A stretch of 40,531 nucleotides of DNA from a virus. The stretch is from positions 1-40,531 of IMG/VR virus record IMGVR_UViG_3300030118_003190. One strand, given 5' to 3'. The position numbers and the translations under genes are program-made. Below the pieces are notes generated by a model, which did no database searches, was not told where the DNA came from, and was given only the letters and a program-made list of their open reading frames with translations. Position 1 is the first letter of the stretch. Each line of letters starts with the position of its first letter. This document shows, piece after piece, positions 1-40,531 of the stretch.

Positions 1-76
1 GCAAAAGGCTGCATTGAAAGCATCTAATAATGGAGAGTGTTGGTGGGTATATAAATGGATTATGTATAACAGATAG
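1..76 (+). CDS. tiny ORF crossing the window ends (25 aa if circular)
   Basis: If the window is a circular molecule, the last two bases (40530-40531, AT) plus base 1 (G) make an ATG. It opens a 25-codon frame running to the TAG at 74-76 (residues begin MQKAALKASNNGE and end YKWIMYNR). An AGG lies 8 bases before that ATG, the previous gene ends 15 bases upstream, and the next gene's ribosome site (AGGAG, 75-79) directly follows the stop. No function is recognised. It could be an accident of joining the ends, but its fit between two coupled genes makes a real micro-gene plausible. Confidence 0.4.
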   Translation, partial: QKAALKASNNGECWWVYKWIMYNR

Positions 77-83
77 GAGATTT

Positions 84-287
84 ATGAAAAAGGTTACTAA
101 CAAAGAATTACAAAAAGATGTCGTATCAATGTATAATGCTACGAAACAAACTGTAGAAAATATGCTTTTTACTCTATGGAAATATATAGAGTGGAAAGGC
201 GATAAAGAAGATTTTATAAAATTCTGTAATGATTTAAATAAAGGATTAAGCAATGACACGACAACAGATGGAAAACAAGATAAATGA
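84..287 (+). CDS. hypothetical small early protein
   Basis: A 67-residue hydrophilic, probably helical protein of the early arm, not recognised. The frame is open from an ATG at 30, but that upstream start overlaps the micro-ORF crossing the ends and has no ribosome site. The ATG at 84 has AGGAG at 75-79 with correct spacing, so I place the start there (MKKVTNKELQ). It contains one aromatic cluster (LWKYIEWKGD) and a charged C-terminus. The following gene starts inside its end at 253 in another frame, which implies coupled translation. Nothing in the sequence points to a catalytic role. Confidence 0.6.
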   Translation: MKKVTNKELQKDVVSMYNATKQTVENMLFTLWKYIEWKGDKEDFIKFCNDLNKGLSNDTTTDGKQDK

Positions 288-588
288 CATCTTTAAAGTC
301 ATACAAATAACTAGAGAAGCAGGTCAAGTAGAGTATGCAAGGGAACTAGGGAATGCATTTGCTAACTTTGAAAGAGTAGCAGACTACCTAGATACATCAA
401 GAGAAAAAGTATTGATGACCTATCTATTAAAACATATAGATGGAATCTCCGCTTACTGCAATGGTCACACTTCACAACGAGAGGATGTACGAGGTAGAAT
501 TACTGATACTATAGTATATCTATGTTTATTGTGGGGGATGATTGATGAAAGAGAAAAAGAAAAAAAAGAGTCCATTACAGGCTCTTAA
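253..588 (+). CDS. DUF6378-like all-helical phage protein
   Basis: This 111-residue protein starts at ATG 253, preceded by AAGGA at a spacing of 7 bases, and overlaps the end of the previous gene by 35 bases. Residues 30-95 carry the pattern NFERVADYL, then VLMTYLLKHIDGI, then DVRGRITDTIVYLCLLWG. I recognise this as similar to the helical domain often labelled DUF6378 (or a related MazG-like or DUF1599-like fold) in phages, where an NF-x-R-I-A helix is followed by a lysine/aspartate-rich helix and a D-x-x-x-Y-x-x-L helix. MazG-like members hydrolyse nucleotides, but I cannot point to a full metal-binding set here, so function stays open. It lies in the early operon upstream of the DNA methylase. 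Confidence 0.55.
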   Translation: MTRQQMENKINDIFKVIQITREAGQVEYARELGNAFANFERVADYLDTSREKVLMTYLLKHIDGISAYCNGHTSQREDVRGRITDTIVYLCLLWGMIDEREKEKKESITGS

Positions 589-688
589 AGAATACCAACT
601 GAAAAAGTACAAGAAGTGCTTTCAATGTCAAAAACCTATACCGCCTGTGTGTGCACCATGCAGACATTGTGGTTATGAGGACACTTGA
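545..688 (+). CDS. small zinc-ribbon protein (47 aa)
   Basis: A 47-residue protein with a lysine-rich N-terminus (MKEKKKKKSP) and a compact cysteine cluster C25-x2-C28-x7-C36-x2-C39-x2-C42, ending GYEDT. The arrangement is that of a zinc ribbon or knuckle, suggesting nucleic-acid or protein binding. It begins inside the previous gene (44-base overlap, different frame) with GGGGGATG just upstream as a possible ribosome site, and ends at TGA 686-688. The regular cysteine spacing makes it unlikely to be a chance ORF. It is one of at least five short CxxC proteins in the window. Confidence 0.6.
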   Translation: MKEKKKKKSPLQALKEYQLKKYKKCFQCQKPIPPVCAPCRHCGYEDT

Positions 689-723
689 GGTAATATTGGC
701 GACTTCAGTTAGAAGGAGAAATA

Positions 724-927
724 GTGGTTAGATTAACAAGTGAATTAGGCTTTGTGTATTTTGTAAACAATGGTCGTAGAACTGTAAAGTTTGCAGATAA
801 AGATAAAGCGGAAAGATACTACCAAAGGTTAGTAGAGAAGGAGGATAGAGATAATGCTATTGATTGGAGACATAAGAGAAAAGTCGAAAGAGATAGAAAC
901 AGAATCAGTACAAACGATAGTAACTAG
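724..927 (+). CDS. hypothetical small basic protein, GTG start
   Basis: A 67-residue highly charged protein. The start is a GTG at 724 with AAGGAG seven bases upstream, one of the best ribosome sites in this arm. The N-terminal half (TSELGFVYFVNNGRRTVKFA) looks like a small beta-rich segment. The rest is a lysine/arginine/glutamate helix (KDKAERYYQRLVEKEDR). The C-terminus overlaps the methyltransferase start at 854 by 74 bases in another frame, so the last third of the two genes share sequence. Not recognised; a DNA- or protein-binding accessory is possible from its charge only. Confidence 0.6.
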   Translation: MVRLTSELGFVYFVNNGRRTVKFADKDKAERYYQRLVEKEDRDNAIDWRHKRKVERDRNRISTNDSN

Positions 928-1690
928 TCCTCCGTATTGGGGATTAAGAGATTACAATAATAGCGGACAGATAGGTCAAGAAGAATCTCCCGAACAATTT
1001 GTAAAAGAACTAGTAACAACATTTAGTGAGTTAAAAAGAGTATTAAAAAAAGATGGAACTTTTTGGCTTAACTTAGGAGATACATATTTTGGTGCAAAAG
1101 GGGGTCATTGGGATTCTAGTAATAGCATTACTAATTCCGAGACTGGCACCAACTATAGAATGTCTAGGGCAGCACCTCCTAAACATCCGTACCTGAAAAC
1201 AAAAGACCTTGTAGGCATTCCTTGGAGAGTCGCATTCGCATTACAAAAAGATGGATGGTATTTGCGAAACGATGTCATATGGCACAAACCCAATCCCATG
1301 CCCGAAGCAGTTAATTGTAGATGTGCAAAATCACATGAACATATTTTTCTGTTATCCAAGTCTCCTAATTATTACTTTGATGCAAAGGCTATAGCAGAGC
1401 CTAGTATGGATGTCAATAATCCTAATGGTACAAAAGTAAGAAAGGATGTGTGGACTATAAATACAAGCACATATAAAGGTGCACACTTTGCAGTATTTCC
1501 AATGGATATACCCGAACTATGTATTAAGGCAGGTAGTCGGGAAGGAGATATTGTATTAGACCCATTTATGGGTAGCGGAACAACTGCCGTAGTAGCAAAA
1601 CGTCTATCTAGGCGATGGATAGGCATTGAACTTAACCCTGAGTATGCAAGTATAATTAAAGAACGTACTGCTCAGAGAACATTGTTTTAA
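854..1690 (+). CDS. beta-class DNA methyltransferase (N4-C or N6-A)
   Basis: A 278-residue enzyme that would transfer a methyl group from S-adenosylmethionine to an exocyclic amino group of DNA. The motif order is the beta (CcrM/PvuII-like) circular permutation. Catalytic motif IV is TSPPYWGLRDY at residues 24-34, WHKPNPMPE is at 143-151, and the SAM-binding motif DPFMGSGTT is at 236-244 near the C-terminus. SPPY rather than DPPY leans towards N4-cytosine but does not exclude N6-adenine. Ribosome site AAGGAGG lies nine bases before ATG 854. No cognate restriction enzyme is adjacent, so it is best read as an orphan phage methylase protecting the genome or marking replication. A candidate PD-(D/E)XK protein lies four genes downstream. 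Confidence 0.93.
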   Translation: MLLIGDIREKSKEIETESVQTIVTSPPYWGLRDYNNSGQIGQEESPEQFVKELVTTFSELKRVLKKDGTFWLNLGDTYFGAKGGHWDSSNSITNSETGTNYRMSRAAPPKHPYLKTKDLVGIPWRVAFALQKDGWYLRNDVIWHKPNPMPEAVNCRCAKSHEHIFLLSKSPNYYFDAKAIAEPSMDVNNPNGTKVRKDVWTINTSTYKGAHFAVFPMDIPELCIKAGSREGDIVLDPFMGSGTTAVVAKRLSRRWIGIELNPEYASIIKERTAQRTLF

Positions 1691-1704
1691 ATAAAGAGGT
1701 TAGT

Positions 1705-3030
1705 ATGATAGAAAATGGAATAAAAATACAACCGCACGACACAAAACTAGAAGAGGCTATCTTAGGATGTATTCTTATAGATAATGCCCGTATGAGCGAA
1801 ATAGAGTGCTATGTGGGCAATGAAGAGGTGTGGTATAATAGAAAGTGTTGGATACTATTCAACAAGATGTCAAAAATGATAAAAAATGGAGATGAAGTAG
1901 ATATAGTTACTATTGGCTCATCTCTGTCAACTAAAGAAAAAGAGTTTATAGATATGTATTGGATTTCGGGACTTAGTAATGAAGCACCGAGTTCACATAG
2001 TGCAGAATATTATGCAAAACAATTGTATGAAAAGTATCTGCTTAGAAAAACTATAGAAAGTACAAATCATATAAACCAACTAGCATATGATGCAAATCCC
2101 GATGTATATAATGTATTGGGAGATACTCATAATCTAATAGGAGACCTAATCGAATTAAGACCTTCTCAAGATTTTGATATAGATGGAGTTTTGGATAAGG
2201 CTATAGATGAGATGGTTACAGATAAAAAACAAATGGTTCGTAGTGGCATAACCGATTTAGATAAGTTGAGTGGTGGATTTACAAAAGGAGAAGTATCTAT
2301 TATAGGTGGTAGACCTGGACATGGTAAGACTACATTTATGGTAAACTTATTATCTAGATTTATACATCAAGGCTTAAAAGTTGTTATGTTTAATAGAGAA
2401 ATGCCTAATAGTGAGATGATAAAAAAGATAATCTGCCTAGAAAGTGAGAAGTTGTCGTATGGTATGGTAAGGAATGGTACGTTTGGTGCTAGTGATATAC
2501 AAGAACTAGAAAAAGCAAAAAATACAGTAAGAATGTTATATAGCGAAGACAAGTTTGCAATGTATGATAACATTAAAGATTTAAGTAAATCCGCCTTACA
2601 AGTTAAAAAGTTTAAGCCAGATGTAGTTATAGATGATTACTTGCAACTTATAGAGCCACCAAAAGGTATAGACCAAAGAAGATTGCAATTAGAAAAACTA
2701 TGCAATGATTATAAGTGGTTAGCAAAAAGTGAAAATTGTGTAGTCTTGTTGGCATCACAATTAAACAGGAGTTTAGAAATGAGGACAGGTAAGAGTACAA
2801 TACCTCAACTAAGCGACCTAGCGGAAAGTGGTGCTATAGAACAAGTAGCAGAAAATGTATTGTTCGTTCATTATGAATGGAAAATAAACCCTAAAAAGGG
2901 AGACGTTAACAAAGTAAATATTGTATCAAGAAAGTGCAGATATGGAATGACAGGAAGTGCTAGACTATGGTACAACGGAGACAAAGTAAAGTATTATGAC
3001 ACAGAAGACGACTTCAACAAAGCACTCTAG
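1705..3030 (+). CDS. dnaB: DnaB-like replicative helicase
   Basis: A 441-residue hexameric helicase that unwinds DNA ahead of the replication fork. The N-terminal scaffold domain (about 10-110) has the typical EEAILGCILID start. The RecA-like ATPase has Walker A GGRPGHGKTT at 201-210, the following NREMP segment, Walker B VVIDDYLQL near 307-315, and SQLNRSLE at 351-358 with a nearby arginine (R360) in the usual DnaB region. Length matches a full DnaB; no primase domain is fused. Ribosome site AAAGAGG precedes ATG 1705. As no polymerase, primase, initiator or loader is recognisable in the window, this helicase probably directs the host replisome to phage DNA. It is the central replication gene of the early arm. 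Confidence 0.95.
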   Translation: MIENGIKIQPHDTKLEEAILGCILIDNARMSEIECYVGNEEVWYNRKCWILFNKMSKMIKNGDEVDIVTIGSSLSTKEKEFIDMYWISGLSNEAPSSHSAEYYAKQLYEKYLLRKTIESTNHINQLAYDANPDVYNVLGDTHNLIGDLIELRPSQDFDIDGVLDKAIDEMVTDKKQMVRSGITDLDKLSGGFTKGEVSIIGGRPGHGKTTFMVNLLSRFIHQGLKVVMFNREMPNSEMIKKIICLESEKLSYGMVRNGTFGASDIQELEKAKNTVRMLYSEDKFAMYDNIKDLSKSALQVKKFKPDVVIDDYLQLIEPPKGIDQRRLQLEKLCNDYKWLAKSENCVVLLASQLNRSLEMRTGKSTIPQLSDLAESGAIEQVAENVLFVHYEWKINPKKGDVNKVNIVSRKCRYGMTGSARLWYNGDKVKYYDTEDDFNKAL

Positions 3031-3211
3031 TTGTGAAACTTGTTGGTATCGTGAAGATGGCTATTGCACATACTTTATATACAAAAAACAAAAAAAGAAA
3101 GAGATTCCAGAGCATGTTAAAGAAAAAGGATGTAAGTTCTATGTACATACAAAAGACCAACACCCTTTATTTAAACTAATCTTTGAGGTCTTTGATGGAG
3201 AAATAATATGA
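2996..3211 (+). CDS. small cysteine-rich (zinc-binding) protein
   Basis: A 71-residue protein overlapping the end of the helicase gene by 35 bases in another frame and sharing an ATGA overlap with the resolvase gene. Four cysteines are arranged C13-x2-C16-x7-C24-x21-C46 (CETCWYREDGYC, then EKGCKFY). That suggests a single zinc site in a small phage protein, with aromatic residues beside the ligands. Its ribosome site is weak (AAAG), so it probably depends on translational coupling with the helicase. It may help the helicase or the resolvase, but that is only inferred from position. Confidence 0.6.
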   Translation: MTQKTTSTKHSSCETCWYREDGYCTYFIYKKQKKKEIPEHVKEKGCKFYVHTKDQHPLFKLIFEVFDGEII

Positions 3212-3663
3212 AAATGAAAAAGTATATAGGTATAGACCCTGGAAAGTCGGGCGGTATATCTATGTTTTATGGAAAGAAAATAGAAGCAGTTAAATGTCCC
3301 GATACATTTCAAAAGATGTATTTATCTTTTATGAATATGTTAGGAGACACCGCACCTAGTGATACATATGTGTTTATAGAACAAGTGTGGGCATTCCCAA
3401 GCGACAGCAACAAAACAGCATTCGCATTTGGAACAAACTATGGAGCATGGCAAACTATTGCAGAAATAGCAGAATGCAATATAGTTCTAGTTAGACCTAG
3501 AAAATGGCAAAAACATTTTGATACACCAAAATCTGATAAAAAGACTAGAAAAAGATGGTTAAAAGAATTGGCTCAAGATATGTGTGATTTTAGGGTAACT
3601 TTTAATACAAGTGATGCTATACTTATAGGTAAGTATTGTGCAGATGAGGGGGGAAGTGTATGA
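3208..3663 (+). CDS. RuvC-like Holliday junction resolvase
   Basis: A 151-residue RNase H-fold endonuclease expected to cut four-way or branched DNA before packaging. The N-terminal strand carries IGIDPGKSGG with catalytic D10. The second acidic residue is in FIEQVWAFP (E58), followed by the glycine/aromatic FGTNYGAWQ stretch, then RPRKWQK and the C-terminal acidic SDAILIGKY (D136). These are the usual positions of the RuvC active site, and the length fits phage RuvC-like proteins. GGAG lies before ATG 3208; a second ATG at 3214 is also possible. It is coupled to both neighbours by ATGA overlaps, so helicase, resolvase and the following putative nuclease form one replication/processing cassette. 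Confidence 0.88.
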   Translation: MKMKKYIGIDPGKSGGISMFYGKKIEAVKCPDTFQKMYLSFMNMLGDTAPSDTYVFIEQVWAFPSDSNKTAFAFGTNYGAWQTIAEIAECNIVLVRPRKWQKHFDTPKSDKKTRKRWLKELAQDMCDFRVTFNTSDAILIGKYCADEGGSV

Positions 3664-4166
3664 CATACAAAGGTACATTTCCATACCCTCCTATGTTTGA
3701 GGTATTAGCAGATGAGTTAGCAGAGGTTAGGAGTATATTGTCTGCGGATATATATAAAGAAGGAACGGAAAAGTTTAGAGGCTCTAGGGAGCATGAAATA
3801 TCTAAATTAGGTATACTTGGAGAACTTATAGCAAGAGATTATTTATCTCTTAGACCTATAAATTTTAAGTGTGCAAAACTAATAGATGTAAAACCTGTAG
3901 TTGAACCCGACATTATATTAACAGATGTTGCTAAATTTGCTAATCTAGATGTTAAATGTGTAAAACTAGGTGGGAAATATTTTAATGTAAACTATGATGC
4001 ATTTAATAATGAAAACAAAAAAGTAGATGTATATTGGTTTGTTAAGTTAGAAAGGAATTATGAGGCATCTCACTATTTGTATACAGATGTAGAAGTAAAG
4101 AGGGATTTTAAGGTAGTAGACTTAACATATACAAAAGCCTACAGTATAGATGCACCTACTTTATAG
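3660..4166 (+). CDS. putative PD-(D/E)XK nuclease-like protein
   Basis: A 168-residue last gene of the right arm, coupled by ATGA to the resolvase. I see a pattern compatible with the PD-(D/E)XK nuclease fold: E55 in GILGELIARDYL (helix), D84 in VVEPDIIL (strand), then D97-x-K99 in NLDVKCVK on the next strand, followed by a beta-rich stretch ending in aromatic residues (VDVYWFVKL). The order and spacing fit, but the family is very divergent and this is not proof. It could be a replication nuclease, a minimal restriction-type enzyme, or structurally related without activity. Its end overlaps the giant gene on the other strand by 11 bases. Confidence 0.5.
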   Translation: MTYKGTFPYPPMFEVLADELAEVRSILSADIYKEGTEKFRGSREHEISKLGILGELIARDYLSLRPINFKCAKLIDVKPVVEPDIILTDVAKFANLDVKCVKLGGKYFNVNYDAFNNENKKVDVYWFVKLERNYEASHYLYTDVEVKRDFKVVDLTYTKAYSIDAPTL

Positions 4167-7100
4167 TTTTCAATCTTCTTAAATCAGATTTCATCATATT
4201 AGATTGTCTAGTATATTCTTTAAAACTATAGCCAAAACCCATTAATGTTCCTCTTGGTGCGAACATCATACCATCTGAAAATATTTTGCCATCTTCATAA
4301 TAGTTTTCTCTATACTTTTGTCTATACTTTCTTCTTGAACTTTTGATTTTTCGCATAGTGTAATGGTATTGTTTTTCCATCTTAACTGCTCTTTCATGCA
4401 TATCTGCATCTCTATTTTTAAGCCATTTCAAATATTCTCTTTTTTTAGATGCAAGTGTTATATTGCCTAATCCCGCATCTTCTAGATTTATAGGGTTTAG
4501 ATTTTTCAATAAAGAGTTTATTTGTTGTTCTGCTGCTTTTTCTGCATGTCTATGGCTTTTCATAGTTTGACCTCCAACAAATCTATGTTGGTCATATAAG
4601 TAATAATATAATGCTTCTATATATTGTGCTGCAGACTCCGTGTTACCACTATAGAATGCTTCTTTTACATAATCATAATATCTAGATTTTTCATGTGTAT
4701 AACTAAACCCTTCTGCGTAACCTTCTTTTTCTCTCCATCCACTTTCTTCCATCCATAATTTTTTAGCAGAACGTAATGCATCATAAGTTGGTTTTACATT
4801 TTCGGAAAAGTTTTTTCTAAAGAATCTATGAGAGTGATTAAATATAACACCCATATCTCTTACACTTTGCTCTAAACCTTTTCCTATAGTTCTTTTTGCA
4901 TTTCTATTTCCTGTAATAGCATTCAATGTTTCCATAGTAAGTTGACTAACAACGGCAGCATTTCTAATAATAGCAGGTTGTAATATCGCATCTCCCGAAC
5001 CCATAACATAACTTGCTAAACCTTTGCTATCGCCTGTGCTAGAATATGGATTTACTAAATATCCAAACAAACCTAAAGTTTCTGCTTTTGAAAAATTAGA
5101 AAATACTCTAGTCTTCAAATCATCACTCAATGCTTTTGGATTCTCTTGCCCAAACAACATTGCATATATAGACCATAAAGCACTACCCATAGCATTACCC
5201 GCTATACCATATCTTACTATAGGTAAAACATTTCCTCTTGTTGCAGGTTTAATCATATTGTTATAGATATTGTGAGTTCCACTATATGCCATTCTATAAA
5301 ACAATGTTAAAGACCTACCAACACCACTTTGCATCCATATAGGTAAAAATGGTTCGGCAGTAGCACCTTGAGTTTTTATATGAGAATAGTGAGCCACTTT
5401 ATCCATTAACTTTTTAATTTCTCTATCTATGTTCTTACCTTGTTTACCTTTTATGCCATGAGCACCTTCTGTGAGACCATAGTTTCTTATAAAGGCTATA
5501 TCTTTATCTTTAAGATTAAATAATCCTTTTAATTGAGCAATCGCTTCCGACTCTCTAGTTTTAAAGATACTTTGTTTTCTTCCACTTAAAACATCTCCTA
5601 ATCCTTGAGCGGTCATTTTACCTGCACCAACAGATACAAATCTATTAGTAGCCTCCGAACCCGTCATTCTACTTACATTATCCATCCACCATTTACCAAA
5701 ACCTGTAAGTTCTAGTTCTTTAGCACCTACTTCTCTACCACCTAATTTAGTAACATAATCTCTAAACTCGGGTTTCATTGACATAGACATACCCGCTAAA
5801 AATGGACTAACACCAAATGTTCCTGCGGTCATAGCAGAACCTATAACAAGGTTTTTGAGACCCGACATTGGAGAAGATAGACCTAGTATAGCAGAATATT
5901 TAGTAGCACTACCTAAAACATCATTTCCTAAACTTTCCATAGCACCCGTTCTGTTCATACCAAGCCTAGACTTTAGCATAGTAAGAGCATAATTACCCGC
6001 ATACGAATCAGTTTCTAGTTGTTTAAGTATATCTCTTGCAGTTCTTCCTGTAGAAAACTCTCCTTTAATATCCGAAAACTCATTAAAATGTTTTACAGTT
6101 GCAAGGAATCCCGACATTGTTCTAATGTATCTACCCGAAACTTTTTCAAAATCAGTTTTGTATGTTCTTTGCTCTTTTCCATTCACATCTATAAATGTGT
6201 TTTCCATTTTAGGCATTCTTTTTAGTAAGAACTTGTTTCTAATGCTATAGTTAGGTCTCTCTAATAATTGCATTGCTAATGTAGATGCCTCATTTTCTAT
6301 CTTCTTACCTCTTTGAGTTTTGGCATCCATTAGTATACTAACTTCTTCTGCTTGTTTTACTTTTAATTTTGCTATTTGTTCGTTAATACTTTTTCTAGAA
6401 CTTTCTGTCCTAGCATTAGCAAGTTTTTCTCTAAGTGCTTCTATCTTTACACCAAAAGTTTGTTTCATACCTTGTTTAACTATATCGTTTTTAATTTGTT
6501 TTACAAATTGCTCTCTTCCGTCTCCTCCTAAACTAAAATGCTCTCTTGCTTCATCTGTATAAATTCTAGTGTAATATTGATTCACAAACTTTTTACTATA
6601 CTCTCTTCTAAAAGTCTCAAATTCTCTTTTGTTCAATACACCTCGTGCTTCCATGAAAAGGTTTTCATACATTTTGTCAAACATTTTTTGTATTGACTTT
6701 TTAGCCTTATATGCATTTGTTCCTTTTATTTCTGCTCTATCTAAAAATCTTTGCTCCCATTTTTCAAACTTTATATCTTTTGCTAAACTAGGGTCTAAAG
6801 TGAATGCAAGTAAGTCTGATATTTTCTTTGCATGTATACCACCTGCTATACCAGCCCTAGTGTTCTTTTTAGCATAAGCCACTATATGTTCCATAGATTT
6901 CATAATTTGATATTGACCATAACCAAAATATGCAGCCTCGGTTTGAAAGTGGTCTAAAAATTTATCTGCTAATCTTTCTCCTTTTTTTCCAGGAATAAGT
7001 TTTCTTAACATGACATCTCCAGGCAATAGTGCCATTTGAGCAAGTAACTTTAACTTTTTAAATGTAGATTTATTTTTATACATATCATTCATCTCTTGCA

Positions 7101-10100
7101 TTGCTCTATCGGAAAATATCTTTTGTGTAATATTATCTCTAGATTCTAGTTTAGATAAAAAATGTATATATGATTTTAATTGTTGCTCACTAGCAGATGC
7201 TAAAGAAACATTTTTACCTTTAGGCTTGATAAGACCAAGTGCCTCGCCTATAGCATTCTTTTGTGTGCTAGTTATATCCTTAACTTTTTCTAGTAAGTGT
7301 GCTTGACCATTTAAGGCATTCCAACTTGGTTCTCTTTTAAACTTTCCTTTTGATACACTTTTAACAGAAGATAATAAGTTAGTAAGTTGTATACCTTCAA
7401 CTTCGGACATATTACCTAATGCTAATTCTTTTGGAAGTTTAGCAGTTACAAGTGCAGTTCTAAATTGCTCTTCTGTTAATCCTATACGTTTAACATGTTT
7501 TTCGATTTGTTTTTTAGTATCTTTCGTTAAAGGAAATGCATCCGCCATATCTAATGACTTCATTCTACCTTGCATAGATTTATTTATAGCATCTAAAGAC
7601 ACTTTGAAATTTGCATTTGGATTATAGCCTACTTGAGACTTTTTGCCTATAATAGATACTATTTCAGGTAATCCTGCTTTTCCAAAGAATGCTTTTATAC
7701 TAGATACAAATGACTCTCCCCACATTCTAAGTTTTTGAAAACCTTTTGCACTATCATATCTGTTTGCCCATACAGCACCTAACTCAGTTAAATACTCTCT
7801 ATTTGCTTCTATTTCTAATTGTTTTCTACTTAATGGCTTTTGACCCGCCTTTGCTCTTTCTGCTTGTATATCTTTCTTATATGCCTCTACAGTTCTAGTG
7901 TAGTTAGCCTTATCATTTGACATTCCATATTGTTTGGCAAGTTTAATACCTCTATCGAATAAAGCGGTGAGTTTTTTATCACCTAATGCTCTTACATATC
8001 TTTCTATATTATGTATGTTTTCGTGAAAGAACTCTTTAGCAGTTGCTTTACCTGCTACTAACTCTACAACACCATCTCTAAATTGTGCTTTAAAGTTTCC
8101 TTCTTTTGCTTCAATTTCTTTTATCTTACCTTTTAATGTAGGGTTCTTACTTTCCCACTCATTAAATCTATTTTTTAAAGATTGCTCGTTTGTTCTATTA
8201 CCTTTACTATCAATTAAATCTAAAGACTTTTGTGTAGTTTGTCCCTTTTTCTTACCAACCGCAGCCTCATCTCCTATTTTTCTCATAAACTCACTTACTG
8301 CGTTTTCAGTCTTTTCTGTAAGTTTTAAATCTTTATTTGTTCTAAATGCTTTTTCTATTTCACGTCTAATTTCATTTGCTATCTTAGGATTTACTTGTCC
8401 ATTTTTTTCTAAATATCTAGCAGTAGCACTAGATGCATCAACGTGGTTTAAAAAATATCTTTTAGCAAAGTTAAAATAATCTTGAGACTTGCCACCAAGC
8501 ATAGCATCTACAAGGACAGAACCTTGTGTTAGTGAGTGTCTAAATCTATGAGGAGTTAAACCTTCAACCCCTACAAAATTATTTAAAATAGTTTGTATAT
8601 GGGTTCTTGTTAGTTTACCTGCTTTAGATGGAGTTTTTCCTGTTGTTGAACTATGAACTTCTAATAATTTTTGTTTACCATGTTGAGTTGTAGTTAGTTT
8701 TGCATTTGTAGACTCTATTTCTCTCTTGTTCACTAAAGCATCTAATACTTTAAAATAGTTTACTCCATTTAATTCTGCAATATCTTCAACTCTTATAGTC
8801 TTTTCAAATAAAGGTTTGTCTCCAGATTTTGCTTTATTATAACCTTTTTCTCGTGTCTTTATTAATGCATACGACTCGCCTTTCTTATTAGACCTAGAAA
8901 ATGATACGTCTTCGATTAGTATTCCAGGTTGACTTTTTGCTTTTCCTCCTACTATAGCAACTTGTCTAGAGCCATGATGACCAATAAGATGAGATATAAG
9001 TTGAACTGCTTCGTTGTGCATATAAGTCGTATTATTAATTTTCATAGTACCTTCTACAACTCTACCTCTATCTGTTCCTTTAGTATTTTGACCACCTATT
9101 TTAGCAGTATTGTTTATACTTGTATCAAATGAAGCCAATTCTTTAGGCTCTAATGTTACTACTTTTTTAGGTTCAAAGGTTTCAGCCTCTCTAACTTTCA
9201 TTTCTGATGCACTTAAAACATTTTTAGATATTGCTTTGCCTTGAGTAAATTTCATAAGTCTTTGCATATGAGCAGCATATGTTGCATTACCAACTATATC
9301 ATTAATAAACTCTTGAGCATCTTTACCTGTAAAGTTTCTTAAAGAAACACTTCCCCTATTATCCGCTAACCATTTAGCAAATCTTTTGTATAATGGAATT
9401 TGGCTTTTAGTAGATTCTCCTGACAAGGCAGCAACAGAAGTTAATACATCTTTATTTTCTTTGTTTAATTTAGAAGAAGAATGAGTTTCAGAATTGTTAA
9501 TTATTTCTAAAACTTCTTCATTTTTTTTACCTTTTAATCTAGATTGTGCATCTATAACAATGTTTTCAAATGAGTTTTCTTGTGCTTTTATTGTTCCTTC
9601 TTTAACACCTTCGACTAATTCTTTTTTAGTCATCTCTTTTACAGGCTTAGAATCTTCTTTTTCTTTAGCAGCACGTTCTTGCATTTCTTTAAGTTTTGCA
9701 TCTTCTGCTTTGATTCTTTCCGATGAAATCTTTTCAACAACTAATGGAATGTTTTCTTTTATAGTATTGATTTGTTTATTGAATTGTTCTAAGGTAGGAG
9801 ACAATACATTATCTTCTTTTAAAGTTGTCTCTATAATTTCTTTTTGAAACTTGTCATAAAGTTTTTCAAATTCTGCATGTTTTTTACCACCCCAATCTTG
9901 CTTGGCATTCATCTCTACCATTTGTTGGAATAGTTTAGCACCTTTAACCTCAAGACCTTCAGTACTTTTAGTTCTTTCTCCTTTAACTTGTTCTAAAGTT
10001 TCATTTATAATCTTATCGGCTTTTGTCTCGCCTTCTGCTTTTATATTCTCAAAATCTTTTTTAGTTTTTTTATCTTGATTAATCTTACGTTCAGATGCTT

Positions 10101-11529
10101 TTCCTATATACTCTACTAATGCTTTATTTCCTATTTGTTTAGCCTTAGCCTTTGCTTGGTTAACAACTCTCATACCTTTAAATTGTACAAGATTTTTTAC
10201 AAATGTTTTACCCCAACCATCTTCATGCTCTGCTAGTTCTTCGTCATATGCAAAATCTGTTGCTTTTCTAAATGCAGAACCCGCTTTATGTGATACTGTA
10301 AATATACCCGCTTCTATGGGCAAATCGGCACGTTGATTAGTAATAGCCTTAACAACACTACTCCTAACAGGTTTAGACATAAATGTTTCATAATTTTTCA
10401 TTCTATCTAATGCACCTACTCTAGATGCTCTTGATAAAGAAGAAAAACCTCCTGCCATAAATCCACCAATCCAACCTTCTCCCGCAGCCATTATAACATT
10501 TTGTATATCATCTGTTGTAAATGCCTCTCCAAATCCTTGTCCCGTTTCCTTGAATCTACTAAATATAGTTTGTGCTAGGTCTTGACCAAAAGGTTGACCT
10601 GTTTCGGGATTAATTTTTTGAGCAATATTGTTTACAACTTCTTGTAAAGCAGCAGCAGTACCTCCATGTAATGCTAATTGATTAGCCATAGGTAATCCAC
10701 CCATAGCAAATATCCTTCTCATTCCAGGTGCACCAACTTCTACTACATGCTTTTTGCCACCTATTGTTAAAGTTTTCTTTAGACCATGAGACATCACTTC
10801 AGGACTAGATAGCATTGTTTTTAAGGTTTTTTTAGAGTTAGATAAACTAGCAGAATGTAATCTATTTATTGTTGCTATATCTACAGCATCATCTGTTTTT
10901 TTGAGTAATTCTTTTTTTATAGCACCCTTAGACATATTCTTTTTTATAGTGCTATTAATTGTTTTTTTGGATATAGTGTTAAAAGCATTTTCTTTTAAAG
11001 TATCTTTGAACATATATCTAGAAATTTGTTTAGCAGCCTCTTTTTTTGCAACACCTCCCGCTACGGCAGTAGTTAACCCTAGCCCACCTGTAGCCCAAAA
11101 GAAAGGTATATCATGAACTAAACTTGAAACAAATTCAATAGTTCCTTGAGCAAGTCCAGGGTCATAACTATCACTAACTTTACCTCCATATATACCATCA
11201 GATAAATCATTACCTAAAACAATCTTTTTAGCCAAACCTGTTACAGAATGATTAGCACCCGCTTTCCATGCATCTCCAAAAAAACTAGGACTAACATCAT
11301 TTTCTCTTTCAGATTCGGGAACTATATCATCGTAATCATCAAGTTTTAAATGCTCAAAAGTTTGTTTTTCTGTAAATGCATATTGTCCGCCATATTTGGC
11401 TTTTGCATAAGATTGTAAGGCATAGGGGTTAGTATCATAATCGGGAGCATTTGGGTTTTGCTCCTGTACTCTTCTTAAAAACATTTCATGTTCATCATCT
11501 CTAATGACGATTTTACTAAAACTAGACAT
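4156..11529 (-). CDS. giant internal/ejection protein with recombinase-like and metallopeptidase-like domains
   Basis: A 2457-residue last gene of the late operon, about 18 percent of the window. It follows three other putative internal virion proteins, so it is probably packaged and injected with the DNA. From N to C: a soluble start; a hydrophobic glycine-rich patch (about 140-162); a lysine/glutamate coiled-coil region (about 450-650); a tyrosine-recombinase-like module (about 708-1045) with H994-x2-R997, H1029 and Y1039; a zincin-like HENIH at 1169-1173 with later glutamates around E1246-E1249; and a long helical C-terminal half with two strongly hydrophobic segments (about 1878-1915 and 2101-2127) that could insert in the membrane. 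GGAG lies just upstream of ATG 11529. The multi-domain design matches what has been called a phage polyvalent protein. The enzymatic domains are motif-based inference. Confidence 0.85.
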   Translation of the reverse strand: MSSFSKIVIRDDEHEMFLRRVQEQNPNAPDYDTNPYALQSYAKAKYGGQYAFTEKQTFEHLKLDDYDDIVPESERENDVSPSFFGDAWKAGANHSVTGLAKKIVLGNDLSDGIYGGKVSDSYDPGLAQGTIEFVSSLVHDIPFFWATGGLGLTTAVAGGVAKKEAAKQISRYMFKDTLKENAFNTISKKTINSTIKKNMSKGAIKKELLKKTDDAVDIATINRLHSASLSNSKKTLKTMLSSPEVMSHGLKKTLTIGGKKHVVEVGAPGMRRIFAMGGLPMANQLALHGGTAAALQEVVNNIAQKINPETGQPFGQDLAQTIFSRFKETGQGFGEAFTTDDIQNVIMAAGEGWIGGFMAGGFSSLSRASRVGALDRMKNYETFMSKPVRSSVVKAITNQRADLPIEAGIFTVSHKAGSAFRKATDFAYDEELAEHEDGWGKTFVKNLVQFKGMRVVNQAKAKAKQIGNKALVEYIGKASERKINQDKKTKKDFENIKAEGETKADKIINETLEQVKGERTKSTEGLEVKGAKLFQQMVEMNAKQDWGGKKHAEFEKLYDKFQKEIIETTLKEDNVLSPTLEQFNKQINTIKENIPLVVEKISSERIKAEDAKLKEMQERAAKEKEDSKPVKEMTKKELVEGVKEGTIKAQENSFENIVIDAQSRLKGKKNEEVLEIINNSETHSSSKLNKENKDVLTSVAALSGESTKSQIPLYKRFAKWLADNRGSVSLRNFTGKDAQEFINDIVGNATYAAHMQRLMKFTQGKAISKNVLSASEMKVREAETFEPKKVVTLEPKELASFDTSINNTAKIGGQNTKGTDRGRVVEGTMKINNTTYMHNEAVQLISHLIGHHGSRQVAIVGGKAKSQPGILIEDVSFSRSNKKGESYALIKTREKGYNKAKSGDKPLFEKTIRVEDIAELNGVNYFKVLDALVNKREIESTNAKLTTTQHGKQKLLEVHSSTTGKTPSKAGKLTRTHIQTILNNFVGVEGLTPHRFRHSLTQGSVLVDAMLGGKSQDYFNFAKRYFLNHVDASSATARYLEKNGQVNPKIANEIRREIEKAFRTNKDLKLTEKTENAVSEFMRKIGDEAAVGKKKGQTTQKSLDLIDSKGNRTNEQSLKNRFNEWESKNPTLKGKIKEIEAKEGNFKAQFRDGVVELVAGKATAKEFFHENIHNIERYVRALGDKKLTALFDRGIKLAKQYGMSNDKANYTRTVEAYKKDIQAERAKAGQKPLSRKQLEIEANREYLTELGAVWANRYDSAKGFQKLRMWGESFVSSIKAFFGKAGLPEIVSIIGKKSQVGYNPNANFKVSLDAINKSMQGRMKSLDMADAFPLTKDTKKQIEKHVKRIGLTEEQFRTALVTAKLPKELALGNMSEVEGIQLTNLLSSVKSVSKGKFKREPSWNALNGQAHLLEKVKDITSTQKNAIGEALGLIKPKGKNVSLASASEQQLKSYIHFLSKLESRDNITQKIFSDRAMQEMNDMYKNKSTFKKLKLLAQMALLPGDVMLRKLIPGKKGERLADKFLDHFQTEAAYFGYGQYQIMKSMEHIVAYAKKNTRAGIAGGIHAKKISDLLAFTLDPSLAKDIKFEKWEQRFLDRAEIKGTNAYKAKKSIQKMFDKMYENLFMEARGVLNKREFETFRREYSKKFVNQYYTRIYTDEAREHFSLGGDGREQFVKQIKNDIVKQGMKQTFGVKIEALREKLANARTESSRKSINEQIAKLKVKQAEEVSILMDAKTQRGKKIENEASTLAMQLLERPNYSIRNKFLLKRMPKMENTFIDVNGKEQRTYKTDFEKVSGRYIRTMSGFLATVKHFNEFSDIKGEFSTGRTARDILKQLETDSYAGNYALTMLKSRLGMNRTGAMESLGNDVLGSATKYSAILGLSSPMSGLKNLVIGSAMTAGTFGVSPFLAGMSMSMKPEFRDYVTKLGGREVGAKELELTGFGKWWMDNVSRMTGSEATNRFVSVGAGKMTAQGLGDVLSGRKQSIFKTRESEAIAQLKGLFNLKDKDIAFIRNYGLTEGAHGIKGKQGKNIDREIKKLMDKVAHYSHIKTQGATAEPFLPIWMQSGVGRSLTLFYRMAYSGTHNIYNNMIKPATRGNVLPIVRYGIAGNAMGSALWSIYAMLFGQENPKALSDDLKTRVFSNFSKAETLGLFGYLVNPYSSTGDSKGLASYVMGSGDAILQPAIIRNAAVVSQLTMETLNAITGNRNAKRTIGKGLEQSVRDMGVIFNHSHRFFRKNFSENVKPTYDALRSAKKLWMEESGWREKEGYAEGFSYTHEKSRYYDYVKEAFYSGNTESAAQYIEALYYYLYDQHRFVGGQTMKSHRHAEKAAEQQINSLLKNLNPINLEDAGLGNITLASKKREYLKWLKNRDADMHERAVKMEKQYHYTMRKIKSSRRKYRQKYRENYYEDGKIFSDGMMFAPRGTLMGFGYSFKEYTRQSNMMKSDLRRLKTIK

Positions 11530-11554
11530 TGTCCTCCTTTATAGTTGGGAAACT

Positions 11555-13447
11555 TTACTCTCTGTTAACTCTTGACCCCGAACGTGATTCTCCTGCTACT
11601 TTTATTAATCCGTCTCTCTCAAGTTCTTCTTGATTTTTTCTAGAACCATCAGGGTTGTAATACTTACTTCCTTCTTCATCCATCAACATTTTTATATCAT
11701 GCTCTGATACAGGTGCATCATTTACATCATATGTAGATTTAGATTTATATCTACCCGACATAGCCTTTAGATATTCTTTTCTAAACTTGTCAATTTGATT
11801 TAAAACTCTTTGTATTTGTTTTGTAGATGCATTACCTTCCAACATCATTTTTCTAAATGCTTCTTGGTTTTCTGCCATAAAACGACCATCAGGGTTACCT
11901 ACATATTCTTTAATATATTGCAATGCTTCAGGTGGGTAATCCTCAATATCTAAACCTGTAATTTTCTTTATAGTGGTTGTTAGTTTGTTAGATGAAGTTA
12001 TTAATTTTTGTTGCCCTTTTTCTGTCATATCATAAAAGAATGGAGTAGGTACTTGACCTCCTAGCACTTCCATTTGTTCATCACTAGGTTTTGGTGCATT
12101 CTTATTTTTCTCCATAGCATTTGTTATATTTTCAAAATGATTCTTTAAAGATTTGCCATTTATTTTATAATCCATTATAGCATCTTCTTCATTCATTCCT
12201 GCTATCATATTATATGTTTTCATAAATTCTGCGTTTTGCTTATCATCTGTAAGTAATTGAGGTTTTAATTCTGCAACTCTTGCTAATTTAGCAACATCTT
12301 TTTCTAGGTCAAAAACCCTATAAGGCTTTCCATCATCACTTTCAAAACCTTGAACAATAGTACTCTTTCTTATATCTTTAGTTTTATAATTGCTTCCTAC
12401 ACCGCCAATTTTATCATCAGGATTTTGTGATTGATTGCTTAAACCTAACGGGTCATTAGAATCTTTATCTGACCCTCCACCATAACCTAAATAAGATGAA
12501 CTTAATTCATCATATAACATAGATTCAATTCTTCTTTTTTCATCAATTTGTTCTTGAAGAAAATCCATTTTACCTTTTATATCAGAAGCAGCCTTAAACT
12601 CTTGGTCGCTTAAATTTCCTTGTGCCTCTTCTAAAGATAAAAACTCGTTTCCAAGTATACCATCAAGTTGTTGTTGATAGTTAAACATTTCTCTAGACAT
12701 ACCATCTAATTCATCAGACAATTTACCATGTTTAGTGCTTAGTTTCATACCTTCATTCGATAACCTAAACTCCATATCTGTAATAGTTCCGCCACCCGCT
12801 ACATAAGTTTTTAAGGTTTCTAATTGACTTATGCTAGTTGCAAGAGAATTTTTAGTAAAATCATCTAATCTATTGTCTTCTCTCAACTTTCTACCTAATG
12901 TCTCATAATACTCTATACCTTCATCCATTTTAGCAACTAAATCTTTACCTTTTAATCCTTCACTATCATATTTACCACCTTCTACAAACGATTCAGCACT
13001 ATAATTTTCTAAATATTCTGTTCCATCATCTTGTGTTCTTTTTAATATAGGATTATTAACCATATCTAAATGCTTTGCAACTCTTCTGTTTGTTGTTTCC
13101 GCTTTTTCTAGATTATTCATTTTATTTTTTAAAATTTGCGAATAACCAGGCATAGCATCTGCTTTTGTCATATCACTTTTAGCGATTCTTTCAATTCTTT
13201 CTCTAGCCTGTGCTACACTATTCGGGTCATTAGCATCATAATCAACAGAGTTAAGCACATCTATTTTATATTGCTCTTCTTGCCTAATTGCTATACGTTT
13301 TTGCTCTTGAATCTCTCCATACTTTTGCATAGCACCTAAAGCAGTATCCATAACTGCCGTATATATATCTCCACCTCTCTCAAACTTTTTATCAAGTAAA
13401 GATAAATCGCTATCTGTAGTTATATCATCTAGTTTAAATTCACTCAT
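11555..13447 (-). CDS. putative internal virion protein, coiled-coil
   Basis: A 630-residue hydrophilic, mostly helical protein without a signal peptide, membrane segment or recognisable enzyme motif. The N-terminal third is rich in charged heptads (for example EIQEQKRIAIRQEEQYKIDV). The middle has QA/EL-rich helices and a glycine/serine linker (YLGYGGGSDKD), and the C-terminus is basic and serine-rich. It sits between the 281-residue virion protein, with which it shares a 4-base overlap, and the giant protein. This position is typical of podoviral ejection or core proteins. By analogy with T7 gp15/gp16 order it may form part of the internal core; no sequence similarity is claimed. Confidence 0.65.
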   Translation of the reverse strand: MSEFKLDDITTDSDLSLLDKKFERGGDIYTAVMDTALGAMQKYGEIQEQKRIAIRQEEQYKIDVLNSVDYDANDPNSVAQARERIERIAKSDMTKADAMPGYSQILKNKMNNLEKAETTNRRVAKHLDMVNNPILKRTQDDGTEYLENYSAESFVEGGKYDSEGLKGKDLVAKMDEGIEYYETLGRKLREDNRLDDFTKNSLATSISQLETLKTYVAGGGTITDMEFRLSNEGMKLSTKHGKLSDELDGMSREMFNYQQQLDGILGNEFLSLEEAQGNLSDQEFKAASDIKGKMDFLQEQIDEKRRIESMLYDELSSSYLGYGGGSDKDSNDPLGLSNQSQNPDDKIGGVGSNYKTKDIRKSTIVQGFESDDGKPYRVFDLEKDVAKLARVAELKPQLLTDDKQNAEFMKTYNMIAGMNEEDAIMDYKINGKSLKNHFENITNAMEKNKNAPKPSDEQMEVLGGQVPTPFFYDMTEKGQQKLITSSNKLTTTIKKITGLDIEDYPPEALQYIKEYVGNPDGRFMAENQEAFRKMMLEGNASTKQIQRVLNQIDKFRKEYLKAMSGRYKSKSTYDVNDAPVSEHDIKMLMDEEGSKYYNPDGSRKNQEELERDGLIKVAGESRSGSRVNRE

Positions 13448-14289
13448 TTTAAATCCTTCTTAAAGTTCCTATATGCTCTATCCGAACCATCATATTTAAT
13501 TATTATATTTTTATATGCATCTAATATAAACCTAGGATTAGATTTAAATTTAGAGGCTAATTTCATACATTTACGATAGTTTAATGCAAATCCTATAACA
13601 CTTACATACTCAACAAAAAACTTAGTTATTTTATGTCTTTTCTTTCCTCTTACTACATTTATCCATTTATCCAAAATTAGACGTTTAATAAGTCTTGCAA
13701 ACCATTTTTTCTTTAACATCATATTGGCTACAGGTTTCCATGTAATTTGATAGCCTAGCCATTTAATATTACCAAGAAATTCTTTGTGCTGTGTTTTTAG
13801 TCTCCAAGATACAAACTCCATCATTTGAGACGAGTTTATTAAGCCTTGTTGATATGCAGCAGTAGAAAGAACACAAGAACCAGGTGGGTCTCCATCATCT
13901 TGTTTCATTTGTTTTAATGTTAATGCAGTTTGCCTATTAGATTGTATTACGTCATTTATCGTAGATTGTGCTTGTGTCATTTTTTGGTTAATGTCATCTT
14001 CAACTTTCACCATAGTTTCACCAAACTGTTGTTGCATAGCATCACTTTGCATATTTTGTGAACCACTACCTGCAAAGCCACTAGCATTTCCTCCGCTAGT
14101 TAAACCTAATTTATTTAAACTTTGAAAGTATTGTTGATTAGCACCTGTTTGAAACATTTCAAAATATGGTTGATAAGTCTGTCGTTTAGTTGCAGTACGA
14201 AGTGCTTGGTCTATAGGAGTAAATAAATCTTGCTCTTCTTGATTGTAACTTCCACTTATACCATAATTTTCTTCGTTGAAATCGGGCAT
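13444..14289 (-). CDS. virion protein with CFI-box-like C-terminal domain
   Basis: A 281-residue protein with two parts. Residues 1-130 are glutamine/asparagine/glycine-rich and helical (DFNEENYG, NQQYFQSLNKLGL, QMQ-rich), typical of internal virion proteins. From residue 139 it changes to SCVLSTAAYQ followed by aromatic/basic helices (FVSWRLKTQH, IKWLGYQITWKPVANM). This resembles the CFIATAAYG 'CFI-box' domain found at the C-terminus of many bacterial proteins, with the cysteine (C139), TAAY and the downstream WR/GY/P-x-A pattern kept. Function of that domain is unknown. The gene starts at a TAATG overlap with the previous gene, with GGAGGA as ribosome site, and overlaps the next by 4 bases. 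Confidence 0.65.
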   Translation of the reverse strand: MPDFNEENYGISGSYNQEEQDLFTPIDQALRTATKRQTYQPYFEMFQTGANQQYFQSLNKLGLTSGGNASGFAGSGSQNMQSDAMQQQFGETMVKVEDDINQKMTQAQSTINDVIQSNRQTALTLKQMKQDDGDPPGSCVLSTAAYQQGLINSSQMMEFVSWRLKTQHKEFLGNIKWLGYQITWKPVANMMLKKKWFARLIKRLILDKWINVVRGKKRHKITKFFVEYVSVIGFALNYRKCMKLASKFKSNPRFILDAYKNIIIKYDGSDRAYRNFKKDLK

Positions 14290-14942
14290 TACATTCCTCC
14301 TGTTCCTGTATAAGCATCTTGCTCTATAGTAGAATCATTAGCAATAATTTGGTCAAACATAGATTTACCACCTGTTATAGCACCTATATTCGCAGGTTTA
14401 GCAATGTTTGTACCTATTGTTTTTACATTACTCATAAAACCACTAAAGTTTTTAGTACCTTGAATCCCTTTTCCAACTTTTGATAAACCTTCTCCACCTT
14501 GAGCCAATCCCGATTCTGCACCACCTGTTATACCACCCATAAGACCTGCCATTATAGTATCTCCTATGATACCTTTGGTCATAGTTCTTGTGATATTATC
14601 TTTACTTCTTTTAAAATAATTAGAGTCTTTCATAGCACTCTTTGCATTGTGTGCTCCTATTGCACCACCCAAGGCAGATGAACCCGCCATAATTAAAGGA
14701 GCAGCAGCACCACCTGTAAGTGCAGTTAAACCTATACCCATAATCATACCACCTAATCTACCTAATCCAAATCTAGCAGATGCTTCTTCCGCAGCCTCTT
14801 TAAATTCTGCAATTTTATCTACTTTAAAGTTTTGAGTGGCAGCCTGTTTTTCGCCTGCTTTGCTCATGTTTTTTTGTTTCGCTTCTCTAACGTCTTTTTC
14901 TGTATTTACTACGTTTTGATAAGCAGCCATATTAAACGACAT
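14289..14942 (-). CDS. putative membrane-active internal virion protein
   Basis: A 217-residue protein. The frame extends to 14975, but the ATG at 14942 (MSFNMAAYQN) has AAAGGAG at proper spacing and is taken as the start. After a charged helix (residues about 12-57) there is a long glycine/alanine/methionine-rich hydrophobic stretch (LGRLGGMIMGIGLTALTGG, then GSSALGGAIGA) and a second one (IIGDTIMAGLMGGITGG). These are glycine-zipper-like segments that can form membrane helices or pores. With the three genes downstream it forms the ejection-protein cassette, and a good candidate promoter lies just upstream (14979-15007). A role in opening a channel through the host envelope is inferred, not shown. 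Confidence 0.65.
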   Translation of the reverse strand: MSFNMAAYQNVVNTEKDVREAKQKNMSKAGEKQAATQNFKVDKIAEFKEAAEEASARFGLGRLGGMIMGIGLTALTGGAAAPLIMAGSSALGGAIGAHNAKSAMKDSNYFKRSKDNITRTMTKGIIGDTIMAGLMGGITGGAESGLAQGGEGLSKVGKGIQGTKNFSGFMSNVKTIGTNIAKPANIGAITGGKSMFDQIIANDSTIEQDAYTGTGGM

Positions 14943-14978
14943 AATTACTCCTTTACTTTTAATACAATCCAGCAATTA

Positions 14979-15007
14979 AATATAGACATTTCTCTGTACA
15001 TATTCAA
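14979..15007 (-). promoter_or_regulatory. candidate sigma70-type promoter for ejection genes
   Basis: Read on the minus strand, TTGAAT (15007-15002) and TATATT (14984-14979) are separated by exactly 17 bases. They match 4/6 and 5/6 of the -35 and -10 consensus. The site lies in one of the few gaps of the late operon, directly after the stop of the 1914-residue fibre and 37 bases before the next ATG. In such AT-rich DNA chance matches are frequent, so this is suggestive only. Confidence 0.35.
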
Positions 15008-18000
15008 TTAATTTATTTTACTTTCTAATTCTTTAACTTTTTCCCATAATTTCTTGATAACACCTTGTTGGTAAGCCATTATCGCTCTTTGATTTATATC
15101 TTTAACTTGTGCTTTATAAGAACCATCTTCATTTTTGCCTTCATCGTGATGAACAGGATACTTAACCTTTTCGCCATCTATTTCTTTTTCTACATATTTT
15201 ATTGGTTGTTCTATCCCATTTTCATCGTATTTTTGATATGCTCCATATTTTGCTAATCTAGGACTAACTGCTTCTGCGTCTTGTGCTATAAAGCCTAAAT
15301 GATAAATATCTTCTCTCCATCCTTCTGTATAATCTCCACTACCTCTTCCCAATACATCTAAAAAATGACCTTTATGCCAATCATCAGATTGAAGTTTATT
15401 TCTTTTCCATTTAAATAAAGTAGGCTTTAATTTTGTTAAAAAGTCTTCTATTTCGCTATCGTTTAAATTAAGAACTTTTTCATCATACTTTAATTCTCTA
15501 CTTGATGCTTCTCTAGTAACATGCCCTCTATCAGTATAAGTATTATCACTATCTATAGTTAAATCACTTGAATGAGAACTACCATAAGTTGCTATATCAC
15601 AATAAAAATTACCCCTTCCGTCTGCATCTCTTAACATAGAAACATTACCTCTTGTTAATAAAGATTGTCCTTGAAGAGCATTAACTTCTGTGTAAACTCC
15701 TATACTTCTTTGATTTTGTTTTTGATTCGTGTCTCCTGGATTACCTTTTGTGTTATCTCCTATACTAGGTCCAGAAACCGAACTAGCACTACCCGCATTA
15801 TTTGTTATATTATCAGAACCTGCAACATTACTAGCATTTGATTTTTTAACATACACACCAAATTCATGACCAAAGTTTGGATGGTTATTATTACCAAATC
15901 CTAATAAAGTTATAGCAACTCCACAATGTGTTAATATGTTTTCTCCTTCATCTACATGCATTTCTCCATAATTATTACTTCCCCATGAATTTCCGCTATA
16001 AGTATTCCAATTACCTGTTCTGTCTCCACCTGTTTCACTAGATATGCTATTATACTCTTTATGATTTGAAACATCGTGATTTGCCCTTCCAAATGATTCT
16101 AAAGAAGTTGTAGATAAAGAACCAATTTCTGCATAAAACCCTATATTTTTACCAAACCTTCTATCTCCTGTATCTCCATAATGAGCATATCCTATATTTG
16201 TATGACATATATTTGTGGCTTCATCACTCATTACTTCAGGTAAATTAAATGTAGTTCCTTCTACAATTTTAGTTACATCATTTGGAACAAATCCATCTAT
16301 ATGAAATTCTAAATTTGAAGTAGAATTATTTTTATAATATTGACCTGATAATAAAGGTGTACTTTCTCCTAAGCCTTCAGACGTTGTAATAACATGCCTA
16401 TTCCAATCTACCCCTATATTTAAATAACTATGAAAAGGCATATGCTTTACATCATTTATAGTATCGGTTTCAGGTGTTTCAAATTTTGCAACAAAACCAC
16501 TTGTGCCTCTTTCAATCGGTCTTTTCAATACTTGCCCACTAAGTAAGGCAAATTCATAAATATGATTTAATGTATTAGAAGGAGAGTAACCCATTTTTAA
16601 TGCTAATCCTTTAACATTAGCACTTTTAGAGCCAATATGAGCACCACTAAAAAGAGGGTATATTAGATTCCAATCTTTACCCATTTTAATAACAGAATTA
16701 TTATTTAAACTACTATCATTTTGATGCATTTCTAGTCCATCAACAGTAAATGTGGCATTATCATTATCTCCTAATGTCCATACTCCATTAGATGCACTTG
16801 AATTATCTACTAAAGTTTCTACATCTAAACCACCTGTAGAAGATGCATAATTTGTTACATTCGCACCTAGTTCAACAATATCATATTGAGAAGAGTCGCC
16901 ATCTCCTCTTTTCCATTTCATAGTAGATACAGTTGCCTCTGTGTCAAATTCAAACCAATAATGTCCTGCATTTGTAGAATTTCCGTCTCCACCCATTTGC
17001 ATAGATGAGCCATTCAAATCTATTTTAGTTCCCACATTTTCATCATATGTACTTGATTGTATTGCACCTGCTTTCATCAATCCTTTTAATTCTAATATTC
17101 CCGTACTAGCATTGAAATCTAAACTATTTGAACTTCCACCCGTTGGGTCTCCAAAAAAGAAGTTACCACTTGAATCTATTTTAGCACCCCAAGCATTAGT
17201 AGTATTGTTAAAATAGCCTAATGCATCTGCACCAAGAAACAATCCTGTTGCTCCAGGGTCTCCTACGGGAAATAAATCATTTAAACCTGCACCCGTACTT
17301 GTATCAAATATTTCAAGTAAATACACATAACCCGAATCTCCCGAATTTTCTCCTGATTCGTCATTTGACATTAAATGTATAATTAAAGGTTCTCCCGTAA
17401 CTAACACATTACTATTTAAATCAAATACTTCCGTTTTTGTTGTGGTATTACTTACAGTTTCATCTTCACTAAGTGTTGCTATAAAGTTGTTTTCAGGTGC
17501 TACTCCACTTTTTTCAACCGCTAATTTTAATGTATTAGCAGTTTGTGTGGGAAAACCTTTATATGTTATTCTAACTGCATAAGTGCTTACACTACCATCG
17601 GGTATTAATGGAAAGTTCCATTGTTTTAAACTATGCCAAAAAGCAACATTATCATTTGAATATAAGTTATTTGTATGATGTAAAAACCATCCCGCACTAT
17701 TTTGATAACTCCAACTAACATTTTGTCCACCCGCAGTTATACCTTGGTAATAGTTTTCTATTGCTTGAGGTTGTTTAGCAATAAAATATGGTTCTCCACC
17801 AACAATATCAGAGTTGCTTCCATATGCACCTGTTCTTACTTCTGCTATAATAAAATCTGTAGATAGTGGTGTGAAAGTAACTACATCATTTGCTGTGTTG
17901 TCATCATAATACCATCTGTCTCTTTCGGCATTATAAACAACATATACTAACCTTTGACTTAAATTTTGATTTACACTTATTTGAGAACCCGCAGGTCTAG

Positions 18001-20752
18001 CATTTCCTCCCGTTCTTCCAAAATCTCCTACAGTATCTAAAAGTATATAACCTAAGCCATCTTCATTATGTAATCTAAATGTACCACTTATACCCGAACC
18101 ATCATTATTATCTGCACTTACTATCATGTTTTGCGAAACAAATGTAGATATGTATTGTGGACTTAAAGATACAAAAGTACCATCAGGTTTCATAAATCTT
18201 GCATTTGCAGATACAGATACATTACCATCTGTGTCAAAGCCACAAAAGAAAACATCTCCACTTGAATTAAAACTTGTTCCATTGGATGAATTTAAAAATG
18301 CATGAAACCTACTATAATCTCCACCACTTATGTTCAAATCATTATTAAAATCACTTAAATTTATATTGCCTATATTCCCAATAGTGATACTACCATTTAC
18401 ACTAAGATTAGTACCATCCCAAGTTAAACCATTACCTGTAGATGTGTTTCCTAAACTAAATACCTCTGTTGAGTGTCCACTCATATAGACACCACCACTA
18501 TTATAACCTGTATTACCACTAGAATCGGGTATACTTATATTAGCATTACTTCCTAATGCAGTTATACTTGTAGCATCTAATAGCCAACCATTTTCACTAT
18601 TACCTATATATCCTTCCGATATTTCTATTCTACCATCCATGAAGACATTATCTCCCCATAGACCATAACCACTTTTACCTACACCTGCTAAATTACCTAG
18701 CCTTACTTTAGTTTTATCTTTAGCATACATTCTTATCGCATCTAAACCAACTTCTTCTGCATTTCCACCTGTTGAGTAAAAACGAACTACAGCATCACTA
18801 TCAAGAGACATTGTAGCATTAGCAGTAAATTCTATTTTATATTTTCTCCAAGACGTGTCAAATGTGCCTAGTTCTGTTATACCATTATAGTTATTGCTAT
18901 TTGTAAATTCAGAATTTCCAACATCCCAAGAGTTATTAGCACTTCCTATCAATATAGTCATATTAGCATTACTTGTATTTTTCTTTGCATAAAATTCTAA
19001 TACATATGTAACTCCGTCTAAAAATTGACTATAATTTAAATTTTGTGTTATATATGATGCTCCTGCACCATCTCTTAATCCTATATATTGACCTCCACCT
19101 ATTCCACCCGAGGCAAATAAATATGCTCCCGAACCCGTACTAGTTGTTAATGACCAATTAGGTATACCTGCGACTACTAATCCCCCTGTAGATGGTAAAT
19201 CATCAAAATTCCCATTATCTATTCCTATATCGCCCGTAACTCCATCCCATATTTCCCAACTAGTTACACCATCAATAACATCTATGAAAGGTGCTTGTGA
19301 ATCTTGAGATGTAATTAAAACTAATCCTTGTCTATCTGTGTTACTTCTACTACCTGCTCTTACAAAAGTAGCACCATCCCAATCTGTAGAAACTTCATCA
19401 GAAGAATATGTTTGTTCTGTTCCATTAATTGTAGCGATACATCCTTTAGAATTTGGAATACTTGTAGCAAAATCTCTAAAATATATTTCTATTTTAGTAG
19501 GGTCATCATCAACATTTATAGCATTTACATAGAACTTTGCTTCATTTACAACTATAGAATTATCAGATGCTTGTACCCTTCTATGTAATATTAAATCTCC
19601 TACTGCAAATGGTGCAGGTTTTGCAACTCCTCCTACTACATCAGTATCAAACTTTAATGTTGCTTTATATGTAAATGAGTAATCTCTTTTAAATCCTTTG
19701 TCTGCAACTTTTCCCGCATCACTTACTATTAATGCTCCATTAGTTGCTCTAATTTGATTAATAACTAATTCGTGTACATTCATAGAGCCACGAACAATTA
19801 AATCATCTACTTCGGCAACATACTTACCCGTTACTGTATTATCACTATTTAACTTATTGTATATACTCCATCCATCGCCTAAAAAACCACTTGTGTAACC
19901 TAGATTGTTTAAATTAAGTTTATTTGCAAAATTTATCGGTGCAGTATTATTATTAGTTGATGTAGCAACACTCATAGAATCAACAAACGAAATATTACCT
20001 GTCGCAACTGCATTAAATACTACATTATTAGTTGTTGCTAAAGGTTGGTTAAAATTACCAACATAACTCCATTGAGAATTAGTTATAGTAATTGAATCTA
20101 TATTTTCTAATTGGTTTACTTCGGCAGCAGTTAAATCTCCTAAGCCTATACCATCATTTTGTGTACTACCACTACCATCTACATAACTTGTTGAAAATAA
20201 CTTTCCATGCTCTGCTAACATAACATTAAAGTTTTTACCATTAATATTATTGGCTATAGTTAAATTACCGCCACTTCCTCCATCTTGTGCTAAAGATAAC
20301 TCTTTAAATGTTGGTGTAGAAACAGAGGTTATAGATTGTATAGTATCTAATTCATTATTTGTTATTTGTAAATTACCACTAAATGGTAATGAAACTGCTT
20401 GGTTAGTTGTATTCAAACTAAGTGGAGATGAAAATGAATATAAATTTAAAGATGTACCCGTAAAGTTTAGACTATTAGTTACAGTTAAATCATATATATC
20501 TCCCGATGATACATTTATTTCGGATGAATTTACAGTTACATTAGATACTTCTTCGGAAGCAGATTGTATACCTGCGGTGTATCTTCTTGATAACCATTGA
20601 CCTTGATACTTTTTAAAATGATACAAGCCTTTGTCAGCAATAAATCTCCAAGTCTCAGCACCTTCTTCCCCTTCATCAATACTAGGTGCTTCTAAAAATA
20701 CTTCGCCATCTGTGGCATTGTTATATAATAAATCATCACTATAATTAGGCAT
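15008..20752 (-). CDS. giant tail fibre/spike with CBM-like domain and S74 chaperone
   Basis: A 1914-residue structural protein, rich in serine, asparagine, glycine and threonine throughout, as in beta-helical fibres. Residues about 318-350 (RGSMNVHELVINQIRATNG) look like a connector seen in other phage fibres. Residues about 513-677 (start NGNFDDLP, then a YVLEFYAKK strand) look like a galactose-binding-like carbohydrate-binding domain. The C-terminal about 165 residues are a Peptidase S74 intramolecular chaperone: S1750/S1751 and K1755 in SSRELK, then LKPTLFKWK, LGFIAQDAEAV and a terminal coiled coil. That domain trimerises the fibre and then cuts itself off. It starts at a TAATG overlap with the nozzle gene. 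Likely the main host-recognition fibre. Confidence 0.88.
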   Translation of the reverse strand: MPNYSDDLLYNNATDGEVFLEAPSIDEGEEGAETWRFIADKGLYHFKKYQGQWLSRRYTAGIQSASEEVSNVTVNSSEINVSSGDIYDLTVTNSLNFTGTSLNLYSFSSPLSLNTTNQAVSLPFSGNLQITNNELDTIQSITSVSTPTFKELSLAQDGGSGGNLTIANNINGKNFNVMLAEHGKLFSTSYVDGSGSTQNDGIGLGDLTAAEVNQLENIDSITITNSQWSYVGNFNQPLATTNNVVFNAVATGNISFVDSMSVATSTNNNTAPINFANKLNLNNLGYTSGFLGDGWSIYNKLNSDNTVTGKYVAEVDDLIVRGSMNVHELVINQIRATNGALIVSDAGKVADKGFKRDYSFTYKATLKFDTDVVGGVAKPAPFAVGDLILHRRVQASDNSIVVNEAKFYVNAINVDDDPTKIEIYFRDFATSIPNSKGCIATINGTEQTYSSDEVSTDWDGATFVRAGSRSNTDRQGLVLITSQDSQAPFIDVIDGVTSWEIWDGVTGDIGIDNGNFDDLPSTGGLVVAGIPNWSLTTSTGSGAYLFASGGIGGGQYIGLRDGAGASYITQNLNYSQFLDGVTYVLEFYAKKNTSNANMTILIGSANNSWDVGNSEFTNSNNYNGITELGTFDTSWRKYKIEFTANATMSLDSDAVVRFYSTGGNAEEVGLDAIRMYAKDKTKVRLGNLAGVGKSGYGLWGDNVFMDGRIEISEGYIGNSENGWLLDATSITALGSNANISIPDSSGNTGYNSGGVYMSGHSTEVFSLGNTSTGNGLTWDGTNLSVNGSITIGNIGNINLSDFNNDLNISGGDYSRFHAFLNSSNGTSFNSSGDVFFCGFDTDGNVSVSANARFMKPDGTFVSLSPQYISTFVSQNMIVSADNNDGSGISGTFRLHNEDGLGYILLDTVGDFGRTGGNARPAGSQISVNQNLSQRLVYVVYNAERDRWYYDDNTANDVVTFTPLSTDFIIAEVRTGAYGSNSDIVGGEPYFIAKQPQAIENYYQGITAGGQNVSWSYQNSAGWFLHHTNNLYSNDNVAFWHSLKQWNFPLIPDGSVSTYAVRITYKGFPTQTANTLKLAVEKSGVAPENNFIATLSEDETVSNTTTKTEVFDLNSNVLVTGEPLIIHLMSNDESGENSGDSGYVYLLEIFDTSTGAGLNDLFPVGDPGATGLFLGADALGYFNNTTNAWGAKIDSSGNFFFGDPTGGSSNSLDFNASTGILELKGLMKAGAIQSSTYDENVGTKIDLNGSSMQMGGDGNSTNAGHYWFEFDTEATVSTMKWKRGDGDSSQYDIVELGANVTNYASSTGGLDVETLVDNSSASNGVWTLGDNDNATFTVDGLEMHQNDSSLNNNSVIKMGKDWNLIYPLFSGAHIGSKSANVKGLALKMGYSPSNTLNHIYEFALLSGQVLKRPIERGTSGFVAKFETPETDTINDVKHMPFHSYLNIGVDWNRHVITTSEGLGESTPLLSGQYYKNNSTSNLEFHIDGFVPNDVTKIVEGTTFNLPEVMSDEATNICHTNIGYAHYGDTGDRRFGKNIGFYAEIGSLSTTSLESFGRANHDVSNHKEYNSISSETGGDRTGNWNTYSGNSWGSNNYGEMHVDEGENILTHCGVAITLLGFGNNNHPNFGHEFGVYVKKSNASNVAGSDNITNNAGSASSVSGPSIGDNTKGNPGDTNQKQNQRSIGVYTEVNALQGQSLLTRGNVSMLRDADGRGNFYCDIATYGSSHSSDLTIDSDNTYTDRGHVTREASSRELKYDEKVLNLNDSEIEDFLTKLKPTLFKWKRNKLQSDDWHKGHFLDVLGRGSGDYTEGWREDIYHLGFIAQDAEAVSPRLAKYGAYQKYDENGIEQPIKYVEKEIDGEKVKYPVHHDEGKNEDGSYKAQVKDINQRAIMAYQQGVIKKLWEKVKELESKIN

Positions 20753-23046
20753 TATTTTACCGACTTCATTCTTATTATCATTGACATATCATTTATTTCA
20801 AAACTTTCGTGTACCGCATCTCCTTCCAACACAATAGATGCACTATACACATTAGCAACTTTAGATTTATCATTTGCATTTACAACAAATTCTGCAGTTT
20901 TAAACTCTCCCGCATTTGTGTTTGAAAAATCAATTCCTGCATCTAATGTAATTTGCCCATCAAAACTTTTTCCAACTATATCCATTTTTACACTAGGAGC
21001 ACCCGAAACATTAGTACAACTATATGTTATGTATAATTTGTAAAACTTTTTTCGTATATTTGGAGCATTACCCGTTAATTCTTTAGTTTTAAATTTAAAT
21101 CTATTTGTTCCCAACGAAGACCTATCTTCTATACTTTTCCACTCTTCTATATTTCCACTATGTATAAATGTAAGTAAATGAGGATTACCACTAGAATCAG
21201 TATAATTTATTAAATTAGTACATTTAGCATTTGTTGATGCACCTATTTTATTGAATCCAGGATTCCAACTATTAGTTTGTAAGTTCCAAACCATAATATC
21301 ATTAACAGTTGTATCACTTACACCCGATATAGCACTACTATCTTTTATAACTACATATTGTTTTGCTTTAGGATGATAACCACATATACTATTATCTGTT
21401 ACAAAATCTGCCCATTTTTTATTATCTATTTTACCTCTAGTTACATTAGCAGGTGCTTGGTCTCCCATAGTTACATATGCACCATGTTTATTTACCCAAA
21501 ATAAGCCCGTTTCAGTCTTTGTTACTGCATTTGGATGTTTTATACCTAAATGTGGATATGTTGCCTCTAAATACTCTTCTCCACCCGCTACCGCAATAAC
21601 AAATAATGTACTTTCTTTAAACATATATAATCTATTGCCCATACCTATTAATTTAACTATATTTTCTCCATCTCTAATATTAACATCAATAAAGTTATTG
21701 TCAGGCAATACATCAAACTTATTATTTACAGATTTTAACAATCTATCGGGATAATGTCTTATAGTAGTTGGAGATTCATTTGTTTTTTGCTTAATGTTTC
21801 CTACATACAACTTTCTATTAACAAGTGCTGCAGTCTTATAAAAACAATCCGTAGATGTAGCATTTGAATTTATACCCGAAGATATAGCATGTGTAAAAAT
21901 TGTAGGTGGACTTTTATGAAAAACACCTGCATCATTAGCAGTCAAAAAGTTATGGTTATTAGTTTTACCTGTTTTTTCTCCAAGCAATACCGCATAGTTA
22001 GAACTTAAACTTGCACCTTCTGCTATATTAGTAGTATCGTATGCAACACAATCAAACTTTCCAATTAGATATTTTATATCTTCCGAAAATTTACTATTTC
22101 TATAATATATATTTACACCCGTAATTCTTTTGTTCCAACTAGGTGCATTCTCTCCACCTGTATTTACATATGGTACAAATGTCGCACCATTAGAATCTGT
22201 TGTTCCTCCACCTAATTGACAACTCCCTAAAGATGCTAACATAGACTCTTGATTACCATCATATACAAATGATGCATAAAACTCATATGTATGTGCATCT
22301 GTTGATGTATCTCCCCATCCTATTGGAATACTTTCCGAACTACCTTGACCTGAATTTGTTAAAATTTGTAAATGAACAGAATTTGCATTTGTTGTAGGTG
22401 TATCTGCAGTAGTTGTACTATTTGTTTGGTCTACATCTCCGCCTTGTGGAGCGGTAATAAATTGATTTTCACATATCCAAGTTGATGTCGTATACTCTAA
22501 ATCATTACTATTAGCACCTTTAAAATAATGTCTTCCACTTGGAATATATGATATTTTTTGTGGAGGTAAGGTTGTTGACTCTATGTTAGAATCAAATAAT
22601 CTTAAACCACCATCTACATATACATAATCTATTTTTGCATCTATTGTATTTATAGCAGTAGGTAATTGAAATGTAGAAGGTTCAAATACAGTTGTTCCAT
22701 TAGTTTCTACAGGGTCTTGATAGAATAATATCTTTGCTTGAGAACCTGCGGGTTTATGAATAGCAATATAATGTCCGTTTGTTGCATCGCCTTCATCATT
22801 AGACATTTTTGTGTCAATTTGCATATAGGCTATACCAAATCCATCAACGGCAGCAACACCATCTAATTCTGTATTGGTGGCAGGGCTGAAAAAACTTTCA
22901 AATGCACCTAACGATTTAATAGCACCTGCTCGATTAGTGTCTACATTTTGTGCATCCGCTAAATCAGCATCATTAATATCTCTTGCATTCGTAGAGTTAT
23001 TCAACCCTCCATCAAACTTATTTAAAGGTAAGATATCCTTTGGCAT
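20752..23046 (-). CDS. putative tail nozzle/hub protein
   Basis: A 764-residue beta-rich protein opening with LNKFDGGLNNSTNARDINDADLADAQNV. The G-G-L-N...R-I-x-D-x-x-(L)A-x-x-x-N-V signature is common at the N-terminus of short-tail nozzle or DNA-stabilisation proteins (T7 gp12- or P22 gp10-type). The middle has repeating strands that would suit a beta-propeller (GMGNRLYMFKESTLFV, KHPNAVTKTETGLFWV). The length is close to that of T7 gp12 (794 residues). It sits immediately before the big fibre and after the small 59-residue gene. I infer that it forms the distal part of the short tail; the family assignment comes from the N-terminal pattern and context. Confidence 0.7.
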   Translation of the reverse strand: MPKDILPLNKFDGGLNNSTNARDINDADLADAQNVDTNRAGAIKSLGAFESFFSPATNTELDGVAAVDGFGIAYMQIDTKMSNDEGDATNGHYIAIHKPAGSQAKILFYQDPVETNGTTVFEPSTFQLPTAINTIDAKIDYVYVDGGLRLFDSNIESTTLPPQKISYIPSGRHYFKGANSNDLEYTTSTWICENQFITAPQGGDVDQTNSTTTADTPTTNANSVHLQILTNSGQGSSESIPIGWGDTSTDAHTYEFYASFVYDGNQESMLASLGSCQLGGGTTDSNGATFVPYVNTGGENAPSWNKRITGVNIYYRNSKFSEDIKYLIGKFDCVAYDTTNIAEGASLSSNYAVLLGEKTGKTNNHNFLTANDAGVFHKSPPTIFTHAISSGINSNATSTDCFYKTAALVNRKLYVGNIKQKTNESPTTIRHYPDRLLKSVNNKFDVLPDNNFIDVNIRDGENIVKLIGMGNRLYMFKESTLFVIAVAGGEEYLEATYPHLGIKHPNAVTKTETGLFWVNKHGAYVTMGDQAPANVTRGKIDNKKWADFVTDNSICGYHPKAKQYVVIKDSSAISGVSDTTVNDIMVWNLQTNSWNPGFNKIGASTNAKCTNLINYTDSSGNPHLLTFIHSGNIEEWKSIEDRSSLGTNRFKFKTKELTGNAPNIRKKFYKLYITYSCTNVSGAPSVKMDIVGKSFDGQITLDAGIDFSNTNAGEFKTAEFVVNANDKSKVANVYSASIVLEGDAVHESFEINDMSMIIRMKSVK

Positions 23047-23047
23047 T

Positions 23048-23227
23048 TTACTTCAAGATTACCTTTTTAAGTACCGCTTCCACAGTTTCCCAAATTGCTG
23101 TAATAATCTTTTCCTCAGTCTTCTCATTAATAATTGGTATATTAATATTTTCATTTAACTCCTTAATTACTTTTGCTTTAGTCTCATCATTAAATAAATA
23201 CTCGACTACCATTTCTTTAAAAGCCAT
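23048..23227 (-). CDS. small helical hypothetical protein (59 aa)
   Basis: A 59-residue gene starting at ATG 23227 with a perfect AAAGGAG ribosome site 5 bases upstream, ending in TAA one base before the nozzle gene start. The sequence (MAFKEMVVEYLFNDETKAKV, then TEEKIITAIWETVEAVLKKV) predicts two or three amphipathic helices and no membrane span. It follows the MscS-like gene directly. Strong ribosome site, exact fit between neighbours and normal composition make it a real gene. Function unknown; a small chaperone or structural accessory for the tail is possible. Confidence 0.7.
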   Translation of the reverse strand: MAFKEMVVEYLFNDETKAKVIKELNENINIPIINEKTEEKIITAIWETVEAVLKKVILK

Positions 23228-23229
23228 TT

Positions 23230-23625
23230 TTACTCCTTTGTTTGTTTATTGTCTTCTTCATCATCGCATGTTATAAATTTGTTTAAATCTAACATTGGCA
23301 ATGGTTTTTCAATTATATGTTCTTTTAATTTTTCGTTGTCAATTGACATTTTGCTTCCGCCTCTAACTATAGGTTTACCATTTGAGCAATCAACATCATA
23401 AATAAAAAATACAGTTTTCCATAATCCTACTCTTATAACCCTTGCAGGTCTACCATTAAAACTTATTACATCATCTGTGTTAAGGTCATTCCCAGCAAAT
23501 ACTTTGAAACCTTCAACTGCCGAAGATATAGAAGATTTAAAAAGGAGTGCAAAAAACCCTGCAATGAATAACCATCCATAGTTGCCGAGTAATTGTTCAA
23601 GTTGTTTTTGAACTTCCTCCTCCAA
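23230..23625 (-). CDS. MscS-like single-TM protein (pore helix plus beta domain)
   Basis: A 131-residue protein. After a short helix there is one strong membrane segment (about 14-30, YGWLFIAGFFALLFK). It is followed by SSISSAVEGFKVFAGNDL and a beta stretch DDVISFNGRPARVIRVGLWKT, then a strand-rich tail with IDNEKLKEHII. This order resembles the minimal core of mechanosensitive channels of the MscS family: pore helix TM3, the S-x-x-x-x-G turn, then a beta domain with GD-x-V-x-x-x-G-x-x-G-x-V-x-x-I-G-x-x-x-T and IPN-x-x-L. The outer helices TM1 and TM2 are absent. It lies between a phosphoesterase and tail genes, close to the holin. A role in lysis, osmotic balance or membrane anchoring is inference. 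Confidence 0.6.
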   Translation of the reverse strand: MEEEVQKQLEQLLGNYGWLFIAGFFALLFKSSISSAVEGFKVFAGNDLNTDDVISFNGRPARVIRVGLWKTVFFIYDVDCSNGKPIVRGGSKMSIDNEKLKEHIIEKPLPMLDLNKFITCDDEEDNKQTKE

Positions 23626-23631
23626 ATCGTA

Positions 23632-24414
23632 TTACCTCCCAATTATTAGTTCTCCCCATAATGATGTCTTACCATTAATTATCTGTAGAACGTGTACTGT
23701 AAAATAACCATTTTCAAAGTAATCTACAATAGCAAATGCATGTGACCAGTTAATTTGTCTGCCACCAAGCCATTCATTTTTCTTTCCAGACATATCTTTT
23801 AAGCATCCTATGCTCCATGCGGACTTTTGACCATCGATATGAGTAGCACTCATTTGTTGTATATCATGCCAATGACCATACATAACATTAGCACCTAATT
23901 TTCTTAAATGATTTGCAGTATGATATTGACCACCATAATGATGTCCATGATAATAGTTTAATTTTCCTATTTTTAGGAATTTACCTGCGGGATAAAACTT
24001 ATATCCTCGCTCTTTTAATTTTAATGCTTGTTCTGTCTTGTATTGTGGAACATATGGATGTTCTTCTACAAATTGTTGTAACCATAACTCATGATTACCT
24101 TCTGTAAAATACTTTTCTTTACAATTTGCTTTATCTAGACTTTCGTCTATTATATCCATTCCTTTATTAACATCTTTAACATCTTTATCTAAAGATGGTA
24201 TCATCATTTCTAAAGGTGGTTTCTTTTTTCTTTTCCACTTCCAATGACTAAAGTTTTCCCATTCTCCTGTATCCCCTAAATCAATATATATATTAGGTTT
24301 AACTATTTCTATGGCTTGACACACTACATTTATTGCTTTTTTGTCTGCGTAAGGAAAATGTTTATCGGGAGTTACAATCGCCCTCTTTATAGGTGTCTTT
24401 TTATTTTTTACCAT
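23632..24414 (-). CDS. calcineurin-like metallophosphoesterase
   Basis: A 260-residue enzyme of the two-metal phosphoesterase family. All five motifs are present in order: D17-x-H19 in TPDKHFP, G47-D48 in DLGDTGEWEN, GNHE at 106-109 in TEGNHELW, GH at 157-158 in YYHGHHYGG, and G-H-x-H at 180-183 in YGHWHD. It should hydrolyse phosphate esters (nucleic acid or protein); the substrate cannot be read. The start ATG lies inside the end of the holin gene (14-base overlap) with no clear ribosome site, so it is probably translated by coupling. Location between holin and tail genes is unusual for a nucleic-acid enzyme. Confidence 0.9.
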   Translation of the reverse strand: MVKNKKTPIKRAIVTPDKHFPYADKKAINVVCQAIEIVKPNIYIDLGDTGEWENFSHWKWKRKKKPPLEMMIPSLDKDVKDVNKGMDIIDESLDKANCKEKYFTEGNHELWLQQFVEEHPYVPQYKTEQALKLKERGYKFYPAGKFLKIGKLNYYHGHHYGGQYHTANHLRKLGANVMYGHWHDIQQMSATHIDGQKSAWSIGCLKDMSGKKNEWLGGRQINWSHAFAIVDYFENGYFTVHVLQIINGKTSLWGELIIGR

Positions 24415-24562
24415 AAAGTTCTTTATAAAGTTTTACAGCCATATAAGCAGCAGTTAATAAACCGCCAATTATACTTACCGATGGCGGTAGCACTTCTAAC
24501 CAAGCAATAGATGACCCCGAAATCCCTATTGTTGCTGTTTTAAGTGTATCTACACCTTCCAT
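24401..24562 (-). CDS. putative holin (53 aa)
   Basis: A 53-residue membrane protein with an excellent ribosome site (GGAG before ATG 24562). Residues run MEGVDTLKTATIGISG, then a hydrophobic stretch WLEVLPPSVSIIGGLLTAAY and a basic end (KLYKELYGKK). One or two membrane spans with a short charged C-terminus is the layout of small phage holins, and the glycine/serine/leucine/proline pattern fits other short-tailed phage holins I know. It would make membrane holes at lysis so that the endolysin can reach the cell wall. It overlaps the phosphoesterase start. The endolysin lies 12 kb away near the terminase genes. Confidence 0.7.
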   Translation of the reverse strand: MEGVDTLKTATIGISGSSIAWLEVLPPSVSIIGGLLTAAYMAVKLYKELYGKK

Positions 24563-24570
24563 AGTATCTC

Positions 24571-25023
24571 CTATTTTTTATTTACTTTTGTTAATGCTTG
24601 TGATAATGTATATCTAGTACCATTTGATAAAAGTACACTAGTTTCTAATGTTGCAGTACCTGCTTTTGCATTTACATTTACTGCTTGTGTAATTTGTGCA
24701 GTTACATTTTTAATGTTTGTTCCTACACCACTTGCTCTTCCCGCATTTAAATTTGAAAGTTGTGTTGCTTGAGTAGTAGTTATACCCGTTTTAGCAGTAT
24801 TTGCAGTTATAGCACTTGCTTGTGCAGTTGTTATACCAACCTTTGCATTATTAGTAGCAACATCTGATTTTACAGACTCTAAATCTGTTATTGCCGTATT
24901 TTTTCTATCTATAGTAGTATCTAATGAAGAGTATATTTCTTTTAATAATTCTCCAACAATACCTTCTTGCTCCATTTCATGTAATTCATCTGAATTTTTA
25001 TTATGTTTATCTTGGTCTGCCAT
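24571..25023 (-). CDS. repetitive coiled-coil tail/structural protein
   Basis: A 150-residue protein with an acidic, charged N-terminus (MADQDKHNKNSDELHEMEQE), a helix (IVGELLKEIYSSLDTTID), then a threonine/alanine/asparagine repeat zone in which ITTAQASAITANTAKTG and ITTTQATQLSNLNAG are near-copies. Such short TxQAxxIxxN repeats form trimeric coiled coils in tail fibres. The C-terminus is beta-like (LETSVLLSNGTRYTLSQALT). It starts at a TAATG overlap with the previous tail gene. Probably a thin fibre or fibre connector. Confidence 0.65.
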   Translation of the reverse strand: MADQDKHNKNSDELHEMEQEGIVGELLKEIYSSLDTTIDRKNTAITDLESVKSDVATNNAKVGITTAQASAITANTAKTGITTTQATQLSNLNAGRASGVGTNIKNVTAQITQAVNVNAKAGTATLETSVLLSNGTRYTLSQALTKVNKK

Positions 25024-25709
25024 TATGTTGCCTCACATTCTAATACACAAGTTAAATTTCTCATAAGAACAGAACTGCTTGATGTTGATTGGTCATTTGT
25101 TATAAGAACTAATATATGCGAACCCATAGGAATAGTTACATCTGTAGGAATAGACCACTCAAAACCAAAATTATAAGTACTATCACCTGATGATAAACCT
25201 GATATAGTTCCTAAATCTGCCTTGACTATCCCTCTTGTAGCAGAAGTTCCATCATGACCTGATGAAAATAAAAAATCATAATCCGCTAGAGGAATAGATG
25301 TGTAATTATTACTTGACCATCTATTGTAATTGTCAGGAAATACAAGAATAGGAGCAAAATATATTATAGTATCATTATCCCAAGTTTGACTACTACTCGA
25401 ATGCCAACTTACTTTAAATTTATGACTAGTAGTAGCCTTAACACCATATTCAAACATATTATCAAAAGGAGTACCCGCAGAAATAGATGCAGGTAAAGTG
25501 CCATAATCAGGTACTGCAGGTTCTCCATTGGGAGATGATAAAACATTAAACCTAGAATTTCTTCTTATACCATAAAAACTAGAAGGTACAGTCCAAAAAT
25601 GTCTAAAACTATTTAACGAACCAGACCTATATCCTGCCCTTGAATTAGCAGTTAAACAAACAAACTCTCTATCACTACTAGAAGTACTAATTTTTTTCCA
25701 AGTTGCCAT
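25023..25709 (-). CDS. tail protein with MATWKK-type N-terminus
   Basis: A 228-residue beta-rich, serine/aromatic-rich protein that begins MATWKKIST, almost the same as the start of the fibre two genes upstream (MATWKKVIT). The body (for example SFRHFWTVPSSFYGIRRNS and VSWHSSSSQTWDND) looks like a jelly-roll-type receptor-binding or decoration domain ending in strands (GSHILVLITNDQ). I infer that the shared N-terminal peptide anchors different fibres to the same site on the tail or capsid. No enzyme motif. TAATG overlaps couple it to both neighbours. Confidence 0.65.
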   Translation of the reverse strand: MATWKKISTSSSDREFVCLTANSRAGYRSGSLNSFRHFWTVPSSFYGIRRNSRFNVLSSPNGEPAVPDYGTLPASISAGTPFDNMFEYGVKATTSHKFKVSWHSSSSQTWDNDTIIYFAPILVFPDNYNRWSSNNYTSIPLADYDFLFSSGHDGTSATRGIVKADLGTISGLSSGDSTYNFGFEWSIPTDVTIPMGSHILVLITNDQSTSSSSVLMRNLTCVLECEAT

Positions 25710-25888
25710 TATATTCCTATATTTTTATTTAGTAGTTCTTGATGTTTTTGTTCTAACTTTTTCATAGTATCTGCACATTGCACGACATCTGTCCCTAATA
25801 TATTAGAATTATTTATCAATCTTAATAAAAACTCTGTATCTTTTATTGTAAAACCATTTACATTTAGTTTTTGGTTAAATTGTGACAT
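25709..25888 (-). CDS. small helical protein between two fibres (59 aa)
   Basis: A 59-residue gene from ATG 25888 to TAA ending at 25709, joined at both sides by one-base TAATG overlaps, so it fits exactly between two fibre genes. AGGA lies upstream of its ATG. It starts with a short beta-like peptide (MSQFNQKLNVNGFTIKDTEF) and continues as a helix with charged heptads (ADTMKKLEQKHQELLNKN). It may be a fibre chaperone or a small structural protein. The perfect coupling makes it a real gene despite its size; function unknown. Confidence 0.7.
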   Translation of the reverse strand: MSQFNQKLNVNGFTIKDTEFLLRLINNSNILGTDVVQCADTMKKLEQKHQELLNKNIGI

Positions 25889-26994
25889 TAATCAATCCTA
25901 ACATACAATTCTTTAGCATCAGTTTCAAAATAAAATGAACCTACACCACCTCCGTTACCACTAACAGAAGCAGTTCCCGATGACATAATTGCAAGAGGGA
26001 ATTTTGTAGCATTTCCTTCTTGATATACTGCCCATTGTGCAAGTCCTGAATCATTGCTCCATTGTAATGTTGGTTGTTTTGTAGCATTGTCGGTATCAAT
26101 TTCTATACCTGCTCCTGTTGCATTAGCAGCACTATTAGAACCATTTGCTAATACAATCATTTTATCGGCAATTTCTACAGTAGTACTATTTACAATAGTT
26201 TGTGTTCCACTAACTGTTAAATTACCACCTACAACAATATTACCATCTACATTTAAATTATTATCGAAATCAACATCTCCACCCGATACTTTTATACCCG
26301 ATGTATGTGCGAAATTCCAATAAAGGTCATCCATAGCATTTTTAACAGAAGAAAATGATGTTACTTTAATATCTCCTGCGGTAGCACTTGATGAATGATT
26401 AACCACAATACCATCATCAGAATCAGTTAAATCGCCAATACTTTGAAGTTCATCAGACCCTCTACCATGTAAATTATTAAAAGTTGTTTCCGATATAGTT
26501 GCTAAAGCAGTTGTCTCCGCTTCACTCATACCATGTATATCGTCAAGTTGATTACTTACACCAATACTAATAGTGTCAGTACCATTATTACCACCTAATG
26601 TTATGCCACTTGAATTTGTCAAAGTAAAATCAGCAGTTCCATCAGTATCCGAAACAGTAATTGTTGTATTTGCTACACTATCAAAAACGTTAAAACTAAC
26701 CGATGTTATATCTCCACTACTTACTTGACCTGCTACAAAATCGGCTATTGCTCCCGCAGTCATAAGAGATGTATCATTATCATCAAATGTAGTGCCTGAA
26801 TCTTGAACTGTCTGTATACCTATTGTTCCACTTGTATGTTCATCAAATGTCCAAGTACCCGTAGTTGTAAATCCTGCTGCGGTTATAACACCTGAAGTAG
26901 AATCGTCTCCACTATCAATTAAAAACCCCGATACATTACTATTTTTATAATCTGCGTCATCATTTGTTGTGATGACTTTTTTCCATGTTGCCAT
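25888..26994 (-). CDS. tail fibre protein, MATWKK-type
   Basis: A 368-residue fibre-like protein starting MATWKKVITTNDDADYKNSN. The middle is rich in short T/S/D/G repeats. Residues around 240-285 have the pattern GNIVVGGNLTVSGTQTIVNS followed by TTVEIADKMIVLANGSN, a motif I recognise from many marine phage fibres, where it precedes a head domain. The C-terminal part (GAGIEIDTDNATKQPTLQWS, then FYFETDAKELYVRID) is a compact beta domain often placed at the tip. Likely a receptor-interacting or side fibre; no cleavage chaperone is present. Confidence 0.78.
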   Translation of the reverse strand: MATWKKVITTNDDADYKNSNVSGFLIDSGDDSTSGVITAAGFTTTGTWTFDEHTSGTIGIQTVQDSGTTFDDNDTSLMTAGAIADFVAGQVSSGDITSVSFNVFDSVANTTITVSDTDGTADFTLTNSSGITLGGNNGTDTISIGVSNQLDDIHGMSEAETTALATISETTFNNLHGRGSDELQSIGDLTDSDDGIVVNHSSSATAGDIKVTSFSSVKNAMDDLYWNFAHTSGIKVSGGDVDFDNNLNVDGNIVVGGNLTVSGTQTIVNSTTVEIADKMIVLANGSNSAANATGAGIEIDTDNATKQPTLQWSNDSGLAQWAVYQEGNATKFPLAIMSSGTASVSGNGGGVGSFYFETDAKELYVRID

Positions 26995-27012
26995 TAGTTA
27001 TCTCCTTTTATG

Positions 27013-27417
27013 TTAAACACCAACATACAAATTACCTACATTCATAGCATTCTTTGTAAATACTACTTTCCCATCACTAGCACTTATATTTGGCACACCA
27101 TTAGTTGATGCAGTTGTTCCTAAATCTATTGAATTAAAAGTAATACCATGTAATGTAGTAGTATCTGTTGTTGGATTATATTTTAAAATGTCTACTTTTG
27201 AATTAGTACTAGGGTTTGTATAACTAATACTAAATGTTGAATTATCAAAATTAAAACTTACCTCTTGTTGGTTACCAAAGAATAACTTTTTACTAGATGC
27301 TATTTTATATCCTTGGGTAGTTGCTTTACCTATTGCATTTGCAACAACACCTATAGATTGATTTGTAGCATTATTAGTCCATGTGCTATTTGCATTTGAA
27401 TTAATATTCCAAGACAT
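27013..27417 (-). CDS. small beta-rich structural protein
   Basis: A 134-residue protein with a threonine/asparagine-rich start (MSWNINSNANSTWTNNAT) and strand-rich body (KKLFFGNQQEVSFNFDNSTF, then ILKYNPTTDTTTLHGITFN). No enzyme motif, signal or membrane span. An AAGGAG ribosome site lies upstream of ATG 27417. From its place between connector genes and a fibre it is probably a tail, fibre-anchor or decoration protein. Not recognised further. Confidence 0.6.
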   Translation of the reverse strand: MSWNINSNANSTWTNNATNQSIGVVANAIGKATTQGYKIASSKKLFFGNQQEVSFNFDNSTFSISYTNPSTNSKVDILKYNPTTDTTTLHGITFNSIDLGTTASTNGVPNISASDGKVVFTKNAMNVGNLYVGV

Positions 27418-27426
27418 AAACTCTCC

Positions 27427-27813
27427 TTAAAGTTTGTAAGTTTGTATTCCTCTTTTACCCGATTTTCTATAAGGGTATTGTTTTATTTTTGCTAAAAATC
27501 TATTATAATAATAACCTGCTTTTCTTAAATCATTGTTATCTTCTGCTAATCTATATTTTACATAATATACCAATGCAGTATGTAATCCCGCAGGTAAACC
27601 TATATCACTATTAATATCTTGTGTTAAAGAGTTAATTGGATTGTATCTAGAGTGATAATATATTTGAAGATAATCATTATCTGTATCGCTAAATGTTGTA
27701 TCGATTGTATCCCAATCTCCACTTAATGTATTTTTTTTGACAATAGCAATTCGCTCATCATCAAAATAATAAGCCATATCTCTTATATTTTCTTCACTAT
27801 AAGGCGATGCCAT
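27427..27813 (-). CDS. head-to-tail connector/adaptor-like protein
   Basis: A 128-residue protein with a beta-like N-terminal half (DERIAIVKKNTLSGDWDTID) and a helical half, GLPAGLHTALVYYVKYRLAED followed by YYYNRFLAKIKQYPYRKSGKR. The pattern (YVKxRLAED then YxRFLxKI then a basic tail) is common in small neck or adaptor proteins next to the capsid in marine phages. It overlaps the previous gene by one base (TAATG). I infer a ring between portal and tail nozzle. Confidence 0.65.
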   Translation of the reverse strand: MASPYSEENIRDMAYYFDDERIAIVKKNTLSGDWDTIDTTFSDTDNDYLQIYYHSRYNPINSLTQDINSDIGLPAGLHTALVYYVKYRLAEDNNDLRKAGYYYNRFLAKIKQYPYRKSGKRGIQTYKL

Positions 27814-28094
27814 TACGATTCGTCTCCTATTGGTATTTCTCCAACTAACCTTGGTATTTGTCTATATTTACCATCACTATCTTTAATTTCAACTCTATAC
27901 ACATCTATAACATTAGAAATATCTAATGTTGTCCATCTTTGGTCTTTAACTAATTTTGTTGTTGCAGATTGAGTGTTGTTTCTAGTTTTTTCGGCAATTT
28001 CATCTAAACCATCATTAAGTAACGAAAATAAATACTTATGACTTACTCTTCCTTCTGCATGTTCAATTTGTCCTATAATATCTTGTATTTTCAT
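27813..28094 (-). CDS. small adaptor-like protein
   Basis: A 93-residue protein: helix (QDIIGQIEHAEGRVSHKYLF), helix (LLNDGLDEIAEKTRNN), then a strand-rich end (RWTTLDISNVIDVYRVEIKD and YRQIPRLVGEIPIGDES). The order of two helices then strands, and the position between two connector genes, fits the adaptor or stopper ring proteins of the head-to-tail interface. Its start lies two bases after the stop of the 450-residue gene and it overlaps the next gene's ATG, so translation is coupled. No enzyme motif. Confidence 0.6.
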   Translation of the reverse strand: MKIQDIIGQIEHAEGRVSHKYLFSLLNDGLDEIAEKTRNNTQSATTKLVKDQRWTTLDISNVIDVYRVEIKDSDGKYRQIPRLVGEIPIGDES

Positions 28095-28096
28095 AA

Positions 28097-29449
28097 TTAT
28101 TGTTGAGGCATTGCAGGATTTTGCATTTGCCCTCCTCCTAAGTCTTCTTGAACTTTTCTATATCTTCTTATTAATGCTTGTATACCTTGTTTATACATAG
28201 CATCTAGTTGTGCTTGTATTTCTGATATACCCGCTTTTTTAATTTGATATTTTTCTAATTTTGCTTTTAATTCTGCAATAATATTTTGTGCAAGTTGTAA
28301 TTTTGTAGTAAATCCTTTTACAACATTATCTACCATTGCACTTGTTTTACCTAACTCTGCTTGGAATCTACTCAACATAGTATTTAATACTTGTACTTGC
28401 ATTCCTGCTAAATCTATATCTTCATCTACTATGTATTGAACTAAAGAATTACTAGCAGCATCAAATTGTGCTTTAAATTCTCCTGCATCAAAACCATCAT
28501 CTATTACAGGTGTGTCAGCATGATTAAATACATCATCTAAATCACTTGCTAAATCATTAAGTAATGCTCCTAATTGATTTGCACCTATAAAATCACTGCT
28601 TTGATATGTCAATGAAGGTATTTCACTTCTTAATTCTTTTAATGCTAGTATACTAGATTTTACAGATGAATATAAAATAACTAAATATTCTATTTCATTA
28701 GGCATTTGACCTAATGATAAATCATTACTAGCAATATTAACAGGTGCAGCATAAGAAACATATGCATTCATTTTAGGTGTAGGCAATATATAAGCCTTAC
28801 CTCTATCTCTATACCACACAGGGTCGGTTTCTGTTGCTTCTTCTAACCATCCGCTACCCGTGGCTAATCTTCCTTTTAATGCTTTTGGTACTTCTCTACA
28901 TTCCATAACTAATGATTCATCATATACAATAGCAGTAACATTTCCTTCACTATCTGTTGTGTCATTATCAACATTTGAATTACCTAATTTAGTTTCGGTC
29001 TCTCTAAGTACCGACATAACCGCTTGTGTTGGAATAGTAGCATAATTGTTTGCTAATGTTGCATTTAATGTTACTCCCGAACCACTAGATGATGTAATTG
29101 TAATTGTAGGTGCACTAGTATAACCACTACCTTTATTAGTTATAGTAACTCCCGTTATATCTCCATCTGTTACAGTTATTGTTCCTGTGGCAGTTACTCC
29201 CGTTGTTACTTGTGGAACACTAAATGCAATTGTATCACTACTATCATAATTAGAACCATCTCCATCTATTGCAACACTATCAACTATACCTCCAAAGTTA
29301 ACTTCGGTCTCTAAGCCACTTAATGCTTCTAAAGGTAACAAATTAATCAATTCTTGTTGACCATCCTTTAAGAATTGTGCAACTTGAGCATCTGTCAATG
29401 TTACTACATCTGTGCCTATATAGTTTTCTATTTCGGTTTTGTAACTCAT
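28097..29449 (-). CDS. portal-proximal structural protein with inserted beta repeats
   Basis: A 450-residue protein. The N-terminal helices (TDAQVAQFLKDGQQELINLL) resemble head-tail adaptors. Residues about 53-133 are a glycine/threonine-rich insertion of two related units, the second with NKGSGYTSAPTITIT, a GSGYTSAPT pattern often found in secreted or surface beta domains. After that the adaptor-like part resumes (VPKALKGRLATGSGWLEEAT, then YRDRGKAYILPTPKMNAYVS). The last 150 residues are a helical bundle/coil ending LGGGQMQNPAMPQQ. It overlaps the zinc-ribbon gene by ATGA. Probably part of the neck, with the repeats exposed outside. Confidence 0.65.
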   Translation of the reverse strand: MSYKTEIENYIGTDVVTLTDAQVAQFLKDGQQELINLLPLEALSGLETEVNFGGIVDSVAIDGDGSNYDSSDTIAFSVPQVTTGVTATGTITVTDGDITGVTITNKGSGYTSAPTITITSSSGSGVTLNATLANNYATIPTQAVMSVLRETETKLGNSNVDNDTTDSEGNVTAIVYDESLVMECREVPKALKGRLATGSGWLEEATETDPVWYRDRGKAYILPTPKMNAYVSYAAPVNIASNDLSLGQMPNEIEYLVILYSSVKSSILALKELRSEIPSLTYQSSDFIGANQLGALLNDLASDLDDVFNHADTPVIDDGFDAGEFKAQFDAASNSLVQYIVDEDIDLAGMQVQVLNTMLSRFQAELGKTSAMVDNVVKGFTTKLQLAQNIIAELKAKLEKYQIKKAGISEIQAQLDAMYKQGIQALIRRYRKVQEDLGGGQMQNPAMPQQ

Positions 29450-29667
29450 TTTTTAAATCTTTTTAAATTGTCTTCAACACTTGCATAACTTATTTCCATT
29501 TTAGTCTGCCTTGCAAAAGGATTCATTTGTAAATATGGTGCATCTTTTACTGTATCGTCTAAAAGTGACGTATTACAGTTGCTACAAATATAGCCATTTT
29601 TATCTGTCTTTTCAACTAGTTCTTTGCATTTTTCTTGTTTACAATAAACCCAAATTTTTCTAGCCAT
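29446..29667 (-). CDS. zinc-ribbon protein next to capsid
   Basis: A 73-residue protein. The frame could be extended to a TTG at 29685, but the ATG at 29667 has GAAGGG eight bases upstream and is preferred. Cysteines C9-x4-C14 and C28-x2-C31 (YCKQEKCKELVEKTDKNGYI, then CSNCN) form a zinc ribbon. The C-terminal part (APYLQMNPFARQTKMEISYA) is flexible. It begins inside the 43-residue ORF and ends with an ATGA overlap into the neck gene. Zinc ribbons are found among marine phage late genes; the role is unknown. Confidence 0.65.
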   Translation of the reverse strand: MARKIWVYCKQEKCKELVEKTDKNGYICSNCNTSLLDDTVKDAPYLQMNPFARQTKMEISYASVEDNLKRFKK

Positions 29668-29791
29668 TCCAATACCCTTCTTCAACCTCTATTATTAGTG
29701 GATACTCCAAAGGGGGATAAAATTCATATCCCCCCGTAGAGTTATAATCAAACCATTCAGATAGGTCTAATTTAGCCAATCGGTGTACCAT
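29660..29791 (-). CDS. small acidic ORF overlapping capsid gene end (43 aa)
   Basis: A 43-codon frame from ATG 29791 (inside the last codons of the capsid gene, other frame) to TAG at 29660, filling the gap before the zinc-ribbon gene, which it overlaps by 8 bases. The peptide (MVHRLAKLDLSEWFDYNSTG, then YEFYPPLEYPLIIEVEEGYW) has normal composition and an acidic, aromatic, proline-containing end. There is no ribosome site, but termination of capsid translation nearby could allow re-initiation. It may be a real small protein; chance is possible. Confidence 0.45.
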   Translation of the reverse strand: MVHRLAKLDLSEWFDYNSTGGYEFYPPLEYPLIIEVEEGYWNG

Positions 29792-31196
29792 TATTAACAA
29801 ATGAGAACAACGAATGTGATTCAGGCATACATACTTCAAGTCCTGCTTCTGTAAGAATCAAGTCTTTTCGTAAGTCTTCATCAGGTAGTTGTACATTTGT
29901 ATCAATGTAAGTATCACGATTTAAGCCATTACCAACAAGTGGTCTGTATTTCACATTATCAAGGTCTACACAAACCATCATGTTTTTAGCAACACCTCTA
30001 AATAAAGGTTGCTTAACTAGGTTTAATGTTCCATGAACAGTTTCAATCTGCATTACTTTATGACCAAATCCACCAGTTTTACCTTCAAAATTGATGTTTA
30101 GGTTATAATTAGTATTTACAGAACTTTCAATGAAACCGCCTTGCATTTTATTGAACAATGTAATTACAGGTAAACTCGCCATACAGAACTTCTCAGAACT
30201 TCCACCCCTTGCAGGGTCAAAGATAACTTCTAAGTCATTTAAGAATGAATCGTATGTAAATTCACTTGGTACACTTGCATCTCCCGCAGAATCAATATCT
30301 ATAATTCTAGAGTATGATTTTTTAGCACTATATGCTAAATTATCAGCAGGGTTTGACTCATGTGTTATTCCAGATTGAGATAAAATGTTACCAATCAAAC
30401 CATCTGTATATTGAATACCACCTACAATACCTTTATTATTAAAAAGCATTGCTCTTTCAATATCAACTTTATGTTCTCTTAGTTTCATTGCCCAAATTCT
30501 ATCCCACTCTTTGGCATATCCTCGCATGTTTGTTGCATACGCAGTATTTGACATTGAAGCAGTTGTTTTGAAAATTTGAGTATACCCAAAGTTTTCATCA
30601 ATGCCATATCCGAAAGAATCAGGCGAACCTGTTCCTTCCGCAAAAGCACTACCAATTACTTGAAATGTTAAATCCGCACCTGCGCTTAAATCAGTATCAG
30701 TACTACCAGAAACACTTACAGTTTTAAGTTGAACAGTATTAGTTCCTACTGCTTCAACTCTTGCTGTAATTTGCTCAGGCATTTCACTTGATACTTTGAT
30801 TGCTTGGACTAATTGACCAACCAATAGACCATCAGAACTTACAACAGGAATATCATTAGAAGCAGCGGTATTGCCTGCTCCATCCGCATCATAAGTCCAA
30901 TTTTCGCCTTCTGTTGCTTCAATTTTAAGTACTCCTGCTTCCGCAGTATTTGTTACAAATGTTCTGTCTGTCCATTTGATTGCTTCTCTATCTTCTAAAA
31001 CTCTAAATACAGGGTCATTAGTAGGCATTTTTGCTACAGCATTTAGATAAACGAAAAAAGGTGTTTCATCGGGTGTAAGTTTATATACTCTGTCACCAAA
31101 ATTATGTCTTCTTCGTAATCCTTGCTGTGGAGCAATAGCACCTGTCGTTTGACCTGTATATAGAGCATTACTACTTTTTAATGCATCTGTTGCCAT
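29772..31196 (-). CDS. major capsid protein (HK97 fold)
   Basis: A 474-residue protein placed directly after the scaffold and with a strong ribosome site (AAAAGGAG before ATG 31196), as expected for the most abundant virion protein. The start (SNALYTGQTTGAIAPQQGLR then RRHNFGDRVYKLTPDETPFF) is typical of podoviral capsids whose N-arm precedes the E-loop region. It continues with a domain rich in T/S/V strands and a C-terminal strand-turn (VCMPESHSLFSFVNNG). No separate protease gene is evident, so maturation, if any, is unknown. The fold is inferred from gene order, length and sequence style. Confidence 0.82.
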   Translation of the reverse strand: MATDALKSSNALYTGQTTGAIAPQQGLRRRHNFGDRVYKLTPDETPFFVYLNAVAKMPTNDPVFRVLEDREAIKWTDRTFVTNTAEAGVLKIEATEGENWTYDADGAGNTAASNDIPVVSSDGLLVGQLVQAIKVSSEMPEQITARVEAVGTNTVQLKTVSVSGSTDTDLSAGADLTFQVIGSAFAEGTGSPDSFGYGIDENFGYTQIFKTTASMSNTAYATNMRGYAKEWDRIWAMKLREHKVDIERAMLFNNKGIVGGIQYTDGLIGNILSQSGITHESNPADNLAYSAKKSYSRIIDIDSAGDASVPSEFTYDSFLNDLEVIFDPARGGSSEKFCMASLPVITLFNKMQGGFIESSVNTNYNLNINFEGKTGGFGHKVMQIETVHGTLNLVKQPLFRGVAKNMMVCVDLDNVKYRPLVGNGLNRDTYIDTNVQLPDEDLRKDLILTEAGLEVCMPESHSLFSFVNNGTPIG

Positions 31197-31225
31197 TGTT
31201 ATTTTCTCCTTTTGAGATTATTTGA

Positions 31226-32041
31226 TTACTTAAGTTCCATTTTGGACTTTTTAGCAGCATTCATAACCGCATCCCACGCAGCATCAGTTTCATTAACCTT
31301 AGGTGCTTGAGGTGTACCCCCTTGCAATATACCTGCTCCACTTGGTGCATTTTGTACACGTTGTGCTGCATTTATACTAGGGTCAACTCCTTGTGTTGGT
31401 TGAGATGAGGTTGATGTGGCTCTCCACATTTGAACTAACTGCTCAGTCCCCATTTGTGCAACAGGAGTATTAGCAAATTCATAGAATGACTTTTTATCTT
31501 GTTCATTCAATCCTAAACTTCCTAACTCCTTATCAAACTCAGATAGTTGTTGTTGTTGTTTATATTGTCCAACTAGTTCCTCACGAACTTGACCAACCGC
31601 ATTATTAATGTTGTTTTGCTCTTGTTGAACTCTAAACTGATAACTCGAACTATTTGGGTCATTATAGGCATCCCAAGGGTCAAAATCTTCGGGCGGTGTT
31701 AAAGTTTTTGGTTCTTCTTTAACAGGCTCTTGAGGTTGTCCGACATTAGCAAGTTGTTCTTGAAGTTTTTTGTTCTCCTCAAACAATTTATCTTTTTCCG
31801 ATTGGAAATATTTAGCCGAAGCCTCCCAATTATGAGGTTCTTGGTTTTGTTGCATACCCTGAGATTCTTCTACAGATGGTTGAGGTTCACTATTTGTTAA
31901 TGTCTCTTGATTATCCGATATAAGATTCTCGTCATTGTTTCCGATTATCGGGTCGCCTTCATAACCTTGGTTATTAGGGTTTACGGATGATTCATCAACC
32001 ATTCCCTGTTCAGGCAACTCGTTTGTAGTATTGTCTACCAT
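31226..32041 (-). CDS. capsid scaffolding protein
   Basis: A 271-residue acidic protein rich in glutamine, asparagine, proline and glutamate. It has a disordered N-terminus (VDNTTNELPEQGMVDESSVN), a coiled coil at about 76-100 (KYFQSEKDKLFEENKKLQEQ), further helices with QQQQ, and a short lysine-rich C-terminus (AAKKSKMELK) of the kind that binds the capsid interior. It lies exactly between portal and major capsid and overlaps the portal stop by one base (TAATG). This order and composition are those of scaffolds in P22- and T7-like phages. It would guide shell assembly and leave before or during DNA packaging. Confidence 0.8.
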   Translation of the reverse strand: MVDNTTNELPEQGMVDESSVNPNNQGYEGDPIIGNNDENLISDNQETLTNSEPQPSVEESQGMQQNQEPHNWEASAKYFQSEKDKLFEENKKLQEQLANVGQPQEPVKEEPKTLTPPEDFDPWDAYNDPNSSSYQFRVQQEQNNINNAVGQVREELVGQYKQQQQLSEFDKELGSLGLNEQDKKSFYEFANTPVAQMGTEQLVQMWRATSTSSQPTQGVDPSINAAQRVQNAPSGAGILQGGTPQAPKVNETDAAWDAVMNAAKKSKMELK

Positions 32042-34137
32042 TATTCTTCTCCTTCTTCTGATTTCTTAGGTTCTTGAGATTTATCGCTTTTGGCTTTCAT
32101 TTTGTTAGCCATTCGCAACTTCTCTTCCTCAAGTTTAACCGAATGTTGAAGTTTGTTAACCGCTACTCTTGTTTCTGACCTTGTGGCTTGTTCCTGCTCG
32201 TTCAATGTAGACTTAAATTTCTCAACTTCAGTCCTTTGTCTTGCACTTACAGATTCCCTTCTAGCGGTTTGAAGGTCGCCACTCAATTCTTTTATTTGTT
32301 GTTGAGCACCTGCTAATTGTTGTTGTAATTGTTGTATTTCACTCATTCTATTAATGACACCCTCTCTATCAAATATATCCGATTTTTTGAGAGCCTCTTC
32401 TCTATCGATAAGACCCATTTGGTATGCCTCCATATAGACCGCATGTTCTGCCCATCTATTTGTAGGAGTCGTAGAATTACCAACAACAGTAATATCATAT
32501 TGACCAACTTGTAAATTGTTCTTCCATTCCGTAATAGCATTACCCATGCTATCGTACATTTGTACTTTTTCGTTAATTGTTGCCTCATTGATGTCATTGT
32601 TTGGATTTACAAGCCTAAATGTTTTTTGATAATCGTAATGCTCTTTACATAAATTAAATACAACTAGTCCTAATCTTTTTAAACTACCCTCTATATCTCT
32701 TAATTTAGATTTACTACGTCTTGCTCCAAAGTCTTCTAATTGCATTGTTGCACTTGCAGTTCTTGGTGCAGCATCCGCATTGCCTTGTTGCATTTCGTAA
32801 ATACCCATATTTAAATCTATATATCCCTCAATCATTTTAGGCAATTGTATAATTGATTGCGATAATGGTTGTGGACTTGGAAAATGTGGCTCTCCAAAAC
32901 TAGCATCATATTCTATAGTTGCAGTTGGATTTGCCCAATCCCTTTCTAATTGTTCCATATCTTGTATCGAACCTTGTGGAACTAATAATTTTAAACCTGC
33001 ACTTGATTGTGCATGTGCAGTTATTAATGATGTTAACTTATTAATAAATCTTTGCATATCCTTACCCTTACTAACATCCGATAATGGATAAGGTGTGTTT
33101 GTCCATATATTCGGAGCAGGTATTACAGGATATTTATCACTATTTAATATCATTGTAGATAACACTACTTGACCTAATACATGTGTACAACGTATTCTTG
33201 TTTGTTGCACTTCAACCATTTGTATTTCGCCAATATCTACTGCTGCTTTAAACTCAGGTTGTTGCCCTAAGACTTCTAGTTGTTGATAGTCTATAATATA
33301 TTCATCGCCTTTAGTAACATTTTTAACTCTAAAGTATGGAACTTTTATTTTATCATAATGATGGAATAATCTATATTTTTCCATTTCTTGTTCGCCATCA
33401 TCATAATCTGCTACTCTATCGGGTGTAAAACTTTTTCTATCATCATAATTACTAGAAGGATAATCTTCACTTTTAAAACCTGTACCCGAATTAATATATT
33501 CGATTAATGGTTTATCATATAAAGGTTCTCCGTTTTCATCTACACCTTCGGGAATTTCATTTAATATTGTGTATTCATTTAAAAGTTGTTGTTTAGTTAA
33601 TACATTGGTAACAACTATTCCCGCAGCATCGTCAAAATATCTACTTCTACTATTAGGGTCTACATAAACTTTGAATGGGTCTAAGTGTGAAATTTTTATA
33701 TCTCCACGACCATAATCACTTTCTTTATCTACATAAGCATAAAAATAACCTATACCACATATAGCATAATCATGCACAACTTGTTTAAACATTTCATTAC
33801 CATCGGATATTTCCCAAATGTAATGTAAAATTGTATTTATTATGTGAGCCATTTTCACATCCGAATCTTCTCGTGCGATAGCACGAAATTTTGGAGGTCT
33901 AGATGTGGTTATTGCCTTAAACTGCTCAATAGCAGAATATAATCTATCAACAGATAAACTACTTTGGTTTCTAGATGCTAATTCTTCTACTTCCGCATCT
34001 GTCCAATGATTACCTAAATAAAAATCAATATCTTCTCTAGCACCTTGCTCCCAATCCTTACGGGCATCAGACCAAGACTTGTAAAGTTCTTTGATTCTTG
34101 TCGCTCTTACGTCTTCTGGAAATTTTCTATCTGCCAT
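32041..34137 (-). CDS. portal protein (P22-type)
   Basis: A 698-residue portal that forms the twelve-subunit DNA gate and anchors the terminase. The N-terminal helical part includes SWSDARKDWEQGAREDIDFY and the LGNHWT segment. Residues around 75-200 carry the stem/clip pattern (PPKFRAIAREDSDVKMAHII, then DYAICGIGYFYAYVD and LDPFKVYVDPNSR) that I associate with the P22-like portal family. Length fits that family (about 700). The last 100 residues form a long coiled coil (QQLAGAQQQIKELSGDLQTA), comparable to the P22 barrel. An AT-rich 71-base gap separates it from the large terminase. Confidence 0.9.
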   Translation of the reverse strand: MADRKFPEDVRATRIKELYKSWSDARKDWEQGAREDIDFYLGNHWTDAEVEELASRNQSSLSVDRLYSAIEQFKAITTSRPPKFRAIAREDSDVKMAHIINTILHYIWEISDGNEMFKQVVHDYAICGIGYFYAYVDKESDYGRGDIKISHLDPFKVYVDPNSRSRYFDDAAGIVVTNVLTKQQLLNEYTILNEIPEGVDENGEPLYDKPLIEYINSGTGFKSEDYPSSNYDDRKSFTPDRVADYDDGEQEMEKYRLFHHYDKIKVPYFRVKNVTKGDEYIIDYQQLEVLGQQPEFKAAVDIGEIQMVEVQQTRIRCTHVLGQVVLSTMILNSDKYPVIPAPNIWTNTPYPLSDVSKGKDMQRFINKLTSLITAHAQSSAGLKLLVPQGSIQDMEQLERDWANPTATIEYDASFGEPHFPSPQPLSQSIIQLPKMIEGYIDLNMGIYEMQQGNADAAPRTASATMQLEDFGARRSKSKLRDIEGSLKRLGLVVFNLCKEHYDYQKTFRLVNPNNDINEATINEKVQMYDSMGNAITEWKNNLQVGQYDITVVGNSTTPTNRWAEHAVYMEAYQMGLIDREEALKKSDIFDREGVINRMSEIQQLQQQLAGAQQQIKELSGDLQTARRESVSARQRTEVEKFKSTLNEQEQATRSETRVAVNKLQHSVKLEEEKLRMANKMKAKSDKSQEPKKSEEGEE

Positions 34138-34208
34138 AATCCTTAAATAGTTATAGATATACAGTTAATAACATATGTAATTTATTTAATAAAAACAAAT
34201 AATAAAAA

Positions 34209-35765
34209 CTATATTCTTTGCCCTGTCATCCAATTATATCGTTTAACTACCCTTCTTTTTCTGTTTTTACTGCCTTTTTTATAATTTCCTCCAGGTTTTT
34301 GATGTCCGCCCGTAAATTGTGTAGCAAGATAAAATGCATCTATTGTATCGTCATGTGCACCTTTTGGAAAGTCCATTAGTTCTCCAATAAATTCTGTATG
34401 TGATTTTTTACAATGCACAGCCTTTTGTCTAAACATTGGCTGTAATCCTTCAAATAATCTATCCTTTTTCTTTTGAGTATAACCTTTTATACCTTTTTCT
34501 ATTCCAGGCAAGAATAAACCTTCATTCTTACTTCTCCTCATAACATAATCTCTTAACATTTCTTGATATGCTATTGTTTCAATATTTACCCTTTTGACGG
34601 GTTTATATTTTTTAAAAATTTTAAAAATTTGTTCCGCACAGTCCATAGGTAAGACTCTTTCTCTCCAATATTCAAGAACGTAATAATCGTGGTCTGCAGT
34701 AACTCCAACAACCATAATAACACTATAGTCCCTGTGGTCAGCAACAGATGAAGCAGGGTCAATACCAATATAGATATTAATAGGCTTATCACTACCATCC
34801 ACCCTAAGAACCCATGCACCTTTTTCGTCATCGAACCTAGGAACTCCTTCGTATAAGTTGTCATTTATATCATCCTCACTAAAAACAGCATCTTCGGGAG
34901 ACCTTGCTTGATTCATATACTCTTGATAAAACTTAGCAGGAGTACCCGAGTCTATATAAAATTGTTTTCTTTGTTCAATTTTTTCCATTGACCATCTTGA
35001 GGGCCAGATAGGTTCTCCATTTTCTATTGCTTTTTTAGTATATACATCCCAAGCATAAGGTGTCCCTTCTTTATCTGCTTTTTGTTTGTTTATTATTATA
35101 TTATTTAAAAAACTATCCCAATGCACAACAGTTCCGTTACACCATAAAAATCCTTTTTTATCAAAGTCTATAGCAGGATATACCGCAGCAGTTACCCAAT
35201 TCTTCATTTGTATACGACTATCGGGAGTTTTTGTATTCAACTCAGACTCAAAATCGTCTAGCACGATGCCTGTATACCTAGTTGAATACTGCTTTTTACC
35301 TCTAAGACGTTGTGATGCACCTTTGCCAATCATCCTACACCCGTTGGCTAACACGATTTCGTTTTTAGTCCACTTATCTCCTTGTAAGTCTCCAAAGTAA
35401 TAATGTATAGCAGGGTTTTGATATATGTGATTAGCAATCCATTGAATATTATCTATTGCTTGGTCTTGTGCCTCCCCAACCCAAGCGATAAACTCGGGTT
35501 CGTCTTTACTAGCAAATAAAAAGCGATGCAATATGGCGGTAGCAGCCATAGTAGATTTTGCATGGTCACGAGGCAATACAAGACATAATTGTTGTTTAGT
35601 GCGGTCTATAAGTAGTTCTCCGACCTCACGATGGAATTGTGGTGTAGCGGATGCTAAAAAGTCTTGAGGAGAAAATAATTTACCAAATGCAATTAAATCA
35701 CTATATGCAGTTTGAAGTATTTTTTCCTTATCACTTATGTTTCCATTGAGATTTAGATTAGCCAT
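34209..35765 (-). CDS. terL: terminase large subunit
   Basis: A 518-residue packaging motor. The ATPase domain has a Walker A-like LPRDHAKST at 64-72 (deviant form typical of terminases) and Walker B GIVLDDFE at 166-173. The C-terminal RNase H-like nuclease has its acidic residues in IGIDPASS (D336), VNIETIAYQ (E396) and GAHDDTIDAF (D472/D473 and D476). A basic tail (KGSKNRKRRVVKRYN) may bind DNA. It starts directly after the stop of the preceding gene (TAA ATG) with no ribosome site, so translation is probably coupled. It cuts and pumps DNA into the procapsid together with the small subunit. The packaging mode (headful or cos) cannot be decided here. Confidence 0.95.
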   Translation of the reverse strand: MANLNLNGNISDKEKILQTAYSDLIAFGKLFSPQDFLASATPQFHREVGELLIDRTKQQLCLVLPRDHAKSTMAATAILHRFLFASKDEPEFIAWVGEAQDQAIDNIQWIANHIYQNPAIHYYFGDLQGDKWTKNEIVLANGCRMIGKGASQRLRGKKQYSTRYTGIVLDDFESELNTKTPDSRIQMKNWVTAAVYPAIDFDKKGFLWCNGTVVHWDSFLNNIIINKQKADKEGTPYAWDVYTKKAIENGEPIWPSRWSMEKIEQRKQFYIDSGTPAKFYQEYMNQARSPEDAVFSEDDINDNLYEGVPRFDDEKGAWVLRVDGSDKPINIYIGIDPASSVADHRDYSVIMVVGVTADHDYYVLEYWRERVLPMDCAEQIFKIFKKYKPVKRVNIETIAYQEMLRDYVMRRSKNEGLFLPGIEKGIKGYTQKKKDRLFEGLQPMFRQKAVHCKKSHTEFIGELMDFPKGAHDDTIDAFYLATQFTGGHQKPGGNYKKGSKNRKRRVVKRYNWMTGQRI

Positions 35766-36059
35766 TTACCATTTAACTTTATTCGCCCAATATGCTGCAG
35801 ACATTTTACCTTTTGCAATATTTTTGCCATGCCTAGCCTTAAAAGACTTTCTACGATTTTTTTGTTTCATAGACTCGCCTTTTTTAGGTTTGCCCGCAGT
35901 TTTTACTCCTTGTTGCCCAAAACGGATAGTTTTTACTTTACTACCTACTTTTGCAACAACAATATGAGATTTTTTTGGATGGTTAGGTGTTCTTTTAGGT
36001 TTATTGTAACCACTAACACCTGCTCTTGCTAATCTAGAGTCTTTCTTCTTTGTAGCCAT
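35766..36059 (-). CDS. basic DUF6321-like protein
   Basis: A 97-residue very basic protein (KKKDSRLARAGVSGYNKPKR, then NHPKKSHIVVAKVGSKVKTI and RRKSFKARHGKNIAKGKMSA ending AAYWANKVKW). I recognise this pattern (SRLxRAGVSGxNKPKRTPNH ... SFKARH ... AAYWANKVKW) as a family seen in many marine phages, which I believe is DUF6321; I am sure of the family, less of the number. Function is unknown. It lies between a 44-residue basic protein (one-base TAATG overlap) and the large terminase. DNA binding during packaging is a reasonable guess. Confidence 0.75.
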   Translation of the reverse strand: MATKKKDSRLARAGVSGYNKPKRTPNHPKKSHIVVAKVGSKVKTIRFGQQGVKTAGKPKKGESMKQKNRRKSFKARHGKNIAKGKMSAAYWANKVKW

Positions 36060-36193
36060 TATTTCTTTTTCCTTTTGACTATCTTTTTAGTTTTGCCATT
36101 ATGTGTTCTAGCAAACTTGTGTGTTTTTGTTTCTCTTATGAGTGTACCATAGTATCTTTTACCACCATACATCCAACTTACTTTTTTAGCCAT
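36059..36193 (-). CDS. small basic protein (44 aa)
   Basis: A 44-residue gene with a perfect GGAGG ribosome site 5 bases before ATG 36193 and a one-base TAATG overlap with the next gene. The sequence MAKKVSWMYGGKRYYGTLIR then FARTHNGKTKKIVKRKKK is lysine/arginine-rich with a small strand-turn pattern like an SH3-type or KOW nucleic-acid binder at its start. It is well placed and surely translated. Function unknown; from charge it may bind DNA or RNA. Confidence 0.75.
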   Translation of the reverse strand: MAKKVSWMYGGKRYYGTLIRETKTHKFARTHNGKTKKIVKRKKK

Positions 36194-36589
36194 TTAATCC
36201 TCCACTATTTCAAAATGAGGAAAATCATCAAATCGATTATCCATAACTTGGAAATCTCTATCCCAATCGCCACCCCATCTTAACGTAATGCCCATTTGAC
36301 GAGCAATACCCAACACAAACCCAGCAAAGAGAGTTTGACGTTCCCTGTCATCCCAATCAACAGGATAAGGGGTAACATCCACAGCCCTACTAGGATTAGA
36401 ATTATGACGACCATTCGGGTATCTAACTTTAGTTTTTCCTTCTTTGAACAACTTGTTTTGTCTATCTTCACTTCTATGTCCTTCAAGAACAGAACAATCA
36501 ACATGTTTAATAACTTCATTGAATATTTTTTGAAGCCTTGTATCACATGTCGAAAGGTTCTTTTTAGATGTTTTTCCAAAATAAGGCAT
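36194..36589 (-). CDS. M15-type endolysin (L-alanyl-D-glutamate peptidase-like)
   Basis: A 131-residue cell-wall peptidase. The open frame begins upstream at 36724 inside the previous gene, but the first 45 residues there are a shadow of the lysine-rich gene. ATG 36589 (MPYFGKTSKKNLST) follows that gene's stop by one base. The M15/VanY-like metal site is visible: GHRSEDRQNKLF, then GRHNSNPSRAVDVTPYP (H62 and D71), GGDWDRD, and FPHFEI (H125). It would cut the peptide cross-links of peptidoglycan, fitting a Gram-negative host. There is no signal peptide, so release needs a holin (candidate at 24401-24562). Confidence 0.88.
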   Translation of the reverse strand: MPYFGKTSKKNLSTCDTRLQKIFNEVIKHVDCSVLEGHRSEDRQNKLFKEGKTKVRYPNGRHNSNPSRAVDVTPYPVDWDDRERQTLFAGFVLGIARQMGITLRWGGDWDRDFQVMDNRFDDFPHFEIVED

Positions 36590-36590
36590 A

Positions 36591-37016
36591 TTACTTAGTT
36601 TTGGTCGAATATTTACGACCATCCCATGTAAATGTTTTTTGACCTTTTTTCTTAGCAGTAGCAAATGCACTTCTAAAAGATTTAGCAGCCTTAGACTTTT
36701 TAGAGTATTTAGCATATGCTCCACCTTCTGTCATCTTAACCGCTTTCATACCTTTTCTAATTCTACCTGTTGCTTTAATTTTAGACGGATTTGCTTTTTT
36801 AGCGATAGTAACTTTTTTTAATCCACTACCTTTTTTCTTTTTCTCCGCTTTTATCGCCATCTTGTTAATCTTTTTCATATTTCTTTTAGATTGAATTTTG
36901 CTTTTAACTTTTTTAACTCTACTTTTAACTTTACTTACTGCTTTTTTCAATCTAGAACCTAATTTCTTTTTAGGTCTTCCTTTTTTAGAACCATATGTTC
37001 CTTTTCCACTTGGCAT
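36591..37016 (-). CDS. lysine-rich DNA-binding-like virion protein
   Basis: A 141-residue protein with about 44 lysines and many arginines, strongly basic over its whole length (SRLKKAVSKVKSRVKKVKSK). The end SFRSAFATAKKKGQKTFTWD then GRKYSTKTK is a conserved C-terminal tag I know from marine phages, where it ends small basic proteins of unknown role. It has an AAAGGAG ribosome site before ATG 37016. Such composition suggests DNA compaction inside the capsid or RNA binding. It lies between the zinc-ribbon gene and the endolysin. Confidence 0.72.
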   Translation of the reverse strand: MPSGKGTYGSKKGRPKKKLGSRLKKAVSKVKSRVKKVKSKIQSKRNMKKINKMAIKAEKKKKGSGLKKVTIAKKANPSKIKATGRIRKGMKAVKMTEGGAYAKYSKKSKAAKSFRSAFATAKKKGQKTFTWDGRKYSTKTK

Positions 37017-37032
37017 GGCATTTCTCCTTTAT

Positions 37033-37359
37033 TTATGATTGACCAAGTTCATCTTTGGTCATTAATTGTAATAAGTTATCCTCCGTATCAAACTCGCTAA
37101 AGCAGTTAGGGCATAACCATGATACAACTTCTGTTGTTAGTTTTCTATCTTCTGTAATTGCAATTCTGCGTGAGCAATTGTCATCGTAATATAAATTATA
37201 ATCACATACTTTACAAAGGTCTTTTGGTATTTTCTTGATTTTAACTCTATACTTTGACTTTTTTATTACGTCTAAGACTTCATCGGGCAAAGACCCTTCA
37301 AAATTTATTTTTACAATAGTAGATTTATCATCTTTATCTTTATTTATCTTTTTCGGCAT
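37033..37359 (-). CDS. zinc-ribbon protein next to small terminase
   Basis: A 108-residue protein; the frame could begin at a TTG (37365), but the ATG at 37359 is preferred. The gene overlaps the small terminase by 20 bases. A first part (STIVKINFEGSLPDEVLDVI) is followed by two CxxC pairs, LCKVCDYNLYYDDNCSRR and SWLCPNCFSEFD, with a further cysteine (C66 or nearby), so a zinc ribbon is likely. Its ribosome site is weak, suggesting coupling to the small terminase. Zinc ribbons at this position may take part in packaging or late transcription; not known. Confidence 0.65.
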   Translation of the reverse strand: MPKKINKDKDDKSTIVKINFEGSLPDEVLDVIKKSKYRVKIKKIPKDLCKVCDYNLYYDDNCSRRIAITEDRKLTTEVVSWLCPNCFSEFDTEDNLLQLMTKDELGQS

Positions 37360-38095
37360 GTCCAAGTAGTTTCTCTTGTTTGATATGTTCGAGTTGTTCA
37401 GGTGTGAACCCTTGCCATACAGTCAATTGTTCCTTCACATTCTCTTTTGTTTCAAATAGACCACTTATTTTAGCCAAAGAATCTAGTGCTCGTAACGTAG
37501 TAGCATCATTTTCGCCTATATCCGAGATTTGTTTATACTTGCTTATAATGTAATTAGGCGACACACCCTCTTCATCTAGCACTTTTTTGACTTCTTCACT
37601 AATCATTGCTTGTATCCTCTTTGTTTTTAGTAATTGTGTTGACCTAGCCTTAGCATATTGGTCGTTTTCCGTAGAATAAGCACGTTTGTAAGCAGAAACA
37701 GCATTCTCGCCACTAGCAAGATAACGGGCGAATAACACTTCACGACTACTTACGTCTTCTTTTTTAATAAATCTTTTATATTCGTTAGTTCCCGAGAAAG
37801 TATATATGTTTTCGGCAACAACATTTTCCATAACAGAGTTACTTTCCGTAAGGAAAGTTCCGCAGATAGTGCGGATGTAAGGCTTTTTATTACCACTTTT
37901 ATCTGCAATCACTCCTTTCTTAAGTATCTGCACTACTCCATCATCATCGGTGCTAACCCAATCTCCTTCGTTGCCTTTCCTCCATGTTTTTATTGTTTCA
38001 TACTCAGGGTATGCTCTCTTAAAGTCTATATGAGTGGTGTAAAGGTAATGGGTAACACCTTTGATTGTCTTAGAATTATAATTCATCTTATCCAT
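37340..38095 (-). CDS. terS: terminase small subunit
   Basis: A 251-residue first gene of the late operon. Residues 118-215 have the small-terminase pattern: SREVLFARYLASGENAVSAY, then KARSTQLLKTKRIQAMISEE and a coiled helix with NDATTLRALDSLAKISGLFE. This is a helix-turn-helix followed by oligomerisation helices. The first 110 residues form an extra domain (EGDWVSTDDDGVVQILKKG, then KPYIRTICGTFLTES) with strand-rich, SH3-like character, unusual for small terminases generally. The start is uncertain: ATG 38095 has no ribosome site, while ATG 38086 has GGA five bases upstream. It recognises phage DNA and loads the large subunit; in this genome it is followed by a zinc ribbon. Confidence 0.82.
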   Translation of the reverse strand: MDKMNYNSKTIKGVTHYLYTTHIDFKRAYPEYETIKTWRKGNEGDWVSTDDDGVVQILKKGVIADKSGNKKPYIRTICGTFLTESNSVMENVVAENIYTFSGTNEYKRFIKKEDVSSREVLFARYLASGENAVSAYKRAYSTENDQYAKARSTQLLKTKRIQAMISEEVKKVLDEEGVSPNYIISKYKQISDIGENDATTLRALDSLAKISGLFETKENVKEQLTVWQGFTPEQLEHIKQEKLLGHAEKDK

Positions 38096-38175
38096 AATCG
38101 AAATATAGGTAAAAAATCTGTCAATTTCAAAGTAAAAGAAAAACCTTGTTTAATTGTCCAATGTGATTATATTGT

Positions 38176-38204
38176 ATTATAAAGCATTAATAAAGCATTA
38201 ATAA
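38176..38204 (-). promoter_or_regulatory. candidate promoter for late operon
   Basis: On the minus strand a perfect TATAAT (38181-38176) lies 17 bases downstream of TTATTA (38204-38199), a poor -35 match. It would start transcription about 75 bases before the small terminase and lies within the TAAAGCATTA repeats, so binding of a regulator there could control it. Because the region is so AT-rich, the hit is weak evidence. Confidence 0.3.
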
Positions 38205-38244
38205 GTCTTATATAAGTCTTATTATAATACTTAATAAAGCATTA
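38180..38244. repeat. TAAAGCATTA iteron-like direct repeats
   Basis: Three exact copies of TAAAGCATTA at 38180-38189, 38191-38200 and 38235-38244. The first two are 11 bases apart (one helical turn). They flank the AATAAGTCTTAT palindrome pair. This is the look of iterons of an origin, or of operator sites. No initiator gene is recognised. Confidence 0.6.
38200..38223. repeat. 24-base near-palindrome (AATAAG-T-CTTAT tandem)
   Basis: The 24 bases read AATAAG-T-CTTATATAAG-T-CTTATT. They equal their own reverse complement except for the two single T positions. This can be seen as two overlapping odd palindromes AATAAGTCTTAT, a layout suited to a dimeric DNA-binding protein. Confidence 0.6.
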
Positions 38245-38250
38245 TTAAAC

Positions 38251-38268
38251 TCCCCCTATAGTCCCCCT
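38251..38268. repeat. paired TCCCCCT boxes
   Basis: TCCCCCT occurs at 38251-38257 and 38262-38268, a spacing of 11 bases. A third run, ACCCCCCCTA, lies near 38404-38413. C-runs are striking in such AT-rich DNA and may be protein-binding boxes (or, on the other strand, G-runs). Confidence 0.45.
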
Positions 38269-38450
38269 CTTACAGTTTTCCGAAAAAAATTTACAAAATA
38301 TTTGCCCAATTCGATATACATAGAAGAAATGAGAACCCTATTTAGACTTGAACTAAGTTGAAAAAATTGGATTAGAATGTGTGTACTTGTTTTTGACCGC
38401 ATACCCCCCCTATTGCCGAACCCTCTATACCCTCTAGTTTGGTTGAAAAT

Positions 38451-38465
38451 TTGATTACAAATCAA
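38451..38465. repeat. inverted repeat TTGATT-ACA-AATCAA
   Basis: Perfect 6-base arms (38451-38456 and 38460-38465) around a 3-base centre, about 27 bases before the TATAAT box at 38492. This is a position where an activator or repressor could act. Confidence 0.5.
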
Positions 38466-38466
38466 T

Positions 38467-38497
38467 TTAATAATTATTTTATTTAATACTCTATAAT
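38467..38497 (+). promoter_or_regulatory. candidate early (rightward) promoter
   Basis: A perfect -10 box TATAAT at 38492-38497 with a weak -35 TTAATA (38467-38472, spacing 19). It would start transcription near 38504, inside the GCGGAA-AAGA-TTCCGC hairpin, giving a leader of about 140 bases before the first early gene at 38646. The poor -35 suggests need for an activator; a second -10-like TATACT lies at 38574-38579. Confidence 0.4.
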
Positions 38498-38501
38498 TTG
38501 A

Positions 38502-38517
38502 GCGGAAAAGATTCCGC
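38502..38517. repeat. inverted repeat GCGGAA-AAGA-TTCCGC
   Basis: Perfect 6-base arms with a 4-base loop, five bases after the TATAAT box, so it overlaps the expected transcription start. It is GC-rich against an AT-rich background. It may be an operator or an RNA 5' hairpin that protects the transcript. Confidence 0.55.
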
Positions 38518-38578
38518 ACCACGACCACCATTATTATTATTATGCTTGTAATATTCATTATATAGTTATAAATTATAC

Positions 38579-38599
38579 TATTAATCACGGCGATTAATA
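38579..38599. repeat. inverted repeat TATTAATC-ACGGC-GATTAATA
   Basis: Perfect 8-base arms (38579-38586 and 38592-38599) around a 5-base centre, just upstream of the first early gene and overlapping the TATACT box. Typical symmetric operator size (21 bases). Confidence 0.6.
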
Positions 38600-38645
38600 C
38601 GTTTTTTGAAATAACCTAGAATAAATAAAACAGAGGAGTTTAACT

Positions 38646-39041
38646 ATGAAAATAGAAAAACAAAGTAGTAATAAAAATGTAGTAGATTCTAAATTATTAA
38701 AAGCAATGGGAATTGATGAAAGTCAAATAACATTAACTACCACCGCTAAAAAAGTAAATAAACCTACTACGGAACTAGAAAAGATGAAACTAGATGCAAA
38801 AACCAAGATACAAGAAGTTAATGCTTCTAATGGTCAAAACGTTAGATTCTCCGCTCTAGTTAGAAATGGTAAAACTTCGGATGGTAAAGAGGCTTATAAG
38901 ATGGTCAATCATAGTGGCGACTATCTAATAACTAAAAACCAAGACGGAACATTTACCGCTAGTAAAATACATTACTACACCGAAAACTTTAAGATTGCGG
39001 ACTATGTTATAATTGGTAGCAATAGCGACCTAAAAAAATAG
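38646..39041 (+). CDS. first early protein, hypothetical
   Basis: A 131-residue protein opening the early arm, with GAGGAG before ATG 38646. It has a charged N-terminal half (SKLLKAMGIDESQITLTTTA, then LEKMKLDAKTKIQEVNASNG) and a strand-rich C-terminal half (RFSALVRNGKTSDGKEAYKM, then GDYLITKNQDGTFTASKIHY). No known family is recognised. It is the only gene followed by its own strong terminator, so it is expressed as a separate unit, probably very early and at high level. It may be a host-takeover or regulatory protein; that is inferred only from place. Confidence 0.75.
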   Translation: MKIEKQSSNKNVVDSKLLKAMGIDESQITLTTTAKKVNKPTTELEKMKLDAKTKIQEVNASNGQNVRFSALVRNGKTSDGKEAYKMVNHSGDYLITKNQDGTFTASKIHYYTENFKIADYVIIGSNSDLKK

Positions 39042-39062
39042 CCTAGATTTTAAAGCCTAGAT
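39041..39062 (+). repeat. direct repeat GCCTAGAT
   Basis: Two copies of GCCTAGAT at 39041-39048 and 39055-39062, starting at the last base of the first early gene's stop codon and just before the terminator hairpin. Function unknown. Confidence 0.4.
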
Positions 39063-39066
39063 AATT

Positions 39067-39103
39067 AGCCCTAGTCAATTGCGATTAGGGCTTTTTATTT
39101 TAT
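39067..39103 (+). terminator. Rho-independent terminator
   Basis: A 10-base-pair stem AGCCCTAGTC (39067-39076) with GATTAGGGCT (39083-39092), one G-U pair and a 6-base loop, followed by TTTTT and further T-rich DNA. This is the clearest terminator in the window. It ends the first early gene and would separate it from the rest of the arm, unless it is read through or antiterminated. Confidence 0.88.
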
Positions 39104-39141
39104 TCTAGATTATTAACTTTTAATTAGGAAAGGATAACCAA

Positions 39142-39438
39142 ATGAAAAAAGCAGATATAGAAAATCTACTATCTACTATAGATAGAAACAAGTATGAAGT
39201 AGAAGTAACTACAGTAAAAGACAATGACTATAATATCAAAGTAATAAAGAAGATGAAATGCTGTGATATTTGCAAAGAGTCAAAATATTATAAGAACCTA
39301 ACAATTAGACAGGATAGCCGAGTCCCATTTATGATGGTTGCTAAGAATGTCTGTAGACAATGTCTACCAAATGTTAATATGATACTAAATAATCTAAAAG
39401 ATTCTATTAAGAGTCCACTGCAAACAGGCAAGTGGTAA
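39142..39438 (+). CDS. zinc-ribbon early protein
   Basis: A 98-residue protein with GGAAAGGA before ATG 39142. After a strand-rich N-terminal part (NKYEVEVTTVKDNDYNIKVI) it has CCDIC (C40-x2-C43 with another cysteine) and, 30 residues later, CRQC, so one zinc ribbon is likely. The C-terminus is a basic/asparagine-rich helix. Located after the terminator of the first gene. It could bind nucleic acid or interact with host RNA polymerase, but nothing direct shows that. Confidence 0.65.
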   Translation: MKKADIENLLSTIDRNKYEVEVTTVKDNDYNIKVIKKMKCCDICKESKYYKNLTIRQDSRVPFMMVAKNVCRQCLPNVNMILNNLKDSIKSPLQTGKW

Positions 39439-39465
39439 TAACCTAACAAACACAAGGAGAACACT

Positions 39466-39585
39466 ATGTTTTACAATCTATATAATACACTAACAATGCC
39501 AATCTGTATAGAACTAGGATGGCTACTTCTAGCATACGGACTATATAAGTTGTGGAAAGCACAAGCACCTAGAAGAAGAAGATAG
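39466..39585 (+). CDS. tiny membrane protein (39 aa)
   Basis: A 39-residue protein with GGAG before ATG 39466. It has one hydrophobic span (MPICIELGWLLLAYGLYKLW) and a positively charged end (KAQAPRRRR), so the C-terminus should stay in the cytoplasm. Placed in the early arm, it might be a superinfection-exclusion or inner-membrane effector, or a small holin partner. No family known. The good ribosome site and topology support a real gene. Confidence 0.6.
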   Translation: MFYNLYNTLTMPICIELGWLLLAYGLYKLWKAQAPRRRR

Positions 39586-39616
39586 ATATAACTGCATATG
39601 GCGTGAAAGTCGTGCG

Positions 39617-39670
39617 AGAGGTAAGGACTGCGAATGGTTATCCGCCTTGCCTCTGCTACCGAAAAGGTAG
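39617..39670 (+). promoter_or_regulatory. structured RNA leader (two adjacent hairpins)
   Basis: In the 119-base gap between two early genes, AGAGGTAAGG (39617-39626) pairs with CCTTGCCTCT (39645-39654), 10 pairs with one G-U and an 18-base loop. One base later CTACC-GAAAA-GGTAG (39656-39670) forms a second hairpin. The stretch is visibly richer in G and C than its surroundings. No T-run follows, so it is not a terminator. It lies 24 bases before the AAAGGAG ribosome site of the next gene and may control its translation or bind a protein or ligand. No known riboswitch class was recognised. Confidence 0.55.
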
Positions 39671-39704
39671 ATATGTAAACAATAACAACAGTAAAGGAGA
39701 TGTT

Positions 39705-39998
39705 ATGTCAAAAGACAATACAACTGCCGAAAGACAACCTACGATAGATGAAGTGGTATGGTCAGTTACTGCAAAGTGCGACACATACCTGCGTAGTACA
39801 TTTGGACTAGGTTGGTACGACCTTGCTGATAATACTTGTGTGGAAGATTTCGTATGTGAAGATTTTTTCAGTAACGATGCAGAAACACAAGAGCATATAG
39901 TCAAAGATATATGTTGGGACAAGTTAGACCTAGACGAAACTATCTATATGGCTATGACTTATGAGCAACTGAAAAACCTAATCTATGGGGAGGTATAA
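39705..39998 (+). CDS. acidic hypothetical early protein
   Basis: A 97-residue acidic protein. The frame could be opened by a GTG at 39603, but that would run through the hairpin leader; ATG 39705 has AAAGGAG at correct spacing and is used. The sequence (ERQPTIDEVVWSVTAKCDTY, then TFGLGWYDLADNTCVEDFVC) has a W/Y-rich centre and three cysteines, and ends in helices (LDETIYMAMTYEQLKNLIYG). No family recognised. It stops one base before the DUF3846 gene's ATG. Confidence 0.65.
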   Translation: MSKDNTTAERQPTIDEVVWSVTAKCDTYLRSTFGLGWYDLADNTCVEDFVCEDFFSNDAETQEHIVKDICWDKLDLDETIYMAMTYEQLKNLIYGEV

Positions 39999-39999
39999 G

Positions 40000-40269
40000 A
40001 TGGAAAGACCTACAACCCACAGAATAGATGACAAAGAACCTACCTATGATGAACTAAAAAAAATGGTAGGTGGATACATAGAGTTAGCATATGATGATGG
40101 TAATACACAGATAATATGCAACGAAGAAGGTAAGATACACGGACTGCCTGTAAATGAGGAAGCAACTCAAGAATGGGCAAACCAACTAGGTAAGCATTCA
40201 TTCTATGAAATGCCAGACATACTAGTAGGCGACTGTGTTATACTTACGGGGGAGGCTTTGATGAAATGA
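40000..40269 (+). CDS. DUF3846 protein
   Basis: An 89-residue protein. ATG 40000 has GGGGAGG at the right distance, better than the earlier ATG at 39985. The pattern YDELKKMVGGYIELAYDDG, then QIICNEEGKIHGLPVNEEAT and a final DILVGDCVILTGE is that of DUF3846, a small phage/actinobacterial family with the VGGYIE and NEEG-LP-N-A motifs. The function of the family is not established. It sits in a string of small coupled early genes. Confidence 0.85.
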   Translation: MERPTTHRIDDKEPTYDELKKMVGGYIELAYDDGNTQIICNEEGKIHGLPVNEEATQEWANQLGKHSFYEMPDILVGDCVILTGEALMK

Positions 40270-40514
40270 TAGACAAAGCAACCTTACAGAAAACAATCAA
40301 GGACAAAGTAGAACATACCTTGATACAGAGGGACAAGTCTTCCGCACTTAAAGATGAATGCGACTTTCTAGCAGGTGCAATGACTGTGCTACAACAAGTA
40401 AATATGCTTATATACGAAAGTACAGAGAAAGACTCAATGGGAATTGTTCCTCCAATGTGGATGCTTCTGCCAATGTGTGGTAGAAGTGTGATAGATGAAC
40501 TACAAAGTAAGTAG
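40266..40514 (+). CDS. hypothetical small early protein
   Basis: An 82-residue protein with an ATGA overlap to the DUF3846 gene and GGGAGG about 12 bases upstream. It is helical and charged (TLQKTIKDKVEHTLIQRDKS, then ALKDECDFLAGAMTVLQQVN) with a hydrophobic, methionine-rich end (GIVPPMWMLLPMCG). No family recognised. It is the last gene before the window end. Confidence 0.6.
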   Translation: MIDKATLQKTIKDKVEHTLIQRDKSSALKDECDFLAGAMTVLQQVNMLIYESTEKDSMGIVPPMWMLLPMCGRSVIDELQSK

Positions 40515-40531
40515 TTCTAGGTTAACTAGAT

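Follow-up and report, generated by a model that had tools for sequence, protein, structure and literature searches.

A putative tyrosine-recombinase module within a giant, possibly ejected protein of an uncultured tailed phage

The window analyzed here (bases 1-40531 of a 49,495-bp IMG/VR contig of an uncultured tailed phage) encodes a giant protein of 2457 amino acids that carries a predicted two-domain tyrosine-recombinase module (Table 1). The module is well supported, in that the catalytic pocket is conserved, relatives yield significant profile and fold matches at the corresponding place of the homologous protein, and homologous giant ORFs contain Pfam integrase matches. Together with an adjoining protease-like motif, it suggests that the phage may bring a preformed DNA-recombining enzyme with it into the host; tyrosine recombinases normally are made after entry, from free-standing genes. 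The reading that we favor, with about even confidence, is that of an ejected virion protein of the polyvalent type in a podovirus-like phage, combining the recombinase module with a zincin, with the module acting on DNA at entry. The first-pass annotation had described a full tyrosine recombinase and offered an integrase as one of its possible roles; the recombinase module stands, but an integrase in the lysogeny sense finds no support, as the domain lies inside a giant ORF, no free-standing int gene was found, and two scans that covered bacterial and archaeal genomes detected no member of the family. The accompanying statement that the genome has no other integrase was borne out by a search of the whole contig confined to PF00589; the same search found no standalone integrase in 23 other family contigs.

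On the structural strand, genes for terminase, portal, major head protein, and tail are followed by genes for proteins of 228, 281, and 630 amino acids and then by the giant ORF; the opposite strand carries genes for a helicase, a methyltransferase, a Holliday junction resolvase, and a nuclease. This succession of a small hydrophobic, a medium, and a very large protein, with which the structural run closes, resembles the order of the T7 internal virion protein genes (gp14-gp15-gp16). Unlike T7 gp16, to which it has no sequence match, the giant protein gave no transglycosylase match in Pfam or PHROG and indeed, over its whole length, no match to either collection. We infer packaging from its place as the last gene of the structural run, after three genes in T7-like order, and from its zincin-like motif. 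With packaging so derived, and late genes encoding non-virion proteins too, the giant protein might instead stay unpackaged, being made late so that its module resolves replication intermediates or multimers in the producing cell. This we consider unlikely: a giant product with a zincin motif whose gene closes the structural run is in keeping with ejected polyvalent proteins (PMC5512222), and the phage already has a gene for a Holliday junction resolvase. The 630-amino-acid neighbor, likewise without a match in Pfam and PHROG searches, is only 38% identical between the window and the phage of its relative L001, which makes it the fastest-diverging gene compared; most others are far more similar. 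Directly after window position 40531 the contig has an assembly gap (a run of 10 N), and at about 40.6-41.4 kb (L006, 598-1026 and 1004-1435) lie two genes, one encoding a pyrimidine dimer DNA glycosylase and the other a peptide deformylase, which are 99% and 97% identical in the relative.

Table 1. Positions in the window of the giant gene, its domains and candidate catalytic residues, and its neighbors
Feature	Position	Strand	Basis or remark
Giant protein (2457 aa), whose gene is the last of the structural run	4156..11529	-	ORF
SAM-like (core-binding) part, residues ~708-785	9175..9408	-	3-4 predicted helices in a low-confidence model; weak Phage_int_SAM Pfam matches in relatives
Catalytic part, residues ~786-1045	8395..9174	-	clade-invariant pocket; sister-clade fold/profile matches; L112 PF00589 match
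R855, ArgI	8965..8967	-	invariant in the five clade members
A858, at ArgI +3, where Asp/Glu is expected	8956-8958	-	Ala invariant in clade
K895, candidate beta-hairpin lysine, within REKG, where predicted strand 2 ends	8845..8847	-	clade-invariant
H994-x-x-R997, box II	8539..8550	-	H994 (8548-8550) and R997 (8539-8541) clade-invariant
H998, codon after R997	8536-8538	-	clade-invariant
H1029, HisIII	8443..8445	-	invariant in the five clade members
Y1039, candidate nucleophile at H+10	8413..8415	-	same in L001
Zincin-like metallopeptidase region, residues ~1128-1250, downstream of the recombinase domain	7780..8148	-	HExxH...E motif
H1169 E1170 x x H1173	8011-8025	-	HExxH
E1245	7795-7797	-	downstream Glu of the motif
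630-aa neighbor upstream of the giant gene, possible internal virion protein	11555..13447	-	position only
281-aa neighbor, possible internal virion protein	13444..14289	-	position only
228-aa neighbor, possible membrane-active internal virion protein with Gly/Ala-rich hydrophobic segment	14289..14975	-	hydrophobicity scan and position

Relatives of the giant protein were collected by starting from relatives of the portal gene, proceeding to their divergent giant proteins, and searching with a profile of the C-terminal region. A tblastn search with the giant proteins of the window and of two relatives gave no match among 50,697 cultured-phage records. The C-terminal profile, built on a large part of the giant protein that is conserved, recovered 27 viral contigs, and further scans added L141 and L161. 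In the tree of this region, the window groups with L001 (labelled L111 there), L141, L112, and L113 in one clade (support 100/99), the nearest relative being L001 (7703-15115), with which the giant protein shares 60% and the recombinase domain 44% identity. One lineage (L100 3825-10588, L101 1916-8583, L145, L146, and L155) has the giant protein split into adjacent ORFs of ca. 1200 and 1020 amino acids; in L100, remnants of the recombinase module were discerned by eye in the upstream ORF.

The module resembles the tyrosine recombinases (XerA, XerD, XerH, Cre, and the phage integrases; PF00589) in its order, a core-binding domain followed by a catalytic one, and in having the R, K, HxxR, H, and Y residues. 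It differs from them in being embedded in a 2457-residue protein of the structural region, where the known enzymes have 300 to 400 residues, in having Ala at the Asp/Glu position, and in reaching no Pfam cut-off. R855, H994, R997, H1029, and Y1039, all proposed in the first-pass annotation, lie where it placed them, and its candidate hairpin lysine corresponds to K895. The unusual spacings that it reported were confirmed as well, with 10 residues from His to Tyr and 32 from Arg to His (9 and 23 in XerH). In our alignment of the five clade members (window, L001, L141, L112, and L113; 370 columns, with 21-44% identity to the window's domain) only 17 columns are invariant, and these include R855, K895, H994, R997, H998, and H1029. 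Hence four of the five residues named beforehand are invariant (hypergeometric p ~1.5e-5), and the ArgI, Lys, HxxR, and His/Trp signature of tyrosine recombinases is represented throughout the clade by R855, K895, H994, R997, and H1029. Within the clade, the conservation expected in homologues was seen for all but the tyrosine; of the five members, three have it displaced or lack it. L001 keeps all five residues in a domain 44% identical to that of the window; in L141 the tyrosine is at H+14, in L113 possibly at H+16, and in L112 it is absent.

When the window is compared with L001, few stretches of the giant protein prove less conserved than the recombinase domain. Between the two phages, the terminase is 96%, the helicase 91%, and the portal 86% identical, and the recombinase domain 35-48% (per 100 residues); the pocket residues therefore persist in a fast-changing region. 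Such rapid divergence between close relatives would suit a weapon directed at the host, i.e. a delivered recombinase acting on host chromosomal sites such as dif, or nicking host DNA. Polyvalent proteins have been interpreted as conflict effectors (PMC5512222), and still we think this role quite improbable here.

The firmer evidence for the fold comes from the sister clade, at the corresponding place of the homologous protein. Its ten domains share eight invariant columns, among them ArgI, the Glu at its +3 position, HisIII, and Tyr. Searched against the PDB, the sister-clade profile finds tyrosine recombinases only (best an XerA-type enzyme, E=3.7e-4), and it recovers two members outside the set from which it was built (L126, 4e-8; L117, 4e-6). 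The AlphaFold model of the sister-clade domain (pLDDT 80) has tyrosine recombinases as all of its top 17 PDB fold matches (XerA, Cre and variants thereof, SroF, and the Tn1549 Int), and in a fold search of a viral library phage integrases lead, with nudivirus VLF-1 among the matches. Whole-length TM-scores are low (~0.3), so that the match rests on the Foldseek local score and probability and not on global superposition. Among 18 family members, the commonest weak Pfam matches are to integrase models. In 24 family contigs, PF00589 matches occur only inside giant ORFs, namely those of L112, which belongs to the same clade as the window (E 5e-5 on a single-genome basis; 15-17 bits against a cut-off of 27.1), and of L120 (8e-4, also below the curated cut-off).

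The window's own domain is less eloquent. It has no match to PF00589, and neither the domain nor the small clade alignments retrieved a recombinase from protein families or PDB profiles; matches to RctB HTH_55, Rsa4, ribosomal L35, and a nucleoporin were set aside as chance, being weak, partial, and not common to the relatives. The model of the domain is of low confidence (pLDDT 41), but its helices and strands follow one another as in recombinases, and among PDB folds XerH matches it best (330 columns, E 0.043; the next match at 0.8). For the comparison with XerD and lambda integrase proposed in the first-pass annotation, hhalign against XerD plus lambda Int, run on alignments that were too shallow, gave nothing significant. 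The domain profiles of the window's clade and of the sister clade do not find each other, and the link between the clades therefore rests on position in a homologous protein; that one recombinase module has been replaced by another at this place would also be compatible with these profiles. An 18-sequence alignment spanning the family (A5) matched only unrelated entries of the PDB, and we left it out of all claims about residues because it misaligns box II between the two clades. With a sequence that by itself has no significant family match and a poor model, one might suppose that there is no recombinase fold in the window at all and that the motifs arose by chance. We hold this to be extremely unlikely in view of the invariance of four of the five residues named beforehand, the matches to recombinase folds and profiles that the homologous protein gives at this very place, the PF00589 match of clade member L112, and the ranking of XerH as best match even for the poor model.

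A more serious question is whether the fold still is catalytic. In active tyrosine recombinases the third position after ArgI is Asp or Glu (PMC10516654); this position is Ala throughout the window's clade and an invariant Glu in the sister clade. In the latter, the box II His is replaced, and the box II Arg is shifted by one position in L116, L118, L124, and L125. No HisIII...Tyr motif was seen in L117, L120, and L121; L099, L100, and L123 have only a partial recombinase domain, as judged by eye; and L114, L127, L128, L129, and L132 have shorter giant proteins that lack HExxH and match neither domain profile. With the module degraded or lost in some lineages, the domain is accessory and dispensable, and different lineages have kept different catalytic residues. 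The main rival to our reading, possible although we do not think it probable, is that the recombinase fold was kept as a catalytically dead module for DNA binding or structure, which might for example attach the ejected protein to the genome as it enters. The Ala, the drifting or missing tyrosine of the window's clade, and the altered box II of the sister clade all favor it, and MrpR of SPbeta offers a precedent, having lost catalysis and retained DNA binding without recombining (PMC10516654). Like the window's module, MrpR and SroF of Phi3T are phage-encoded proteins of recombinase fold (SroF is among the sister-clade fold matches); MrpR, however, is a free-standing regulator without several of the catalytic residues, and the window's module has retained R, K, H, R, H, and Y. 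Moreover, the invariance of R, K, H, R, and H at 21-44% identity is not obviously needed for DNA binding alone, and the tyrosine is kept in ten sister-clade sequences. The best reading is that of an ejected domain of recombinase fold that is active, or recently was.

Downstream of the recombinase domain, an alignment of 17 sequences has only five invariant columns, four of which hold H1169, E1170, H1173, and E1245. As the region has no match among Pfam and PDB profiles, our claim of a zincin is limited to the motif. The zincin pattern has been described for polyvalent proteins, and the authors propose that these peptidases process the polyvalent polypeptides (PMC5512222). The invariant HExxH...E after the recombinase domain points to a protein of the polyvalent type; these proteins unite several unrelated enzymatic domains, and here a recombinase module and HExxH...E occur in one ORF. 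The giant protein also resembles the phage polyvalent proteins (Iyer et al. 2017, PMC5512222) in being giant and multidomain, in its HExxH...E, and in being encoded near virion genes. It differs from them in that neither recombinases nor integrases appear in the main text of that study, and in that its zincin region has no Pfam match.

In the mechanism that we propose, the giant protein most likely would enter the cell together with the phage DNA; the recombinase module, perhaps freed by proteolysis, would then bind phage or host DNA, and in lineages with a whole pocket, such as that of the window, the DNA would be cleaved and rejoined through Y1039. A plausible job would be circularizing or resolving an incoming, circularly permuted genome, as Cre does for P1. 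The contig holding L001 (G001, 49,035 bp) and that of the window are circularly permuted relative to each other, both ends of the latter being adjacent inside G001, a map indistinguishable from that given by circular assembly of a genome with direct terminal repeats. The window's contig, which like that of L001 is near full length, has no exact terminal repeat of at least 15 bases; the permuted genome presumably is terminally redundant. Cre-like joining of permuted genome ends is an attractive but unproven idea. Proteolytic release, strand cleavage, and the target of the module are steps that we infer. The complete scenario, with a Cre-like recombinase prepackaged in a giant ejected protein, freed by the zincin of the same chain, and circularizing or resolving the genome before gene expression, we regard as doubtful.

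A search of the genomes of the window and of L001 for inverted repeats that might mark a recombination site turned up a few conserved palindromes, none of which stood out. With no defined site found, and with the catalytic fold shared by type IB enzymes, the module might be topoisomerase-like and merely relax DNA during entry without recombination; this is very unlikely, since the fold matches are to site-specific recombinases (Xer, Cre, and Int) with a core-binding domain. The intergenic region upstream of the gene for the small terminase subunit has an AT-rich pseudo-palindrome at 38199-38224, TAAGTCTTATATAAGTCTTA, whose aligned counterpart in G001, TAAGACTTATATAAGACTTA, is its exact reverse complement; hence, either two positions have undergone a coordinated change or an inversion of the core has taken place. 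The pseudo-palindrome is a candidate site for protein binding or recombination.

A known parallel for a virion role is VLF-1 of the baculo-like viruses, which belongs to the tyrosine recombinase superfamily and is a nucleocapsid component (PMC11654684, PMC3649998); unlike the module described here, it is a single-domain protein of insect viruses with a role in packaging. According to a 2024 paper, tyrosine recombinases have virion roles in the baculo-like viruses only, the authors knowing of none in other viruses, and our search of the open-access literature turned up no phage polyvalent or virion protein described as having a tyrosine recombinase domain. A recombinase-fold domain in the giant protein of this family of uncultured phages would extend the repertoire of polyvalent proteins by a new class of enzyme, and it would make the hypothesis of delivered recombination directly testable. 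With intact-looking, degraded, and deleted modules side by side, the family offers a natural series on the retention and loss of such a domain.
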